From positions 1 to 64,000 of the forward strand of contig DATKYK010000015.1 in NCBI GenBank assembly GCA_035528575.1: a stretch of 64,000 nucleotides of DNA. Reading direction: 5' to 3'. Position 1 is the stretch's first letter. Every line of letters begins with the position of its first letter. Below, one piece after another: positions 1 to 64,000 of this stretch. The notes below the pieces were generated by a model. The model had not been told where the DNA came from, did no database searches, and saw nothing but the letters and a program-made list of their open reading frames with translations. Source of the DNA: Dehalococcoidia bacterium. GTDB taxonomy: Bacteria > Chloroflexota > Dehalococcoidia > E44-bin15. The position numbers were made by a program, and so were the translations under genes.

Positions 1-1832
1 AAGTGACGGCGGTTATAGAGGCCGGTCAGCTCATCGGTTAGGGATAGCTCTTTTGTTCTCTGGAGCAGCAGGGCGTTTTCTATGCCCACTGCTATCTCGG
101 TGCCGATTGCTGAGAGCAGGTCCAGCTCATCGGGGCTGAACCGGTGCTCGCGGCGGTCGGCGATTACCAGTGAACCCAGTGGCGTGCCCCTGGACCAGAG
201 GGGTACCGTGACGTATGCCTGCAACCCATCCTTTTTCATTGCGGCTATAACTGTGTCGAGATTAGTCTTTTTGAACACCTTTTCCAGTTCAAGGACGGGC
301 TGATGGCACTCAATCGCCAGCTTGATTTCCTCGTCATCCAGCTTCATGAGTCCGATGCTGCCAATACAATCCTGGGACAAACCGCTGTGTGCCTTGAGGG
401 TGAGCGTACCAACCTGCATGTCTGAGAAGTAGATGTAGCCGACATCGGTATTCATTACATCGAGCGTCGCTTTTAAGCTCTGGTTTAAGAGCTTATCCAT
501 GTCGAGGGAACGGCTTGCCGCCTGGGCGACGGTATAGAGAGCGTGCACCCTCCTGGCGTAGCGCTCGACCTCCTGCTCCGCCCGCTTGCGCTCGGTGATG
601 TCGCGGGTAATGCCGCGGAAGCCGGCAGGATCACCGTTGGGGTCAAACCTCAGTGATATGGATGCCTCAACGAACCTCTTGGTTCCATCTTTCCTGATAA
701 TCTCCCAATCGAATGCTTTGGCCGGTTGCTCGGTCCGGTATACGTTGTTAAAAATTTTATATAATGCCCTGGCGGTCTCCCTATCCATAAACTCACGGTT
801 ATTCATGCCTATCAATTCATCTCTCGGATATCCAAGAATGGTGCATAATGAATCATTGAAAAAGGTTAAGTTTCCAGTAATATCAATCTCGAAATAGCTG
901 TCCTCTATGTTCTCGAGGATCGTTCGATATTTCTCCTCGCTCTCCCGCAGCGTGTCCTCCGCCCACCTGCGCTCGGTTATATCGATGAACAATCCAGTAA
1001 CGCCGATTACACGATTCCCCTCAAAGACGGGATGGTTGGAAGAACGCACCCAGCGGATTTCACCTGACTTGGTCACAACCCGAAACTCACCTGTCGTGGT
1101 ATTTCCGGAGAGGGTGTTCATGAAACCCTCTATAGCGGATTGAAAGTCCTCCTGATACATGAAATCGGCGAATGAGTTGCGACTCAACTCGGAAGGAGTG
1201 TATCCCAGGACTGATTCAATCACGGGGCTAATATATGTAATTACTCCGCTCGCATCTACTGAGTAGATGACATCGCTTATGTTCTCCACCAGGTCTCGGT
1301 ACTTTACCTCGCTCTCCCTAAGCGCCTCCTCCGCCTGCATGCGCTCGGTTACGTCACGGACTATGGCAACGAATCCGGTGGGATTTCCCGGCATATCACG
1401 CATCACGCCGATGCTTAGATCAGCATCGTATACTCTACCATTTGTGGGAGAGACATTATAAAGCATCCCTTCTGCGCTGGTTTCCCTTTTAAGTACCCTC
1501 TCACCTATATCTATGGTCTTATCACGGTCTTTAGTCGATAAAAGACGCAAGCCATCTTGACCAACAAGCTCTTCCCTGCTCAACCCGGACATGGAAAGTA
1601 ATGCCTGATTCACGTTTACAATTATTCCTTTCAGATCGGTGATGACAACCCCTTCGCTCATGGATTCAAATATAACGCGCAGTTTCTCCTCGCTCTCCCT
1701 CAGCTCCTCCTCCCCCCGCTTGCGCTCCTCCTTCGCCTGCTCCAACTCGGCGATTCGCTGGCGCATTTCTGCCAGTTCATTTACAAGGTGTTCTTTGATC
1801 TCCGTCTGCTTTTTCATTGGCTTACTTATCAT
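1..1832 (-). CDS. PAS-PAS-PAS-GAF-GGDEF diguanylate cyclase, C-terminus beyond the window
   Basis: Read on the minus strand from ATG at 1832 (second possible ATG at 1817), the frame stays open to the window edge, about 610 residues. An N-terminal coiled stretch (HLVNELAEMRQRIAELEQ) is followed by three PAS units, each closing with a PAC-type DITERK/DVTERM/DITERR motif. A GAF domain follows (YTVAQAASRSLDMDKLL onward). The last visible residues, LSLTDELTGLYNRRH, are the classic start of a GGDEF domain, so the protein probably makes c-di-GMP. The GG[D/E]EF signature itself lies outside the window, so catalytic competence and any EAL domain cannot be judged. It follows a small HTH gene by 34 bp and shares its riboswitch-bearing leader. 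No membrane segment is seen, so it is probably a cytosolic sensor. Confidence 0.85.
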   Translation of the reverse strand, partial: MISKPMKKQTEIKEHLVNELAEMRQRIAELEQAKEERKRGEEELRESEEKLRVIFESMSEGVVITDLKGIIVNVNQALLSMSGLSREELVGQDGLRLLSTKDRDKTIDIGERVLKRETSAEGMLYNVSPTNGRVYDADLSIGVMRDMPGNPTGFVAIVRDVTERMQAEEALRESEVKYRDLVENISDVIYSVDASGVITYISPVIESVLGYTPSELSRNSFADFMYQEDFQSAIEGFMNTLSGNTTTGEFRVVTKSGEIRWVRSSNHPVFEGNRVIGVTGLFIDITERRWAEDTLRESEEKYRTILENIEDSYFEIDITGNLTFFNDSLCTILGYPRDELIGMNNREFMDRETARALYKIFNNVYRTEQPAKAFDWEIIRKDGTKRFVEASISLRFDPNGDPAGFRGITRDITERKRAEQEVERYARRVHALYTVAQAASRSLDMDKLLNQSLKATLDVMNTDVGYIYFSDMQVGTLTLKAHSGLSQDCIGSIGLMKLDDEEIKLAIECHQPVLELEKVFKKTNLDTVIAAMKKDGLQAYVTVPLWSRGTPLGSLVIADRREHRFSPDELDLLSAIGTEIAVGIENALLLQRTKELSLTDELTGLYNRRH

Positions 1833-1866
1833 GTCTGCGCTCGATGTCCTTATATCTGTATAGTAC

Positions 1867-2070
1867 CTATCGGCTAACCTTGCTCGCCTCGCTCTTAATT
1901 CTTTCTATGTCTTCCGGAGTGAATAATCTCCATCCCCTTCTGTCTTTAATAGCCATATCCTCTATAACTCCCTCCCTGAGCCAGCGGAAGAAGGTAGCTT
2001 GGCTTATGCCCGCCAGCTTGCAGGCTTCTAAAGTCCGGAAGTAAGTTTGACCGTTAATCATTGTTGGCAT
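1867..2070 (-). CDS. Small helix-turn-helix (MerR/excisionase-like) protein
   Basis: This 67-residue protein is almost entirely one winged-helix DNA-binding unit of the MerR/excisionase type. The helix-turn-helix is TLEACKLAGISQATFFRWLR and the wing is around RRGWRLFTPEDIERIK. A good ribosome site (AAGGG) lies 8 bases upstream of the ATG. It is the first gene of a transcript that continues into the diguanylate cyclase, and the leader carries a c-di-GMP riboswitch. It could therefore be a c-di-GMP-controlled regulator of its own locus (inference). It has no separate effector domain. A phage or transposon excisionase is the alternative reading, but no integrase is nearby. Confidence 0.7.
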   Translation of the reverse strand: MPTMINGQTYFRTLEACKLAGISQATFFRWLREGVIEDMAIKDRRGWRLFTPEDIERIKSEASKVSR

Positions 2071-2149
2071 GTCTAGTACCCTTAACCTATGTTAAGATAG
2101 CTTATTTGTTTCCAAAAAAAACTTCTTACGGGAAAGGCTGTGACTAACT

Positions 2150-2235
2150 CATTCTCCTGCAGCCTGGCTATCCTGGCTTTACAGCCTTAGATCCGTGGCT
2201 TTGCGTTACCACCTTTCGTCGGTTTTGTTATTATC
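2150..2235 (-). promoter_or_regulatory. Cyclic-di-GMP-I (GEMM) riboswitch
   Basis: On the minus strand the leader contains AAACCGACGAAAGGTGG (a GNRA-capped P1b hairpin), then ACGCAAAGCCACGGATCTAA (2197-2206 is the ACGCAAAGCC core), and then GGATAGCCAGGCTGC. These blocks, in this order and spacing, are the conserved core of the c-di-GMP-I riboswitch. The outer closing stem is less obvious; GCAG further upstream could pair with CTGC. A run of eight T's near 2112-2120 follows a possible GGCTG/CAGCC stem, so an attenuator is plausible. It sits between its promoter and the HTH/diguanylate cyclase genes. Confidence 0.85.
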
Positions 2236-2298
2236 GAAAATTTTCAAACAGCGTTTTGTCTGTCTGCTCTACTATATAATATTATAGCAAAATTGTTA

Positions 2299-2327
2299 TT
2301 TATACCATAGGTTTATGTTTTTGTCAA
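2299..2327 (-). promoter_or_regulatory. Sigma-70-type promoter for the riboswitch transcript
   Basis: On the minus strand, TTGACA (2327-2322) and TATAAA (2304-2299) are separated by 17 bases. Transcription would begin near 2290, about 60 bases before the riboswitch core. Confidence 0.65.
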
Positions 2328-2410
2328 GTGATTATAGCCGACGGTACTCTTGCGTACAGGTTGGCATAACATGAGGGCAAATGTTATACTCGTGTTAAGG
2401 TCAGGGGTAT

Positions 2411-2965
2411 ATGACTGTAGTGATAGAGATATTTACCAGTATTGGTTTTTATATTTTATCAAAGGTATGGGGGCGGATGGCTAAAGAACTATACGCCCAA
2501 GCCATACAGGATATTTTGGAGAATTGTAAGATTGATGGTTTATTTAATCCTATCCACGACATAGGTCATGTTTATTGGGCAATTAAAATTCATACAGGCA
2601 AGACAAAATGGTATTTAAAGTATATAAATACAAATAGAGAGGATTTTAAAATATCATGTCTTGTTAGATATACTAATGATAGAGGTGATGACTATAGTTC
2701 AGATGCATACGAAGTTAGTAATGGTTGGGGTAGGAAGAAATCTGAATTTAATATACAACAAAACTCAACCATAACTATAGCTATAGTAAGGAGCAAATAT
2801 AATGCCTTTCTCTATCCACTCTCACGTAGTTTTGCCGATAGTGCTTTAGATTTTGATTATAATATAACTCTTATTTTCCGTATATTATTAAATCAAAAAG
2901 ATGTAATACCAGAAAGCACTAAGAATATATTTTATATACGAAATGGCGAGTTAAATGTTTTGTAA
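2411..2965 (+). CDS. Hypothetical protein, AT-rich accessory gene
   Basis: I do not recognise this 184-residue protein. It starts with a short hydrophobic stretch (IEIFTSIGFYILSKVWGRM), compatible with one membrane segment or a buried helix. A mixed alpha/beta region follows with no evident catalytic motif. Composition is much richer in A+T than the flanking chromosome, as in the neighbouring transposase gene, which suggests a shared foreign origin. Its 3' end overlaps the transposase start by 11 bases, so the two may be translationally coupled. An AGGGG sequence lies just before the ATG, with short spacing. Confidence 0.6.
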   Translation: MTVVIEIFTSIGFYILSKVWGRMAKELYAQAIQDILENCKIDGLFNPIHDIGHVYWAIKIHTGKTKWYLKYINTNREDFKISCLVRYTNDRGDDYSSDAYEVSNGWGRKKSEFNIQQNSTITIAIVRSKYNAFLYPLSRSFADSALDFDYNITLIFRILLNQKDVIPESTKNIFYIRNGELNVL

Positions 2966-3782
2966 ATTCTGCAAATCACCTAGTACTACTAAATACGGCT
3001 TTACGGCTGGCACTCAATATTACTGGTGCAAAGCGTGTAAGCGTAAATTCGCTGGCACTCTAGCACCGGAGGGGATGCGGTTCACTACTGAGACAATCGG
3101 TGAATCACTAGGACTATTCTATGATGGGCTATCGCTGGCAGATATTAGCAGACACCTTGTCGCTACTGAGGGAATCATTGTTGACCCTGCTACAGTATGG
3201 CGATGGATTATTAAGTATTCCAAGAAATCTGAGAGCATCTTGAATAAATTAGAGGTTAAATCATCGTGGCGATGGGTAATTGACGAAACTATGATTTCAG
3301 TAGCAGGGGGAAAACTCTGGCTATGGGATGTTATCGATTCAAGGAGTCGCTTCTTACTAGCTACACATATAACTAAAAGCCGTGATATGCGGTCTGCCGT
3401 AGCGGTATTGTCTGAAGCGTACAATCGTGTAATAGGTCTACCTAAACAGATAGTATCGGACGGTATGCCTGCATATCCAGATGCAATTGAGAGAGTATTT
3501 GGTGCTGATAGTGAGCATATAAGGGCAAAGGGGCTTACAGCAGAGGTAAATACCAATATAATCGAGAGATTTCAAGGAACGGTCAAGGAGAGAACGAAGG
3601 TTTTTAGGGGATTAAAGACATTGGAATCTGCCATAGCTATCTCTGAAGGATTTATTATTCACTACAATTTCCTGCGACCCCACATGACATTGAAGGGTAA
3701 AACGCCAGCAGTATATGCTGGAATAAAATTACCGTTTAGCACATGGATAGGATTAGTGGAATATTTAGGGAGGGATATTTAA
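2955..3782 (+). CDS. DDE transposase with N-terminal zinc ribbon (IS6-like or related)
   Basis: The 275-residue protein begins with a zinc ribbon (CKFC ... WCKACKRKF, residues 3-32). An HTH-like segment follows, with an LADISRHL ... VDPATVWRWI pattern. The DDE catalytic core shows Asp in WVIDETMIS, Asp in IVSDGMPAYPDAI and Glu in NIIERFQGTVKERTK, followed by RPHMTLKGKTPA, typical of IS6/IS240-like enzymes. The frame is intact. I could not find convincing terminal inverted repeats, so the element boundaries are unknown and the upstream 184-residue ORF may or may not be a passenger. AT-rich codon use sets it apart from the core genes. Confidence 0.85.
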   Translation: MFCKFCKSPSTTKYGFTAGTQYYWCKACKRKFAGTLAPEGMRFTTETIGESLGLFYDGLSLADISRHLVATEGIIVDPATVWRWIIKYSKKSESILNKLEVKSSWRWVIDETMISVAGGKLWLWDVIDSRSRFLLATHITKSRDMRSAVAVLSEAYNRVIGLPKQIVSDGMPAYPDAIERVFGADSEHIRAKGLTAEVNTNIIERFQGTVKERTKVFRGLKTLESAIAISEGFIIHYNFLRPHMTLKGKTPAVYAGIKLPFSTWIGLVEYLGRDI

Positions 3783-3815
3783 TGTCCTTACTTCTACTTG
3801 TTTAGGCATTAATAG

Positions 3816-4070
3816 TTATTCAGTATAAAATTTGACCTCAAGACACTTCAATATTTTCTTTACGGTTTCAACTTCTGGCAGGTCATTTAACTTGACCCCT
3901 TCGCTTACCGCAAGCAAATCAATCCCTATCGGCAACCCAGGGTTAAGGGTATAATCAATAAGGCGGTTATCATCGAGTTCCTTTGTATACCCGACAGGCT
4001 CATCTATAAACTGAATATAAACGGCATCAGCTACTGGATCACTTTCTATGTGTAACATATTTGGCTTCAT
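3816..4070 (-). CDS. DUF2283 family protein
   Basis: This 84-residue protein has the DUF2283 pattern: IESDPVADAVYIQFID near the start, then a conserved ID(Y/F) turn and a GLPIGIDLLAVSEGV segment. Function is not established for the family. It lies 20 bp downstream of a DUF4258 gene on the same strand. DUF4258/DUF2283 pairs recur in bacterial genomes, and a toxin-antitoxin-like role has been suggested by context. The ATG is preceded by a good AAAGGAGCTAAAT ribosome site. Confidence 0.8.
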   Translation of the reverse strand: MKPNMLHIESDPVADAVYIQFIDEPVGYTKELDDNRLIDYTLNPGLPIGIDLLAVSEGVKLNDLPEVETVKKILKCLEVKFYTE

Positions 4071-4090
4071 ATTTAGCTCCTTTACCCTTT

Positions 4091-4321
4091 TTAACTAAAG
4101 GTAAATACATCAATTACAATAATTTTAGCAGAGGTGTCTTTCGTCTTAACCTTCATATTTCGACCATCCGGTAATTTACATACCCAAGCCGTTACACCCC
4201 TAACTTCGTATTTGTCGTTATTGTGTGACCTACAAAACGAGACATGGGTTTCTGTAAGACCCCGAGCATGCATTCGTGACCGTGCATAAGTAGTAAAATC
4301 AAGAGGTTTTTCAGGTGCCAT
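4091..4321 (-). CDS. DUF4258 family protein
   Basis: The 76-residue product fits DUF4258: an N-terminal TTYARSRMHARGLTETHV segment, where HARGLT resembles the family's H-x-x-x-R-x-(I/L)-(S/T) motif, followed by a KYEVRG...LPDGRNMKVKTK...KIIVIDVFTF beta-sheet core ending in the usual VIDVF strand. Some relatives resemble RelE-fold proteins, so with the following DUF2283 gene it may form a two-gene stress module; this is inference from context only. It is probably the first gene of the pair. AT-rich, like the rest of the island. Confidence 0.75.
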   Translation of the reverse strand: MAPEKPLDFTTYARSRMHARGLTETHVSFCRSHNNDKYEVRGVTAWVCKLPDGRNMKVKTKDTSAKIIVIDVFTFS

Positions 4322-4632
4322 AATCCTTTCATTCCCCCCCCCATTACAGTAACCATTTTATTCCCTGACACTCACCAAGTGCCCTTGACAAAGCACCTTC
4401 AATTAGTTTATGTTTATTTAATGGTAGTTATGGTTAGGGGTTTTAATTTGACAAGTAGCGTTCGGAATGACGACAGCTACCATTTTACCATCCACTCCAA
4501 TTTATCAAACTACTGTTATTTAGTATAACACATTTGTCAAGTATTTCGTAGGGGTTAGCAACTAAACTTATAAAAACAACCTAAATGCAAGAGAACCTAG
4601 CCGACAGTTCTTTTGTATTGGTGTTGACATAA
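4322..4632. other. AT-rich intergenic stretch without a recognised gene
   Basis: No ORF with a plausible start, ribosome site or recognisable sequence is seen on either strand. It probably holds the promoter of the DUF4258/DUF2283 pair (minus) and the 5' part of the HNH leader (plus). Confidence 0.5.
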
Positions 4633-4766
4633 GTATTCGGTACGGGTAAACTATCCCTGAATACCCAAGCGATGGTATGGCACATTGATAGAGCTTGGCG
4701 AAGCATAGGAGCCTCAGTAAATGAGTTATCGCCAAGCGTAATTAAGCAGGTTCCCCACTCAAGGGG
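4633..4766 (+). ncRNA. Candidate structured RNA leader of the HNH gene
   Basis: Three hairpins follow one another upstream of the HNH gene. GTATTC (4633-4638) pairs with GAATAC (4659-4664) around an inner GGG/CCC. GCTTGGCGA (4693-4701) pairs perfectly with TCGCCAAGC (4729-4737) and encloses CTCA/TGAG (4713-4716, 4722-4725). CCCC (4753-4756) pairs with GGGG (4763-4766). No family is recognised. It is not a group I or group II intron by the motifs I can check. A HEARO/OMEGA-like RNA is only a loose analogy, because the protein is not IscB-like. Confidence 0.4.
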
Positions 4767-4855
4767 TCTTATTTGGATGCCAGTAAAAACGCTGCGATAG
4801 TAAAGGCTGAAGAAGCTGTCTTGTGTCCATCTAAATTATGGAGAAGGGGGGAGCA

Positions 4856-5152
4856 ATGGGAACTCCTGTGGAGTTTTCCAAGTACGTAGAAGATGCAGCT
4901 TGGATGATTCAGAATGGTAAGTGCGGTGCTTGCGGGAAGAAGTTATCCTCCTGGAAAAAGAACCGTGGTACTTGGGGCGCTTGGCATCCTCACCATCGCA
5001 TGCCTGTTCAATCGGGTGGTTTGGGAACCCTCGACAATTGTGTCCTTCTCTGTATAAATCCTCCGAACTGCAACCTTTATGTCGGGCATCAGGGGAATTA
5101 CAGGAAGAAGTCTGTTGTTACAAAAAGGCGCTTCACCCATCGATATTATTAG
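4856..5152 (+). CDS. Small HNH-type nuclease-like protein
   Basis: The 98-residue protein has a CGACGKK zinc knuckle, a HPHHRMPVQSGG block and NCVLLCINPPNCNLYVGH, which together match an HNH/beta-beta-alpha-metal nuclease fold with two structural Cys pairs and a catalytic His region. I start it at 4856, because GGAGAAGGGGGG lies directly upstream; an earlier in-frame ATG at 4838 overlaps that ribosome site and is less likely. There is no additional domain, so it could be a free-standing homing-type or restriction-type nuclease, or a mobile-element accessory protein. It sits in the accessory island behind a hairpin-rich leader. Confidence 0.7.
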   Translation: MGTPVEFSKYVEDAAWMIQNGKCGACGKKLSSWKKNRGTWGAWHPHHRMPVQSGGLGTLDNCVLLCINPPNCNLYVGHQGNYRKKSVVTKRRFTHRYY

Positions 5153-5207
5153 ATTTAAGATTATTGGTTCTCATATTTAACCCTCTTGCACTACATCCTT
5201 CCAACTC

Positions 5208-5521
5208 TTATTCCTCCAGGTCTATCTCTCCATACATTGATTTTGTCAGTTTAATATCCATCTTATTCTTCTTTATTTGTGTTCGCTTTGCTTCACGTTC
5301 TAACTCTTTATCTGCACCACGCAAACTCCTAATTGCTAAATGCTGTTGCCATATAACTGCTCCCAGAGAAATCTAAAAATCGTGAACCCAATCATTGCCC
5401 AATATTGCCAAGCTAGCCCCTACACATCCCACCCCTCAGCATCTGCCACCAAAGTCCCGTATGTAGCAGCAAATCCCATTACTACACCCATTGTCTTCAG
5501 AATTGACCACAATAGCTTCAT
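5208..5521 (-). pseudogene. Decayed small membrane-protein gene
   Basis: On the minus strand a strong ribosome site (GGAGGGTAACA) precedes ATG at 5521. The frame reads MKLLWSILKTMGVVMGFAAT and then hits TAG at 5420-5422. It continues in the same frame as GLAWQYWAMIGFTIFRF, after which the sequence makes best sense in another frame (LGAVIWQQHLAIRSLRGADK, then a charged tail ending in GEIDLEE and TAA at 5208). The composite is a hydrophobic N-terminus plus a Lys/Glu-rich tail of about 100 residues, broken by one stop and one frameshift. Family unknown. The alternative is that only a 33-residue peptide is made. Confidence 0.45.
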
Positions 5522-5853
5522 TGTTACCCTCCAAGCACAGCTTGCCCAGAGGATAGCATCTATTCAACATCAATGCAAAAGCCCCCTTTATGCTTAAAAA
5601 TAATGTGCCTAATCAACCATAAATGAACAACCTAGCCGCCGGGCGCATAAGTGACACCTCACCGCTGGCACACTATCGCGGTCACTATGCGTGTCCTGAT
5701 CTTGGACGAATAGATCTCAATCTCAGGGATGGGGTTGCTTCGCCTGCGGCTGGCAATGACAGGGGTCCGAGTATCCGCTCTGCCCTACCCGCAAATCAGC
5801 CATTAGCCAATAACCTAATACGACATGGGTGAAGTTGCTGTAGCACACTGCTA
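5522..5853. other. Intergenic stretch with one imperfect inverted repeat
   Basis: No supported gene. CGCATAAGTGAC (5644-5655) and GTCACTATGCG (5681-5691) form an imperfect stem around a 25-base loop. Confidence 0.4.
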
Positions 5854-5904
5854 TTGACAAATCGCGGGAAGCATGGTAAATTTAAGTGTAAATAGGTGTA
5901 AATA
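5854..5904 (+). promoter_or_regulatory. Promoter with tandem GTGTAAATA repeats
   Basis: TTGACA (5854-5859), a 17-base spacer and TAAATT (5877-5882) form a likely promoter for the HTH-receiver gene. Immediately downstream GTGTAAATA occurs twice (5886-5894 and 5896-5904) with a 10-base period, one helical turn. That is what an operator bound by a winged-helix dimer would look like, so autoregulation by the downstream HTH protein is possible. Confidence 0.55.
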
Positions 5905-5953
5905 AGATAAAATTATCATATCATGTGTGGAAGTATTTAAGGGGGTTGGTTTT

Positions 5954-6490
5954 ATGAGCGATTTAATGACTACCAAGGAAGCGGCGGAGTATCTAAAACT
6001 GAACTATATGACAGTGTATAAATTGTCGCAGAGAGGCCGCATCCCTGCATCCAAGATAGGGGGGAACTGGAGGTTCCGCAAGGACCTGCTGGATGACTGG
6101 ATTGGCAAACAGGCGATGGTGGTTGAGGGCAATGTGCTCGTCGTGGATGATGACCCGGCAATACTAGAGGTGATTAGCGAGGTTATTACAAGGAAAGGGT
6201 TTAAGGCAGTGTGCGTGGGTAGTGGGGAGAAGGCCCTAGAGGAGTTGGATAAGCAGCGCTTCGATTTGATTTTCCTGGACCTGGTAATGCCGGGGATAAG
6301 CGGCGTGGAGGCCCTCTCTGCGATAAAGGCAAAGGATGATAAAGCCGTGGTGGTAATCGTAACCGGTCATGGGGATGACCCCATAGCCCTGGAAGCAATG
6401 TCGCTGGGGCCCTTGTTTCTGATTCGAAAGCCATTCCGGGTAAGTGATATAACTGAGGTTCTCAATGCCGTGGTCAGGGTGCGGCGATGA
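5954..6490 (+). CDS. Excisionase-type HTH fused to a response-regulator receiver domain
   Basis: From ATG 5954 (AAGGGGG ribosome site 8 bases upstream; an earlier GTG at 5927 has none) the protein is about 178 residues. Residues 1-52 form a MerR/excisionase-like HTH (MTTKEAAEYLKLNYMTVYKL, then KIGGNWRFRKDLLDDWI). Residues 62-178 form a CheY-like receiver, with the acidic pair in VDDDPAIL, the phospho-acceptor Asp in DLIFLDLVMPG, Thr in VIVTGH, and Lys in IRKPF. The DNA-binding domain is N-terminal, the reverse of most response regulators. It lies upstream of a hybrid histidine kinase and may be its partner, although gene debris separates them. Confidence 0.85.
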   Translation: MSDLMTTKEAAEYLKLNYMTVYKLSQRGRIPASKIGGNWRFRKDLLDDWIGKQAMVVEGNVLVVDDDPAILEVISEVITRKGFKAVCVGSGEKALEELDKQRFDLIFLDLVMPGISGVEALSAIKAKDDKAVVVIVTGHGDDPIALEAMSLGPLFLIRKPFRVSDITEVLNAVVRVRR

Positions 6491-6637
6491 GTTGCAGGGA
6501 AGTGGTTAGGATGGATCTGGGGCATTGAGCGCCGTTTCTATAATCGTTTATCTCTTCAACTGGGTATCAGCCAGCAGCATCCCAATCTGGTCAAATCTCA
6601 CCTGATAGGTAACTCTACGGGTAATGGATACTTCCAA

Positions 6638-6775
6638 ATGAGCACTGTCATAGAGCTCATCCGTAAGGGCAGGAATAAAGAGTTCTGGCAGAAGTACTGT
6701 GGTTTCATCGATTTTAGCGTCGGTGAGTTCGTGGAAACCCAGGGTCATATGCTCCTGGAGCAGTTGCTCGGCTGG
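6638..6775 (+). pseudogene. Fragment of a GH3-like gene (N-terminal part)
   Basis: An open segment reads ELIRKGRNKEFWQKYCGFID followed by FSVGEFVETQGHMLLEQL, which resembles the N-terminus of GH3 (auxin-responsive, acyl-adenylating) family proteins. The similarity stops abruptly near 6775, where histidine-kinase sequence begins in another frame. Only about 45 residues remain of a family that normally exceeds 500, so this is a remnant left by deletion or recombination. The family call comes from memory of the motif and needs a search. Confidence 0.45.
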
Positions 6776-6957
6776 AGGATAACAAGGTGGTGCTCTCTGT
6801 TACCGACACCGGTGCTGGCATTCCAGATGCGAGCAAAGCCAAGATTTTCGATCCCTTCTTTGCCACAGAAGGTAATTATGGTATGGGGCTGAGTATAGCC
6901 TATGGTATTATCACCAGGCATGGCGGAAGCATCGATGTGGAAAGCGGCATCGGCTAG
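6772..6957 (+). pseudogene. Histidine-kinase ATPase-domain fragment
   Basis: The frame ending in TAG at 6955-6957 reads LEDNKVVLSVTDTGAGIPDA, then KIFDPFFATEGNYGMGLSIA and YGIITRHGGSIDVESGIG, that is, the G1, F and G2 boxes of a HATPase_c domain. No H-box, N-box or in-frame start is present; an in-frame TGA lies at 6724. The text closely parallels the C-terminal ATPase domain of the intact kinase downstream (YGIITRHGGSIDVES is shared exactly), so it is probably the remnant of a related kinase gene. Confidence 0.75.
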
Positions 6958-7017
6958 GGGGTGAAAAGATGAAAAAGGGGTTTTCCTCAATTATGATAGG
7001 TGATAGGAAGCAGCTTG

Positions 7018-9336
7018 ATGGATAGCTATACTCGTAACAAGAGTGAAGGTATCCCCGCTAAGGCGAAGAGGGCAGAAGGGGCTCTGTGGGGGAGCGAGGA
7101 GCTTTACCGGACCATGTTTGAAACGGTCTCGGCATCCATGATGTTGATCGATAAGGACGGTCGAATAGTCGATGTCAGTACTTATCATGTATCCAGCATC
7201 GAAAAGGGTAAGATAGCTAGGGAGGACCTGGTGGGGGAGAACATTGTAACACACCCCACCGTTGTGGATGCCGGGCTTTCCGCTGAGTATAAGAGGGTGC
7301 TTGAAGGAGAGCCTTTTGAGCAAAAGGACGTGTATTTTCCCTCCTTAATGAGGGGGACTGATGGCTATTTCAACGTGAGAGGGGTACCCCTCTTCAAGGG
7401 CGATAATGTGATCGGTGCTATCATAACGCATGAGGAAATAACCGAGCGCAGGCGGGTGGAGGACACGCTGCGGGAGAGCGAGGCAAAGCTGCGCGTTATG
7501 TTTGAGTCCATTAGCGATGGGATAACCCTGACCGATTTGGAAGGCAATATTGTGGATCAAAATGGGGCAGCACTTAACATGTTCGGGTTCATTGGGAAGG
7601 AAGAAATTGTTGGGCAAAACGGACTTGAGCTTGTTGCTGAGAAAGACCGAACCAGGGCCAGGGAGAATAACAGGAGGATATTTACAGAGGGAAGTGGTGG
7701 TACCATAGAGTATACACTTCTGACTAAAGATGGGAGAGAATTCGAAGCCGAGTATAGCGGTGCTCTGGTACGTGATAGTGAGGGAAAGCCAGTGGGATTT
7801 ATAGGCGTGGCCAGGGACATCACCCGGCGCAAGCTGGCGGATAAGGCGCTTAGGGAGAGCGAGGAGAAGCTGCGCCGCTTCATGGACTCATCAACCGACT
7901 TCTACACCATCTGGGATTCAGAGCTAAACCTGATTGATCTCAATGAGGCCTGCTTGAAGTATCCGTTGGTTAATCTTCCCCATGGGGCTAAGAAAGAGGA
8001 CTTCACAGGGAAAAACATGCTGGAGCTGGAACCCGGTGTTAAGCAGAGAGGCAGATATGACCAGTACCTGGAGGTTATAAGGACAGGGAAGCCCTTCATC
8101 GCGGAGGACGTTATTCCTCGTCCCAACTTTGGTGATGTATATTTGGAGGTGAGGACTTTCAAGGTAGGCGATGGCCTGGGCATCGTTACCGAAGATATAA
8201 CCGAGCGCAAGCATTCAGAGGAAGCGCTGCGTCAGTCAGAGAGGCTGAGGGCATTGGGTGAGATGGCTGCTGGGATGGCTCACGATTTCAACAACATCCT
8301 GGCCATCATCCTGGGCCGAGCACAGCTGGCTCTGCAGGATGTGGAGGATGACAAGCTGAGGAAGGGCATCCAGGTTATCGAGCAGACCGCCATCGACGCA
8401 GCTATAACGGTGCGCCGCCTCCGTGACTTCGCCGGGGCCAAGGTGGGGCGCGCTTTCGAGGTAGTGGACCTGAATCGACTGGTGGAGGGTGCCTTGCAGA
8501 TGGTGGAACCCCGTCGAATGGAGATGGTGGAGACGGGGGGTGTAAAGATAGAGATAGGGGCTGATCTGAATGAGGTACCTCCTGTGTCGGGCAACGACGC
8601 TGAGTTGAGGGAGGCGCTGGTCAATATCATCTTCAATGCCATGGATGCCATGCCCGAGGGGGGAAAGATCACAGTTAAGAGCGAGCAGGAGGATAGCCTG
8701 GTGGTTCTTTCGGTTAGCGATACCGGCATGGGCATGCCTGAGGGGGTAAAGGAAAGGATATTCGATCCCTTTTTCACCACCAGGGCTCCCCATGGCACCG
8801 GATTGGGGCTCAGTGTGACCTATGGAATTATTACCAGGCACGGTGGGAGCATCGATGTTGAGAGCGCGCAGGGGGAAGGCACCACCCTTTATATCAGGTT
8901 ACCCGTGGCCGAGGGAGTGGAGGGGAAGCGGAGTCCGGAGGGTAAGCCTGCCGTTATCAATGGTGCTAAGATACTTCTGGTTGATGATGACGCGGAGGTA
9001 AGTGACGTTCTGGGGCTCATGCTCCAGCAGCTTGGTTGCAAGGTTAGGGTAGCTAGCAGCGGGAAGGAGGCGCTTCGCGCCTTTAAGCGTGGGGATTACG
9101 GGCTGGTAATCGCTGACCTGGGGATGCCTGACATGTCTGGGAGGGATGTTGCGAGGGCAGTTAAGGGTGCAAGGCCGGAGACGCCGGTGATACTGATCAC
9201 GGGGTGGGGGGTGCAGGTAGGCCTGAAGGAACTGCCGGAAATCGATGGGGTAATTGAAAAGCCCTTTAGCAAAGATGCACTCTCAGCGCAAATAGCCAAG
9301 CTGCTGCATACCGGTAATCGCGCGGGGATTGGATGA
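7018..9336 (+). CDS. PAS-domain hybrid histidine kinase with C-terminal receiver
   Basis: About 772 residues from ATG 7018 (AGGAAG ribosome site 7 bases upstream; the GTG at 7000 has none). Three PAS domains (starting roughly at 25, 155 and 285) end in ITERR/ITRRK/ITERK motifs. A HisKA domain has the phospho-His in GMAAGMAHDFNNILAIILGR, and the HATPase_c domain has an N-box (NIIFNAMDAMP), G1 (VSDTGMGMP), F-box (FDPFFTT) and G2 (GTGLGLSVTYG). The C-terminal receiver has VDDDAEVS, phospho-acceptor Asp in IADLGMPD, and Lys in IEKPF. No transmembrane helix is seen, so it is a cytosolic sensor. The likely output is phosphotransfer to its own receiver and perhaps to the HTH-receiver protein upstream. 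Confidence 0.93.
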   Translation: MDSYTRNKSEGIPAKAKRAEGALWGSEELYRTMFETVSASMMLIDKDGRIVDVSTYHVSSIEKGKIAREDLVGENIVTHPTVVDAGLSAEYKRVLEGEPFEQKDVYFPSLMRGTDGYFNVRGVPLFKGDNVIGAIITHEEITERRRVEDTLRESEAKLRVMFESISDGITLTDLEGNIVDQNGAALNMFGFIGKEEIVGQNGLELVAEKDRTRARENNRRIFTEGSGGTIEYTLLTKDGREFEAEYSGALVRDSEGKPVGFIGVARDITRRKLADKALRESEEKLRRFMDSSTDFYTIWDSELNLIDLNEACLKYPLVNLPHGAKKEDFTGKNMLELEPGVKQRGRYDQYLEVIRTGKPFIAEDVIPRPNFGDVYLEVRTFKVGDGLGIVTEDITERKHSEEALRQSERLRALGEMAAGMAHDFNNILAIILGRAQLALQDVEDDKLRKGIQVIEQTAIDAAITVRRLRDFAGAKVGRAFEVVDLNRLVEGALQMVEPRRMEMVETGGVKIEIGADLNEVPPVSGNDAELREALVNIIFNAMDAMPEGGKITVKSEQEDSLVVLSVSDTGMGMPEGVKERIFDPFFTTRAPHGTGLGLSVTYGIITRHGGSIDVESAQGEGTTLYIRLPVAEGVEGKRSPEGKPAVINGAKILLVDDDAEVSDVLGLMLQQLGCKVRVASSGKEALRAFKRGDYGLVIADLGMPDMSGRDVARAVKGARPETPVILITGWGVQVGLKELPEIDGVIEKPFSKDALSAQIAKLLHTGNRAGIG

Positions 9337-9370
9337 AGGTAGACACCACGCAGGGTGCTATCACGCCCTA

Positions 9371-9512
9371 GAAGAACCTGTTGCACAGAGCAGGAGCTTA
9401 AATAAATTCCCTCACTAGGCTGCTAAAATCGCTATCTTAATGGCTCCACCATTATTTATGGGCTTAAGATAAGCTTTCCAATGGGCCTAAATACCCCACT
9501 ATAATGAGAAGG
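9371..9512 (-). repeat. Dispersed ~142 bp intergenic repeat, copy A
   Basis: The minus strand here matches 29349-29491 of the plus strand over nearly its whole length. Shared blocks include AGGCCCATTGGAAAGCTTAT followed by CTTAA, GCCTAGTGAGGG, and TGTGCA followed by CAGG. It contains no ORF and lies between the hybrid kinase and the tubulin-like gene. Confidence 0.8.
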
Positions 9513-9588
9513 TAATGTTTACTAACCAAGCCCGGAAGGCGAGCTCATAATATATGAGGCGCTTCTATAGCTAAGCTGACGGGGAGAG

Positions 9589-10764
9589 CTACAACAGGGA
9601 GGGCACACCCTCCGCGGCTTTGGTAAGCTCCATAAGCCTCTCCTCGGCATCCTTTTGCCTCTTCTTCATCATGGAGGATGATTTGGTTACTTGTTTATAA
9701 AGCTCCTTAACCCTTGATACATCTCTAAGCTGGGATAGAATAACCGTTACCGTTAAATCGCTCCTGTTTCTGGGATAGTCGCCACTTCTGAGCACGGCAT
9801 CGCATGCCCTATTCCTTATAATCTCACCCATCTCTCTTACCATGGCCACATTCATCTCCCTGGCTGGAGCGGAGACCAGATACAGAGCCTTTCCCGCATC
9901 ACTGGGGTCACAGCCTACGGAAAGCTCATACATTGCCTGATCGAGGGCCTCTAAACCCTTCATGGTTTCTTTCCCCTTTTTCCTGAAGCTTCGAGTCCTT
10001 TCTATGGGTAGCCTAATTGACCGCAGCGCGGAAGTACCTATACCTATCGCGGACCAGCCCTCTAACGTCTCCATTATGTCACCCGAGTCGACAGTCCTTG
10101 CTCCAATATGCTTTCGGCTTACCTCCTCACCGGCGCAGAGTAAATCGAAGAAGGGAGCCACTATTTCTTGGTTGATTCTTTCCATATGATTTACCAGGCT
10201 GACATCTTTTTTGAGGAACCGCTCGTTGTCAGCAAGAAATACTGCATCGGCAACCGAGTGGGCCGATTTAATGCAGGTGGCGGTATTGAAGACGCACCTT
10301 TCCTCCGAGGTTTCTTCGTGGATAAAAGGAAGCACGACGAGGGCATAAACCGGCTTATCCGGGTATCTTTCCTTCAGCAAATCGCACATTATAGGCAATG
10401 CCCCTGAGCCGGTGCCTCCGGCGGCGCCGGCAGTGAGTAAAAAGGCATCCGTCTCATAAAACCTCGGCCCACTCCTTACCGCGTCCAGCACCTTGTAGCC
10501 ATCCCATTTTGCCAGCGCTGCTCCCACCTCATTTATCTTGCCTACCCCGTGGCCGAAGGTTCTTCCACCCCCGATAATAAGGCGATGATGGAAATCAGAC
10601 TTTATGGTTTTCAGTCCGGCAAGGTCGGCTTGATCGGTATTTACCGCATAGGCGCCGTTGATTATCTGGATATGTCGATGAGACCGCGCCTTCCTGCCCA
10701 TCCTTGCGAACTCATCAGCGATTCTACTGCCACACTGTCCCAATCCAACAACAACAAGCTTCAT
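9589..10764 (-). CDS. Tubulin/FtsZ superfamily GTPase
   Basis: The 391-residue protein starts MKLVVVGLGQCGSRIADEFA, a Rossmann-like GTP-binding start. It carries the tubulin signature in TAGAAGGTGSGALPIM (about residue 112) and a T7-like segment (VDSGDIMETLEGWSAIGIG) that aligns with the FtsZ catalytic loop and keeps its acidic residues. The family is known to bind GTP and polymerise. This member differs from canonical division FtsZ in its start, its C-terminus (Lys-rich helix, no conserved FtsZ tail) and its lack of ftsA or mur neighbours, so it is better called an FtsZ-like or CetZ-like paralogue. It is monocistronic with its own promoter. A cytoskeletal, cell-shape or membrane-remodelling role is inference. 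Confidence 0.8.
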   Translation of the reverse strand: MKLVVVGLGQCGSRIADEFARMGRKARSHRHIQIINGAYAVNTDQADLAGLKTIKSDFHHRLIIGGGRTFGHGVGKINEVGAALAKWDGYKVLDAVRSGPRFYETDAFLLTAGAAGGTGSGALPIMCDLLKERYPDKPVYALVVLPFIHEETSEERCVFNTATCIKSAHSVADAVFLADNERFLKKDVSLVNHMERINQEIVAPFFDLLCAGEEVSRKHIGARTVDSGDIMETLEGWSAIGIGTSALRSIRLPIERTRSFRKKGKETMKGLEALDQAMYELSVGCDPSDAGKALYLVSAPAREMNVAMVREMGEIIRNRACDAVLRSGDYPRNRSDLTVTVILSQLRDVSRVKELYKQVTKSSSMMKKRQKDAEERLMELTKAAEGVPSLL

Positions 10765-10808
10765 TTAATGCCTCTCTTTCTTTAAATATATCTCCTCGAT
10801 TGTGCGGA

Positions 10809-10838
10809 AGTTTATCATGTTATTACTATCCCTGTCAA
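10809..10838 (-). promoter_or_regulatory. Promoter of the tubulin-like gene
   Basis: On the minus strand TTGACA (10838-10833) and TAAACT (10814-10809) are 18 bases apart, upstream of the ATG at 10764, which has a GAGAGG ribosome site. Confidence 0.6.
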
Positions 10839-10946
10839 CCCTAATTGACAAGCGGAGGTCGAGATTTCCCCCCGAGGCTGACAGGTCGGCCGACACTTCG
10901 GCCTAAATCGGGGTAAGAGTTTAAGTACTGGAAGCATAAAGAGGTA

Positions 10947-10975
10947 TTGACAGGAAGCAGATAGGTCTTCATAAT
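10947..10975 (+). promoter_or_regulatory. Promoter of the trp T-box transcript
   Basis: TTGACA (10947-10952), a 17-base spacer and CATAAT (10970-10975) precede the T-box leader by about 10-15 bases. Confidence 0.7.
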
Positions 10976-10984
10976 AGTGAACAG

Positions 10985-11320
10985 GAAAACATAATATAGA
11001 AAAGGCTAGGAACAAGACTAGTACGCCTCAAGGCGAGGCCCAGAGAGTCGGGGGAAGCTGGAAACCCGATGCCGGCGCTGGGGGGGAATGGCCTTGGGAG
11101 CCTCAAACCGAAAACGCTATCTAGCGAGAGTAGGCTTTGACGGAGAGGGCACCGTTATCAGAGCCCAGGGTATCCCTCGATGTAGGCCGAGTTTTTTTCG
11201 CCTCGGGGCGTACCTGATAGAGATACCCCGGTTCAGGCCGAAGTGTCGGCCCCGGGGTAATAAGGGTGGCACCGCGTGGTTTAACCTTCGTCCCTTAAAG
11301 GGCGAAGGTTTTTTCGTGTT
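10985..11320 (+). promoter_or_regulatory. T-box riboswitch sensing uncharged tRNA-Trp
   Basis: The leader has AGAGAGTCGGGG and GCTGGAAACCCGA (AG-bulge region of stem I). The specifier position GGGAATGGCC carries UGG at 11089-11091, the Trp codon. The T-box proper is AATAAGGGTGGCACCGCG (11259-11276), and an intrinsic terminator ends the leader. The TGGC in the antiterminator bulge would pair with an acceptor end GCCA, consistent with the G discriminator usual in bacterial tRNA-Trp. The leader is longer than usual because a GC-rich palindromic segment (about 11185-11255) lies between stem I and the antiterminator. It controls trpEGDCFBA by transcription antitermination. Confidence 0.93.
11285..11314 (+). 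terminator. T-box intrinsic terminator
   Basis: CCTTCGTCCC (11285-11294), a short loop and GGGCGAAGG (11300-11308) form the stem, followed by six T's. It is mutually exclusive with the T-box antiterminator. Confidence 0.9.
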
Positions 11321-11365
11321 AAAAGGGAGCCCAGTATTCCCTACGGGGGTCTGGGGGTGTCCCCC

Positions 11366-11422
11366 AGCTTTAAAAGTCCCCCAAGATTGGGGGATTAGGG
11401 GGTTGATTGAGACTATTTCAGC
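11366..11422 (+). repeat. 57 bp dispersed repeat, copy 1 (between T-box and trpE)
   Basis: Nearly identical, in inverse orientation, to 24669-24726. The core includes AGTCCCCCAAGATTGGGGG and GGTTGATTGAGACTATTT. It contains a CCCCCAATCTTGGGGG palindrome. It lies between the attenuator and the first structural gene. Confidence 0.85.
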
Positions 11423-11546
11423 CATCTCTTTAAATAAGATATGGGAAATGGTCTAACCTTCCTATAGGAGTACCATTTATGAAATCGATTTATATAGTAA
11501 GAATAGTAGCGAGAAACGACTTGTTTCAGTTTAAAGGGCTGTAGAA

Positions 11547-12998
11547 ATGTACTATCCAACACTTAGCGAGGTCAGAAAACTGAAGAGGCTTGGTAACCTG
11601 GTGCCGATATATCGTGAGATCGTTGCCGACCTGGAGACACCGGTCTCCGCCTATTTAAAGACCGCTCGCAGCCCGTATTCCTTCCTCCTGGAGAGCGTCG
11701 AAGGCGGGGAGCGATTGGCACGCTACAGCTTTATCGGCACTGAGCCCTACCTCGTGCTCAGGGGAGGTGAGGAAGGGGTTGACCCCTTGCTTTCAATAGC
11801 AAGGGAGCTGGACAGATACAGATTGGTTTCCGTTCCCGGCCTGCCCCCCTTCCACGGCGGGGCTGTGGGCTACCTGGCTTATGAGACGGCGAGACACTTC
11901 GAGGAGCTGTCCACCCCGGATGCTGACCCACTGAGACTGGCGGAGTCCCTTTTTATGTTTGCCGATAGTGTGCTCGTCTTCGATCACCTCACACACAAGA
12001 TAAAGGTGGTGAGTCACGTTCACCTCGATGACGGCGACGTGGCGGAGGCATATAGTAGGGCGGTTAAACGGATCGATTCTCTGGTGGAGAGGCTGGAGCA
12101 ACCGCTCAGGCAGGAAAGGAGCCCCCACCGGGTGCCACCTCCCCCTTCTCCTGCTACTCCCCAGCACCCCGTCTCATCCAATCTCTCCAGGGCCGAATTC
12201 GAGGCAAGGGTCGCTCAGGCTAAGGAATACATCGCTGCCGGCGAGATCATTCAGGTAGTGCTATCGCAGCGGCTTAGCAAGGCTACCACTGCCGCTCCCT
12301 TCGACATCTATCGGGCGCTGCGGAGCATCAACCCATCGCCCTATATGTATCACCTCCACCTTGACGACTGCGATATCATCGGCGCCTCGCCGGAGCTTCT
12401 GGTAAGGGTGGAGGAGGGGGTGGTTTCCACACATCCCATCGCAGGAACGCGCCCCCGGGGGGCTGATACTGCAAAAGACCAGGCTCTGGAACAGGATCTC
12501 AAAGGGGACGAGAAGGAATGTGCCGAGCACGTCATGCTGCTCGATCTGGGGCGAAACGACATCGGGCGGGTGGCGGAGCCGGGCACGGTTGAGGTTACCC
12601 AGGTCATGGATGTGGAGCGCTACTCCCATGTGATGCACCTGGTGTCTCATGTGCAGGGGAGGCTGAAGGGAGGTCTAACACAGTTCGATGCGCTCAGAGC
12701 ATGTTTCCCCGCCGGCACGGTCTCAGGCGCTCCCAAGATACGTGCCATGGAGATCATTGCCGAGCTTGAGCCCGACAAGCGGGGCCCCTATGCCGGAGCG
12801 GTGGGGTACTTCAGCTTTTCGGGCAATCTCGATACGGCCATCACCATTCGCACCATCGTGATGGTCGCGGGCACCGCCTACGTGCAGGCAGGATGCGGTA
12901 TCGTCGCCGACAGTGTCCCCGAGCGCGAGTATGAGGAGAGCATGAATAAGGCGCAGGCCCTCATTAAGGCCATCGAGCAGGCGGAGGGGGTATCCTAA
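11547..12998 (+). CDS. trpE: Anthranilate synthase component I
   Basis: The 483-residue protein catalyses chorismate to anthranilate with TrpG-supplied ammonia. The N-terminal domain has the SYSFLLES-type feedback site ([20 protein letters not shown]). The C-terminal chorismate-binding domain has [54 protein letters not shown] and [15 protein letters not shown]. Length is normal. It is the first gene behind the T-box; its stop and the trpG start are two bases apart, implying coupled translation. Confidence 0.96.
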
Positions 12999-13000
12999 AG

Positions 13001-13582
13001 ATGCTGTTGCTTATCGATAACTATGACAGCTTCACCTATAACCTCTTTCAGTACCTCTGTGAACTGGGAGAGGAGGTTCACGTGGCGCGAAACGATAAAA
13101 TAACCATCGCCGAGATCGGGAAGCTCTCGCCCCAGCACATCGTGATCTCTCCGGGGCCGGGCACCCCGGACCGCGCCGGCATCTCCAATGATGTCATTCG
13201 CCACTTCGGTCCCGATATCCCAATCCTGGGTGTTTGCCTGGGGCACCAGTGCGTTGGATACAGCTACGGAGCGGTCGTGACGCGGGCGGGCGAGATCAAG
13301 CACGGCAAGTCCTCACTGATCCATCACGATGGCCGGGGGGTGCTTGAGGGGCTACCCAATCCCTTCACCGCTATCCGCTATCACTCCCTGGCGGTGATGA
13401 GAGACGGCCTACCCGACTGCCTGGAGGTGACCGCCTGGACGGATAGTGGTATTATTATGGGACTCAGGCACCGGGAGTATCCGGTGGAGGGGGTTCAATT
13501 CCACCCCGAATCCATCATGACCGAGGTGGGCAAGGATATACTGAGGAATTTCTTGAGAAAGGAGAATCCCGTCCATGATTAA
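13001..13582 (+). CDS. trpG: Anthranilate synthase component II (glutamine amidotransferase)
   Basis: A 193-residue class I glutamine amidotransferase: N-terminal [32 protein letters not shown], nucleophile Cys in LGVCLGHQC, and catalytic His/Glu in [10 protein letters not shown]. It releases ammonia from glutamine for TrpE. It is a free-standing subunit, not fused to TrpE or TrpD. Its 3' end overlaps trpD by 8 bases. Confidence 0.95.
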
Positions 13583-14585
13583 AGAAGCTATCGATATTCT
13601 AGTTTCAGGAAACTCGCTCACAATGGAGCAGGCGGCGGACGTGATGAAGGAGATAATGGACGGGGAGGCGACGCCGGCCCAGTTCGGTTCTTTCGTCACC
13701 GCGCTCAGGCTCAAGGGGGAGACGGTGGAGGAGATCGCCGGCATGGCACGGGTGATGCGGGAGAAGTCGGTCCCCGTATCCGTGTCCGGGCCGCTGGTAG
13801 ACACCTGCGGTACGGGGGGCGACGCCTCGAAGACTTTCAACATCTCCACAACCGCCGCCTTCGTTGTCGCCGGCGCCGGGCTCAAGGTGGCCAAGCACGG
13901 CAACCGCGGGATGAGCAGCGGCTGCGGTAGCGCCGACGTGCTGGATGCGCTGGGGGTCAAGATCGAGCTGGGCGCGCCAGAGGTCGAGAAGTGCCTCGAG
14001 GATATAGGCATTGGCTTCATGTTCGCTCCTGTCTTTCACCCGGCGATGAAGTACGCCGCCCCCTCTCGGAGAGAGATCGGCATCCGTACTGTGTTCAACA
14101 TCCTGGGCCCGATGACCAACCCCGCCGGCGCACAATCACAGCTGTTGGGGGTGTTCGAGGAGTCTCTTGTGATGAAGATGGCCCAGGTGCTGTGCATCCT
14201 TGGCTGCCAGCACGCCCTGGTGGTGCACGGCGAGGATGGCCTGGACGAGATCACCCTGGGGGGGAAAACCACGGTCTGCGAGCTGAAGGGGGAAGAGATT
14301 TCCAGATACTACATAGACCCGGAGGACTTCGGCTTCCCCAGGACCGGCCTATCGAGCCTGAGGGGAGGGCCACCACAGGAGAACGCCGATATACTGAGGC
14401 GCGTTCTGCGTGGCGAGAAAGGGCCCTACCGCGATATCGTGCTGGTGAACGCCGCAGCGACGCTGGTCGCCGGCGATTTGGCCAAAGACCTTGAAAAGGG
14501 CGTCCGGCTAGCCTCGGAGGCGATAGACAGCGGCAGGGCGATGGAGAAGCTCGAGGGGCTGATTACCCTCAGCCAGCAAATTTAA
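13575..14585 (+). CDS. trpD: Anthranilate phosphoribosyltransferase
   Basis: The 336-residue enzyme joins anthranilate and PRPP to phosphoribosylanthranilate. Signatures are the PRPP loop [38 protein letters not shown], the anthranilate-site [20 protein letters not shown] and [12 protein letters not shown]. The start overlaps the end of trpG. A 95-base gap follows before trpC, the largest gap in the operon apart from the 70 bases before trpA. Confidence 0.96.
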
Positions 14586-14680
14586 TAACCTCGTTCGCAG
14601 CACACACGATGGCAATTTCAAGCCCCCTATCATAGAAAAGGACAATAGCCCTATAGTAGCTTCCGTTAAAGGTCGAAAGA

Positions 14681-15448
14681 ATGATTTTGGATGAGATCGT
14701 TGAGGCAAAAGCAGAGGAACTGACGAAGCGAAAGCAAGATATGCCCCTGTCTGCGCTGGAGAAACTCGGCTTAAAAGGTTCGAAAAAGGATTTCGCCGCC
14801 GCGCTGAAGGGGGATGATATCCGGCTAATCGCCGAGGTCAAGATGGCCTCTCCATCGCGTGGGGTGCTCCGCACCGACCTCGACCCGGTTAAATTGGCCC
14901 GGATCTATGCCCAGAACGGCGCCGCTGCCATATCGGTGCTGACCGAGGAGAGATACTTCGGGGGCAGCCTGGAGCATCTTGCGGCTATCGGAGAGGCAAT
15001 GGATAATATCCCGCTACTCAGAAAGGACTTCATATTCGATCCCTATCAGGTATATGAATCCCGCGCCGGCGGCGCCTCTGCCCTGCTCCTCATCGTCGCC
15101 ATCCTGAGCGATAGCGAGCTATCGGAGCTCCTCTCCCTGAGCCATGAGCTTGGCCTCATGTGCTTGGTGGAGGTGCATAACCAGGCAGAGCTGGAGCGAG
15201 CCATCATGAGCGGGGCACAAATAATCGGCATCAACAACCGTGACCTCAAGACCTTTGCCGTTGACCTGGAAACCACCAGGCGGTTGCGCCCGCTTATCCC
15301 CCAAGACCGCATCGTGGTCAGCGAGAGTGGAATAAAAGATAGAGGGGATGTGCAGAAGTTGCGGCAATGGGGGGTAGACGCCATGCTCGTCGGTGAGGCG
15401 CTGGTAACTGCCGGCGATATTGATAAAAAGGTGAAGGAGCTTCTATGA
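14681..15448 (+). CDS. trpC: Indole-3-glycerol-phosphate synthase
   Basis: A 255-residue TIM barrel converting CdRP to indole-3-glycerol phosphate. Catalytic Lys in AEVKMASPSRG and in LLRKDFIFDPYQVYE; Glu in ISVLTEERYFGGS; INNRDLKTF and VSESGIKDR form the phosphate site. It overlaps trpF by 4 bases (ATGA). Confidence 0.95.
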   Translation: MILDEIVEAKAEELTKRKQDMPLSALEKLGLKGSKKDFAAALKGDDIRLIAEVKMASPSRGVLRTDLDPVKLARIYAQNGAAAISVLTEERYFGGSLEHLAAIGEAMDNIPLLRKDFIFDPYQVYESRAGGASALLLIVAILSDSELSELLSLSHELGLMCLVEVHNQAELERAIMSGAQIIGINNRDLKTFAVDLETTRRLRPLIPQDRIVVSESGIKDRGDVQKLRQWGVDAMLVGEALVTAGDIDKKVKELL

Positions 15449-16116
15449 CCAGGGTAAAGATTTGCGGTATCACCCAAACCGCCCATGCCCTGGCGGCAGC
15501 GGATGCCGGGGCGGACTTCATCGGGCTGGTATTCGCCCCGTCCAAACGGCTGGTAGATGTGGAGCAGGCTAAGGAGATAGTGGAGGCGGTTAAGAGGCAT
15601 GGAGAGAGAAAAGTCCTGACGGTAGGCGTATTCGTGAACGCCCCGGCCGCTGAGGTTAACCGCATCGCGGAATACTGCGGCCTCGATCGGGTGCAACTGA
15701 GCGGCGATGAGCCCTGGGATTACCTAAGAGACATCGAAAGGCCGGTTATAAAGGCGGTCAGGGTGAGAAGAGGGCAGAGCAGCCAGGATATCCTCGCCGA
15801 GCTGGCGCCTGGCTACCAGATGCTGGGGGCTGATCTTATCTGCCTGCTGGACTGCCATGTTGCCGGGAGCTACGGGGGCAGCGGGAAAGCCTTCCAATGG
15901 AGGGTGGCACAGGAGGCAGCACAAAGGTTCCCGGTGATTATGGCCGGCGGCCTCTCCGCGCAGAACGTGGGCGAGGCGGTGAGACTGACCCGACCCTGGG
16001 GAGTGGATGTCTCCAGCAGTGTAGAGATCGAGGGAGTAAAGGACATCTTGAGGATCAAGGCATTTATTGAGGCGGTGCGTAAGGCTGACCGAGTGCTGGT
16101 AGAGAAGCTAACATGA
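15445..16116 (+). CDS. trpF: Phosphoribosylanthranilate isomerase
   Basis: The 223-residue TIM barrel has the catalytic Cys in VKICGITQ, the GLVFAPSKR loop, the catalytic Asp in [28 protein letters not shown] and GVDVSSSVE. It performs the Amadori rearrangement of PRA to CdRP. It overlaps its neighbours on both sides by 4 bases, so translation is probably coupled along trpC-F-B. Confidence 0.94.
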
Positions 16117-17312
16117 AGAAAACCCGTTTGCCGGATAAATGGGGACATTTCGGGCAGTTCGGCGGCAAATTTGTCCCTGAGATACTGATGGCTGCCCTGG
16201 ATGGCCTGGATAAGGCCTACCGGGATGCACGAAAGGACAGCGACTTTCGAGGGCGGCTCGACGGGCTGCTCCGCGATTATGGCGGCAGGCCAACCCCCTT
16301 ATATTTCGCCGCCCAGCTCAGCGAGCACTGTGGCGGGGCGCGGATCTACCTCAAGAGGGAGGACCTGGCACACACCGGCGCCCATAAGATCAATAACACC
16401 CTGGGGCAGGGACTCCTGGCGGAGCGCATGGGAAAGAGAAGAGTCGTCGCCGAGACCGGAGCGGGGCAGCATGGCGTGGCGACCGCCACCGTCTGCGCCA
16501 TGCTCGGGATCGACTGCGTCGTCTACATGGGGGAGGAGGATATGCGCCGCCAATCACTAAACGTCTTCCGCATGAGGTTGCTGGGCGCCGAGGTGCGGCC
16601 GGTCTCCAGCGGCAGCCAGACGTTAAAGGATGCCATCAATGAGGCCATCCGCGATTGGGTGACCAATGTCGATTCCACTTACTACCTTCTCGGCAGCGTC
16701 GTTGGCCCCCATCCCTACCCGGTGATGGTGCGCGATTTCCAGTCGGTAATCGGCAGGGAGGCCCGGCGTCAAATGCTCAAGGCTACCGGCCGCCTGCCCG
16801 ATTATGCCATCGCCTGTGTCGGCGGGGGCAGCAATGCCATGGGCCTGTTTCACCCCCTGGTTAGGCACCCTTCGGTAAAGCTCATCGGGGTTGAGGCGGG
16901 GGGGCTGGGGCTCGATACCGGAAAGCACGGTGCCAGCCTGACCGCGGGGAGTATTGGCGTGCTTCACGGCACAAAATCCTACATCCTGCAGGATGAGGCC
17001 GGTCAGATAAGGGAGACCCATAGCATATCGGCGGGGCTTGACTACCCTGGAGTCGGCCCGGAGCACAGCTACTACAAGGAGAGCGGTCGGGCAAGCTACT
17101 TCGCCGTTACCGACAAGGAAGCGCTCGAGGGGTTTCACCTGCTATCCCGGAAGGAGGGTATTATCCCCGCCCTCGAGCCGGCACATGCTATCTACTATGC
17201 CGCCAGGCTCGCCGCGGAGCTATCCAGGGACCAGACCATTCTCGTCAATCTGAGCGGGCGCGGCGATAAGGACATGGATATCGTAGCCAGGGCACTGGAG
17301 GATCAGCCTTGA
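16113..17312 (+). CDS. trpB: Tryptophan synthase beta chain
   Basis: A 399-residue PLP enzyme of the TrpB1 type: the PLP lysine lies in [13 protein letters not shown], with [14 protein letters not shown], the phosphate-binding [25 protein letters not shown] and [11 protein letters not shown]. It condenses indole with serine and channels indole from TrpA. The ATG overlaps the trpF stop. Confidence 0.96.
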
Positions 17313-17382
17313 GCCTTTTCGTACTATCCAGGCGCGTAAAACGGGCGGTGGGTATTACCGCTCAGGCAGAGGTGGTTCATAA

Positions 17383-18192
17383 ATGAGCCGTATAGCCTCT
17401 TTTTTTAAATCCCCGACGCGTAAAGGTCAAAAAAAGCGAAAGGCGCTGATCGCCTATCTAATCGTGGGCTATCCCAGCGTGGCGACGACGCTGGAGGTGG
17501 TGCCCGCCCTGGTGGAGGGAGGGTGCGACATGATCGAGCTGGGTATCCCCTTCTCCGACCCGCTGGCCGATGGCGCCACCATTCAACGGGCAAGCCACCG
17601 TGCGCTTCAGCAGGGGGTTACGCCGCAGCTATGCCTGGAGGTCGCCTCGGAGCTGCGGCAGAGGGTGGATATTCCCCTGATTTTTATGAGCTACTATAAC
17701 CCGCTTCTCCACTACGGGTTGGATGCTTTTTGCGCCGACTCCTCAGGTGCGGGGATCGATGGGCTGATCGTCCCCGACCTCCCCCCTGAAGAGGGTGCGG
17801 GGCTTGAGGCAGTGGCAGCAAAAAAGCGCCTTGACCTCATCTACCTGCTGGCCCTCACCACTACCGAGGAGCGCCTTCGCCTGGTAACCGATAAGTCGCG
17901 TGGTTTCATCTATGTGGTATCGCTTAAGGGGGTTACCGGCGCCAGGAATGTGCTGCCCCCTGACCTGGAGGGCTTCATCGGTAGAGTGAGGAGCGTAACC
18001 ACAAAGCCGCTATGCGTCGGCTTCGGCATCGCCACCCCGGAGCAGGCCCGCCGTGTAGCCTCTCTTGCCGATGGGGTGATCATAGGCAGCCGAATCCTGG
18101 ATATTGTAGAGAGCAGCGATCAGCCCGCCACGGCAGCAGGAGACTTCATCCGCGAGATCAGGAAGGCGCTGTCCCCTCATGATCTCGTTTGA
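17383..18192 (+). CDS. trpA: Tryptophan synthase alpha chain
   Basis: The 269-residue TIM barrel has catalytic Glu and Asp in MIELGIPFSDPLADGATIQ, the loop-6 region VVSLKGVTGARN, and the phosphate site VGFGIATPEQARR and DGVIIGSRI. It cleaves indole-3-glycerol phosphate to indole. It is the last gene of the operon. Its last codons and stop lie inside a 41-bp repeat that recurs at the end of the DUF4282 gene. Confidence 0.95.
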   Translation: MSRIASFFKSPTRKGQKKRKALIAYLIVGYPSVATTLEVVPALVEGGCDMIELGIPFSDPLADGATIQRASHRALQQGVTPQLCLEVASELRQRVDIPLIFMSYYNPLLHYGLDAFCADSSGAGIDGLIVPDLPPEEGAGLEAVAAKKRLDLIYLLALTTTEERLRLVTDKSRGFIYVVSLKGVTGARNVLPPDLEGFIGRVRSVTTKPLCVGFGIATPEQARRVASLADGVIIGSRILDIVESSDQPATAAGDFIREIRKALSPHDLV

Positions 18193-18225
18193 ATAGATAA
18201 TGGGTAGGTTGGAGCATCCGCTTCA
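18185..18225 (+). repeat. 41 bp dispersed repeat, copy 1 (overlaps trpA 3' end)
   Basis: Identical to 22473-22513 (begins TCGTTTGAATAGATAATGGG). Here TGA within the repeat terminates trpA. Downstream, 18226-18690 holds GC-rich CCCC/GGGG palindromes and two TTTCCCCACA direct repeats near 18611 and 18639, but no gene. Confidence 0.9.
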
Positions 18226-18689
18226 ACCCAGTGATACCCCTTTAGCGGGTGGGTGGTAAATAGCCAATCTGTCATTGCTTGGCAATCCCCATGTCTCATT
18301 ATAGAAAACCCCTGAGATTGCCACGCCCCCCGATTTATCGGGGCGGCAATCCCAAAGAGGTGCAGGATGCTTCCTGCCGGGGGTCTGGGGGTGCCCCCCA
18401 GTTTATGTTTCTCCCCCCTCTCCTTGAGGAGAGGGGGACAGGGGGTGAGGTGAATAACCCACATATTCATTACAATTCTGTCCGTCATTGCCCTCATCAT
18501 CTGTGAGCGCTGCCGGTGCGACTCGGCCCGCATCCTTGATGCCTAGCAGCTCGCACTGCGGTATTGACCTATGCCAGACCCTCCCTACAAAAAAACGCAT
18601 ATTTGTAAGGGTTTTCCCCACATAAAAATATACATACTTTCCCCACAATAAATACAGACTTTTTCTAGAGACAAATGGCGCATCTTGTG

Positions 18690-18867
18690 TTATTCTCAAT
18701 ATGAGCGTTCGCCAGGGCGCTTCCTGCAAGTGGCCACAATCACATGCGGGCAAAACTGGGGATTCACGTACAAAAGAATATCGGATAAGGAAGTATGGTG
18801 AATCTATGGTTTTGCCTAAAATAAACCTTTGAGCGGGGTGTAGAAGCCTATCGCTGAAGGTTTTTTT
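18690..18867 (+). ncRNA. Candidate structured RNA ending in an intrinsic terminator
   Basis: GGCAAAAC (18749-18756) pairs perfectly with GTTTTGCC (18809-18816). Inside it GATTCAC (18761-18767) pairs perfectly with GTGAATC (18798-18804), making one long composite hairpin. It is followed at once by a terminator stem and seven T's. There is no ORF. It could be a small RNA, or a transcription-attenuating leader of the SBBP gene 210 bases downstream. I recognise no family; tmRNA, RNase P and SRP motifs are absent. Confidence 0.4.
18823..18867 (+). terminator. Intrinsic terminator of the candidate RNA
   Basis: CCTT (18826-18829) pairs with AAGG (18857-18860) and AGCG (18832-18835) with CGCT (18852-18855), followed by TTTTTTT at 18861-18867. 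Confidence 0.6.
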
Positions 18868-19077
18868 GTCGCCGCACAACTTTGTACCAACCCCGATCAG
18901 GGCGTCAGGTCAGCGTATTTCCAGTGGTATTATGCGCTTAATATTGATTTATGTGAGGATAATATGTCGATAAACTATATAAACTTTGATATAAACCCAA
19001 TTGAGAATTCCACACGAAACATATCCTCGTGGTGGGTTAATAGCATTTCAATTTGAAACTAAAAGGAAGGTGAAGAA

Positions 19078-22071
19078 ATGAAAGCTAAGGTAGTGTATTT
19101 GACAATGGCACTGGCGCTGGTGTTCTCGACGGTGGGAGTGATGGTGCCGGGAATGGGCAGCGCCGGGTCAGTGGAGCTCGCCCAAGCCGATGCGGCGACG
19201 GAAGCCGGCGTCGAGGAAACGATGCTAAATCTCCCGCTCTATTTCGTCGAGAACCAGGGGCAGGTGGACGAGCGCGTGGCCTACTACGTGCAGGGCCGCG
19301 ACAAGACCCTCTACTTCACCGCCCAGGGCGTGACCTTCGTACTGAGCGGTCCTGGGGAGGATGCCTACTCTCAAGAGCGGTATGCCCTCAAGCTGGCGTT
19401 TGTGGGGGCCGACCCCGACGTGCAGCCCGTAGGAGAGGAGCAGACAGAGGCGATTATCAGCTACTTCAAGGGCTCCCCGGAAGAATGGAAGACGGGGCTT
19501 CCCACCTACGCCAGCGTGGCCTACCCTGACCTGTGGCCCGGGATTGACCTGGTCTACAGCGGCGGCGTCAGCCAGTTGAAATACACCTTCCTGGTGCACC
19601 CGGGGGTCGACCCAAGCCGGATCAGGCTGGCCTACGATGGGGCGAGCGCGGTGACCCTCAACGATGATGGGCAGCTGGAGGTGAGCACGCCGGCGGGCGG
19701 CTTCAACGACGACCGGCCGGTGGCCTACCAGGAGGTCGGCGGGCAGCGAGTGCCGGTGGAGGCGAGCTACGCTCTTGACGAAGAGGCACACAGCTACGGC
19801 TTTGAGGTGGGGAGCTATGACCCCGACAGGCTGCTGGTGATAGACCCTGCGGTGCTGGTCTACTGCGGCTACATTGGCGGCTCCGGCCGGGACGAGGGCT
19901 ACGGCATCGCCGTGGACGGCTCGGGCTGCGCCTACATCACCGGCAACACCATGTCCGACCAGAGCAGCTTCCCCGAGACCGTTGGGCCGTACCTGACATA
20001 CAACAGCAAGTGGGACGCTTTCGTGGCGAAGGTTAATGCCGGCGGCACCGGGCTGGACTACTGCGGCTACATCGGCGGCTCCGGTGATGACTTGGGCTAC
20101 GGCATCGCCGTGGACTCCTCGGGCTGCGCCTACATCACCGGCAGGACCGAGTCCAACCAGAGCACCTTCCCCGTGGCCGTGGGGCCGGACCTGACCCACA
20201 ACGGCGGCATCGGCGACGCCTTCGTGGCCAAGGTCAATGCCGGCGGCACTGGGCTGCTCTATTGCGGCTACATCGGCGGCTCCGACGATGACTGGGGCTG
20301 GGGCATAGCCTTGGACGGCTCAGGTTGCGCCTACGTCACTGGTGAGACCTATTCCGACGAGACCACCTTCCCCGTGATAGTTGGGCCGGACACTAGCTAC
20401 AACGGCAACAACGACGTCTTCGTGGCCAAGGTCAATGCCGGCGGCACCGGGCTGGACTACTGCGGCTATATCGGTGGCGATGCCTTGGACGAAGGCAACG
20501 GCATTGCCGTGGATGGCTCGGGCTGCGCCTACGTCACCGGCCGCACCTTGTCCGGCAATACTACCTTCCCCGTGGCCGTGGGGCCGGACACTAGCCACAA
20601 CGGCGACAACGACGCCTTCGTGGCCAAGGTCAAAGCCGGCGGCACAGGGCTGGACTACTGCGGCTACATAGGCGGCTCTGAATATGACATGGGCTACGGC
20701 ATCGCCGTGGACGGCGCGGGTTGCGCCTACGTCACTGGCTCCACACTCTCCGATGAGACCACCTTCCCCGTGATAGTTGGGCCGGACACTAGCTACAATG
20801 GCATATGGGATGTATTCGTGGCCAAGGTCAATGCCGGCGGCACCGGGCTGGACTACCGCGGCTACATCGGCGGCTCCAACAAGGACTACGTCATAGGCAT
20901 CGCCGTGGACGGCTCGGGTTGCGCCTACGTCACTGGTCAGACCTATTCCAACGAGACCACCTTCCCCGTGACTGTGGGGCCAGACCTGACATACAACGGC
21001 ATATGGGATGTATTCGTAGCCAAGGTCAATGCCGGCGGCACCGGGCTGGACTACTGCGGCTACATCGGCGGCTCCGGTGATGACACCGGCATCGGTATCG
21101 CCGTGGATGGCTCGGGCTGCGCCTACGTCACCGGCCGCACCGATTCCGACGAGACCACCTTCCCCGTGGCAGTGGGGCCGGACCTGACCTTCAACGGTGG
21201 CGAATACGGTGACGTCTTCGTGGCCAAGGTCTCCGAAACACTCACACCACCCGCCGCTCCTGTGGCCTATGTAGACATTGGCAACACAACAAGCGAAGTG
21301 GGCCACAACCTGCAAGGATGGGGTCCTATGGAAGGCGAGGTAAGTCTAGGGGGTCGAGGGGGTTATGGTGGGGTGGATGACTGCCGCAGCACGGTGAATT
21401 CCTCGGAGTGTAGTAACCCTGATCTGTTCTGGGGGTCATTGACACTAGATATCGGCACAGGAATGACCGCTACAGAACTGAAACTAAGAGTACTTGATGG
21501 AATAGGTAACGACAGTTTCAAGGTATATGTGAACGATAACCCGGTCTACACCTACGATTGGTCTGGAGATACCTCTGAGAATTGGTTTGAGCACCCGATA
21601 GATATATCTGCGCAGCAGTTGAGTGGAAGCATAACGGTGACAATAAACTCTACCGCATCGGCGTGGAGCGGTTGCGGCACCTGGGGACAGCTAGCGGTTG
21701 ACTGGGCTAAGCTCTATGCTGAGCCTACTCCGACACCAACGCTTACTCCCACCCCAACGCTTACTCCCACCCCTACCCCTACTCCAACGCCTACACCAAC
21801 GCCAACACCTCCTGCTCCCTCCTGCTTCATCGCCACCGCTGCCTACGGCACATCGACGGCTGAGGAAATCAATGTGTTAAGGGCATTCAGGGATGAAGTG
21901 CTGCTGGAAAGCACACTGGGCTCTCAACTTGTGGAGTGGTATTACCAGACTAGCCCACCAGTGGCGGATTTCATATCGGAAAACAGCTTTTTGAAGACTT
22001 TGGTCAGGGAGCTACTAGTTGACCCCATTGCTTCGTTAGTCGAAGTCACGCAGAGTATTTGGGGGGATTAA
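19078..22071 (+). CDS. Secreted SBBP-repeat beta-propeller protein with CFI-box C-terminus
   Basis: A 997-residue exported protein with an AAGGAAGG ribosome site. Domains: signal peptide (residues 1 to about 37), a DUF7948-type N-terminal domain (LPLYFVENQGQVDERVAYYV ... YPDLWPGIDLVYSG), then seven SBBP units (about residues 262-720) of the form YCGYIGGS...GIAVDGSGCAYVTG...FPVxVGPD...DVFVAKV. A beta-sandwich-like segment (about 725-875), a Thr-Pro linker of TPTP repeats and a CFIATAAYGT (CFI-box) C-terminus follow. Seven units suggest a seven-bladed propeller. Most blades carry two Cys (in YCGYIGG and GSGCAYVTG); blade six has Arg for the first. The function is unknown; a surface adhesion or envelope role is inference. 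Two paralogues lie at 47311 and 49888. Confidence 0.9.
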   Translation: MKAKVVYLTMALALVFSTVGVMVPGMGSAGSVELAQADAATEAGVEETMLNLPLYFVENQGQVDERVAYYVQGRDKTLYFTAQGVTFVLSGPGEDAYSQERYALKLAFVGADPDVQPVGEEQTEAIISYFKGSPEEWKTGLPTYASVAYPDLWPGIDLVYSGGVSQLKYTFLVHPGVDPSRIRLAYDGASAVTLNDDGQLEVSTPAGGFNDDRPVAYQEVGGQRVPVEASYALDEEAHSYGFEVGSYDPDRLLVIDPAVLVYCGYIGGSGRDEGYGIAVDGSGCAYITGNTMSDQSSFPETVGPYLTYNSKWDAFVAKVNAGGTGLDYCGYIGGSGDDLGYGIAVDSSGCAYITGRTESNQSTFPVAVGPDLTHNGGIGDAFVAKVNAGGTGLLYCGYIGGSDDDWGWGIALDGSGCAYVTGETYSDETTFPVIVGPDTSYNGNNDVFVAKVNAGGTGLDYCGYIGGDALDEGNGIAVDGSGCAYVTGRTLSGNTTFPVAVGPDTSHNGDNDAFVAKVKAGGTGLDYCGYIGGSEYDMGYGIAVDGAGCAYVTGSTLSDETTFPVIVGPDTSYNGIWDVFVAKVNAGGTGLDYRGYIGGSNKDYVIGIAVDGSGCAYVTGQTYSNETTFPVTVGPDLTYNGIWDVFVAKVNAGGTGLDYCGYIGGSGDDTGIGIAVDGSGCAYVTGRTDSDETTFPVAVGPDLTFNGGEYGDVFVAKVSETLTPPAAPVAYVDIGNTTSEVGHNLQGWGPMEGEVSLGGRGGYGGVDDCRSTVNSSECSNPDLFWGSLTLDIGTGMTATELKLRVLDGIGNDSFKVYVNDNPVYTYDWSGDTSENWFEHPIDISAQQLSGSITVTINSTASAWSGCGTWGQLAVDWAKLYAEPTPTPTLTPTPTLTPTPTPTPTPTPTPTPPAPSCFIATAAYGTSTAEEINVLRAFRDEVLLESTLGSQLVEWYYQTSPPVADFISENSFLKTLVRELLVDPIASLVEVTQSIWGD

Positions 22072-22166
22072 GGCCCTAGACAGGTGGATTATAGGGGGCT
22101 ACCCGGCACTAAATATGCTCCTCTTGGAGAAGGGTAGTAGGATAATTAAAATAACAAGGGGGAAAT

Positions 22167-22484
22167 ATGGGAGATTTTTTAACGTTTCGCAGAATGATAA
22201 CAACCATTATCATTCAGATTGTGTTCTGGCTAGGCCTTATCGGCATCATCGGGTGGGGGGTTTTTATAATTATTGATGCCAATGACTCGTACTATGGCTG
22301 GGAATGGGAGGGGGTGGTAGCAGGTGTGCTAACTTTAATTCTCGGCCCCATAATTTGGAGGGTGTACTGCGAGATTCTGATTCTGCTTTTCCGTATGAAT
22401 GAAACCCTTACTGATATTAGGAAAATCCTTAAAAAACAAAGGAAGGAAGAGAAGCTGTCTATAGATGAGGAATCGTTTGAATAG
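22167..22484 (+). CDS. DUF4282 family membrane protein
   Basis: The 105-residue protein has two hydrophobic segments (MITTIIIQIVFWLGLIGIIG and VVAGVLTLILGPIIW) and the family's conserved tail RVYCEILILLFRMNETLTDI, ending in a charged Lys/Glu stretch. DUF4282 proteins are small inner-membrane proteins of unknown role. Its final residues (SFE) and stop are supplied by the second copy of the 41-bp repeat, so its native C-terminus may have been replaced. Ribosome site AAGGGGG. Confidence 0.8.
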   Translation: MGDFLTFRRMITTIIIQIVFWLGLIGIIGWGVFIIIDANDSYYGWEWEGVVAGVLTLILGPIIWRVYCEILILLFRMNETLTDIRKILKKQRKEEKLSIDEESFE

Positions 22485-22513
22485 ATAATGGGTAGGTTGG
22501 AGCATCCGCTTCA
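22473..22513 (+). repeat. 41 bp dispersed repeat, copy 2 (overlaps DUF4282 gene 3' end)
   Basis: Identical to 18185-18225. Here the TAG within the repeat closes the DUF4282 frame, a different reading frame from that used in trpA. Confidence 0.9.
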
Positions 22514-22596
22514 GGCCACCCGTGGTTTTACCAGGCAACAGTTGTAAAAGGGGAATCTGGCGGGGGTTTGGGGGTGTCCCCCACTGGCGGGGGTCA

Positions 22597-22814
22597 GGGG
22601 TCATCATCCGGCTTGACCGGATGATCCATGAAGCATGCTGAGCCAATTTATGGATTGCCCGATCAAGTCGGGCAATGACAGGTACGGTGGAAGGCGGGCA
22701 GTGACAGGTATTACACGTGTAGGGTGATGATAGGTATGTTGGATTATGAAAAAGGGACAACATAACAAGAGGATAACACCCCGGGGTCATCATCCGGCTT
22801 GACCGGATGATCCA
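22597..22814. repeat. Pair of 32 bp direct repeats with palindromic core
   Basis: The same 32 bases occur at 22597-22628 and 22783-22814. Each contains TCATCCGGCTTGACCGGATGA, a stem with a 5-base loop. The region between carries further GC-rich palindromes and no gene. Confidence 0.85.
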
Positions 22815-22940
22815 GGTAGGGTGTCACCCATCTATATCTTTTGAAAGTTAGCTATTAGTCTTGCTGAAAGGGGAGTCCAGAGGGGGATCTCCTCTGGCTG
22901 GGGTCTCCCCGATATATTGGGGCTGGCAATCCCCACGTAG

Positions 22941-23115
22941 CATGACAGAACGACACTGAGACCCGATACCCGCCGCGTGGCCTCGATCCGCCGGGTAGGC
23001 TGGCCAAGCCTGTTGCCCGACTTGATCGGGTAATCTAGCCAGCCTACCCATTGTCATGCTGAACTCGTTTCAGCATCTCGACCATGAGATTCCGAAACAA
23101 GTTCGGAATGACAGA
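22941..23115 (+). repeat. ~175 bp dispersed repeat, copy 1
   Basis: Matches 46907-47182 in inverse orientation. Shared stretches include GTGGCCTCGATCCGCCGG, GGCTGGCCAAGCCTGTTGCC and GAGATTCCGAAACA followed by GGTTCGGAA or AGTTCGGAA. It contains several palindromes (for instance GTAGGCTGGC...GCCAGCCTAC) and no gene. Confidence 0.85.
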
Positions 23116-23239
23116 GAACGTAGCTCCATTTTTCGTAGCAATGACGGGGAAAAGACGGTGAACGGTGAGGTGTCATTGATGTACCACATGAATACACCTC
23201 ATTGACCTTTGCGGGCCAGCTTGTTATATTAAGGGAAGC

Positions 23240-24574
23240 GTGGCTGATGTCCAACCGTTTTACGGTCTTCGTTATAATCCCGAGCGGATCGGCGACCTTT
23301 CCGCGGTAATCACTCCCCCTTATGATGTGATCTCCACTGCGGAGCAGCTTATCTATTACCGCAGCAGCCCCTACAACGTGATCAGGCTTGAGTATGGAGA
23401 GGAGCGACCCGATGATTCGCCACAAGACAACAGATACACCAGGGCTGCCCTGACCCTGGAGCACTGGCTTAGCCAGGGCATGCTAACCCGTGAGCAGCGT
23501 CCCGCTTTCTATCTGGTGGAGCACCGCTTTACATATCAGGGTAGCACGAGGAGCCGCTTCAGCCTCCTCGCCAGGGTAAGGCTGGAGGCCCTTTCCGGCG
23601 ACGGCGGCATTCGCCCCCACGAGATGACCATGAGGAAGCCGGGGGAGGACCGCCTCCGCCTGCTACAGTCATGCCGCGCCAACTTCAGCCCGGTAATGGG
23701 GCTGTTCCATCACCACGGAGAGGGGGTCCAGTCGCTATTCCCCGATGCGATGGACAGACCTGCCCTGAACGCGGTGGACCGCAACGGGGTTACCTACGCC
23801 ATGTGGGTGATTACAGATGAAAAGGATACTGCCAGGGTATCCGACTTCTTTGCCAATAAGACCCTCTACATCGCCGATGGGCATCATCGCTATGAGACAG
23901 CCCTCGCCTACCAGAAGGAGCAGCGCTCCTTACGCACTGCCCATACCGGGGATGAAGCGTTCAACTTCGTGATGATGACGCTCACCTCCGCCGGCGACCC
24001 CAACCTCATCATGCTGCCCACCCACCGTCTGGTGCGCGGAATCAACCCAGAGAGGCTGGCCCAACTGAAGCGTGAGCGGAGCGCCTACTTCGATGAGGAG
24101 TTCCTCCCGCCTTCATCAATCCCATCCCAGACCCTGGAAGGCTGGATGCAAACCCTAAATGAGCAGCTGGTGACCGCGTTCGGACTCTATGGCCTTGACG
24201 GGGATCACCTGTGCCTGCTGCGGGCGAGACCGGGAATGATACCCACAATCCAGCCAGACGTACTGCAGCACCTGGATGTTAATGTCCTTCATCAGGTGGT
24301 TTTGCGCCAGATGCTGGGCATCGATAGCCCGGAGCGGGAGGAGGAATGCCTGGAGTATACCCGCGAAGGTTTGGAGGCCATCTCCCGGGTGGATGCCGGG
24401 GAGTATCAGCTAGCCATCCTGCTTAATCCCACCCCCATCTCCAGCATCATGGCGGTGGCTGACCAGGGGGTGAGGATGCCGCAAAAGTCCACCTACTTTC
24501 ACCCCAAGACGCCCACCGGCCTGGTGATAAACCCACTGTGGGACGATTTATCACAATCCGCGGACCCAAAGTAG
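23240..24574 (+). CDS. DUF1015 family protein
   Basis: The 444-residue protein starts at a GTG and opens VADVQPFYGLRYNPERIGDL, then VITPPYDVIS, the diagnostic start of DUF1015. Other family blocks are NVIRLEYGEE, RPHEMTMRKPGEDRLRLLQ, PVMGLF and IADGHHRYETALAYQ. Members are widespread in anaerobes; some are annotated as SerC-associated or kinase-like, but the reaction is not certain. It is isolated, flanked by repeat-rich intergenic DNA. Confidence 0.9.
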   Translation: MADVQPFYGLRYNPERIGDLSAVITPPYDVISTAEQLIYYRSSPYNVIRLEYGEERPDDSPQDNRYTRAALTLEHWLSQGMLTREQRPAFYLVEHRFTYQGSTRSRFSLLARVRLEALSGDGGIRPHEMTMRKPGEDRLRLLQSCRANFSPVMGLFHHHGEGVQSLFPDAMDRPALNAVDRNGVTYAMWVITDEKDTARVSDFFANKTLYIADGHHRYETALAYQKEQRSLRTAHTGDEAFNFVMMTLTSAGDPNLIMLPTHRLVRGINPERLAQLKRERSAYFDEEFLPPSSIPSQTLEGWMQTLNEQLVTAFGLYGLDGDHLCLLRARPGMIPTIQPDVLQHLDVNVLHQVVLRQMLGIDSPEREEECLEYTREGLEAISRVDAGEYQLAILLNPTPISSIMAVADQGVRMPQKSTYFHPKTPTGLVINPLWDDLSQSADPK

Positions 24575-24668
24575 CACTATTGGAAGACGTAGAACTCTGT
24601 GGTGCTATTGCTATACGATGGCTGAGCCTAAACGCTGTTGGCCAATCACATGTATAATCTGAAAGACT

Positions 24669-24726
24669 GCTAAAATAGTCTCAATCAACCCCCTAATCCC
24701 CCAATCTTGGGGGACTCTTTAAAGCT
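24669..24726 (-). repeat. 58 bp dispersed repeat, copy 2
   Basis: Reverse complement of the repeat at 11366-11422, differing at a few positions. The rest of the 24575-24815 gap holds CCCCGAT/ATCGGGG palindromes only. Confidence 0.85.
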
Positions 24727-24815
24727 GCCCCGATACATCGGGGAGACCCCCGGCCCCGATATAATCGGGGCACCTCTTTTTCAGCATTCTCTCTGAATAT
24801 AGCTATACAGCTTTG

Positions 24816-25874
24816 TTATCCACATTGAGGCGGGGTATTTAAAAAGCTCTCTCTCATCTCCCGGGCGACCTCCTCGGGCAGGGTCTCGATAATCCAAATA
24901 TCGTAGAAGCGCTCCATAGAACCAGCATCGCTGGTATAGAGCGGCCTAAAAACCGGCCTCGATATTATGCGGGCGCTCATGAGGAAATAATCAGGGCGCT
25001 CCGCAAGCGGTGCCGAATAGGTGATCAGGTTAAAGGAATTTATACCCATCGCCCTGTAGCAGCGCAGTATTTTCAAAATAGCGGCGGCGAAATCCCCGGT
25101 TTGCCCTTCATCCAGGTCCATCAGGTTTACGGCACGCTTTAATATCACCTGAACCTCGTTATTCCCCCTGGGAGCGAAGCTGGCTATTACCGCCAGGGAA
25201 TCGTTTTCCCCGATATACCTCTCACCAATCTCCCGCTCAGCCCGGATCAATTCCTGCCAGTAGCTTGCTCCCTGCCGCTGCAGGTATTCCTCGCTTTTCA
25301 CCATGAGCCTCTCCAGTTCCGGCGTGGGGGCACGATCCACCACTATCTGTACATGGGGGTGTATTATGCTCGCCCCGCTGGGCGGCAGGTGATTCCAGAT
25401 CCACAGGGGGTATTTCGCCTCTGGGTCCTTTTGGTGCACCAGGGCAATGTATTCCTTCGATACAGTTAGGTTATCCACCAGCATCTCGGTGGTAAATTCG
25501 TCCAGCTCCAGGTAGTGCCTCCCCGTCAAGGTAGCCACGGCGTGGTATTCGGCAAAGGGGTATAGATTGGGAAAGAGCAGGCATTCCCCCCTCTCTATCC
25601 TGCCGCCCGGGAGCAGCCTTGACGGGAGTTTTGGCGTTCTCTGTCGTATGTTCTCGGCGCAAAAGAAACAGCCAGACCTTGTCCGCTCCACCATCTCCTT
25701 GACCACTAGCTCACCTTTCTGTGCCTGCTTCACCCTTCCCGCCCTGGTTACATTGATCCTGCTCTGTGAACCGGTCAAGGGGTCCTCCCGATACTCAATT
25801 GGCTGGATCTCGCTCTCAAATTGAAGCGCAGGGCTCAGAAGCTCCTGGCTCTTTACCTCTCTGCGAAACTGCAT
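24816..25874 (-). CDS. Galactose-1-phosphate uridylyltransferase-like nucleotidyltransferase
   Basis: About 352 residues from ATG 25874, chosen because GAGGGG lies 7 bases upstream; an earlier in-frame start at 25982 has no such site. The zinc-type CFFCAEN motif and the HIT-superfamily active site HPHVQIVVD (His-Pro-His-x-Gln, with the nucleophilic second His) mark a GalT-like enzyme that transfers a nucleotide to or from sugar phosphates. The true substrate is uncertain: it stands alone, without galK or galE. ADP-sugar/UDP-sugar pyrophosphorylase-like activity is an alternative. Confidence 0.8.
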   Translation of the reverse strand: MQFRREVKSQELLSPALQFESEIQPIEYREDPLTGSQSRINVTRAGRVKQAQKGELVVKEMVERTRSGCFFCAENIRQRTPKLPSRLLPGGRIERGECLLFPNLYPFAEYHAVATLTGRHYLELDEFTTEMLVDNLTVSKEYIALVHQKDPEAKYPLWIWNHLPPSGASIIHPHVQIVVDRAPTPELERLMVKSEEYLQRQGASYWQELIRAEREIGERYIGENDSLAVIASFAPRGNNEVQVILKRAVNLMDLDEGQTGDFAAAILKILRCYRAMGINSFNLITYSAPLAERPDYFLMSARIISRPVFRPLYTSDAGSMERFYDIWIIETLPEEVAREMRESFLNTPPQCG

Positions 25875-26062
25875 CGTGCAACCCCTCAGTGGTGAGAAAT
25901 GGTTAGTTATTATAGCACATCGTAGCTCCCTTAAAGGGGGGTTACAATCAGATAGAGCGATTACTACTTTAATTGCGCTCAAGCCGACCCGCCGACCTCA
26001 TGGGCCGAGGAGTCCCGGCCAGATATCCCTCTCCCAACAGGGACGGTGGGCGAGGCTATGAA

Positions 26063-26821
26063 TTACCTGCCCTTCCACACTGGCGGTCTATTCTGGGCAT
26101 AGGCTATCGCCCCCTCCATGAGGTCCTCACTGGTTAGGGCCGCGGCCATGATAGTGTCGGTGGCCGTTGCTTCCTCATCGGTGGGATAGATGTACCTGAA
26201 TGCAGCCTCCTTGGTTAGCCTTATCGCCAGGGGGGCATTTTTACATAGACGTTCCGCCAGGGCGGTGGCGGCGGGCATAAGCTTATCGGCTGGAACGACC
26301 TTGTTAACGAGACCTACCTCGTACGCTCGCTGCGCGCTTATCGGGTCTCCGGTGAAGAGCATCTCCATTGCTATTGCCGTTGGTATATAGCGGGGGAGGT
26401 GAGCGCTACCGATGGCGGATGATCCGATCTGTACCTCAGTAATGGCGAAGCGGGCGTCCTCGCTGGCGATCCTCAGGTCGCATTCCATGGCTAGAAGCCA
26501 GCCTCCAGCATAGGCGGGACCGTTTACCGCAGCGATAATGGGTTTCCAGACCTTGAGAAGGCCGGGACATAGAGCGTTACGATTCTCCCCCGGCCTTATG
26601 AAGGATCCCTGCGCCGCCCGCTCTCTGAGATCGAGCCCGGCGCAGAAGGCCCTCCCTGCGCCGGTAAGGACGGCTACCCACAGGTCGTCATCATCCCGGA
26701 AGTCTATCCATGCCTTCTCCAGCTCGCCCAGCAGCTCGTAACTGAGGGCATTTCTCTTCTCGGGGCGGTTCAGGGTGAGATAGGCGATCCTTCCCTTCTT
26801 CTCATACAGAAGGACAGACAT
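26063..26821 (-). CDS. Enoyl-CoA hydratase/isomerase family protein
   Basis: The 252-residue crotonase-fold protein has the oxyanion-hole segments AGRAFCAGLDLRE and VNGPAYAGGWLLAMECDLRI, then ARFAITEVQIG, and ends NRPPVWKGR as in many short-chain enoyl-CoA hydratases. The Glu expected in GGGxELA is replaced by Trp/Leu (GGWLLAME), while Glu is present in ITEVQIG. Substrate cannot be told. It is monocistronic. Confidence 0.88.
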   Translation of the reverse strand: MSVLLYEKKGRIAYLTLNRPEKRNALSYELLGELEKAWIDFRDDDDLWVAVLTGAGRAFCAGLDLRERAAQGSFIRPGENRNALCPGLLKVWKPIIAAVNGPAYAGGWLLAMECDLRIASEDARFAITEVQIGSSAIGSAHLPRYIPTAIAMEMLFTGDPISAQRAYEVGLVNKVVPADKLMPAATALAERLCKNAPLAIRLTKEAAFRYIYPTDEEATATDTIMAAALTSEDLMEGAIAYAQNRPPVWKGR

Positions 26822-26939
26822 ATCGACCTCCTTCGTGTGATGGTGATTGCAAAAATAGACTCGTTTGTGCGCCGCAGTTTGTGCTCTCTGTCGCCTTCCA
26901 CCAGGCTGGTAGGGGTCTGTGGTTACCGGAAGGGTAGAC

Positions 26940-28073
26940 CTACGGGAGTTGCCAGAACTTGCCCTCGGTCTTTATCGCCGGGGCGAGCACCATCTCGACG
27001 CGCTGCATCTCCTTGATGGACTGCGCACCACACATGCCCATGGCGGTGCGCAGTGCCCCGATGAAATTCTGTGTTCCGCCGGTAACCGAGGCCGGCCCGA
27101 GGAGTATCTGCTCCAGGCTACCCGAGGTGCCTACCCTGATCCTTGTCCCTCTGGGTAATGCCGGGTGGGGGTTAGCCATGCCCCAGTGGAAGCCTCGCCC
27201 CGGTGCCTCCTGGGCCTGAGCCAGGACCGAGCCCAGCATTACAGCATCGGCACCGGAGGCGAAGGCCTTACAGAGGTCGCCACCGGTGCGGATACCGCCA
27301 TCGGTGATAACGGCAACATACCTACCGGTTTCCTTGAGATATTGCTCCCGTGCTGCGGCGCAGTCCATGGTCGCCGTTACCTGGGGGACGCCGACCCCCA
27401 GGACCTCCCTTGTGGTGCATGCTGCTCCGGGTCCCACGCCGACCAGGACGCCGGCGATTCCCTCCCTCATCAGGGCTAATGCTGCGCTGTAGCTGACGCA
27501 GTTGCCCACAATAATCGGTGCGGGCATTAGCTGGCAAAGCTCGGAGAAAACAAGCCCGTGATAGCTTTTTGAGAGGTGTCGAGTGGAGGTCACCGTGGAC
27601 TGCACCACGAAGATATCCACCCCTGCCTCAGCGGCGACAGGGGCAAATTGCTTGGTGTTCTGGGGCGTCACTGAGGTGGCACAAATCGCTCCGGCGCGCT
27701 TAATCTCCTTTATTCGTTCGGCAACCAGGGTTTCCTTGATCGGCGCGGAGTAGACCTTTTGCAGGAAGGGGGTGACCTCGCCATCGGGGACGCTCGCCAC
27801 CTCCGCCAACACCGCATCGGCATCCTCATAGCGGGTCTGTACCCCTTCCAGATTGAGCACCGCAAGACCGCCTAGCCTGCTCAGCAAAGCGGTAAAGCGG
27901 GCGTCCACCACAGCATCCATGGCGGAGGCGAGGATGGGGAGGGGAAAGGTAAGGTTCCCCATGATAAAATCTACGTTTACCTGTTCCGGGTTAATGGTAA
28001 TATCCCCTGGGACCAGAGCCACTTCGTCAAAGCTGTAGCATCGCCTCATCTCTTTGAACTGGGGGACAGGCAT
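26940..28073 (-). CDS. GuaB3-type IMP dehydrogenase family protein
   Basis: The 377-residue TIM barrel has the IMPDH signature with catalytic Cys in VGVGPGAACTTREVLG, then VITDGGIRTGGDLCKAFASG and VMLGSVLAQAQEAPGRG. There are no CBS domains, and the sequence style (CYSFDEVALVPGDITINPEQ) matches the GuaB3 family found in Actinobacteria, Cyanobacteria and Chloroflexi. Some GuaB3 proteins have IMPDH activity; others are of unknown function. A short gap separates it from the enoyl-CoA hydratase gene, with no sign of functional linkage. Confidence 0.88.
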   Translation of the reverse strand: MPVPQFKEMRRCYSFDEVALVPGDITINPEQVNVDFIMGNLTFPLPILASAMDAVVDARFTALLSRLGGLAVLNLEGVQTRYEDADAVLAEVASVPDGEVTPFLQKVYSAPIKETLVAERIKEIKRAGAICATSVTPQNTKQFAPVAAEAGVDIFVVQSTVTSTRHLSKSYHGLVFSELCQLMPAPIIVGNCVSYSAALALMREGIAGVLVGVGPGAACTTREVLGVGVPQVTATMDCAAAREQYLKETGRYVAVITDGGIRTGGDLCKAFASGADAVMLGSVLAQAQEAPGRGFHWGMANPHPALPRGTRIRVGTSGSLEQILLGPASVTGGTQNFIGALRTAMGMCGAQSIKEMQRVEMVLAPAIKTEGKFWQLP

Positions 28074-28288
28074 AATCTATCCTCCTCGCCCTTGAATTAT
28101 AATGGTAAAGGAAACTATATCAGAGGAGGAGGCCCAAAGTCAACGCTGATGAGCTCATTCGGATAGTGAGTGCACCCTGGATTATGAGAGGGTGGTAGAA
28201 TAGAAATGCTATAAGAGTCCAATGGATGGACTAGGCAATGGTCGGTAAGCTATAATGGTTCACAAATACACAGAATGGATTAGTGACA

Positions 28289-28483
28289 ATGGCAATCTAT
28301 ATTAAGACGTTGTCCTTCTCCACCAGAGGGGCGTTCAAGCCGGAGAGGGACGACAGCAGGGTAAACGATGCCCTCCAGCAACTTCAAAGCCAGGGAGCTA
28401 AAATCAGCGATGTTAGAGTGGCCTTCGGAGAAAGCTTGGTGATCTACCTGATCATATACGAAGCCACCAGCCCCATAATCTAG
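28289..28483 (+). CDS. Small hypothetical protein
   Basis: A 64-residue product (ATG 28289; a GTG two codons earlier is possible) beginning MAIYIKTLSFSTRGAFKPER. It has an alternating beta-alpha-beta pattern ending VIYLIIYEATSP, resembling a ferredoxin-like small fold. Family unknown. It ends 14 bases before rsmI and is probably co-transcribed with it. Confidence 0.55.
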   Translation: MAIYIKTLSFSTRGAFKPERDDSRVNDALQQLQSQGAKISDVRVAFGESLVIYLIIYEATSPII

Positions 28484-28497
28484 CCAGAGCTGGATTG

Positions 28498-29310
28498 ATG
28501 CCGATCCTTTACATCGTAGCCACCCCGATAGGCAACCTGGAGGATATTTCCTTCCGTGCGCTGCGTGTCCTCCGAGAGGTGGCGCTCATTGCAGCGGAGG
28601 ATACCCGTAAGACCAGGCGCCTCCTCACTGCCTATGGTATTAAAACCCCCTTAACCAGCTACCACGAGCACAGTAGAGAGGCCAAGCTATCCTACCTGCT
28701 AGGTCGTCTGGAGCAGGGGGATGTGGCACTGGTTTCTGAAGCGGGGATGCCCGGGATAAGCGACCCGGGCTATGAACTGGTGGTGTCAGCAATAGAGCGG
28801 GGCATCCCGGTTGTCCCCATACCTGGCCCCTCTGTTCTGGTCACCGCTCTCGCCGTCTCCGGGCTAAACGCCAGCGAGTTTATCTATGTCGGTTTCCTGC
28901 CCCGTAAGAAGGGTCAGCGGAGGAGGCTGCTGGAGCAGGTCGCCGATGAGGAGAGGACTATATTGGCTTTCGAGGCGCCTCACCGTGTCATAGCTGCTCT
29001 GGGGGATATCCTGGGTGTTCTGGGGGACCGCCGGATCGCTGTCTGCCGCGAGCTGACCAAGGTTCATGAGGAGATTTTTCGGGGGACTGTGAGCGCCGCC
29101 CTTTCCCATTTCCGCGAGCCGGTAGGTGAGTTCACCCTGGTGGTTGAAGGGAAGGCGAAAGGGGAGAAGGAAGTGAGTGCCTCCGCGGAAGAGGAGCTGT
29201 GCCGCTTATACCAAGAGGGCTTTTCGGCTAAGGACGCTGTCTCCCAGGTGGCAAAAGCTACAGGTATTGGAAAGAGAGAGCTCTACAGGCTCTGGATAAG
29301 ACTGAGCTAG
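28498..29310 (+). CDS. rsmI: 16S rRNA (cytidine-1402-2'-O)-methyltransferase
   Basis: About 270 residues with the tetrapyrrole-methylase fold of RsmI: LYIVATPIGNLEDISFRALR, AAEDTRKTRRLL, LVSEAGMPGISDPGYELV, VPIPGPSVLVTALAVSGL, and EAPHRV. It uses SAM to modify C1402 in the 30S decoding centre. A TTG one codon earlier is an alternative start. The C-terminal helix is present. Confidence 0.93.
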   Translation: MPILYIVATPIGNLEDISFRALRVLREVALIAAEDTRKTRRLLTAYGIKTPLTSYHEHSREAKLSYLLGRLEQGDVALVSEAGMPGISDPGYELVVSAIERGIPVVPIPGPSVLVTALAVSGLNASEFIYVGFLPRKKGQRRRLLEQVADEERTILAFEAPHRVIAALGDILGVLGDRRIAVCRELTKVHEEIFRGTVSAALSHFREPVGEFTLVVEGKAKGEKEVSASAEEELCRLYQEGFSAKDAVSQVAKATGIGKRELYRLWIRLS

Positions 29311-29348
29311 CCTTTACGGCGAGTATTGAGCTTGTTAAATAAACACAA

Positions 29349-29491
29349 CCTTTCTCATTACAAGGAGTAATTAGGCCCATTGGAAAGCTTATCTTAATCC
29401 CAATAGTGGAGTCATCATCCGTTTATAATAGCGTTTTTTACCGCCTAGTGAGGGGAATTATTCAAGCCTTTACTTTGTGCAGCAGGCTCTG
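29349..29491 (+). repeat. Dispersed ~143 bp intergenic repeat, copy B
   Basis: Inverse-orientation partner of 9371-9512. It lies between rsmI and metG, and contains no ORF. Confidence 0.8.
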
Positions 29492-29512
29492 TTGTGATAA
29501 AATAAATCAGCT

Positions 29513-31186
29513 ATGACTGAGCGCATCTTTATCGGGGTCGCCTGGCCCTATGCCAATGGGTCGCTTCACCTGGGACAGATCGCCGGTGCCTATTTGCCAG
29601 CGGATATATTTGCCCGCTACCATCGCCTCAAGGGCAACGATGTGCTCATGGTCTCCGGATCAGACCAGCATGGCACCCCTATTACAATACGCGCGGAGAA
29701 AGAGGGCAGGCCACCAAAAGAGATTGCTGACCGCTTTCACGAGGAATTTCTCGATTCGTGGCGGAAGCTGGGAATCTCTTTTGACCTTTTCACTACTACC
29801 GATACTCCCAACCATCAAAGGCTGGCCCAAGACCTATTTCTGACCCTTCAGGATAAGGGATATATCTATCGTGATACCATGACGCTACTCTACTGTTCTA
29901 GCTGCAGCAGGTTTCTGCCCGACCGCTATGTGGAGGGGACCTGCCCCTACTGCGGCTTTGAAGGGACAAGGGGAGACCAGTGCGATAAGTGCGGCAAGCC
30001 GCTGAACCCGGTGGACCTGCTCGATGCCTATTGCCGATTATGCACCTGCCCTCCGCAGGTCAGGGAGTCGGAGCACTTCTTCCTCCGCCTGAGCGCATTC
30101 AACGACCAGCTCACCGAATGGGTGAAAGGGCAGTCCCACTGGAAGCAGAATGTTAGTAATTTTACCATAAACTATTTAGCCGAGGGGCTGAAGGATAGGG
30201 CGATAACCAGGGATATTGAGTGGGGTATACCGGTGCCCGTTAATGGATTCGAGAACAAGCGACTCTATGTGTGGTTTGAGGCGGTGATCGGCTATCTCTC
30301 GGCGAGCGTGGAGTGGGCGGAGCGCCGTGGCGATGGGGATAGCTGGCGACAGTTCTGGCAGGGGGATGCCAGGTCCTATTACTTCATAGGTAAGGACAAT
30401 ATCATCTTTCACACCATTATCTGGCCGGCGGTGCTCCTGGGCTATGGAGGGCTCAACCTCCCTTACGATGTTCCTGCCAACGAGTTCCTCACCCTGGGGG
30501 GGCGGGCGCTCTCTACCAGCCGCAACTGGGCGGTCTGGCTACCCGATTATCTGGAGCGCTATGATCCCGATCCCTTACGCTACTTCCTGTCGGTGTGCAT
30601 GCCCGAGGAGGGGGATAGCGATTTTTCATGGCGGGAGTTTGTGCGCCGCAATAACGATGAGCTGGTGGCTACCTATGGAAACCTGGTTCATCGGGTGCTT
30701 ACTATGACCTATCGCAACTTCGGCGGCCAGGTGCCCGCGCCTGCTGAATTCGATGAGCGAAGCAACGCCATGGTTAAGAAGGCTGAAGATGCCCTCGACA
30801 GTATCGGCGGGTTGCTTGGGCGGTGTCACTTCAGGGAGGCGATTAGAATGGCGATGAGCCTGGCACAGGAAGCGAATCGCTACCTGGATGAGAAGGCTCC
30901 CTGGAAAAGGCTTGAGGATGAGCGTGAAGGAGCTGCCACCAGTTTATATGTGACCCTCTCTGTAATCTCGTGTCTCAAGACGCTTTTTTATCCCTTCTTG
31001 CCTTTTAGCTCGCAGGAATTGCATGAGCTTCTCGGCTTTGAAGGGAGGGTAGAGGATGGCGGCTGGTCGATAGACAGGTTGTCACCGGGCCAAAAGCTGG
31101 CTCCTCCCCAGCCCCTTTTTAGCAAGCTGGATGAGGAAATAGTGGCCGAGGAAGATGCCAGGCTGGAGCATGCCCGTGTTGGTTGA
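29513..31186 (+). CDS. metG: Methionyl-tRNA synthetase
   Basis: The 557-residue class I synthetase has the HIGH-like motif in YANGSLHLGQIAGAYLPADI and a four-Cys zinc region (CSSC...CPYCGF...CDKCGK...CRLC). The KMSKS loop is degenerate as GGRALSTSRNWAVW. FSWREFVRRNNDELVATYGN and the anticodon-binding helical domain follow. The C-terminal dimerisation domain of some MetG proteins is absent, so it is the short type. It overlaps tatD. Confidence 0.95.
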   Translation: MTERIFIGVAWPYANGSLHLGQIAGAYLPADIFARYHRLKGNDVLMVSGSDQHGTPITIRAEKEGRPPKEIADRFHEEFLDSWRKLGISFDLFTTTDTPNHQRLAQDLFLTLQDKGYIYRDTMTLLYCSSCSRFLPDRYVEGTCPYCGFEGTRGDQCDKCGKPLNPVDLLDAYCRLCTCPPQVRESEHFFLRLSAFNDQLTEWVKGQSHWKQNVSNFTINYLAEGLKDRAITRDIEWGIPVPVNGFENKRLYVWFEAVIGYLSASVEWAERRGDGDSWRQFWQGDARSYYFIGKDNIIFHTIIWPAVLLGYGGLNLPYDVPANEFLTLGGRALSTSRNWAVWLPDYLERYDPDPLRYFLSVCMPEEGDSDFSWREFVRRNNDELVATYGNLVHRVLTMTYRNFGGQVPAPAEFDERSNAMVKKAEDALDSIGGLLGRCHFREAIRMAMSLAQEANRYLDEKAPWKRLEDEREGAATSLYVTLSVISCLKTLFYPFLPFSSQELHELLGFEGRVEDGGWSIDRLSPGQKLAPPQPLFSKLDEEIVAEEDARLEHARVG

Positions 31187-31976
31187 TTCTCATACCCACA
31201 TCGATATGCGCCTTTTCAATAAAGACCGCGACCGGGTGTTGGAGAGGGCCAGGGGTGCCGGGGTGGTGGCAATGGTCGATGTGGGCTGCGACCTCGACTC
31301 CAGCAGAGAGGCGGTAAGGCTGGCGGCGCTATACCCTGAGGTTTTCGCTGCCGTGGGGTTTCACCCCCATAGCGCTGCTAGGATGAGGGATGATGACCTG
31401 GAGAGGTTGTCTGAGCTGGCCCGGCAACCCAAGGTGGTAGCCATAGGGGAGATCGGGCTTGACTTTTATCGCAATCTATCGCCAAAGGAGATACAGATCG
31501 AGGCATTTAAAAAGCAGCTGGCATTAGCACGCGGGCTCAATTTGCCGGTGATCGTTCACTGCCGCGATGCTCAGGAGGAGGTGCTCGGCATACTCACCGG
31601 GTGGTCTAACGGCATAGGTGGGGTTGGTGGAGCGGATGGAATGACAGAATCTATAGGCGTGCTCCATTGCTTTAGCGGTGATAGCGAGCTTAGCCAGAGA
31701 TATATTGAGATGGGATTCCTCCTTTCCATTGCAGGTCCCGTCACCTATCCCTCTTCCGGTGCCTTTGAGATTGCCCATCACATACCACTGGACAGGCTAC
31801 TCATTGAGACCGATTGCCCCTATCTGGCTCCCCAGCCCTATCGGGGCAAGAGGAATGAGCCAGCGAATGTTTCTTTGGTCGCGGAGAAGATTAGCGAGGT
31901 CAGGGGAGTGCCCAGCGATGTGGTTGCGGAGCACACCACCGCGAACGCGTCCCGGCTCTTCCGGCTGCCCCTTTGA
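31170..31976 (+). CDS. tatD: TatD-family metal-dependent deoxyribonuclease
   Basis: From ATG 31170 (another at 31155) the protein is about 268 residues: VDSHTHIDMRLF (metal-binding HxH), AIGEIGLDFYRN, VIVHCRDAQEEVL, VLHCFSGDSEL and IETDCPYLAPQPYRGKRNEP. These are the usual TatD/YcfH metal ligands. It overlaps the end of metG by 17 bases, the classic metG-tatD arrangement. Confidence 0.92.
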   Translation: MPVLVDSHTHIDMRLFNKDRDRVLERARGAGVVAMVDVGCDLDSSREAVRLAALYPEVFAAVGFHPHSAARMRDDDLERLSELARQPKVVAIGEIGLDFYRNLSPKEIQIEAFKKQLALARGLNLPVIVHCRDAQEEVLGILTGWSNGIGGVGGADGMTESIGVLHCFSGDSELSQRYIEMGFLLSIAGPVTYPSSGAFEIAHHIPLDRLLIETDCPYLAPQPYRGKRNEPANVSLVAEKISEVRGVPSDVVAEHTTANASRLFRLPL

Positions 31977-31990
31977 GTGAAAGGAGTTTT

Positions 31991-32956
31991 ATGTCGGTAG
32001 CTTCTATTTACGAGTCGATTAATGAAGGCCTGGGGATGGTGGAGGAGAAGCTAAAAAGCTTTGCCCAGGTGGACCTCCCCTGGGTGGCGGATCCATTGGT
32101 CTATGTTCTGGAGAGCACGGGCAAACGGATACGGCCCGGGCTTACACTGCTTGCGGGCAGGTTTCATTACTACGACCTGGAGTCATTGGTACCCATGGCT
32201 GCGGCTATCGAGCTGTTCCATAATGCTACCCTGGTCCACGATGATGCGGTGGATAAGGCTTCGTTGCGGCGGGGCAAGACTGCAGTGAATAGCCTTTGGG
32301 GGGAGGGCGTCGCAGTGCTTTTAGGGGACTACCTTTTCTCCCTTGCTGCCGACCTGGTCTGCAGCATTGGTAACTTCAGGGTGATGAACCTTTTCGCCAA
32401 GACCCTGACCGAGATATCCAGCGGTCAGTTGAGAGAGACTTTTAACGCTTATAGCTGGCGCCAGGATCGCGAGGGCTATTATGAGCAGATATATAGCAAG
32501 ACCGCTTCTCTCTTCGCCGCCGCTACCGGTACCGGGTCGGTGCTGAGCCAGGCCCCGGAGGAAGCGGTGACGGCGCTCACAAGCTACGGGAAGAATCTTG
32601 GCATGGCATTCCAGGTCATCGATGATATCCTGGACGTCATTGGCGATGAGGGGGAGATGGGAAAGCCGGTGGGCAGCGATCTCATACAGGGTACCCTGAC
32701 ACTGCCGATAATCCTGCTTATGGAGAAAAACCCCGATGGCAACCACCTGAGGGAGCTATTTGAAAAAAGTGAGGATCCGCCGGATGTCGCTCGGATTATT
32801 GAGATAGTGCGCAACTCGCCCATTATTGATGAGTGCTACCGGATCGCCGGAGGCTTCCTATCCCAGGCCTGCCGCGCCCTGGAGACGCTGCCGCAGAACT
32901 CCTGCAGCCGGTCTCTCCGTGAGTTAACGGACTACGTTATTGAGCGCAGGAGTTAG
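31991..32956 (+). CDS. trans-Polyprenyl diphosphate synthase
   Basis: About 321 residues from ATG 31991, which has an AAAGGAG site 4 bases upstream (a TTG at 31973 is less likely). The first Asp-rich motif is in LVHDDAVDKASLRRG, the second in FQVIDDILDVIGDEG; STGKRIRPGL binds IPP. This is a long-chain-type isoprenyl synthase, making quinone or other isoprenoid side chains. Chain length cannot be read with confidence. Confidence 0.9.
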   Translation: MSVASIYESINEGLGMVEEKLKSFAQVDLPWVADPLVYVLESTGKRIRPGLTLLAGRFHYYDLESLVPMAAAIELFHNATLVHDDAVDKASLRRGKTAVNSLWGEGVAVLLGDYLFSLAADLVCSIGNFRVMNLFAKTLTEISSGQLRETFNAYSWRQDREGYYEQIYSKTASLFAAATGTGSVLSQAPEEAVTALTSYGKNLGMAFQVIDDILDVIGDEGEMGKPVGSDLIQGTLTLPIILLMEKNPDGNHLRELFEKSEDPPDVARIIEIVRNSPIIDECYRIAGGFLSQACRALETLPQNSCSRSLRELTDYVIERRS

Positions 32957-32986
32957 AACTTGCCGAGGGCCTTGATCTGTTAACCT

Positions 32987-33259
32987 CTACCCCTTGGGTA
33001 CAAGCTTCAGTGCCTCTTCTACCTCCATCACCGGCACATTGTCAAACTTACCAAGGTCATCCCAGGCCATGATAGCGGCCAGCATAAGTTTAGGGTCGTC
33101 AGGTCCCTCAGTCAGAGTGAAATTTCGTCCACCTGTGAGATCGGTCCATTCGCCAATCAATTTCAGCCCTTGGGGGAGTCCTGTACCTATCTCCAGTCGC
33201 CTTTTAACGACCTCATCCCTTTTCTCCGGTTCATAAGTGAAAATACTCATCCACAGCAT
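32987..33259 (-). CDS. DUF3303-like small protein
   Basis: A 90-residue protein, MLWMSIFTYEPEKRDEVVKR, then GLKLIGEWTDLTGGRNFTL, an alpha/beta-barrel dimer-like fold typical of DUF3303. No catalytic residues are known. It is convergent with the prenyl synthase gene and 17 bases from recO. Confidence 0.7.
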   Translation of the reverse strand: MLWMSIFTYEPEKRDEVVKRRLEIGTGLPQGLKLIGEWTDLTGGRNFTLTEGPDDPKLMLAAIMAWDDLGKFDNVPVMEVEEALKLVPKG

Positions 33260-33276
33260 TTTACCCCTCCTTTTCT

Positions 33277-34083
33277 TTATGCTATATTCCCCTCGAGGCC
33301 TTCGGAGCCCCTATAGTACCGGGGCTGCTCCCTCCTTAGCCGGTCCAGCCACGCCACTGATTTCACCTCACGCTCCAGAACGTACCTGATGTAGTGGCGC
33401 ATAAGGCTCTCCAGCTCCCGGGATAGGTCCTGGTTAATACTCAACCGGCTGGCTTTAGAGTAGTCACTTTCTTGCAGGAAGCGCATCACCTTGAGGCCGT
33501 TGAGGGAGATGGGATGGGACAGGGGCTCCTTCTCCCGGCATGCGGGGCAGAGCACACCGCCGCCGCTTGAGCTAAAGAAGTTACCTCTCGGCTCTAAGGA
33601 CGATTTACAGCCCAGACAATGGTGAAGCTCGGGCTTATAGCCCAAATGGGTGAGGAGGTTTACCTCGAAGTAGCGCAGGGTCAGCTCCCCATTATCGGTC
33701 TCAGAGAGCCGGTGTAGAGTATCGAGTAGCAGCTTATAGAGCCGGTAGTTCTCCACGTTTTCTGCGGTGAACTGCGCCACCAGCTCGGCGGCATACAGGG
33801 CCAGGCTGGTGCGCCACAGGTCGCTCCTTAAGGGGAGGAAGCTTGAGATTGTCTCCGATTGGGTGATAATGTCCAGGTTCTGCCCCCGCGCCAGCATCAG
33901 GGAGCATTGAGTGAGCAGCTCGAGGTGACCGCCCATCTTGCTCTTGGGTCGGCGCACCCCCTTGGCGATGGCGCTGAATTTGCCCAGGTTGGGGGTATAG
34001 AGGGTGAGGATCTTGTCCGCCTCCCCCAGGTTCATGTGCTTTAAGACAATGGCTTCAGTTTTGTAGACCTTTGGCGCGGTCAT
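33277..34083 (-). CDS. recO: DNA repair protein RecO
   Basis: The 268-residue protein has an N-terminal OB fold (YKTEAIVLKHMNLGEADKIL, FSAIAKGVRRPKSKMGGHLE), a helical middle and a four-Cys zinc site (CLGCKSSL ... CPACREK). It loads RecA with RecR on SSB-coated DNA; recR lies at 38281. It is preceded by an AlkD-like repair gene on the same strand. Confidence 0.92.
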   Translation of the reverse strand: MTAPKVYKTEAIVLKHMNLGEADKILTLYTPNLGKFSAIAKGVRRPKSKMGGHLELLTQCSLMLARGQNLDIITQSETISSFLPLRSDLWRTSLALYAAELVAQFTAENVENYRLYKLLLDTLHRLSETDNGELTLRYFEVNLLTHLGYKPELHHCLGCKSSLEPRGNFFSSSGGGVLCPACREKEPLSHPISLNGLKVMRFLQESDYSKASRLSINQDLSRELESLMRHYIRYVLEREVKSVAWLDRLRREQPRYYRGSEGLEGNIA

Positions 34084-34091
34084 TTCTGACC

Positions 34092-34775
34092 TTATAACCT
34101 TTTCTGAACCGACTCACTGGTTAATTCTCGAATGGCATCGGATGCAATCCACTTAGCACTTCTCGAATCCAAATTTTCAATTTCTTTGGAAGTCTCGATG
34201 GCCTTTCTATTCAAATTAGCGTTCCGTTTCCCGATCTGCCTGAGCGCCCAATTGACCGCTTTCTTGACAAAGTTACGATTGTCGGATGCCTCTCTCCTTA
34301 TAATGGTAAGGAATACCTCGAATTGCTTGTCATCCGCTTTCTTGTCGCAGACAGCCAGGCGCGCCATCAGTACAAACCCTGCTCTTTTAACGAACTCTTC
34401 ATCGCTTTCGCTCCACTCATCCGCTTTGCGGTAGGCCAATCCGGTCTTCTCGAATAGGTTTATGCAGCATTGGTCGCAAACGTCCCACGAATCGAAGTCT
34501 TTTACCCAGCTTTCCAGCTGTTCTTCGGTAGCTATCTTCGGGTCATCTATCATGCTGGCCAGTATCCGCGCTTCGTGGATACCTGAAGCCCAGAGTTCCT
34601 GAGCGAGAGAATGGTTTTTTCCCGTTTCCCTGGCTATCTTTCTCAGGTTCGGGATAGATATGCCGTAGGTGTTCTCCGGGTTGATCCCATACCGTGCCAT
34701 GCCCTCCACCGCTTTGGGGTCGGATAGGGCTTTAAGCCTAGCTAGGATATCGCTTGTCATTCGAGGGTAATCCAA
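34092..34775 (-). CDS. AlkD-like DNA alkylation repair protein
   Basis: The 227-residue all-helical HEAT-like repeat protein has the AlkD family pattern: YGISIPNLRKIARETGKNHS, WDVCDQCCINLF, EFVKRAGFVLMARLAVCDKK and NFVKKAVNWALRQIGKRN. AlkD glycosylases remove bulky or cationic alkylated bases; the WxxCD and R residues expected are present. It ends 8 bases from the start of recO, so the two repair genes form a short operon. The start may instead be the Met six codons on. Confidence 0.87.
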   Translation of the reverse strand: MDYPRMTSDILARLKALSDPKAVEGMARYGINPENTYGISIPNLRKIARETGKNHSLAQELWASGIHEARILASMIDDPKIATEEQLESWVKDFDSWDVCDQCCINLFEKTGLAYRKADEWSESDEEFVKRAGFVLMARLAVCDKKADDKQFEVFLTIIRREASDNRNFVKKAVNWALRQIGKRNANLNRKAIETSKEIENLDSRSAKWIASDAIRELTSESVQKRL

Positions 34776-34825
34776 ACATCCAGTGCTTCCAGGACTAGAT
34801 CAGTATTGGCAGTTACGCGGATTAT

Positions 34826-35425
34826 TTATGAAGAATTTAGTGTTGCTGTTGGTGTCGGCGTAGGCGTAGGCGTTGGAGAAGGTGTAGGTGTAGGTGTAGG
34901 TGTAGGTGGTGTTACTATCTCCACAAGCGTGATCTCAAAATTCAGGTCCTCCCCGGCCAACCGGTGGTTGGTATCTACGGTTACGCCTGCCTCGGATACA
35001 TTAAGCACGGTAACTTGAATAGTTTGTCCGGAAGAAGTGTCATACAGGGTTAATTGTTCGCCGACCTCTGGCACATAGTCCCCCATCTGGCTCCAATCCA
35101 GCGTTATTACCAGATCTTCATCATACGGGCCGTATGCCTCATCCACAGGGATGTGGACGGTTACCGATTCGTTGATGCTCAGCCCGATAACCGCCTGCTC
35201 AAAGCTAGCGAGCATTTCGCCCTTGCCTATTGTGAAGTTCAGGGCTATGCCGCCGTGCAATTCGGAAGAGTCAAATACCGTGCCATCATCCAGTGTGCCT
35301 ACGTAGAGAACCTTAACGAAATCACCTTCTTTTGCCGTTCCTTCCTCCGAAGAACAACCTGACATAAACACTGCGCCAACCAGTAGAACCATTACCATGA
35401 GAACCGACGAAAATCTTCTTGTCAT
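34826..35425 (-). CDS. Lipoprotein FKBP-type peptidyl-prolyl isomerase (SlyD-like)
   Basis: The 199-residue protein has a lipoprotein signal (VLLVGAVFMSGCSS lipobox), then an FKBP domain of the SlyD type: GDFVKVLYVGTLDDGTVFDS, FTIGKGEMLASFEQAVIGL, DEAYGPYDEDLVI and an inserted flap. The C-terminus is a Thr-Pro repeat (TPTPTP) encoded by a short tandem repeat at 34840-34910. It probably acts as a surface-anchored folding catalyst. It overlaps the following gene by 4 bases. Confidence 0.9.
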   Translation of the reverse strand: MTRRFSSVLMVMVLLVGAVFMSGCSSEEGTAKEGDFVKVLYVGTLDDGTVFDSSELHGGIALNFTIGKGEMLASFEQAVIGLSINESVTVHIPVDEAYGPYDEDLVITLDWSQMGDYVPEVGEQLTLYDTSSGQTIQVTVLNVSEAGVTVDTNHRLAGEDLNFEITLVEIVTPPTPTPTPTPSPTPTPTPTPTATLNSS

Positions 35426-36000
35426 CTTTCCTCCCTCAATGTAGTAAGATTCCTAGCATCATGGGATATGGGCAAAATAGAGGATACCATTATCTCACAA
35501 ACGGGGTCTCCCTGCATCATGCTTCTCAGGATTCTCACCTCACCTCTTAGGCCACAGGCTGCCAACCACCCTTCGTGTCGGGCGCCGCAGGCGCATTCGT
35601 ATGTTTTAGTGCCCCCAGCCTTACGGACCTCTTCAAACCCGTAACATTTTGTAGTGACGCCAATAAAAGAGTCCTCGCCGGTCACCTTGATTTCCCCTTC
35701 CAGCATAGGGGGCGGAAAGTAAACCTCGCAGGCAATCTTTTGAATATTGATGAAGTCCTCGGCAGTTTTAATCTCGCTGCTCTGCGTTGCCTCCAGCAGC
35801 CGCTTAATTTCTGTCCTACCTATAGATCTCACTGCATCCTTGTTTAGTTTATTGGCTACGTCAAATCCACATTCCAAACCAACTTTCAAATACCACCTTG
35901 CGTCATGCGAAGCCCAGTTATAACACAGGAGCTGTGCTTTCACTTCCGGGGTCAATCTCTCTCTCAACTTATCCGGTTCTATACCCATATAATCTCCCAC
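35422..36000 (-). CDS. DUF6125-like hypothetical protein
   Basis: The 192-residue protein reads LLCYNWASHDARWYLKVGLE, then a helical middle and a Cys-containing segment (TYECACGARHEGWLAACGLRG). It resembles DUF6125 and L-2-amino-thiazoline-4-carboxylate-hydrolase-like proteins, but I am not sure of the family. Its stop overlaps the start of the lipoprotein FKBP gene, so it is the first gene of a two-gene unit. Confidence 0.6.
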   Translation of the reverse strand: MGDYMGIEPDKLRERLTPEVKAQLLCYNWASHDARWYLKVGLECGFDVANKLNKDAVRSIGRTEIKRLLEATQSSEIKTAEDFINIQKIACEVYFPPPMLEGEIKVTGEDSFIGVTTKCYGFEEVRKAGGTKTYECACGARHEGWLAACGLRGEVRILRSMMQGDPVCEIMVSSILPISHDARNLTTLREER

Positions 36001-36155
36001 CAGGTTTTTCCTATTCTCATTGAAATCTGATATTCAGGCGGGCATCAAATAGCAATAGTTCGCCTTTTCGCCCTGGATCAATCATGGTATTATAGCATTT
36101 CTATATTTTGCAGAGTGCGAGGCGTTTGATGAATGGGGTGAGCCTTCTATCACTT

Positions 36156-36734
36156 CTACCCTGATTTGGGGAGTCCTATCCATCTCGGGGTCCTATTCAT
36201 ATACTCGCGATAGGCATCGCCATACTTCTCGAGACAGAAGCGTTCTTCAGGAACTGCAGTAATAAACGAAATAATTGTATATATAATGGAAAACAGTAGA
36301 AAAACCCACGAAGCTGAAGCTATACCCACCCCTATAAAGGTTAAAACTTCGAAGAAAGACATAGGATGTCTTGAATAGCGATATATTCCTTTGGCAAAGG
36401 GTTCACCAAGTGGGGTAGTAGCAATATTCACGATAGATATCATAAACATAGTCAACCCTACTACGTAAATGGGAAGACCTATGTAAGACCATATTGTCCC
36501 TAATTTCAACGGCAGGAAAACAGAGTATATGAGGAGGAGAAGAAGAATTGCCATCGAAGAATAGAAGGTTCTTTTTTCAGTCTTGTTATGCGGTACGCTC
36601 GCCATTTTTTGGGACATACCTCCTGTCCCCACCGCTTTATCAATTAGCATCATTAAAAGAGGATGTAAAGGAATATAAAGCATAAAAATCCAGGCATTCC
36701 ATACCCCTATCTCGAAAACCGGTATAAACGACAT
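36156..36734 (-). CDS. Isoprenylcysteine carboxyl methyltransferase-family membrane protein
   Basis: The 192-residue integral membrane protein has about five hydrophobic segments and the ICMT/PEMT signature near the C-terminus: GIYRYSRHPMSFFEVL, then EERFCLEKYGDAYREYMNRTPRWIG, which binds SAM at the membrane surface. Substrates of bacterial members (phospholipid, isoprenoid or protein thiols) are unknown. The following 36735-37032 gap (298 bases) holds one copy of a short repeat at about 36760-36795. Confidence 0.82.
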   Translation of the reverse strand: MSFIPVFEIGVWNAWIFMLYIPLHPLLMMLIDKAVGTGGMSQKMASVPHNKTEKRTFYSSMAILLLLLIYSVFLPLKLGTIWSYIGLPIYVVGLTMFMISIVNIATTPLGEPFAKGIYRYSRHPMSFFEVLTFIGVGIASASWVFLLFSIIYTIISFITAVPEERFCLEKYGDAYREYMNRTPRWIGLPKSG

Positions 36735-37032
36735 GATTTCCGTCCTTTCCGTATTATGGCAGTATTGGCATTACATCCTTCCGCGTGTTTACGAAGTGCG
36801 ACCGGGCTGCCTCACCCCTTGGTGGCACTTGCTGTCAGCCACCGTCTGGCCAAGGGACAGCCCGCGGCGTAGAATAGACAGCTTAAACACTATATACGGC
36901 TGGTTCTGCACATGAGCTTCGAGTTATTCTCCATCTCATATTTACGGATTTAGCATCTCGGCTTGCCAGCCACCGCCTTACAATAATCCTTGATTTCTTT
37001 CAGGGAGAAGGCCGGTCTTGACCATAATCCTT

Positions 37033-37317
37033 TTACTTTTTCCCTAGTACGCCCTTGATAAGGTCGAGGACTCTTTTACTGAAAATCCCGTGCTCGTAAT
37101 GAACCTCGCAGGGAAACTCGCCGCATCTTGTGCAGTGATCCACCTTATTCTTTATGGCACACTCGAGCATGAAGCAGGGTTGCCCCATTACTGCTTTGAA
37201 CTTCTCCGCCTTCTCCGGAGCTTTGGGGTCGGTCCCCGGCACGCAACTGTCAACTGCACAAAACCCTTTCTCTCGAATCCCGCAGACTTCACAGGCTAAT
37301 CCGCATGCGCTTGGCAT
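37033..37317 (-). CDS. DUF3795 cysteine-rich protein
   Basis: A 94-residue protein with the DUF3795 Cys pattern: CGLACEVCGI, FCAVDSC, CFMLECAIKNKVDHCTRCGEFPCE. The ten cysteines suggest an iron-sulfur or zinc protein. An ideal AAGGAGGTGCGAA ribosome site precedes it. Function unknown. Confidence 0.82.
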   Translation of the reverse strand: MPSACGLACEVCGIREKGFCAVDSCVPGTDPKAPEKAEKFKAVMGQPCFMLECAIKNKVDHCTRCGEFPCEVHYEHGIFSKRVLDLIKGVLGKK

Positions 37318-37335
37318 TTCGCACCTCCTTTTTAG

Positions 37336-37440
37336 TTATATTCTATGTGTATTTAAACCTTTCCGCGGTTCCCTCTCATATCTGTTGGCGTCTTCTATAT
37401 CCTCGAACACTCCGTGCTCAACCGGTTTCCTATCACTCAT
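37336..37440 (-). CDS. 34-residue small ORF upstream of the DUF3795 gene
   Basis: MSDRKPVEHGVFEDIEDANR followed by a 14-residue basic tail ends in TAA. AAAGGAGGACGCTCC directly precedes the ATG, a very good ribosome site, and the gene sits 18 bases upstream of the DUF3795 gene. It may be a real small protein or an intact leader peptide. Family unknown; a remnant of a longer gene is the alternative. Confidence 0.45.
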   Translation of the reverse strand: MSDRKPVEHGVFEDIEDANRYEREPRKGLNTHRI

Positions 37441-37572
37441 GGAGCGTCCTCCTTTCTCCACCCCGGGGCGCTCCCTGCATTACAGCGTTCCGCGTGTTTT
37501 TAAGGTGCGAGCATTTGGGTAAGTGAAGCAGAGCTAGATATACTCTGTTAGGCGGTACGGCATATCATTTTA

Positions 37573-38217
37573 TCATATTGCGATTTTTAAATGCGTATTA
37601 CATACTGGACACCTAAACATTTTCATATCTTGTTGAATATGGATATTATAGGATGAAGAGCAATTTTTACATGTTACTCCTATCCCAGTAGGTCTGTCTT
37701 TTGATTTGTCAGAAATCACCAAACCTGCTAATGCTCCTAAAGCTGCGCCCCCAGTTTTATCTTTTTCTGCTAATAATGCACCTATTCCTCCTGCTACTAG
37801 AAGTGTTGGCAATACATGAGAATCATCATAAGATTTAATAATTTCGCATATGTAAGCAAACCAAGCATCACTAGTATTAAATATTACGTAATGTCTCAGA
37901 TAGGGTATCACAACAGAAATATTGCCGAGCTGTTGGTACGGTTCGAATATCCAAATATCCTTATTTTTTGCCACGCCTGTCTCCCAAACTACCCAATCTC
38001 TGGTACATGGTATATCCTGTACATTCTGGCTTAAAACTACGAATACTGCTTTTGAATTCTGAATATCTTTTTCTATTTCGGATGAGGTTCTTTTACCTTT
38101 AAGAATTTTTTCAAACTCTTCGAAGACAGGTTTTACATTCGTAGTTCCAAAAACATTCGAAAAGAAATCCCTTAAATCTTTATCTCTTCTACTATGAGCT
38201 ATAAATATCTGTGCCAT
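37573..38217 (-). CDS. TIR-domain protein with glycine-rich hydrophobic segment and zinc ribbon
   Basis: The 214-residue protein has a TIR domain (residues 1-125: MAQIFIAHSRRDKDLRDFFS, NSKAVFVVLSQNV, and the putative catalytic Glu in WVVWETGVAKNKDIWI). A small-residue-rich hydrophobic segment of glycine-zipper type follows (TLLVAGGIGALLAE ... GGAALGALAGLVISDK, about 135-170), then a C-terminal zinc ribbon (CKNCSSSYN...RCPVCNTHL). TIR domains with this Glu often cleave NAD+. The combination suggests a membrane-inserting or oligomerising effector, possibly anti-phage, but no known partner (Thoeris, CBASS, SIR2) is adjacent. It is AT-richer than its neighbours, suggesting transfer. Confidence 0.82.
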   Translation of the reverse strand: MAQIFIAHSRRDKDLRDFFSNVFGTTNVKPVFEEFEKILKGKRTSSEIEKDIQNSKAVFVVLSQNVQDIPCTRDWVVWETGVAKNKDIWIFEPYQQLGNISVVIPYLRHYVIFNTSDAWFAYICEIIKSYDDSHVLPTLLVAGGIGALLAEKDKTGGAALGALAGLVISDKSKDRPTGIGVTCKNCSSSYNIHIQQDMKMFRCPVCNTHLKIAI

Positions 38218-38280
38218 ATTTAGTTACTCCGTTTTTCTTCTTTGTCTTCTAATGGCCAAACAAGCGAACGTGAAGCCCTA

Positions 38281-38901
38281 TTAAATCTCCTGGCGGTTCT
38301 CCAGGGCGCGGGTGAGGGTGACCTCGTCGGCATACTCCAAATCGGCGCCGAAGGGTAGCCCGCGGGCGAGGCGGGTGACCCTAATTCCCAGCGGGCTGAT
38401 GAGCCGCTGCAGGTACATGGAGGTGGCCTCCCCCTCGAGGTTGGGGTTGGTGGCCAGGATGACCTCGGTCACCACGCCGTCCTGGAGCCGTGATAGAAGC
38501 TCCCTGATCTTGAGGTCATCGGGTCCGATGCCTTCCATAGGAGAGATGACCCCATGGAGTACATGGTAAAGCCCTTTATATTCCCTGGTGCGCTCCAGTG
38601 GGAGGATGTCCAGGGGTTCGGCCACGACGCATATCTTGGTGAGGTCCCGCCCGTCCCCGCGGCAGATGATACAGGGGTCGGCATCGGTGATGTTCTGGCA
38701 GGTGGAGCACAGGACGATCTTGTCCTTTACCGCGAGGATAGCCTCGGCGAGGGCGCGTGCCTCCTCGTGGGGCATGCGAATCAGGAAGTAGGTGAGCCGC
38801 TGGGCGGTCTTGGGGCCGATGCCCGGCAGCTTGTGGAACTCCTCGATGAGGCGGGCTACCGGCTGGGCGGTGGGCACAGAATGGGTATTCAAATCAGCCA
38901 T
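38281..38901 (-). CDS. recR: Recombination protein RecR
   Basis: The 206-residue protein has the HhH motif (FHKLPGIGPKTAQRLTYFL), a four-Cys zinc finger (CSTCQNITDADPCIIC) and a Toprim domain (ICVVAEPLDILPLERTREYK, then YHVLHGVISPMEGIGPDDL). It acts with RecO in RecA loading. Last gene of dnaX-ebfC-recR. Confidence 0.95.
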   Translation of the reverse strand: MADLNTHSVPTAQPVARLIEEFHKLPGIGPKTAQRLTYFLIRMPHEEARALAEAILAVKDKIVLCSTCQNITDADPCIICRGDGRDLTKICVVAEPLDILPLERTREYKGLYHVLHGVISPMEGIGPDDLKIRELLSRLQDGVVTEVILATNPNLEGEATSMYLQRLISPLGIRVTRLARGLPFGADLEYADEVTLTRALENRQEI

Positions 38902-38985
38902 CCCTTTTTCGCCCCATCGACATGCTGGGGTAGATAGGACATAGATCTGGATATGTGTTCATCCAGCCCAACTTTTTAGTGTGTT

Positions 38986-39285
38986 TTAGGTCAGGCCGGG
39001 GATATTAAGACCGCCGGTCAGGGCACCGAGGCGGCTTGCGGCAAGCTCCTTCGCTTTCTTAACCGCCTCGTTCATCGCGGTGAGCACCAGGTCCTCCAGC
39101 ATCTCTGTATCATCCGCCGCCTCGGGCGAGATCTTCACCGACTGGACCAGTTGCTGCCCGGTCATCACCACCGTTACCGCGCCGCCGCCCGAGCTGGCTT
39201 CCACCGTTTCCTTTTCCAGCTCCTGCTGGATCTTCTCCAGTTTTTCCTGAAACTGGCGGGCCTGACGCATTATAATTTTATTCAT
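38986..39285 (-). CDS. YbaB/EbfC nucleoid-associated protein
   Basis: A 99-residue YbaB/EbfC protein: helical MRQARQFQEKLEKIQQEL, then VEASSGGGAVTVVMTGQQLV and DLVLTAMNEAVKKAKE. It is a dimeric DNA-binding protein in the conventional position between dnaX and recR. Its ATG overlaps the dnaX stop by 4 bases. Confidence 0.93.
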   Translation of the reverse strand: MNKIIMRQARQFQEKLEKIQQELEKETVEASSGGGAVTVVMTGQQLVQSVKISPEAADDTEMLEDLVLTAMNEAVKKAKELAASRLGALTGGLNIPGLT

Positions 39286-40955
39286 TCCTCCTCCTCAACG
39301 ATTTTAGCTCCCATCTGAAGCGCCGCCTCAACCAGGTGTCCCCGGCTTGTTGCCTTTCGCTCGGTGAGCATGCAGCGAATCTTGTAATTTTTCCCGAATA
39401 CCTCGCTCACCTTCGCTTCCACCATATGGCGATACTTGGGGTCTTCGATCTTCTCCTTATGGAACTCGTAATAAAAACCCAGAACCAGGGTTTCCCCCTC
39501 CAGGGCCACTGGCTCGCAGGCGCTTCTTAAGAGGGCATCCAGGTTTCCCTTTGAGCCCATGCCCTTCGTGGCACTGACCACGTCCTTCCAGCGGTTGCGG
39601 AAGTATTCGATATCGCTTTTTTCGAACTTCTGGGGCGTTGCCGGCTTCTCCCCGGTCAGCTCCGGGGCGCCTGCGGGTTCCCCCTCCGTTTTCTCGGGAT
39701 TTGCGGGGGTTGCCGGCTTCTCCCCGGTCGGCTCCGGGGTGCCTGCGGGTTCCCCCTCCGTTTTCTCGGGCTTTGTGGGGGTTGCCGGCCTCTCCCCGAT
39801 TATTGCCCGTTTTTCGCTTGTTACTGGGGTCGCCGCTCCTCCCTGGGTCAGGGCGCACTCCACCATTGCCAGCTCCAGTGGAAGGGGCGAAAAGCCATCG
39901 AGCTCCAGTTCCACCTGGCGAAATAGCTTCGCCGCTTTGGAGAGCTGTGCCATGGGGGCTCTCTCCGCCAGGCTCCTCATCTCCAAGAGCTCCTCCGGGG
40001 GCAGGTCGATGGCTGCTCCAGCCCCTGCCTTTACAAGGAGCAGCCCTCTGAGATACTCCACCAGCTCCCGGTTGAATTGCCTGAGGTCGAGGCCGTCCTG
40101 GGTAACGCTGTTTATGGTTTGAAGCCCGGCGGTGATATCATTATCGACGATGTGTCCTGCCAGTTCCCTGGCTCGCACGTCCCCGCTGATACCCAGCATC
40201 GCCTGAACCTGATGGAGTTCGATCCGGGAACCATAATGGGCAACCGATTGCTCCAGAAGGTTTTCGGCGTCTCGCATCGAGCCGGTTGCGCTCCTGGCGA
40301 TGAGCTTTAGCGATGAATCATCGATCTGGATGCCTTCCCCGGCGCAGACGACGGCGAGCCTGGAGACCATGGCATCCTGGGGGATACGCCTGAAATCGAA
40401 GCGCTGGCACCGGGAGAGGATGGTGAGCGGCACCTTGTGCGGCTCGGTGGTTGCCAGCACGAACAGGACATGGGGCGGCGGCTCCTCCAGTGTTTTGAGC
40501 AGGGCGTTGGCGGCGGGCTCGGTGAGCATATGGACCTCGTCGATGATATAGACCTTGTATCTTGCTATATTGGGGGTGTACCTGACCCGCTCCCTGAGCT
40601 CGCGGATCTCATCGATGCCGCGGTTTGAGGCGGCATCGATCTCCATTACATCCATGGCGCGCCCCTCAGTGATCGTCTGGCATATGGTGCAGGCGTTACA
40701 GGGCTCGCCTTTGCCGCCCTCGAGGCAGTTTGCCGCCTTGGCCAGGATGCGACCGGTGCTGGTCTTTCCCGTCCCGCGAGGGCCGCAGAAGAGATAGGCA
40801 TGGGCCACCCGTCCCGCCTTGAGTGCGTTCAAGAGGGTCTGGGTCACGTGGTCCTGTCCCACTAGCTCGGCCAGGGTCTGGGGGCGCCACTTGCGATAAT
40901 ATACCTGCGCTCCCATCCTTTCGCCGTTTTCGACCTTACCTCGCTTTTTCGCCAT
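39282..40955 (-). CDS. dnaX: DNA polymerase III subunits gamma/tau
   Basis: About 557 residues from ATG 40955 (AAAGG 6 bases upstream). AAA+ clamp-loader domain: VYYRKWRPQTLAELVGQDHV, Walker A in GPRGTGKTSTGRIL, zinc Cys (CLEGG...PCNACTIC), Walker B YIIDEVHML and sensor 1 LATTEPHK. Helical domain III follows. Residues about 390-450 are a Pro/Glu-rich linker with imperfect tandem copies of GEKPATPxxPEKTEGEPAG, and a C-terminal tau-type domain is last. It drives clamp loading in the replisome. Confidence 0.94.
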   Translation of the reverse strand: MAKKRGKVENGERMGAQVYYRKWRPQTLAELVGQDHVTQTLLNALKAGRVAHAYLFCGPRGTGKTSTGRILAKAANCLEGGKGEPCNACTICQTITEGRAMDVMEIDAASNRGIDEIRELRERVRYTPNIARYKVYIIDEVHMLTEPAANALLKTLEEPPPHVLFVLATTEPHKVPLTILSRCQRFDFRRIPQDAMVSRLAVVCAGEGIQIDDSSLKLIARSATGSMRDAENLLEQSVAHYGSRIELHQVQAMLGISGDVRARELAGHIVDNDITAGLQTINSVTQDGLDLRQFNRELVEYLRGLLLVKAGAGAAIDLPPEELLEMRSLAERAPMAQLSKAAKLFRQVELELDGFSPLPLELAMVECALTQGGAATPVTSEKRAIIGERPATPTKPEKTEGEPAGTPEPTGEKPATPANPEKTEGEPAGAPELTGEKPATPQKFEKSDIEYFRNRWKDVVSATKGMGSKGNLDALLRSACEPVALEGETLVLGFYYEFHKEKIEDPKYRHMVEAKVSEVFGKNYKIRCMLTERKATSRGHLVEAALQMGAKIVEEEE

Positions 40956-41017
40956 TTGCAACCTTTATACTACGTCCGCATCGATCGCCTGTTTATGTCC
41001 TTACTCAATTATCGCCT

Positions 41018-41995
41018 TTACAGTCCACTGTATACCGGATATTTCTCGCCGCTCTCCCTGGTGTCGGAGATCAGGCTGTCCACTGCCTTGAGCATACGCT
41101 CCCTGTCCAGTGAAGGCTTGCCGTCTATCCCCCACATGTATCGGTTGGCGATATGGTCGCTTACCACAAAATCGGATGATACCTCTAGCTCCTCTATCAG
41201 CAGGCGCACCTCCCGGAGCAGGCCCTCAACGGTTTGCCGGCTGAACTCTTCCCGCTCGTACCTTTCGGCGAGGGGGGTGCCGGGAATAACGAACAGGGTG
41301 CGCAGGCGGATGAAGTGCGGATTTATAGCATTCAGTACGCGGGCGGTGCCGCGGGCATGCTGCTCCCACTTCTCCTGACCACCGAGGCCGGGCATAATGT
41401 ACTCGGAGAGCTCAAATCCGGCCTGGAGAGCCTTCTGACCGCCCAGTATCATCTCATCGGGGGTTGCTCCCTTCTGGATTATACTTAGCAACTCCCCGTC
41501 GCCGGTCTCCAGCCCCACGTGGAGCCGGTTAAGCCCGGCCTCTCGCAGCATCTTGAGGTCCTCCATGCTTTTCTTGACCAGTGTTTTGGCGCGGGCGTAG
41601 CTGGTAACCCTTTCCAGGGTGGGGAAGGTCTGGTAGAGAAAGCTGACGATCTCGGCCAGCTCCTCCGATTTCATGATGATGCTGTTGGAGTCGGCGATGA
41701 AGGCGTGCCTTACCTCCCCATCATTTAGCCAGTATAACCCGTTGGCCCTGGCCACCATATCCACGCGGTCACCGTGTCCGTTCCTCCATGCCCGTTCCTT
41801 TATCTCATCGGTAACTATCTTCATGGTGCGGATGTCATTCTTGACATCATCCACTGGCCTCAGCTCCAGCTTGGCCCCCTTATACATGCTGCAAAATTCG
41901 CACCTGTTCCAGGAGCAGTTTCTGGTAGCCCTGACCAGGAGGCTGTGGGCTTCCGTGGGTGGCCTGTAGGGTGGCTGCTCATAATAGAGGTTCAT
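41018..41995 (-). CDS. Radical SAM protein
   Basis: The 325-residue protein has an iron-sulfur motif CSWNRCEFC (C-x4-C-x2-C, one residue longer than the usual first gap) and continues SMYKGAKLELR. Later blocks (RLHVGLETGDGELLSIIQKG, GFELSEYIMPGLGGQEKW) are the Elp3/MiaB-type radical SAM core. There is no B12-binding or TRAM domain. Substrate unknown. It overlaps ybeY by 17 bases. Confidence 0.85.
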   Translation of the reverse strand: MNLYYEQPPYRPPTEAHSLLVRATRNCSWNRCEFCSMYKGAKLELRPVDDVKNDIRTMKIVTDEIKERAWRNGHGDRVDMVARANGLYWLNDGEVRHAFIADSNSIIMKSEELAEIVSFLYQTFPTLERVTSYARAKTLVKKSMEDLKMLREAGLNRLHVGLETGDGELLSIIQKGATPDEMILGGQKALQAGFELSEYIMPGLGGQEKWEQHARGTARVLNAINPHFIRLRTLFVIPGTPLAERYEREEFSRQTVEGLLREVRLLIEELEVSSDFVVSDHIANRYMWGIDGKPSLDRERMLKAVDSLISDTRESGEKYPVYSGL

Positions 41996-42467
41996 CGCTG
42001 ATTTCTCCCAGTACCCTTTTCTCCGCAGCCCTCATCCTGGCTTCAGCCGCTGCATCCTCATCCTGGTATCCCAGGAGATGGAGCACGCCATGGATCACCA
42101 GCAGCGCCAGTTCCTGCTCCAGGGAGTGTTTACGCTCTCTGGCCTGGATTGCCGCCCGAGGATAGGAGAGGAGCACCTCGCCAAGGTGAGTGGTGCCATC
42201 GGGAGGTGACACAAATGGGGTTTCCGCCTCGCCCTGGCGGTTTTCCATGAGGGCGAAGGAGAGCACATCGGTGGTCTCATCCTTCCCCCGGTAGCTTCGA
42301 TTGAGCTGCCGTATGGTCTCATCGTCGGTGATAACCAGCCCCAACTCCACCGGAGAGTCCACCTCTTCCTGGATAAGGGTCTTTTCCACCACACGCCTGA
42401 TCCACTCCTCAGCCACCTGTCCCTGGAAAGGCTCATCGATCTTTACATAAAGCTTGCATCCGGACAT
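41979..42467 (-). CDS. ybeY: Endoribonuclease YbeY
   Basis: About 162 residues from the ATG at 42467; an in-frame start at 42521 is possible, since no strong ribosome site decides. Family pattern: LVITDDETIRQLNRSYRGKD, TDVLSFAL, GEVLLSYPRA and the metal motif VIHGVLHLLGYQDEDA. In most YbeY proteins the motif is HGxLHLxGYDH, with three His. Here the third position is Asp. YbeY matures 16S rRNA and takes part in 70S quality control. It overlaps the downstream radical SAM gene. Confidence 0.9.
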   Translation of the reverse strand: MSGCKLYVKIDEPFQGQVAEEWIRRVVEKTLIQEEVDSPVELGLVITDDETIRQLNRSYRGKDETTDVLSFALMENRQGEAETPFVSPPDGTTHLGEVLLSYPRAAIQARERKHSLEQELALLVIHGVLHLLGYQDEDAAAEARMRAAEKRVLGEISDEPLL

Positions 42468-42569
42468 AGGGACACTACCGCTCCCTGTCGGAATCATAGC
42501 ACAGCGGGGGCAATTCTTCAATATATTGCTCTTGACGTCAGCCTGACGGGGCGGTATTATCCTTCTGGG

Positions 42570-43415
42570 ATGATGGGCTTCTTGGAGAAGCTGCTTGAGG
42601 CTGCCCGTACCAACGGGAGCCTGCTTTGCGTTGGGCTCGACCCCGATCCGGAGCTGATGCCAGCCGGGATGGGCGTACTGGAATTCAATCGCGCTATCGT
42701 TGATGCCACCTCAGACCTGGTATGCGCCTACAAGCCCAACCTCGCCTTCTACGAGGCACTGGGTACTGAAGGGCTCAGGGCGCTGGAGAAGACCGTTACC
42801 TATATACCTGATACAATCCCGGTTATCGGGGATGCCAAGCGGGGCGATATCGGCAGCACCGCGCGGGCCTATGCCCGGGCGCTCTTTGAAACCCTCGGCT
42901 TCGATGCCGCCACGGTGAACCCCTATATGGGCTATGACTCCCTGGAGCCATTTATTGAGTACAGAGAAAAGGGGGTGTTCATCCTATGCCGCACCTCCAA
43001 TGCAGGCTCGGTCGATTTCCAGGACCTGGTGCTTTCCGGCAAGTCGGCGGGGGTGGAAGGGGGCGAGAGACCACTGTTCGAGGTGGTGGCACTGCGGGCC
43101 AGGGAGTGGAACGCCCTGGGCAATGTGGGGCTGGTGGTGGGCTCTACCTACCCCCAGGAACTGAGGAGAGTGCGCCAGCTCTGCCCCCAGATGCCGCTGC
43201 TGATTCCGGGCATCGGTGCTCAGGGTGGCGACCCGGCCAGCGCAGTTCGCTATGGGGTGGATGCCCGGGGGGAAAAGGCTATAATCAGCTCCTCGCGTCA
43301 GATCATCTATGCTTACCTGGGGGAGGGTGGAAAGGGCGGAGATTTCGCTGCAGCCGCCCGTGGCGCCGCGCTCAAGCTGCGCGATGAGATTAACCGTTAC
43401 CGGGGGCATACCTGA
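42570..43415 (+). CDS. pyrF: Orotidine 5'-phosphate decarboxylase
   Basis: The 281-residue protein belongs to the longer PyrF subfamily (type 2): LCVGLDPDPELMP, YKPNLAFYEALG, and the catalytic Lys/Asp cluster VIGDAKRGDIGSTARAYA, then TVNPYMGYDSLEPF and IPGIGAQGGDP. It makes UMP. No other pyr gene is adjacent. It is 2 bases from the DUF951 gene. Confidence 0.94.
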   Translation: MMGFLEKLLEAARTNGSLLCVGLDPDPELMPAGMGVLEFNRAIVDATSDLVCAYKPNLAFYEALGTEGLRALEKTVTYIPDTIPVIGDAKRGDIGSTARAYARALFETLGFDAATVNPYMGYDSLEPFIEYREKGVFILCRTSNAGSVDFQDLVLSGKSAGVEGGERPLFEVVALRAREWNALGNVGLVVGSTYPQELRRVRQLCPQMPLLIPGIGAQGGDPASAVRYGVDARGEKAIISSSRQIIYAYLGEGGKGGDFAAAARGAALKLRDEINRYRGHT

Positions 43416-43417
43416 AG

Positions 43418-43648
43418 ATGGAGATAAATGTTGGCGATGTGGTGCGCCTGAAGAAGAAGCACCCCTGCGGCAGCGACCAGTGGCAGGTGGTCAGGGTGGG
43501 TGCTGATATCGGGGTCAGGTGTCAGAAGTGCCACCGACGCGTGCTTCTGGCGCGGGGCGTTTTCGAGCGCCGGGTGAGGGCTGTGCTACCGGAAGGCGGG
43601 GGTGCGGCTCATCAAGATACACCGGGGGTTCGATATGTCTCGAATTAA
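43418..43648 (+). CDS. DUF951 family protein
   Basis: The 76-residue protein starts MEINVGDVVRLKKKHPCGSD and continues QWQVVRVGADIGVRCQKC, then RRVLLARGVFERRV, the full DUF951 pattern: a small SH3-like barrel with a C-x2-C that may bind zinc or nucleic acid. It is tightly coupled to pyrF and overlaps the thioesterase gene by 14 bases. The last dozen residues extend past the family's usual end. Confidence 0.87.
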   Translation: MEINVGDVVRLKKKHPCGSDQWQVVRVGADIGVRCQKCHRRVLLARGVFERRVRAVLPEGGGAAHQDTPGVRYVSN

Positions 43649-44063
43649 AATAGACTTGCCGGAGCTGTTTGATTTCGATACTGAGGTACGGGTGAGTATA
43701 AACGACATCAACGCCGGTGGACATCTGGGGAACCACTCTTTAGTCGCAATATTGAATGAAGCTCACCTGAGGTTTTTAGAGGCCAAGGGTTTTCCCGAGC
43801 CGGTGATCGACGGCCTCGCTTTCATCAATTCCGATCTGGCCATCGTTTACCGGTCGCAGGCATTTCACCGCGATGTTCTGAGGATCGAGGTCGCCGTTGC
43901 CAATTTCCATAAGTATGGCTGCGATATAGTATACCGGGTTACCAACAATCAGACCGGGAAGCAGGTAGCTGTGGCCAAGACAGGGATGTTGTTTTTCGAT
44001 TACCAGAGGAATAAGATCGCCGAGGTTCCCGCAAGATTCAAGTCGGTCTTTGAGTCCAGTTAG
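43635..44063 (+). CDS. 4HBT-type acyl-CoA thioesterase
   Basis: About 142 residues from ATG 43635 (GGGGG six bases upstream; an ATG at 43602 is further in). A hotdog-fold thioesterase: DTEVRVSINDINAGGHLGNH (the Asp and Gly-His pair resemble the YbgC active site), LNEAHLRFL, and a VANFHKYGCDIVYRVTN strand pair. It probably hydrolyses acyl-CoA. Last gene of pyrF-DUF951-thioesterase. Confidence 0.82.
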   Translation: MSRIKIDLPELFDFDTEVRVSINDINAGGHLGNHSLVAILNEAHLRFLEAKGFPEPVIDGLAFINSDLAIVYRSQAFHRDVLRIEVAVANFHKYGCDIVYRVTNNQTGKQVAVAKTGMLFFDYQRNKIAEVPARFKSVFESS

Positions 44064-44253
44064 CACGTCTCATTTTTTGTAAAAAATGGTGAGAATGCAC
44101 GTCAGCTTGCCGGTGGGATGAGTCGCAGGGCGGGTGGCAGGCAGCGTATTTGGGAGCTCTAGAGCGAATTAGATCTATGAATGTGCGAGAATTTGCGACA
44201 CGGATGCCCCCCAGCAAGCTGGGGGGTAATTCAACTAAAGGAAGAGGGTTGAT

Positions 44254-45144
44254 ATGGAAGACACAGGGTACAGTGTGCTGGACGCTATCGGGAATACGCC
44301 TCTGGTCAGGATAAAGAATGTATATGCCAAGCTGGAGAGCGTCAATCCAAGCGGTAGCATTAAGGACCGCGTCGCGCTGGAGATAATCGAGGCGGCCGAG
44401 AGGTCGGGGGAGCTGAAGCGGGGCTACACCATCGTCGAGGCCTCAAGCGGCAACACCGGCATCTCGCTATCCATGGTGGCCATGGCAAAGGGTTATCGCA
44501 TGGTGGTGGTCATGCCGGAGAATATGAGCGAGGAGCGCAAGCAGATGATGCTGGCATTTGGCGCCGAGCTGGTGCTCACCTCCAGGAGCGGCAGCCTGAG
44601 GGAGGCTATCGAGCGGGCGGAGGAGATCGCCACGAAGACGAGGCACTTCATAGCCCGGCAGTTCAGCAACCCGAACAATATAAAAGCGCAGGAGAAGACC
44701 GGTGAGGAGATACTGCAGCAGATCGGGCCGGTGGACGCCATCGTAGCCGGAGTCGGCACCGGCGGCACGCTCATGGGCTTATCCAACGTCATAAGGAGAG
44801 AAAACCCGGATGTCAAGGTCATTGCCGTGGAGCCTGAGGAGGCGTCCGTCATGTTCGGCGGTAGCGACGTCCGTATCGAGGAGCACCAGATTCAGGGCAT
44901 AGGCGATGGCTTCATCCCCAAGATCGTCGACATGAGCAGGGTGGATAACGTCTACACCGTAGGCAGCAAGGAGGCGGTGGACATGGCCCGCAGTTTGTGC
45001 CACAAGCACGGGCTCATGGTGGGCATAAGCTCCGGCGCCAATATGCTGGTGGCGCTGAGGGTAGCGAAGAAATACGACAAGGTCGTTACCGTCCTGCCGG
45101 ACAGGGGCGAGCGCTACCTGAGCATGGACCTGTTCAAGTATTAG
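44254..45144 (+). CDS. cysK: Cysteine synthase (O-acetylserine sulfhydrylase)
   Basis: The 296-residue PLP fold-type II enzyme has the PLP Lys in NPSGSIKDRVALEII, the substrate loop EASSGNTGISLSMVA, VAGVGTGGTLMGLS and SSGANMLVALRVA. Canonical CysK has the motif GGRI(K/F) near its start, which is missing here; the N-terminus is short (DAIGNTPLVRIKNVYAKLES). It makes cysteine from O-acetylserine (or O-phosphoserine/homoserine) and sulfide. A decayed partial copy lies at 45906. The 44064-44253 leader carries only a CCCCCCAGC/GCTGGGGGG hairpin. Confidence 0.92.
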   Translation: MEDTGYSVLDAIGNTPLVRIKNVYAKLESVNPSGSIKDRVALEIIEAAERSGELKRGYTIVEASSGNTGISLSMVAMAKGYRMVVVMPENMSEERKQMMLAFGAELVLTSRSGSLREAIERAEEIATKTRHFIARQFSNPNNIKAQEKTGEEILQQIGPVDAIVAGVGTGGTLMGLSNVIRRENPDVKVIAVEPEEASVMFGGSDVRIEEHQIQGIGDGFIPKIVDMSRVDNVYTVGSKEAVDMARSLCHKHGLMVGISSGANMLVALRVAKKYDKVVTVLPDRGERYLSMDLFKY

Positions 45145-45360
45145 GCTGAGTGGAACCTGATTGATAGTGAGGAGCAACCTGTATTACATGGTGGCACCAA
45201 GTAGCGCTGCGTCTCATTCTGTCATATAAATTTATCGACCTTGTATCCGGGCGTACCGCATAGTATCAGCGGGTGACATACAATTTGTCGGCAAAATGTC
45301 GGTAAAAGCACGCTAGCCTGTGGGGACTATATAGGGCTTGGGCATAAAGGTTATGAGAGA

Positions 45361-45390
45361 GGGGCCACCCGTTCCCAGGTAGCCCCTTTT
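45361..45390 (+). terminator. Intrinsic terminator after cysK
   Basis: GGGGCCACC (45361-45369) and GGTAGCCCC (45378-45386) pair with a one-base bulge, followed by TTTT. The 45145-45360 stretch before it shows no gene. Confidence 0.7.
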
Positions 45391-45446
45391 AATACGCCTA
45401 GAGGGCTAATTACTACGTTACCCTTCCTCCTTTTCCAGTTGCTTCG

Positions 45447-45671
45447 TTACCCCCTTGGCAAGTTTGACATTGTGTGTATCAGTTCTTCCTCTGTGTAGCC
45501 AGCGCCGGCTCCCTCCACTTCTTCCGCCGGCTGTTTCCTACGCGCAGTTGGAATATTCAACTCTCTATGGCAGCCACATTGGATACATACCAAATACCAG
45601 CCGTATGAATCATTTTCGATAAAGACGTTACCTCCGCAGCGAATGCATCCTTTAAGTCTCCACGTTTGCAT
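45447..45671 (-). CDS. Small zinc-ribbon protein
   Basis: A 74-residue protein whose first half is a zinc ribbon (CIRCGGNVFIENDSYGWYLV, then CIQCGC); the second half is low-complexity and acidic. The zinc-ribbon type recurs in many Chloroflexota small proteins and bears no assigned function. An extremely AT-rich stretch (45720-45830) upstream probably carries its promoter. Confidence 0.65.
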   Translation of the reverse strand: MQTWRLKGCIRCGGNVFIENDSYGWYLVCIQCGCHRELNIPTARRKQPAEEVEGAGAGYTEEELIHTMSNLPRG

Positions 45672-45905
45672 AGTATGCCTCCTTACCCTGAGCGATTTTT
45701 GAGAAGCAGGTCAACCTCACATAACTTATATTATCTTTATTTATATACATTATACTATATTAAAATTAAGCATAATTATATTATATTATAGTTTATACCA
45801 TAATTATGACAGTTTGTCAATAGTATTTACCTATTTGAGGAAATATTGATGACATCCAATCCATCAATGAAGCGGGGAGCTGGAACAGGCCGTCAGGCTC
45901 AACGC

Positions 45906-46185
45906 TGTCGAGCCTGAGGAGGCGTCCGTCATGTTCGGCGGTAGCGACGTCCGTATAGAGGAGCACCGCATACAGGGCATAGGCGATGGCTTCATGCCCC
46001 AGGATCGTCGAGATGAGGAGGTTGAAAAGGGTCTAAACCATAGGCAGTAAGGAGGCAGTGGATATCGCCCGCAGTTTATGCCGCAAGCACGGGCTGATGG
46101 TGGAGATAGGTTACGGTGTCAACATGCTGGTTGAGCTAAGGGTAGCGAAGAAATAGGATAAGGTGGCAACAGTCTTGCCTGGGCT
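45906..46185 (+). pseudogene. Decayed partial copy of the cysK 3' half
   Basis: Matches 44828-45110 closely: GAGCCTGAGGAGGCGTCCGT and CATGTTCGGCGGTAGCGACG are exact, with diverged stretches following. The copy has an in-frame stop (AAATAGG for the AAATACG of cysK), small indels and no 5' half. It is a dead duplicate, about 760 bases from the parent. Confidence 0.92.
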
Positions 46186-46189
46186 CTCT

Positions 46190-46741
46190 TCACCCCTGCC
46201 CCCACCTCTCGTGGAAGACTATCTCCCCTAGCTCCTTGCGGCCGGGGCCTTCGGGCTGCTCGGCGGGGTGGCCCAGGGGGATGAGCTCCACGACCCTTAC
46301 CCCTTCGGGCACGCCAAGTATCTCCTCGGCCTTTTTGGCGTCGAACAGGCCGACGTGGACGGTAGCGAGTCCCAGCTCTACCGCGGCGAGCATGAGGCTC
46401 TGGGAGGCGGAGGCGACATCGAACATATACCAGTAGTCGCCCTTGTCGGTTACCACCTCGCCCCGCTTAAAGCCGGCCCTGCCGGTCTCGGCGCAGGCGA
46501 CGAGCACCACGGGGACGGTCCGCACCGCATCCCTGGCGGGGTTGGTGGAGGACAGGGTGTCGGCAAGCCTGGATTTGGTGTCGGGGTCCTTGACCACTAT
46601 CCACCTGACGCACTGTTTGTTGGCCCACGAAGGCGCCCAGCGGGCGGCATCCAGCACTATCTCGATATCACTGTCGCTTATTGGGTCTGTCGTATACTTG
46701 CGTACGCTGCGGCGGCTCTTTATTGCTTCCATAACTTCCAT
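46190..46741 (-). CDS. Nitroreductase-family flavoprotein
   Basis: The 183-residue FMN-binding protein: MEVMEAIKSRRSVRKYTTDP, AARWAPSWANKQCVRWIVVK, ASASQSLMLAAVELGLATVH and VPEGVRVVELIPLGHPAEQP. It is a small nitroreductase that probably reduces quinones, flavins or nitro groups with NAD(P)H. The intact cysK copy is not part of this unit. It is monocistronic. Confidence 0.88.
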   Translation of the reverse strand: MEVMEAIKSRRSVRKYTTDPISDSDIEIVLDAARWAPSWANKQCVRWIVVKDPDTKSRLADTLSSTNPARDAVRTVPVVLVACAETGRAGFKRGEVVTDKGDYWYMFDVASASQSLMLAAVELGLATVHVGLFDAKKAEEILGVPEGVRVVELIPLGHPAEQPEGPGRKELGEIVFHERWGQG

Positions 46742-46906
46742 CGCTTCTATTCCTCCTTATTCTGAACCAGTTTTACCCGAAAAAAGTAACCGTACTGTAG
46801 TATATCCCTAATAGGAGAGTGAAGACAATGAGGTGTAATAATCCAGCACATTGGTGATGCGTCGCCGTTCGCCTGCTTTTACGCTGTCATTGCGAGGGAA
46901 ATAGAG

Positions 46907-47182
46907 CTACATTCCATGTCGTTCCGAACCTGTTTCGGAATCTCGAGGTTAATAGGGGGATGCTGAAAGCAATGGGTAGGATGGCTAGATTACCCGATCT
47001 CCGAGCAAGGCCGACAGGTCGGTCCGTCTTACGGACTCCGATACTTCGTTCGGAGCCGACACTTTGGCCAGCATCGGAGTCCGATATTTCATTCGGACAA
47101 GTCGGGCAACAGGCTTGGCCAGCCTAACCGGCGGATCGAGGCCACGCGGAGGGTATTGGGTCTCAGTGGTGTTCTGTCATGA
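46907..47182 (-). repeat. Dispersed repeat, copy 2, with inserted palindromes
   Basis: Inverse copy of 22941-23115. It contains about 90 extra bases (47001-47095) made of short palindromes such as GGACTCCGAT and CTCCGATACTTCGTTCGGAG, inserted where the 23-kb copy runs straight through. Confidence 0.82.
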
Positions 47183-47242
47183 GACGTGGGACGCCCCTTT
47201 ATGGCTCCTGCTTAGTAGAACCTGTAGTGTAGCACGCTGGAC

Positions 47243-47281
47243 TGGTAAATAAAACGGGGGTGGGACACCTGTCCCACCCCC
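47243..47281 (-). terminator. Intrinsic terminator of the first tandem SBBP gene
   Basis: A 12-base perfect stem, GGGGGTGGGACA (47256-47267) with TGTCCCACCCCC (47270-47281), is followed on the minus strand by GTTTTATTT. The same stem lies at 49833-49858. Confidence 0.8.
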
Positions 47282-47310
47282 CGTACTCTTCTCGTCTACT
47301 ATTTAATAGT

Positions 47311-49638
47311 CTACGTTGACCGCTTCCTCTGTGTTATAACTATGACTGACATAGCCAGGATGATAAACGCCGCAAGCCCCAGCCACGGCGCCAGTACCTG
47401 CAGCCGGTCCACCGGCTTGATGACACCGCCAACGGGCACTATTGGCTCGGTCTCGCAGACCTTGGCCACGAAGGCGTCGTAGCTGAACTTGTTGTATTCC
47501 AGGTCCGGCCCCACGGTCACGGGGAATTCTTCGGTGGTTTCGTCGGAATCGGTGTAACCGGCGACGTAGGCGCAGCCGGAGCCGTCCACGGCGATGCCAT
47601 AGCCTAAGTCCTCCTGGGAGCCGCCGATGTAGCCGCAGTAGTCCAGCCCGGTGCCGCCGGCCTTGACCTTAGAGACGAAGGCGTCGCCGTAGCCGCCGCT
47701 GTAGCTAGTGTCTGGCCCCACGGCCACGGGGAAACCTTCGGTGGTCTCGTTGGACTCGGTCCAGCCGGTGACGTAGGCGCAGCCTGAGCCGTCCACGGCG
47801 ATGCCGTAGCATTCGTCCTCCTGGGAGCCGCCGATGTAGCCGCAGTAACCCAGCCCGGCGCCGCCTGCATTGACCTTGGCCACGAAAGCGTCGCTGCCGC
47901 CGCCGTTGAAGCTAAGGTCCGGCCCCCCGGCCACAGGGAAGGTGGCCTCGTCAGAATAGGTTCGGCCGACGACGTAGGCGCAGCCCGAGACGTCCACGGC
48001 GATGCCGTAGCCATAGTCAGACTCGTTGCCGCCGATGTAGCCGCAGTAGACCAGCCCGGTGCCGTTGGCGCTGACCCTGGCCACAAAGGCGTCGTTGTTG
48101 CCGTTAAAGTCCAGGTCCGGCCCCCCTAATACTGGGAAGGTGCTCTGGTTGGAGCTGGTGTATCCGGTGACGTAGGCGCAGCCCGAGCCGTCCACGGCGA
48201 TGCCACGGCTCTCGTCTTCATCTGCGCCGCCGATATACCCGCAGTGGTCCAGCATGGTGCCGTTGGCGCTGACCTTGGCCACGAAGGCGTCGTAGGTGCC
48301 GCCGCTGTAGCTCAGGTCCGGCCCCACTTTCACGGGGAAGGTAGTCTGGTTAGAGCTGGTGGAGCCGGTGACGTAGGCGCAGTCCGAGCCGTCCACGGCG
48401 ATGCCACCGCCCCATTCAACGGCGGAGCCGCCGATGTAGCCGCAGTAGTCCAGCCCGGTGCCGTTGGCGCTTACCTTGGCCACGAAGACGTCGCTGCTGC
48501 CGTTATAGGTCAGGTCCGGCCCCACTTTCACGGGGAAGGTGGCCTCGTCGGAATAGGTTCGGCCGGTGACGTAGGCGCAGTCCGAGCCGTCCACGGCGAT
48601 GCCACGGCCCCAGTCATCGGCGGAGCCGCCGATGTAGCCGCAGTAGTCCAGCCCGGTGCCGCTGGCATTGACCTTGGCCACGAAGGCATCCAAGTCGAGG
48701 TTGTGGCTCGTGTCTGGCCCCACGGTAACGGGGAAGGTGGCCTCGTCGGAATTGGTGTAGCCCGTGACATAGGCGCAGCCCGAGCCGTCCACGGCGATGC
48801 CGTTGCCCACGTCAACGCCTAAGCCGCCGATGTAGCCGCAGTAGACCAGCACCACGGGGTCGATTACCAAGAGCTCACCCGGGTCATAGCTCCCCACCTC
48901 GAAGCCGTAGCTGTGGGCCTCCTCGTCCAGCGCGTAGCTCGAATCCACCGGCAGTCGCTCCCCCCCGACATCCTGGTAGGCCACCGGCCGGTCATCGATA
49001 AAACCGCCCACCGGCGTGCTCACCTCCAATTGCCCACCCTCATTGAGGGTCAATGCGCTGGCGCCGTCGTAGGCCAGCCTTATCTGTCCCGGGTCGGCCC
49101 CCGGTTGCACCATAAAGGTGTATTTCAACAGGCTGGTGTCGCCGCTGTAGACCAGGTCAATCCCGGGCCACAGGTCGGGGTAGGCCACGCCGGCGTAGGC
49201 GGGCAGCCCCGTCTTCCATTCCTCCGGGGAGCCCTTGAAGTAGCTGATGACGGCCTCGGTCCGGTCCTTACCGACGGGCTGGACGTCGGGGTCCGCGCCC
49301 ACAAACTCGAGCTTAATGGCATAGTGCTCCTGGGAGTCGGCCTCCTCACCGGGACCGCTCATCGCGAAGGTCACGCCCCGGGCGGTGAAGTAGAGGCTCA
49401 TGTCTTGGCCCTGGACGTAGTAGGCCACGCGCTGGTCCAGCTGCCCCTGGTTCTCGATGAAATAGAGGGGGAGATTCAAAAGCGCTAATTCGACGCCGTC
49501 TTCCGCCACCGCATCGGCCTGTGCTGGCACTTCTGCGGCCTGGGCCAGCCCCGCTGACTCGGCGCCGTCCATTTCCGGCGCCAGCGCCGCGCCCAGCAGA
49601 AGTAAGAGTGCCACGCTAAAAGTGATTGCCTTTTTCAT
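47311..49638 (-). CDS. Secreted SBBP-repeat beta-propeller protein with C-terminal anchor
   Basis: The 775-residue paralogue has a signal peptide (MKKAITFSVALLLLLGAALA), a DUF7948-type domain (LPLYFIENQGQLDQRVAYYV ... WPGIDLVYSGD), and seven SBBP units of about 57 residues with the recurring pair YCGYIGG and GSGCAYVTG. A C-terminal hydrophobic helix and basic tail (LGLAAFIILAMSVIVITQRK) would anchor it in the membrane. It lacks the lectin-like segment and CFI-box of the 19078 protein. Its promoter and terminator duplicate those of the next gene, so this is a recent tandem duplication. Confidence 0.9.
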   Translation of the reverse strand: MKKAITFSVALLLLLGAALAPEMDGAESAGLAQAAEVPAQADAVAEDGVELALLNLPLYFIENQGQLDQRVAYYVQGQDMSLYFTARGVTFAMSGPGEEADSQEHYAIKLEFVGADPDVQPVGKDRTEAVISYFKGSPEEWKTGLPAYAGVAYPDLWPGIDLVYSGDTSLLKYTFMVQPGADPGQIRLAYDGASALTLNEGGQLEVSTPVGGFIDDRPVAYQDVGGERLPVDSSYALDEEAHSYGFEVGSYDPGELLVIDPVVLVYCGYIGGLGVDVGNGIAVDGSGCAYVTGYTNSDEATFPVTVGPDTSHNLDLDAFVAKVNASGTGLDYCGYIGGSADDWGRGIAVDGSDCAYVTGRTYSDEATFPVKVGPDLTYNGSSDVFVAKVSANGTGLDYCGYIGGSAVEWGGGIAVDGSDCAYVTGSTSSNQTTFPVKVGPDLSYSGGTYDAFVAKVSANGTMLDHCGYIGGADEDESRGIAVDGSGCAYVTGYTSSNQSTFPVLGGPDLDFNGNNDAFVARVSANGTGLVYCGYIGGNESDYGYGIAVDVSGCAYVVGRTYSDEATFPVAGGPDLSFNGGGSDAFVAKVNAGGAGLGYCGYIGGSQEDECYGIAVDGSGCAYVTGWTESNETTEGFPVAVGPDTSYSGGYGDAFVSKVKAGGTGLDYCGYIGGSQEDLGYGIAVDGSGCAYVAGYTDSDETTEEFPVTVGPDLEYNKFSYDAFVAKVCETEPIVPVGGVIKPVDRLQVLAPWLGLAAFIILAMSVIVITQRKRST

Positions 49639-49673
49639 TGTCCCCCCCTAATGCTTTTTATTTTACTAGTGTG

Positions 49674-49702
49674 ATGATACTCTTGGGGAGGCAGGCCGTC
49701 AA
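49674..49702 (-). promoter_or_regulatory. Promoter of the SBBP gene at 49638
   Basis: On the minus strand TTGACG (49702-49697), 17 bases, TATCAT (49679-49674). The spacer text is nearly the same as in the promoter at 52273-52301. Confidence 0.75.
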
Positions 49703-49825
49703 CCCTGCGTACTCGTGCATTGAACTCGCTGTAAGTTACCGCTATGTGATTTTTTAAGAGACTGATGAAAAAGAGGTGCCCCGATTATGTAGGGGGCACT
49801 CTACCTTATCACCATTGCCGATACT

Positions 49826-49858
49826 AAGAAACGGGGGTGGGACACCTGTCCCACCCCC
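49826..49858 (-). terminator. Intrinsic terminator of the second tandem SBBP gene
   Basis: GGGGGTGGGACA (49833-49844) with TGTCCCACCCCC (49847-49858), then GTTTCTT on the minus strand. Same stem as 47256-47281. Confidence 0.75.
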
Positions 49859-49887
49859 CATGTTCTTTTCGTCTACTCTTTAAGAGC

Positions 49888-52239
49888 CTACGTCGCTCGC
49901 TTCCTCTGCGTTATCACTATGACTGACATAGACAGGACGATAAACGCTGCCAGCCCCAGCCATGGCGCCAGTAGCTGCAGCCGGTCAACCGGCTCTACAA
50001 GTCCGCCAACGGGCATTATTGGCTCGGTCTCGCAGACCTTAGCTACGAAGGCGTCGAAGCCGCCGTTGTAGGTCAGGTCCGGCCCCACGGTATCGGGGAA
50101 GGTGGCCTCGTCGGAGCTGGTCCCGCCGGTGACGTAGGCGCAGCCCGAGCCGTCCACGGCGATGCCGTTGCCGTAGTCATCGCTGAAGCCGCCGATGTAG
50201 CCGCAGTAGTCCAGCCCTGTGCCGCCGGCATTGACCTTGGCCACGAAGGCGTCGCGGTCGTCGTTGTGGGTCAGGTCCGGCCCCACGGCTACGGGGAAGC
50301 CCTCGGTCACGTTGGAGCTGGTGTAGCCGGTGACGTAGGCGCAGCCGTCACCGTCCACGGCGATGCCGAAGCCGTAGTCCCAGTCGGAGCCGCCGATGTA
50401 GCCGCAGTAGTCAAAGTTGTTCTCAGGAGTTGGGTCATCAGGCTCCACCTTGACCTTGGCCACGAAGGCGTCGTAGAGGCCGTTGTGGCTAGTGTCCGGC
50501 CCCACGGCAACGGGGAAGCTGGCCTGGGTGGAGTTGGTGTATCCGGCAACATAGGCGTTGCCCGAGCCGTCCACGGCGATGCCTGAGCCCCTGTCGTATT
50601 CGGAGCCGCCGATGTAGCCGCAGTAGTCCAGCCCTGTGCCGCCGGTATTGACCTTGGCCACGAAGGCGTCGGTGCTGACGCCGTTGAAGGTCAGGTCCGG
50701 CCCCACGGCAACGGGGAAGCCCTCGGTTTCGTCGGAGAGGGTTTCGCCGGTAATATATGCGTAGCCGTCACCGTCCACGGCGATGCCACAGCCGTAGTCC
50801 CAGTCGGAGCCGCCGATGTAGCCGCAGTAGTCGTAGTTGTTCTCAGGAGTTGTGCTATTAGGATTCGCCTTGACCTTGGCCACGAAGGCGTCGAAGCCGC
50901 CGTTGTAGGTCAGGTCCGGCCCCACGGTATCGGGGAAGGTGGCCTGGGTGGAGTAGGTGTAGCCGGTGACGTAGGCGCAGCCCGAGCCGTCCACGGCGAT
51001 GCCGAGGCCGTAGTCATCGTCGAAGCCGCCGATGTAGCCGCAGTAGTCCAGCACGGTGCCGTTGGCACTGACCTTGGCCACGAAGGCGTCGCGGGCGTCG
51101 TTGTGGGTCAGGTCCGGCCCCACGGCTACGGGGAAGCCCTCGGTCACGTTGGAGCTGGTGTAGCCGGTGACGTAGGCGCAGCCGTCACCGTCCACGGCGA
51201 TGCCGTTGCCCCTATCAGAGTCGGAGCCGCCGATGTAGCCGCAGTAGTCCAGCCCGCTGCCGTCTGCCTTGACCTTGGCCACGAAGGCGTCAGTGCTGCC
51301 GTTGTAGGTCGTGTCCGGCCCCACGGCCACGGGGAAGGTGGTTTGGTCAGATTCGGTGAATCCGGTAACGTAGGCGCAGCCCGAGCCGTCCACGGCGATG
51401 CCGTGGCCTGCGTCAGAGTCGGAGCCGCCGATGTAGCCGCAGTAGACCAGCACCGCGGGGTCGATTACCAACAGCTCGCTTGGGTCATAGCTCCCCACAT
51501 CAAAGCCGTAGCTGTGGGCCTCCTCGTCCAGCGCGTAGCTCGACTCCACCGGCACTCGCTTCCCGCCGACAACCTGGTAGGCCACCGGCCGGTCATCCTG
51601 GAAGCCGCCCACAGGAGTGCTCACCTCAAGCTGCCCGCCTTCATTGAGGGTCACCGCGCTCGCGCCGTCGTAGGCCAGCCTTATCTGGCCCGGGTCGGCC
51701 CCCGGCCGCACAAGGAAAGTGTACTTCAACCGGCTGGCGTCGCCAGTGTAGACCAGGTCAATCCCGGGCCACAGGTCAGGGTAGAGAACGCCGGCGTAGG
51801 TGGGAAGCCCCGTCTTCCATTCCTCCGGGGAGCCCGTGAAGTAGCTGAAAACGGCCTCGGTCCGGTCCTTTCCGACGGGCTGGACGTCGGGGTCTGCGCC
51901 CACAAACTCAAGCTTAATGGCATAGTGCTCTTGGGAGTCGTCCTCCTCCCCGGGACCGCTCATCGCGAAGGTGACACCCCGGGCGGTGAAGTAGAGGCCC
52001 ATGTCTTGGCCCTGGACGTAGTAGGCCACGCGCTGGTCCAGCTGCCCCTGGTTCTCGATGAAATAGAGTGGGAGACTCAAAAGCGCTGCCCCGACGGCGT
52101 CTCCCGCCGCCGCATCGGCCTGTGCTGGCACTTCTGCGGCCTGGGCCAGCCCCGCTGACCCGGCGCCGTCCATTTCCGGCACCAGCGCCGCGCCCAGCAC
52201 CAGGAAGAGTGCCACGGTAAAAGTGATTGCCTTTTTCAT
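49888..52239 (-). CDS. Secreted SBBP-repeat beta-propeller protein with C-terminal anchor
   Basis: About 783 residues from ATG 52239, chosen because AGGAGGGAGGCA precedes it and a signal peptide (MKKAITFTVALFLVLGAALV) starts there; an upstream in-frame extension to 52386 overlaps the promoter. The domains are the same as in the neighbouring gene: DUF7948-type domain, seven SBBP units, C-terminal helix (LGLAAFIVLSMSVIVITQRK). Two blades have Tyr or Asn in place of the second Cys (GDGYAYITG, GSGNAYVAG), and two have insertions before the first (NPNSTTPENNYDYCGYIGG). It is a tandem paralogue of the 47311 gene. Confidence 0.9.
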   Translation of the reverse strand: MKKAITFTVALFLVLGAALVPEMDGAGSAGLAQAAEVPAQADAAAGDAVGAALLSLPLYFIENQGQLDQRVAYYVQGQDMGLYFTARGVTFAMSGPGEEDDSQEHYAIKLEFVGADPDVQPVGKDRTEAVFSYFTGSPEEWKTGLPTYAGVLYPDLWPGIDLVYTGDASRLKYTFLVRPGADPGQIRLAYDGASAVTLNEGGQLEVSTPVGGFQDDRPVAYQVVGGKRVPVESSYALDEEAHSYGFDVGSYDPSELLVIDPAVLVYCGYIGGSDSDAGHGIAVDGSGCAYVTGFTESDQTTFPVAVGPDTTYNGSTDAFVAKVKADGSGLDYCGYIGGSDSDRGNGIAVDGDGCAYVTGYTSSNVTEGFPVAVGPDLTHNDARDAFVAKVSANGTVLDYCGYIGGFDDDYGLGIAVDGSGCAYVTGYTYSTQATFPDTVGPDLTYNGGFDAFVAKVKANPNSTTPENNYDYCGYIGGSDWDYGCGIAVDGDGYAYITGETLSDETEGFPVAVGPDLTFNGVSTDAFVAKVNTGGTGLDYCGYIGGSEYDRGSGIAVDGSGNAYVAGYTNSTQASFPVAVGPDTSHNGLYDAFVAKVKVEPDDPTPENNFDYCGYIGGSDWDYGFGIAVDGDGCAYVTGYTSSNVTEGFPVAVGPDLTHNDDRDAFVAKVNAGGTGLDYCGYIGGFSDDYGNGIAVDGSGCAYVTGGTSSDEATFPDTVGPDLTYNGGFDAFVAKVCETEPIMPVGGLVEPVDRLQLLAPWLGLAAFIVLSMSVIVITQRKRAT

Positions 52240-52272
52240 TGCCTCCCTCCTGCTTATTATTTTATTGGTGTT

Positions 52273-52301
52273 ATGATACTCTTGGGTAGGCAGGCTGTCA
52301 A
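52273..52301 (-). promoter_or_regulatory. Promoter of the SBBP gene at 52239
   Basis: On the minus strand TTGACA (52301-52296), 17 bases, TATCAT (52278-52273). Conserved with 49674-49702, including the flanking GAGTACGCAGG. Confidence 0.78.
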
Positions 52302-52502
52302 ACCTGCGTACTCGTCCCCGCGGTTGATTTATCGCAAGGCGTCTCGCAACGATAGGTGAAGCGGGATCCACGATACCAGGTATCAACTATCTATCTGAAC
52401 GAGATCATGCTGACGATACCTCGGCTTATAAGGCACCGATGCGGGGGCCGAGTCTTGCATAAACTGTGTAGGGTTTGTTGAAACCCGATAAGATAGGGTA
52501 TG

Positions 52503-52532
52503 TTGACATATGCAAAGATATTGCGCTAGAAT
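52503..52532 (+). promoter_or_regulatory. Promoter of the bifunctional nuclease gene
   Basis: TTGACA (52503-52508), 18 bases, TAGAAT (52527-52532). The rest of the 52302-52500 stretch holds nothing I can assign. Confidence 0.6.
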
Positions 52533-52566
52533 TATATAGGGTCAGAATTATGAGTGGAGGATGTCC

Positions 52567-53070
52567 ATGATCGAGATGACCATCGATAGCATTCGAATGA
52601 GCCTGATGAACTATCAGCGTGTGGTGATCCTCAAGGAAAAGGACGGGGAGCGTTACCTTCCTATCTGGATAGGTCCAGCGGAGGCGGACTCCATAGCGAT
52701 AAAATTGCAGGACGTTCAGGTGCCCCGACCGATGACCCATGATCTGTTGTGCTCCGCGATCCAGGCTCTAGGGGCTAGGGTCAACTCGATCGTTGTAAAC
52801 GAGCTTCGTAACGATACCTTCTATGCCCGGATCTTCATCGTGGTTGATGGAAGGGATCTGGAGATCGATTCCCGTCCCAGCGATGCCATCGCCCTTGCGG
52901 TAAGGGTGGAGGTGCCGATTTATGCCGAAGAGTCAGTGCTGGAGAAAGCGGGGATACTTCTCCCCGCTGACGGTAAACAGGGCGATCTCAGCGATGATGA
53001 GCTAAATAAGCTTTCCCCCTTCAAGGACTTCGTAGATACACTGAACCTGGATGATCTGGGGAAATCGTAG
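52567..53070 (+). CDS. Bifunctional nuclease (BFN/DUF151) family protein
   Basis: About 167 residues from ATG 52567 (GTGGAGG 6 bases upstream; another ATG at 52561). The DUF151 core is YLPIWIGPAEADSIAIKLQD, RPMTHDLLCSAIQALGARV and EIDSRPSDAIALAVRVEVPI. Family members are linked to DNase/RNase activity in plants and bacteria; the bacterial role is uncertain. A short gap separates it from the zinc-ribbon gene. Confidence 0.9.
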   Translation: MIEMTIDSIRMSLMNYQRVVILKEKDGERYLPIWIGPAEADSIAIKLQDVQVPRPMTHDLLCSAIQALGARVNSIVVNELRNDTFYARIFIVVDGRDLEIDSRPSDAIALAVRVEVPIYAEESVLEKAGILLPADGKQGDLSDDELNKLSPFKDFVDTLNLDDLGKS

Positions 53071-53091
53071 CGTGTCTTTGGCGGTAGCAGC

Positions 53092-53415
53092 ATGGATGAG
53101 AGACTTATCAAGCGCTTGATCACCAATATAAAGTGTAGCGTGTGCGGGGAGCGGTACGATGGGGAAAATGTGAAGTTTCTCGGACGCTACACTGACCTCT
53201 GGTTTCTTAGCGTCTATTGCCCCACTTGTCAGACTCAGGGTTTGGTGGCTGCGGTGCTCAATGAGGAGGAGACCCCGGAGCTGGTTACCGACCTCACTGA
53301 AGGGGAGTATGACAAGTTCAGCGAAATGGCTGCGGTGGAGGCCGATGATGTGCTGGACCTTCATAACTTCCTGAAAGAGTTCAACGGGGATTTTTCACGC
53401 CTTTTCTCGAACTAA
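53092..53415 (+). CDS. Hypothetical zinc-ribbon protein
   Basis: The 107-residue protein has CSVCGERYDG and YCPTCQTQG, a four-Cys zinc ribbon, then an acidic helical tail (VEADDVLDLHNFLKEF). Family not recognised. It lies 21 bases after the nuclease gene and is followed by a terminator, so the two form one unit. Confidence 0.7.
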   Translation: MDERLIKRLITNIKCSVCGERYDGENVKFLGRYTDLWFLSVYCPTCQTQGLVAAVLNEEETPELVTDLTEGEYDKFSEMAAVEADDVLDLHNFLKEFNGDFSRLFSN

Positions 53416-53446
53416 TAGGTATGAAGCAGGGTTGAATACGGTTAGA

Positions 53447-53471
53447 CCCCCCGACGTATCGGGGGGTTTTT
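53447..53471 (+). terminator. Intrinsic terminator before the atp operon
   Basis: CCCCCCGA (53447-53454) pairs with TCGGGGGG (53459-53466) around CGTA, followed by five T's. Confidence 0.88.
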
Positions 53472-53486
53472 ATTTCTGGGGGCAGG

Positions 53487-53515
53487 TTGTCCGGTGTCGT
53501 AGCCTGTGATATAAT
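53487..53515 (+). promoter_or_regulatory. Promoter of the ATP synthase operon
   Basis: TTGTCC (53487-53492), 17 bases, TATAAT (53510-53515). It lies between the upstream terminator and the first atp gene. Confidence 0.7.
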
Positions 53516-53531
53516 TTTTTGGGGGATGAGG

Positions 53532-53747
53532 ATGAATCACTGGGAAGCGGCGCTCAGGCTTACCGGTGTTGGGTTTTATATTGGCGGTTGTATCGTCGGG
53601 GGGGTCTATCTCGGCTTATGGCTTGATGGGAAGTTTGATATTAGCCCTCTATTTACCCTGCTCGGGCTTGGCCTGGGCTTGTTTTTTGCTTTCTATGGAA
53701 CATACCGCATGCTTCTCCCTGCTATGGGGAAGGGTAAGGAAGACTAG
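53532..53747 (+). CDS. atpZ: ATP synthase accessory protein AtpZ/AtpI
   Basis: About 71 residues from ATG 53532 (GGGGG six bases upstream). Two hydrophobic helices (GVGFYIGGCIVGGVYLGLWL, and LLGLGLGLFFAFYGTYRMLL) are typical of AtpZ, a small membrane protein at the head of atp operons that has been linked to c-ring assembly and Mg2+/Ca2+ uptake. It abuts atpB, whose GTG overlaps its TAG stop. Confidence 0.82.
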   Translation: MNHWEAALRLTGVGFYIGGCIVGGVYLGLWLDGKFDISPLFTLLGLGLGLFFAFYGTYRMLLPAMGKGKED

Positions 53748-54673
53748 TGGCTGGTATCGGTTTGTGTTGGCGCCGAATGGGTAAATGGCGCCGGATAGGA
53801 ATTATCGCCCTTATTTCCTTTGGTTTGATAGCAGTAGGAGCTGTCTTTTTCCCCATTTCTATGCCCCGTTTTGAACTCGCTGCGGAAGTGCTATGGTCTC
53901 CCTTTGGCATCCCGATCACCAATACCATGATTGGTGCCTGGCTTACCATTCTGGTAATGGGGGGTATAGCCTATGCCGCTACGCGCAAGATGAGGCTTGT
54001 GCCACATGGGTTGCAGAACGTCATGGAAGCTGCTGTAGAAATGCTCATGAATTTCGTGGAGAGCATAGCGGGAAAGGAGAATGGGCGTAAATTTTTCCCC
54101 GTGGTCGCTACCATCTTCATCTTTGTCATCGCTAATGCCTGGCTGGCGCTCTTCCCCGGTTTCATGAGCATAGGTTTGTGGCATGGCAATGGTGAAGAGC
54201 AGGTTCTGGTACCTTTCTTCAGGGGGGCGAATACCGATGTAAATTTCCCCCTTGCGCTGGCGCTCGTTTCCTTCATCTTTGTCGAGTATTGGGGCTTCAG
54301 GTCTCATGGCTTCATCCGCTACATGAGCAAGTTTGTCAATGTTCGCCAGTACTTTGGTGGCATGGGGCAGATGCTGCGGGGCCGGGTCCGCAGTGGCATG
54401 GGTATGCTATTTAGTGGAATTATCGATATATTCGTGGGCTTTATCGAGATGGTAAGTGAGATGGTGCGCATAATGAGTTTCACCTTCCGTCTCTTTGGCA
54501 ATATGACCGCCGGGGAGATCCTTATTTTTTCGATGATGTTTCTTATTCCCTGGGTGGCGGCAATACCCTTCTATGGGCTGGAGCTTTTTATAGGTTTCGT
54601 TCAGGCTCTTATCTTCTGTGGTTTGACCCTGGTTTTCCTGGTTATGGCGGTTGCTCCTCACGAGGAGCACTGA
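53747..54673 (+). CDS. atpB: ATP synthase F0 subunit a
   Basis: The 308-residue membrane protein (GTG start, AAGGAAG upstream) has several helices and the essential Arg in SFTFRLFGNMTAGEILIF, which faces the c-ring, plus the NAWLALFPGF helix. It provides the proton or sodium half-channels. The stretch FGGMGQMLRGRVRSGMGMLF between helices is longer than in E. coli. Confidence 0.92.
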   Translation: MAGIGLCWRRMGKWRRIGIIALISFGLIAVGAVFFPISMPRFELAAEVLWSPFGIPITNTMIGAWLTILVMGGIAYAATRKMRLVPHGLQNVMEAAVEMLMNFVESIAGKENGRKFFPVVATIFIFVIANAWLALFPGFMSIGLWHGNGEEQVLVPFFRGANTDVNFPLALALVSFIFVEYWGFRSHGFIRYMSKFVNVRQYFGGMGQMLRGRVRSGMGMLFSGIIDIFVGFIEMVSEMVRIMSFTFRLFGNMTAGEILIFSMMFLIPWVAAIPFYGLELFIGFVQALIFCGLTLVFLVMAVAPHEEH

Positions 54674-54699
54674 TATAAACAAAACTGAAAGGGGGATGA

Positions 54700-54933
<234 letters not shown>

Positions 54934-54966
54934 TTGCCGGACTTCAATCTAGAAGGACGAGTTGAT

Positions 54967-55464
54967 ATGGGCGCTATAGGCATTGACTGGCAGGTTTTGC
55001 TGGCTCAGCTCATAAATTTTGGGATCCTCTTTGGCCTCCTTTTTTTCCTGCTCTATAAGCCGATGCGCAGGACGTTCGATGCGCGCTCTAACAGAATCAA
55101 GGAGAGCATGGAGCAGGCTGAGCAGATCAAGGAACAGATGGCCAGGACCGAAGAGCAGGTTAGGGAGCAACTGGCGGCTGCCCGCAGGGAGGGGCAGGAT
55201 ATATTGGCTCAAGCGGCTCAGATGGGGGATCGCCTCAAGGAGGAGGCGAGGGGAGAGGCCAGGCAGGACGCGGAGGTTATCGTCGCCCGGGCGCGCACCG
55301 AGATCGAGCGAGAGCGTGATGAGGCTATCGATGAGGTCAAGCGCCAGTTTGTTGACCTGGCGATAACCGCTGCCGAGAAGGTGGTAAACGAGACCTTGGA
55401 TCGGGAGAAGCATCGCCGCCTCATCGAGGAGGTGCTGGAGCAGGCACCGGGTGGTGAGCGGTGA
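54967..55464 (+). CDS. atpF: ATP synthase F0 subunit b
   Basis: About 165 residues from ATG 54967 (AAGGA nine bases upstream; TTG at 54934 is an alternative). One N-terminal membrane helix (QLINFGILFGLLFFLLYKPM) is followed by a long charged helix (IKESMEQAEQIKEQ ... EKVVNETLDREKHRRLIEEV), which forms the peripheral stalk dimer. Confidence 0.92.
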   Translation: MGAIGIDWQVLLAQLINFGILFGLLFFLLYKPMRRTFDARSNRIKESMEQAEQIKEQMARTEEQVREQLAAARREGQDILAQAAQMGDRLKEEARGEARQDAEVIVARARTEIERERDEAIDEVKRQFVDLAITAAEKVVNETLDREKHRRLIEEVLEQAPGGER

Positions 55465-55521
55465 TGGTGGGGTTGCTAAAGAGGAAGGGGTAATAGTGGT
55501 GGTTATAGAAAAGGAGGGCTG

Positions 55522-56049
55522 ATGGCGCGGGCTGCGGCAAGAAGGCATGCCCAGGCGGCGTTTCAGATCGCCCTGGAACGGGAAGAATTGGATTTATGGC
55601 GCGGGGACCTGGAGCGGCTCTCCGAAGCGTTGAAAGAGCCCCTTCTTTTTACCTTTTTGGAGAGCCCGCGGATTCACTTTGAAGAGAAAGCGAGGATCCT
55701 GCGCCAGGGCCTCGAGGGGCTAAACCCCCTGGTAATGAACCTGGCCCTGCTGCTGGTGTCCCGGGGGAGACTTCACTTGGTGTCGGATATGGTTCTTGAG
55801 TACGGGCGGCTGGTCGATGAACATCGGGGGATCGCTCATGCCGAGGTGACGACTGCCGTCCCGCTGGAGCCTGACGAAAAGGATAAGCTGGTTCATCGTC
55901 TCGGTGACCTGGTGGGTAGGGAGATCGTGCTCACCACCAGGGTCGCCCCTGCCATTATCGGGGGGCTTGTGGCCAGGGTGGGCGATAAGCTCATCGATGG
56001 CAGCACTAGGTCCAGGCTTCTCGCTCTCAGGGAGAGCCTGATGAAGTAG
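55522..56049 (+). CDS. atpH: ATP synthase F1 subunit delta
   Basis: The 175-residue protein starts MARAAARRHAQAAFQIALER with the delta/OSCP fold: PLVMNLALLLVSRGRLHLVS, VTTAVPLEPDEKDKLVHRLG and GGLVARVGDKLIDGSTRSRL. It connects F1 to the peripheral stalk. It is followed by a 94-base gap with three TAGATCG-type direct repeats. Confidence 0.93.
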   Translation: MARAAARRHAQAAFQIALEREELDLWRGDLERLSEALKEPLLFTFLESPRIHFEEKARILRQGLEGLNPLVMNLALLLVSRGRLHLVSDMVLEYGRLVDEHRGIAHAEVTTAVPLEPDEKDKLVHRLGDLVGREIVLTTRVAPAIIGGLVARVGDKLIDGSTRSRLLALRESLMK

Positions 56050-56143
56050 ATCGGAAGGTTTTCGTTCTCCACAAGGGCTTGGTGGGATAGATCGGAAAGT
56101 TGATCCTTGAAATAGATCGAAGGAATAAATCGGAGGTTAAAAA

Positions 56144-57652
56144 ATGGCTCGTGCCCATGACTTCGCCGCGATCATAAAACAACAGATAGAGCAGTTTGGC
56201 ACCACGGTAGCCATGGTGGATGTGGGCACCGTGGTTGAGGTGGGCGATGGCATTGCCCGCATTCATGGGCTCTCCGGTGCCAGGTATAATGAGCTGCTCC
56301 AGTTCCCTAACAGTGTGATCGGTATCGCCCTCAACCTGGAGGAGGATAGCGTTGGCGCGGTGATCCTCGGCGAATGGGCTGATATCAAGGAGGGGGACGA
56401 GGTGCGCTCCACCGGCAGGATTGCCGAGGTGCCGGTGGGTGACGGCCTTATAGGTCGGGTAATCGATCCCCTGGGCCTGCCTCTGGATGGCAAGGGGTCG
56501 CTGAAGTATAAGAAAACCTCCCCGGTGGAGCGGGTGGCGCCCAATGTGGTGCTTCGCAAGTCGGTGGATACCCCGGTACATACCGGGATCAAGGCTATAG
56601 ATAGCATAATCCCCCTGGGGCGGGGGCAGCGAGAGCTCATTATTGGCGACCGCGCCACCGGCAAGAGCGCTATCGCCCTCGATGCAATCATCAGCCAGAA
56701 AGGTGGCGACCTCATCTGTATATATGTTGCCATTGGACAGAAATCATCCAAGGTAGCGCAGGCGGTGGCAACACTGGAGAACCATGGAGCTATGGAGCAT
56801 ACCATCGTGGTATCGGCTCATGCTTCCGACCCGGCGGCGCTGCAGTATCTCGCCCCTTACGCCGGCTGCGCCATCGGCGAGGAGTTCATGGAGCAGGGGC
56901 GGGATGCCCTGATTATCTACGATGACCTCTCCAAGCATGCCTGGGCCTATCGTGAGCTATCCTTGCTGCTGCGTCGCCCACCGGGTCGCGAGGCTTACCC
57001 AGGCGACATCTTCTATCTCCATAGCCGCCTGCTGGAGCGCGCCGCTAAGATGGCGCCGCAGTATGGTGGCGGCTCGCTAACCGCCCTGCCCATTATAGAA
57101 ACCCAGGCCGGTGATATATCGGCCTATATCCCCACCAATGTGATCTCCATCACCGACGGTCAGATATATCTGGAAACCGATCTATTCAATGCAGGGGTGC
57201 GGCCGGCGCTAAATGTCGGGCTCAGCGTCTCCAGGGTAGGGGGCGCTGCTCAGAGCCGTGCGATGAAGCGGGTGGCGGGAAAGTTGAGGCTGGGCCTCGC
57301 TCAGTACCGGGAGCTGGCGACATTCTCCCAGTTTGGCGCTGCCGAGCTGGACAAGGCAACCAGGATGCAACTGGAGCGGGGGCAGCGCATCACCGAGGTG
57401 TTGAAGCAGCCCCAGTATGTTCCCATGCCCCTCAAGAAAGAGGTAACCATCCTCTACGCCGTGATCAACGGCTACCTCGACGATGTCCCTGTGGAGAAGG
57501 TAAGGGGCTTTGAGGAAGGCTTCCACCGCTTCATGGAGACGAGCCATCCCGAGATTGGCCAGCGCATCGCTGAGGAGAAGGAGCTTAGCGATGAGACCGA
57601 GGAGTCGCTGAAGCAGGCGATCGCCGAGTTCAAGGAGAAGGTGCCGTACTAA
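56144..57652 (+). CDS. atpA: ATP synthase F1 subunit alpha
   Basis: The 502-residue subunit has an N-terminal barrel ([20 protein letters not shown]), the nucleotide P-loop [15 protein letters not shown] (the usual GDRQTGKT is altered to RAT and KS), [20 protein letters not shown] and the arginine-finger region [19 protein letters not shown]. It binds noncatalytic nucleotide and supplies the catalytic arginine finger to beta. Length is normal. Confidence 0.96.
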
Positions 57653-57759
57653 ATTTTTCAAACTATATAATAGCTTATCAATATCTTCCTTGAAAATAGC
57701 GATTCTTCTATAGCGCATTTATTCCACTAACGGGCAAAGGGGTAGCAAAAGGCCAAAGA

Positions 57760-60085
<2,326 letters not shown>

Positions 60086-60103
60086 GGGTAGGGGGGTGAA
60101 GTT

Positions 60104-60382
60104 ATGGCGAGGAAACGGAGAGGCCCAATAGCAAAGGCTATTGAGAGATTGTGGTATTCCTTCAAGGGGAGTCAGATAAGTGAAGCTGGATTTCGGCGGG
60201 AACTAGAGGTAATTTTGAAAGACGCGTGCTTTAAAAATGTAGGTCTTGTAATTCAGAGATTGTCTATAGAATCAAACGATCAGAGGATTTGGGGGCTGGC
60301 TGACCAAGTAGACCCGAAAATAAGGCAAGCTTATCAGCATTGGCGTGGTACCATGTTACATAGAGGGCGAGAAATTGGCTAA
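60104..60382 (+). CDS. Unrecognised 92-residue protein between atpD and atpC
   Basis: A GGGGGGTG ribosome site lies 5-6 bases before the ATG. The protein is basic: [20 protein letters not shown], then [20 protein letters not shown], a short [20 protein letters not shown] segment and [19 protein letters not shown]. It looks mostly helical, with no membrane segment and no known motif. Its last 8 bases overlap the start of atpC, so it is translationally coupled into the operon. Base use is somewhat richer in A+T than its neighbours. It may be an added accessory subunit or a recently inserted gene. Family unknown. Confidence 0.6.
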
Positions 60383-60815
60383 ACTCAAGTTTGAGATCGT
60401 AACCGTAGAGCGCGTGATCTACTCCGATGAAGTGGATATCGTTATCGCACCCGGTGTCGAGGGGCATCTTGGCATCCTGCCCAGCCACGCTCCACTCTTA
60501 ACTATGCTTCAGCCCGGCGAGCTGGTGGTGCGCAAGGATGGAGAGGAGACGGCGATGTTTGTGAGCGGTGGCTTCCTCGAGGTGATGGATAATCGGGTTA
60601 GCGTGCTTGCCGATGTCGCCGAGCGGGCTGAGGAGATCGATATTGCCCGCGCTGAGGAGGCAAAGCGACGCGCTGAGCGGAAGCTCGAGGAACGCCCGGC
60701 CGAAATGGACCTTGCAGCCGCTGAGGCCGCACTGTTACGTTCTCTGATGCGGCTAAGGGTAGCGGAGCGCAGGAGGAAAAAGAGGCCTGGTTCAGGTGGA
60801 GCCCAGGGATTTTAG
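60375..60815 (+). CDS. atpC: ATP synthase F1 subunit epsilon
   Basis: About 146 residues from TTG 60375, which has GAGGGCGAG just upstream. A start at 60345 would add ten atypical residues. The beta-barrel domain reads [40 protein letters not shown], then [20 protein letters not shown]. The C-terminal helical hairpin is basic and long ([20 protein letters not shown]). It is the inhibitory rotor subunit, and the last atp gene. Confidence 0.9.
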
Positions 60816-61424
60816 GAAGTAGGTCATCCTTTGCAGGGCTAGCGTCGGGCCTACCTCGTGGATGCGAACGTCCTTGGGCGCACGGGCAGCGGCGGGGGCA
60901 TAGTTTAGTATCACTTTAATGCCACACTCCACCAGTCGGTCAATGGCTTGTTGTACCTGTGAAGGGGGCACAGCAACAATGCCGATTTCGATATTCTTTC
61001 TTTTCAACGTGTCGGCAAGCTCGGAGAGATCCTGGATCACCAACCCGTTGACGTTTCTGCCAATTTGATGTGGATCTATGTCAAAGGCAGCCACAATGGT
61101 AAACTCGCGTAGCGCAAGCATGCCATAGTCAAGGATAGCTTTACCCAATCTTCCCACCCCAATGAGAGCTATGTGCCACTCCCGGTCAAGCCCCAGGATC
61201 TGTCGCAGCTCTTCGCGGAGCAGGCTCACGTTATAGCCTTTGCCCTGCTTGCCGAACTTGCCGAAATAGCTAAGATCCTTTCGAATTTGCGCCGGGGTCA
61301 TGTGTAATCTTTCTCCCAGCTCCTTAGAGCTCACCACCTCAGCGTTCTCCTCTGCGAAGGGGGTAAGGATGCGAAGATATAACGGCAACCGATAGATCAC
61401 CACCTCCGGGATTTGATACCGCAT
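60792..61424 (-). CDS. rex: Redox-sensing transcriptional repressor Rex
   Basis: About 210 residues from ATG 61424 (AAAGGG seven bases upstream). An N-terminal winged helix ([20 protein letters not shown], then [20 protein letters not shown]) is followed by a Rossmann domain with the NAD(H)-binding [13 protein letters not shown] and [12 protein letters not shown], and then [14 protein letters not shown] and [11 protein letters not shown]-type segments. Rex senses the NADH/NAD+ ratio. It is convergent with atpC, overlapping its 3' end by 24 bases. No Rex operator (TTGTGAA-n4-TTCACAA) is seen in the window. Confidence 0.95.
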
Positions 61425-61552
61425 ATTTTTACCCTTTTCGCCAGTTAGAAATGAGGCCGATGTCATACCTGAAGGCTGCGCTATTTAATTATGCAGTAGC
61501 CTTATATCACGGTGGAAGATGCCTTAAGCTCTCTTACCGACCCAAACTTGCT

Positions 61553-62068
61553 TTATTTGGGTGGAACTTTATCCTTCAGCAACCCCGGGATCGTCTCAAT
61601 AACGATGCACCCCCGCTCCAGATCCACCGATTTAACCACATCCTCGGTGGCGGGGATGAGGAGTTCCTCATTCCGGGATGGTACCACATAAACATCGTTA
61701 CTCCCGGTGGACAGGATGCGGGCGATTCGCCCCAGCAACTCCCCCTCGCTGGTCCTCACCTCGAGGCCCAGCAGTTGAAACTGATAATATTCACCCTGTG
61801 GCAGGGGGCGGAGCTGGGACTGGGGCACCTCCAAGAATAGGCCGCGGAGCCCCTCGGCATCCTCCACGTTATCGATAGTGGCCAGCTTGAGGATTACCCT
61901 CCCCCGGTACCATCTGCTCCTTTCAATGGTCACCGCCCGTCCCTTGACGTAAACCACATCCTGGGGTGAGAACCGATCGGGGAAATCTGTCATCACCTCC
62001 ACCTTTATCTCACCCCGCACTCCCTGCGGCGCAATCACCCGGCCAACCGCAATGAATTGGGAATCCAT
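61553..62068 (-). CDS. rimM: Ribosome maturation factor RimM
   Basis: The 171-residue protein has the RimM N-domain (FIAVGRVIAPQGVRGEIKVE) and the PRC barrel (YYQFQLLGLEVRTSEGELLG, RIARILSTGSNDVYVV, then LLIPATEDVVKSVDLERGCI). It assists 30S assembly at the S19/16S head. It is third in rpsP-khpA-rimM; trmD, the usual next gene, is absent downstream. Confidence 0.93.
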   Translation of the reverse strand: MDSQFIAVGRVIAPQGVRGEIKVEVMTDFPDRFSPQDVVYVKGRAVTIERSRWYRGRVILKLATIDNVEDAEGLRGLFLEVPQSQLRPLPQGEYYQFQLLGLEVRTSEGELLGRIARILSTGSNDVYVVPSRNEELLIPATEDVVKSVDLERGCIVIETIPGLLKDKVPPK

Positions 62069-62085
62069 TGTGCCATTGACCAGGA

Positions 62086-62313
62086 CTACATTACCACGAG
62101 CTCTACCCGGGTGCCTTCCTTAGCCGCCATCACTCGTAGCAGGGTGCGCATTGCCTGCACCACCCGGCCCTGCTTACCGATAACCCGCCCCATGTCTTCC
62201 GAGTCGACCTGAAGTTTGAGGAGCACCCCTCCCTCGCTTTGCTCCTCGGTTATCACCACCGCATCCGGCTTGTTCACGATTGCCTTGACGATAAATTCGA
62301 CTAGCTCTTTCAT
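62086..62313 (-). CDS. khpA: KH-domain RNA-binding protein KhpA
   Basis: The 75-residue protein is a single KH domain, with ILKLQVDSEDMGRVIGKQGR-like text (LQVDSEDMGRVIGKQGRVVQ) carrying the GxxG loop GKQG. It is a conserved small RNA-binding protein (YlqC/KhpA) between rpsP and rimM. Confidence 0.93.
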   Translation of the reverse strand: MKELVEFIVKAIVNKPDAVVITEEQSEGGVLLKLQVDSEDMGRVIGKQGRVVQAMRTLLRVMAAKEGTRVELVVM

Positions 62314-62363
62314 TTTTCTCCTTTACTTATTTTTTCGATCCCTTCTTGGGGAAGGGTCGTGTG

Positions 62364-62837
62364 CTAACCTTCTCCTTTAACCGTAGACTCCTCATCAGCA
62401 GGCTTCTCCACCGCAGTTTCCTGCTCCGCTTCAGGCTCCACTGAAGGTTTCTCCTCGGCAGGCTCCTGCTCCGCGGGCTCCTCCACCGCTTCAGGCTCCT
62501 CTGAAGGTTTCTCCTTTGCAGGTTTCTTCTTGGGCGTCTTCGCCGGCTTCTCTTCGAGCTGCTTGGCAAGCTTCTCGGTGTGTTTCTTGGTGGGCTTTTC
62601 TAGGATGCCCAGCTTGGCTAGCAAGATCGCTACCCTTTCTGTAGGCCGCGCTCCCTGGCGAAGCCACTTTAGCGCCTTCTCTTCGTCGATTGCGATGGTA
62701 GCGGGGTCGGTGAGCGGATTGTAGTGACCGATGTTTTCAATAAATGCGCCATCGCGCGGGGCCCGGCTATCGGCGACCACCACCCGATAGCTGGGTCTCT
62801 TTTTCTTACCCACACGACTCAATCGTATCTTTAACAT
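62364..62837 (-). CDS. rpsP: 30S ribosomal protein S16 with long charged tail
   Basis: Residues 1-88 are S16 ([20 protein letters not shown], then [20 protein letters not shown]). S16 normally ends near 80-90 residues, but this protein continues to 157 with a Lys/Pro/Glu-rich low-complexity tail ([20 protein letters not shown] ... [13 protein letters not shown]). The tail is probably disordered. It is first in the operon rpsP-khpA-rimM. Confidence 0.94.
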
Positions 62838-62858
62838 TGCTTATCTCTTAATGTTGCT

Positions 62859-62887
62859 ATTATGGGTCATAAAGTGCTATATGTCAA
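62859..62887 (-). promoter_or_regulatory. Promoter of the rpsP operon
   Basis: On the minus strand TTGACA (62887-62882), 17 bases, CATAAT (62864-62859), about 20 bases upstream of the rpsP ATG. Confidence 0.72.
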
Positions 62888-63278
62888 TGGGTTGGTGTGC
62901 GGTGGTATGGTTCAGATAGATGGGTGGCACATGATAGCTGATATGGTCTCGAAGCTATAAGAAGTCGAGTAACGCTTTGTTCCTATAGCATTCTCAGCAG
63001 AGGTGCTCTTGTTATTGCCACGGAAATAAAGCGACGCTCTTTACCAGTCTGACCCTATTTAGCCTGAAGCATTGGCCGACGTGTGCCAAAATGTCGACCG
63101 ACCTGTTGGCCTCGGCCTCATCCTCGGGAGAAGAATCTTATTAGAGATTATTGGGTCACTTCCTCAATTAGAATAACATAGAGCGGAGGAGCTAGGATAA
63201 TGGATAGGTTGTCCATAGTATTATCTATCGTAATGGGAACATGGGTTAGGTTGCCAGTGGGTATTACAGGGGATATAA
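62888..63278. other. Intergenic stretch without a recognised gene
   Basis: About 390 bases with no supported ORF. It contains a GGCCGAC/TCGACCG/GGCCTCGGCC palindrome cluster near 63074-63118, similar in style to those at 10888 and 47001-47095. The promoter of the endonuclease gene probably lies in 63180-63270. Confidence 0.4.
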
Positions 63279-63986
63279 TTGACTGATGTGAAAGGGCGCA
63301 ATCTTCATAGCTGGCAGGTAAGCGTTACGGAGGCTAAGGAAATTCAGCGAGCTCTTGCCGCTCAGGTGGTGAGAAGTAACGAGCTCGAGGTCCCTCATCT
63401 CGTTGCTGGTGTGGATATCTCTGGCGAGGACAGCAGGGGGCTGGCACGAGGGGTGGTGGTGGTGCTACGTTTTCCCGAGCTTGCGATTGTGGAGCAGGGT
63501 GTGGCGACGCTGCGGCTGAGCTTTCCCTATGTGCCAGGGCTGCTGTCCTTTAGAGAGGTGCCCTTGATCCTGGCCGCCTGTGAAGGGCTTAGCGTGACCC
63601 CGGACCTATTCATAGCCGATGCTCAGGGCATCGCGCACCCCAGGAGATTGGGGCTGGCTTCACACCTGGGGCTTCTGCTGGATGTGCCCACCATAGGATG
63701 TGCCAAGTCTATCCTGTGTGGCCAGCACGGTGATCTGGGACGGGAGCCCGGCGATTATGCCCCGCTCCTCGAGGGCGATGAGGTTATCGGGGCGGCGCTG
63801 CGTACAAAGAGGGGGGTAAATCCGGTGTATGTTTCCATCGGGCACAGGGTTGACCTTGAGGCCGCCATCCAATGGGTGACGGCGTGCCTGAGAGGCTATC
63901 GCCTCCCCGAGCCTACCAGGCTGGCTCACCTCGCCGCTTCAGGAAAACAGCACCCTGTGTCAAGGGCTGGGCAAGGGCAACAGTGA
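63279..63986 (+). CDS. nfi: Endonuclease V
   Basis: From TTG 63279 (AGGGG six bases upstream) the protein is 235 residues. The family pattern has catalytic Asp in LVAGVDISGED, PYVPGLLSFREVPLI with catalytic Glu, IADAQGIAHPRRLGLASHLG, and GCAKSILCG (the GxAKS site). It cuts DNA near deaminated bases (inosine). It is intact, and its end lies in the window. A GTG at 63288 is an alternative start. Confidence 0.94.
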   Translation: MTDVKGRNLHSWQVSVTEAKEIQRALAAQVVRSNELEVPHLVAGVDISGEDSRGLARGVVVVLRFPELAIVEQGVATLRLSFPYVPGLLSFREVPLILAACEGLSVTPDLFIADAQGIAHPRRLGLASHLGLLLDVPTIGCAKSILCGQHGDLGREPGDYAPLLEGDEVIGAALRTKRGVNPVYVSIGHRVDLEAAIQWVTACLRGYRLPEPTRLAHLAASGKQHPVSRAGQGQQ

Positions 63987-64000
63987 AGGTTGCCGATATA

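Follow-up and report, generated by a model that had tools for sequence, protein, structure and literature searches.

The closest described relatives of the gene analysed here are the archaeal CetZ proteins, of which CetZ1 and CetZ2 of Haloferax volcanii have solved structures (4b46 and 4b45). In accessible passages of PMC9856176, CetZ is called archaea-specific and Haloferax CetZ1 is described as acting in motility and in the development of rods. CetZ-like proteins of the bacterial class Dehalococcoidia (phylum Chloroflexota) have been mentioned before: the accessible text of PMC9871819 devotes one sentence to them, as sparse and paraphyletic, with a resemblance to the CetZ_C domain at about 1e-10. 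Judging by that description, not by sequences, they are very probably the same proteins as the branch described below. The accessible text on these proteins contains, as far as we found, nothing on an end peptide, on paralogue types or on a link to loss of murein, and none of the other papers listed by our search of the open-access literature on CetZ or tubulin in Chloroflexota and Dehalococcoidia dealt with them. The initial annotation of this locus, by which the protein may define a Chloroflexota cytoskeletal branch, needs correcting to the extent of that mention. As for their hosts, accessible parts of PMC10284905 describe irregular discs and absent murein, and infer that murein synthesis was lost once, at the ancestor of orders 10-25.

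The DNA analysed here, termed the window, is a 64,000-nucleotide stretch from a Dehalococcoidia genome. It contains an open reading frame of 391 codons with an ATG start, encoding a 391-residue protein in which two Pfam domains exceed their curated cut-offs, Tubulin (PF00091, 4.3e-27) and CetZ_C (PF21011, 1.6e-18). The features discussed below are as follows.

9589..10764, minus strand: cetZ-like gene (open reading frame; Pfam Tubulin and CetZ_C; structure model with pLDDT 84.9 and pTM 0.85)
10402..10431, minus strand: tubulin/FtsZ GTP-binding signature AGAAGGTGSG, residues 112-121 (direct sequence)
10075..10092, minus strand: T7-type loop VDSGDI, residues 225-230 (alignments)
9985..10026, minus strand: M-loop, about residues 247-260 (between strand 236-246 and helix 261-279)
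9691..10197, minus strand: CetZ_C domain (Pfam PF21011)
9592..9609, minus strand: C-terminal peptide GVPSLL, residues 386-391 (commonest family form DIPSLL)
10771..10777, minus strand: Shine-Dalgarno-like AGAGAGG (direct sequence)
10809..10838, minus strand: promoter-like TTGACA-18-TAAACT (consensus scan only)
10999-11298, plus strand: T-box leader (Rfam match to RF00230, 96.4 bits)

The initial annotation had described a stand-alone tubulin/FtsZ-like GTPase with a tubulin GTP signature, a T7-like loop and a divergent C-terminus. Both motifs are confirmed (GAAGGTGSG at residues 113-121 and VDSGDI at 225-230), and D226 and D229 of the loop are the presumed catalytic acids. Among 56 intact relatives, GGTG[SG]G is kept in every one and the first T7 position is D in 55. 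The C-terminus has indeed diverged from that of FtsZ, but it is recognisable as a CetZ_C domain, and by sequence and model the protein also has a long C-terminal helix. The M-loop is basic, with a median net charge of +2 in the intact relatives, and partly disordered in the model (pLDDT under 50 at residues 250-258).

Fold and sequence comparisons agree in placing CetZ first. The model, which was the structure prediction proposed earlier as a check, is closest to CetZ2 (Z 45.4, rmsd 1.6 over 331) and CetZ1 (Z 44.6, rmsd 1.8 over 326), whereas the best FtsZ reaches Z 35.1, OdinTubulin 33.4 and TubZ 33.1; the model's input comprised the window protein together with 19 others encoded in fetched loci, archaeal CetZs among them, so the gap in Z between CetZ and FtsZ may be somewhat inflated. 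By sequence, the best solved chains were 4b46 (2.6e-41), 4b45 (1.3e-24) and 3zid, the CetZ of Methanosaeta thermophila (2.8e-12), followed by FtsZ (1.4e-8) and, more weakly, TubZ (2.7e-6) and BtubB (1.5e-5); tubulins rank below CetZ in both the sequence and the structure lists. At 20 diagnostic columns that we derived as positions where archaeal CetZ and FtsZ differ (90% each), the window protein carries the CetZ letter in 8, the FtsZ letter in 5 and neither in 7, so that it is not a textbook CetZ and is better called CetZ-like.

The main tree contained 73 of 150 collected sequences, kept after an identity cut; one locus with an in-gene stop (L096) was excluded from trees and tail counts. The CetZ kind separated from bacterial and archaeal FtsZ with support of 100/100, and the window gene did not cluster within ordinary FtsZ. 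It fell in a Dehalococcoidia branch of 37 rows (89/90), whose sister comprised 21 archaeal CetZs (99/99) and two archaeal-like Dehalococcoidia proteins. The Dehalococcoidia branch still held together in a quick tree with 15 more rows (45 rows, support 99), in which one long-branched, archaeal-like bacterial protein (L327) lay inside the archaeal CetZs, so that these no longer formed one clean group. An archaeal tubulin-superfamily protein on a long branch (L312) came out next to the CetZ kind, and support for the node that excludes it was low (40). Two archaeal tubulin-superfamily rows of kinds other than tubulin, BtubA/B and TubZ entered the enlarged tree, on long branches. Stems in the trees are long, and the rows span CetZ and FtsZ, with tubulins, BtubA/B, TubZ and the CetZ of Thermococcales outside the sampling. 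By these trees, Dehalococcoidia hold two CetZ kinds, a branch of their own that includes the window gene and a rarer archaeal-like set (L083, L084 and L323-L327) that lacks the end peptide discussed below and may be a separate acquisition. CetZ in the class may stem from a transfer from archaea or may be older; a precedent for a transfer is the archaellum, which according to the accessible part of PMC12488501 passed from archaea into Chloroflexota, Dehalococcoidia among them.

The window gene product is thus classified, by sequence, as CetZ-like and as belonging to a Dehalococcoidia branch that is sister to archaeal CetZ. Since its host is a bacterium of the Dehalococcoidia, while the accessible statement in PMC9856176 restricts CetZ to archaea, we file it as a sister branch and not as CetZ proper. 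Besides this protein, the source genome encodes one other with PF00091, a canonical FtsZ that has the FtsZ_C domain (PF12327) and whose gene adjoins ftsA on a different contig. The earlier call of a non-canonical tubulin homologue therefore holds, given the CetZ_C domain, the position outside FtsZ in the trees and the separate ftsZ. The suggested Chloroflexota cytoskeletal branch holds in part: the branch is one of its own, but it adjoins archaeal CetZ and is not remote from known families, and in our sample it is confined to one class of the phylum. Of 400 Chloroflexota genomes, 26 gave a CetZ_C match, every one of them from Dehalococcoidia, and among 14 control genomes Haloferax volcanii alone did. 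Within the class, 99 of 294 genomes with a completeness of at least 90% have CetZ, with one to five copies where present; the window's own family has a close homologue in 11 of 14 genomes, the source genome included. For comparison, CetZ_C was matched in 139 of 196 genomes from the phylum of Haloferax larsenii, with a few weak matches among these.

CetZ and the genes of murein assembly are distributed very differently. In the source genome we found no match to a penicillin-binding protein (PBP) transpeptidase (PF00905), SepF or MreB. Across the 294 Dehalococcoidia, PBP transpeptidase occurs in 88 genomes and CetZ in 99, and both in a single genome (G344, which has one PBP match), compared to about 30 expected (Fisher 2.9e-18, a p-value that ignores kinship); these counts assume the same 294 genomes under the same settings, genomes with no match having been named in part. 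Expressed as frequencies, the transpeptidase is present in 1 of 99 genomes with CetZ versus 87 of 195 lacking CetZ, and by family the tally is 26 with CetZ, 23 with PBP and two with both. In a 59-genome set, none of the 36 genomes with CetZ gave an MreB match at E 1e-20 or better, whereas 8 of the 23 others did; these are exactly the eight that have several PBPs. Relative to the accessible text of PMC9871819, the observation that CetZ rarely accompanies a murein transpeptidase (1/99) and never MreB (0/36) is new. Two limits apply to it. CetZ is not required for murein-free life, as 108 of the 206 genomes that lack the transpeptidase also lack CetZ; and because a single loss of murein synthesis is inferred in the accessible part of PMC10284905, the pattern may reflect one event.

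Whereas the sequence and fold are observed, we infer the function. In our preferred reading, to which we assign a probability of roughly 0.6, the window protein is a CetZ-type GTPase of the Dehalococcoidia branch that forms a GTP-driven filament for shape or envelope organisation. By analogy with its relatives, the protein would bind GTP between subunits and assemble into head-to-tail polymers in which the T7 loop and its aspartates complete the active site of the neighbouring subunit, and these filaments would form and turn over. They would run along the membrane and shape or organise the envelope in cells where murein transpeptidases and MreB were not found, while division would be left to the separate FtsZ-FtsA pair. 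The end peptide would be the probable docking site that hooks the filaments to a membrane partner, with FtsA the likeliest candidate since SepF was not found. We prefer a role in shape or envelope over one in division because FtsZ and FtsA are present in addition to CetZ.

The evidence on the end peptide bears on this choice. A short peptide, mostly DIPSLL, stands at or near the end of all 56 intact members sampled, an observation that is also new relative to the accessible text of PMC9871819. The pattern [DEG][ILV]P falls within the last 20 residues in 53 of the 56 (35 of 36 after removal of near-copies), whereas 1000 shuffles gave 1.7 on average and never more than 7; the remaining three members carry SIPSLLD. 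Several intact members extend up to about ten residues beyond the peptide, which starts 53-55 residues after the GDYP element where both were found. The peptide was also present in 8 of 8 proteins fetched later (one a fragment, two near-identical). Many of the archaeal CetZs (L203-L211 and L245-L283) share an end peptide of the form D-I/L-x-P-L-F, of which we found no description in the accessible literature. A looser tail pattern matches 33 of 51 archaeal CetZs, and a stricter form matches 26 of those 51, 29 of the 56 intact Dehalococcoidia proteins and 4 of 23 archaeal FtsZs; [DEG][ILV]P itself occurs in 2 of the 51 archaeal CetZs and 1 of the 23 archaeal FtsZs. Among the archaeal-like bacterial CetZs it matched 1 of 2 and then 3 of 5 more, but these matches are an internal, EIPRL-like element near the end of a shorter protein, not a tail. 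The tail is probably an old CetZ feature, because archaeal CetZs end in a related peptide; the same finding tempers the idea that DIPSLL is purely an FtsZ mimic.

FtsA binds the end peptide of FtsZ, and SepF is another common anchor. In the 59 genomes, we found FtsA in 57 and SepF in none, and an end peptide of the DIPxFLR type terminates 15 of 17 Dehalococcoidia FtsZs. In the Dehalococcoidia CetZ tail, as in the FtsZ end peptide, the proline adjoins an aliphatic residue, and docking of the CetZ tail on FtsA is possible on this resemblance. The same resemblance, together with the near-universal [DEG][ILV]P motif and the distribution of FtsA and SepF, supports the strongest rival reading, that CetZ is a second division protein which joins the Z-ring through a DIPSLL tail on FtsA and so shares its anchor with FtsZ. 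Several observations speak against it: the tail has its counterpart in the end peptide of archaeal CetZ, and FtsA is not known from archaea; the CetZ tails, GVPSLL in the window protein and mostly DIPSLL in the family, lack the arginines that follow in the FtsZ DIPxFLR; no division gene occurs in the 40 neighbour clusters listed around the cetZ genes of relatives; and no CetZ was found in 23 of the 59 genomes, and FtsA is present in every one of these with a completeness of 90% or more. On balance, we regard this division role as somewhat unlikely. As a side observation on division genes, genome G007, a single contig of 1.5 Mb, has two cetZ genes, matches to ftsA at both 362 and 626 kb, and an FtsZ-like match at 625 kb.

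The surroundings of the window gene agree with the earlier remark that it has no division-gene neighbours: a gene for a PAS histidine kinase/response regulator (7000-9336, plus strand) is convergent with it, and the T-box leader and trpE (10999 onward) are divergent from it. Because its neighbours lie on the opposite strand, the cetZ-like gene is probably monocistronic. Six nucleotides separate the AGAGAGG element from the ATG. The promoter-like site is weak evidence, since 5 such sites occur in the real sequence versus 2.7 ± 1.9 in shuffled sequences. The T-box leader, which precedes trpE, and the cetZ promoter region occupy one intergenic space. Elsewhere in the window, a c-di-GMP-I riboswitch aptamer (62.1 bits) lies at 2155-2239 on the minus strand.

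In other lineages, cetZ lies directly 3' of gapA on the same strand in 11 cases (gapA identified by Pfam), often with dnaX-, ybaB- and recR-like genes next (named from sequence). In four loci it lies just before nuo-like genes, identified by eye, and in a fifth locus it diverges from such genes. Part of the window's family has cetZ convergent with sensor kinase genes. The gapA and nuo-like neighbours speak for a different function, in which CetZ would be a scaffold for metabolic or respiratory complexes instead of a shape determinant, as does the report, in the accessible part of PMC5102406, that the FtsZ-annotated Dehalococcoides transcripts DET0589 and DET0636 are linked to hydrogenase and Fdh transcripts. 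However, those transcripts are annotated as FtsZ and are not identified as CetZ, gene order alone is weak, and the window copy has neither a gapA nor a nuo neighbour; we consider a scaffold improbable. The recR- and dnaX-like genes of the window (named by eye; 38284-40961, minus strand) are ~28 kb from cetZ, compared to their proximity in other lineages, so the gene has probably moved. A galT-type gene, also named by eye (24819-25982, minus strand), lies 14 kb from cetZ, and seven relatives have a galT-type neighbour within one to three genes of cetZ. Three loci (L094, L090 and L091) contain two cetZ genes each; in L094 (5699-11527) the tandem pair sits between gapA and a gene for a 570-residue Ala-rich protein, with dnaX beyond. 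This Ala-rich coiled-coil protein, which has no Pfam match, occurs near cetZ in up to 10 loci; we do not rely on it, as blast clusters of low-complexity sequence are unsafe.

Two further readings have very little probability. A diverged FtsZ duplicate could explain why the NCBIfam ftsZ model matches the GTPase half, why the second of the T7 acids is D, the residue that FtsZ has, and why 5 of the 20 diagnostic columns carry FtsZ letters, but the match reaches 55.9 bits against a cut-off of 295.2, Pfam finds no FtsZ_C domain in the window protein, and the tree places it elsewhere. The other reading, a TubZ-like partition protein from a plasmid or phage, can cite the structural similarity to TubZ (Z 33.1) but is at odds with a phage search that gave no match to the window protein, with matches in 28 of 72,556 plasmid records that are all haloarchaeal, with the location of cetZ next to trp genes on a 99,816-base contig, and with the occurrence of the family in 99 of the 294 Dehalococcoidia. 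Separately, 11 motif-pattern matches on viral contigs included no relative.

A third observation that is new relative to PMC9871819, as far as its text is accessible, concerns paralogues. In six of them (L082, L092, L100, L106, L116 and L117), which come from two separate parts of the tree, the GTPase signature is broken, the first T7 aspartate is gone and the end peptide is missing; motif, aspartate and tail were thus lost together in two lineages. By sequence they look like GTPase-dead forms. In three genomes (G082, G170 and G373) the broken form accompanies an intact copy, and in three others (G039, G186 and G263) only the broken form was found. A more elaborate scenario, which we advance tentatively and consider unlikely as a whole, is that a murein-free lineage runs an archaeal-type CetZ filament in place of MreB-guided growth, that a change of the end peptide from DIEPLF to DIPSLL lets FtsA be shared with FtsZ, and that the GTPase-dead, tailless subunits could modulate the filament or co-polymerise with it.

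CetZ may help to hold the shape of bacteria that have lost their wall. The CetZ branch, which we found in our sample only within the murein-free part of the Dehalococcoidia, is a testable candidate for what keeps free-living bacteria without a wall, such as Dehalococcoides, in shape. Its presence there extends CetZ from archaea to bacteria and provides a natural case in which to test how filaments of the tubulin type change their membrane anchor.

Among known systems, TubZ and BtubA/B share the superfamily fold with the window protein, but TubZ and BtubB are weaker matches in sequence, and TubZ is more distant in structure as well. Bacterial FtsZ shares the GTPase domain, the T7 aspartates and a similar end peptide; it differs in that the window protein has no FtsZ_C domain, scores far below the ftsZ cut-off and coexists with a separate ftsZ. 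The CetZ-like proteins of PMC9871819 come from the same class and share the resemblance to CetZ_C, in the accessible text. Compared to archaeal CetZ, the window protein has the same two-domain build with CetZ_C, the same fold (Z about 45), the motifs GHGVG, GGTGSG and RxGDYP, the T7 loop, the C-terminal helix and a short conserved end peptide. It differs from archaeal CetZ in its bacterial host, in an identity of 29-32% in the alignment, in a second T7 acid that is D rather than E, in the FtsZ letters at 5 of 20 columns, and in an end peptide that is of the DIPSLL type in Dehalococcoidia and of the DIEPLF type in archaea.
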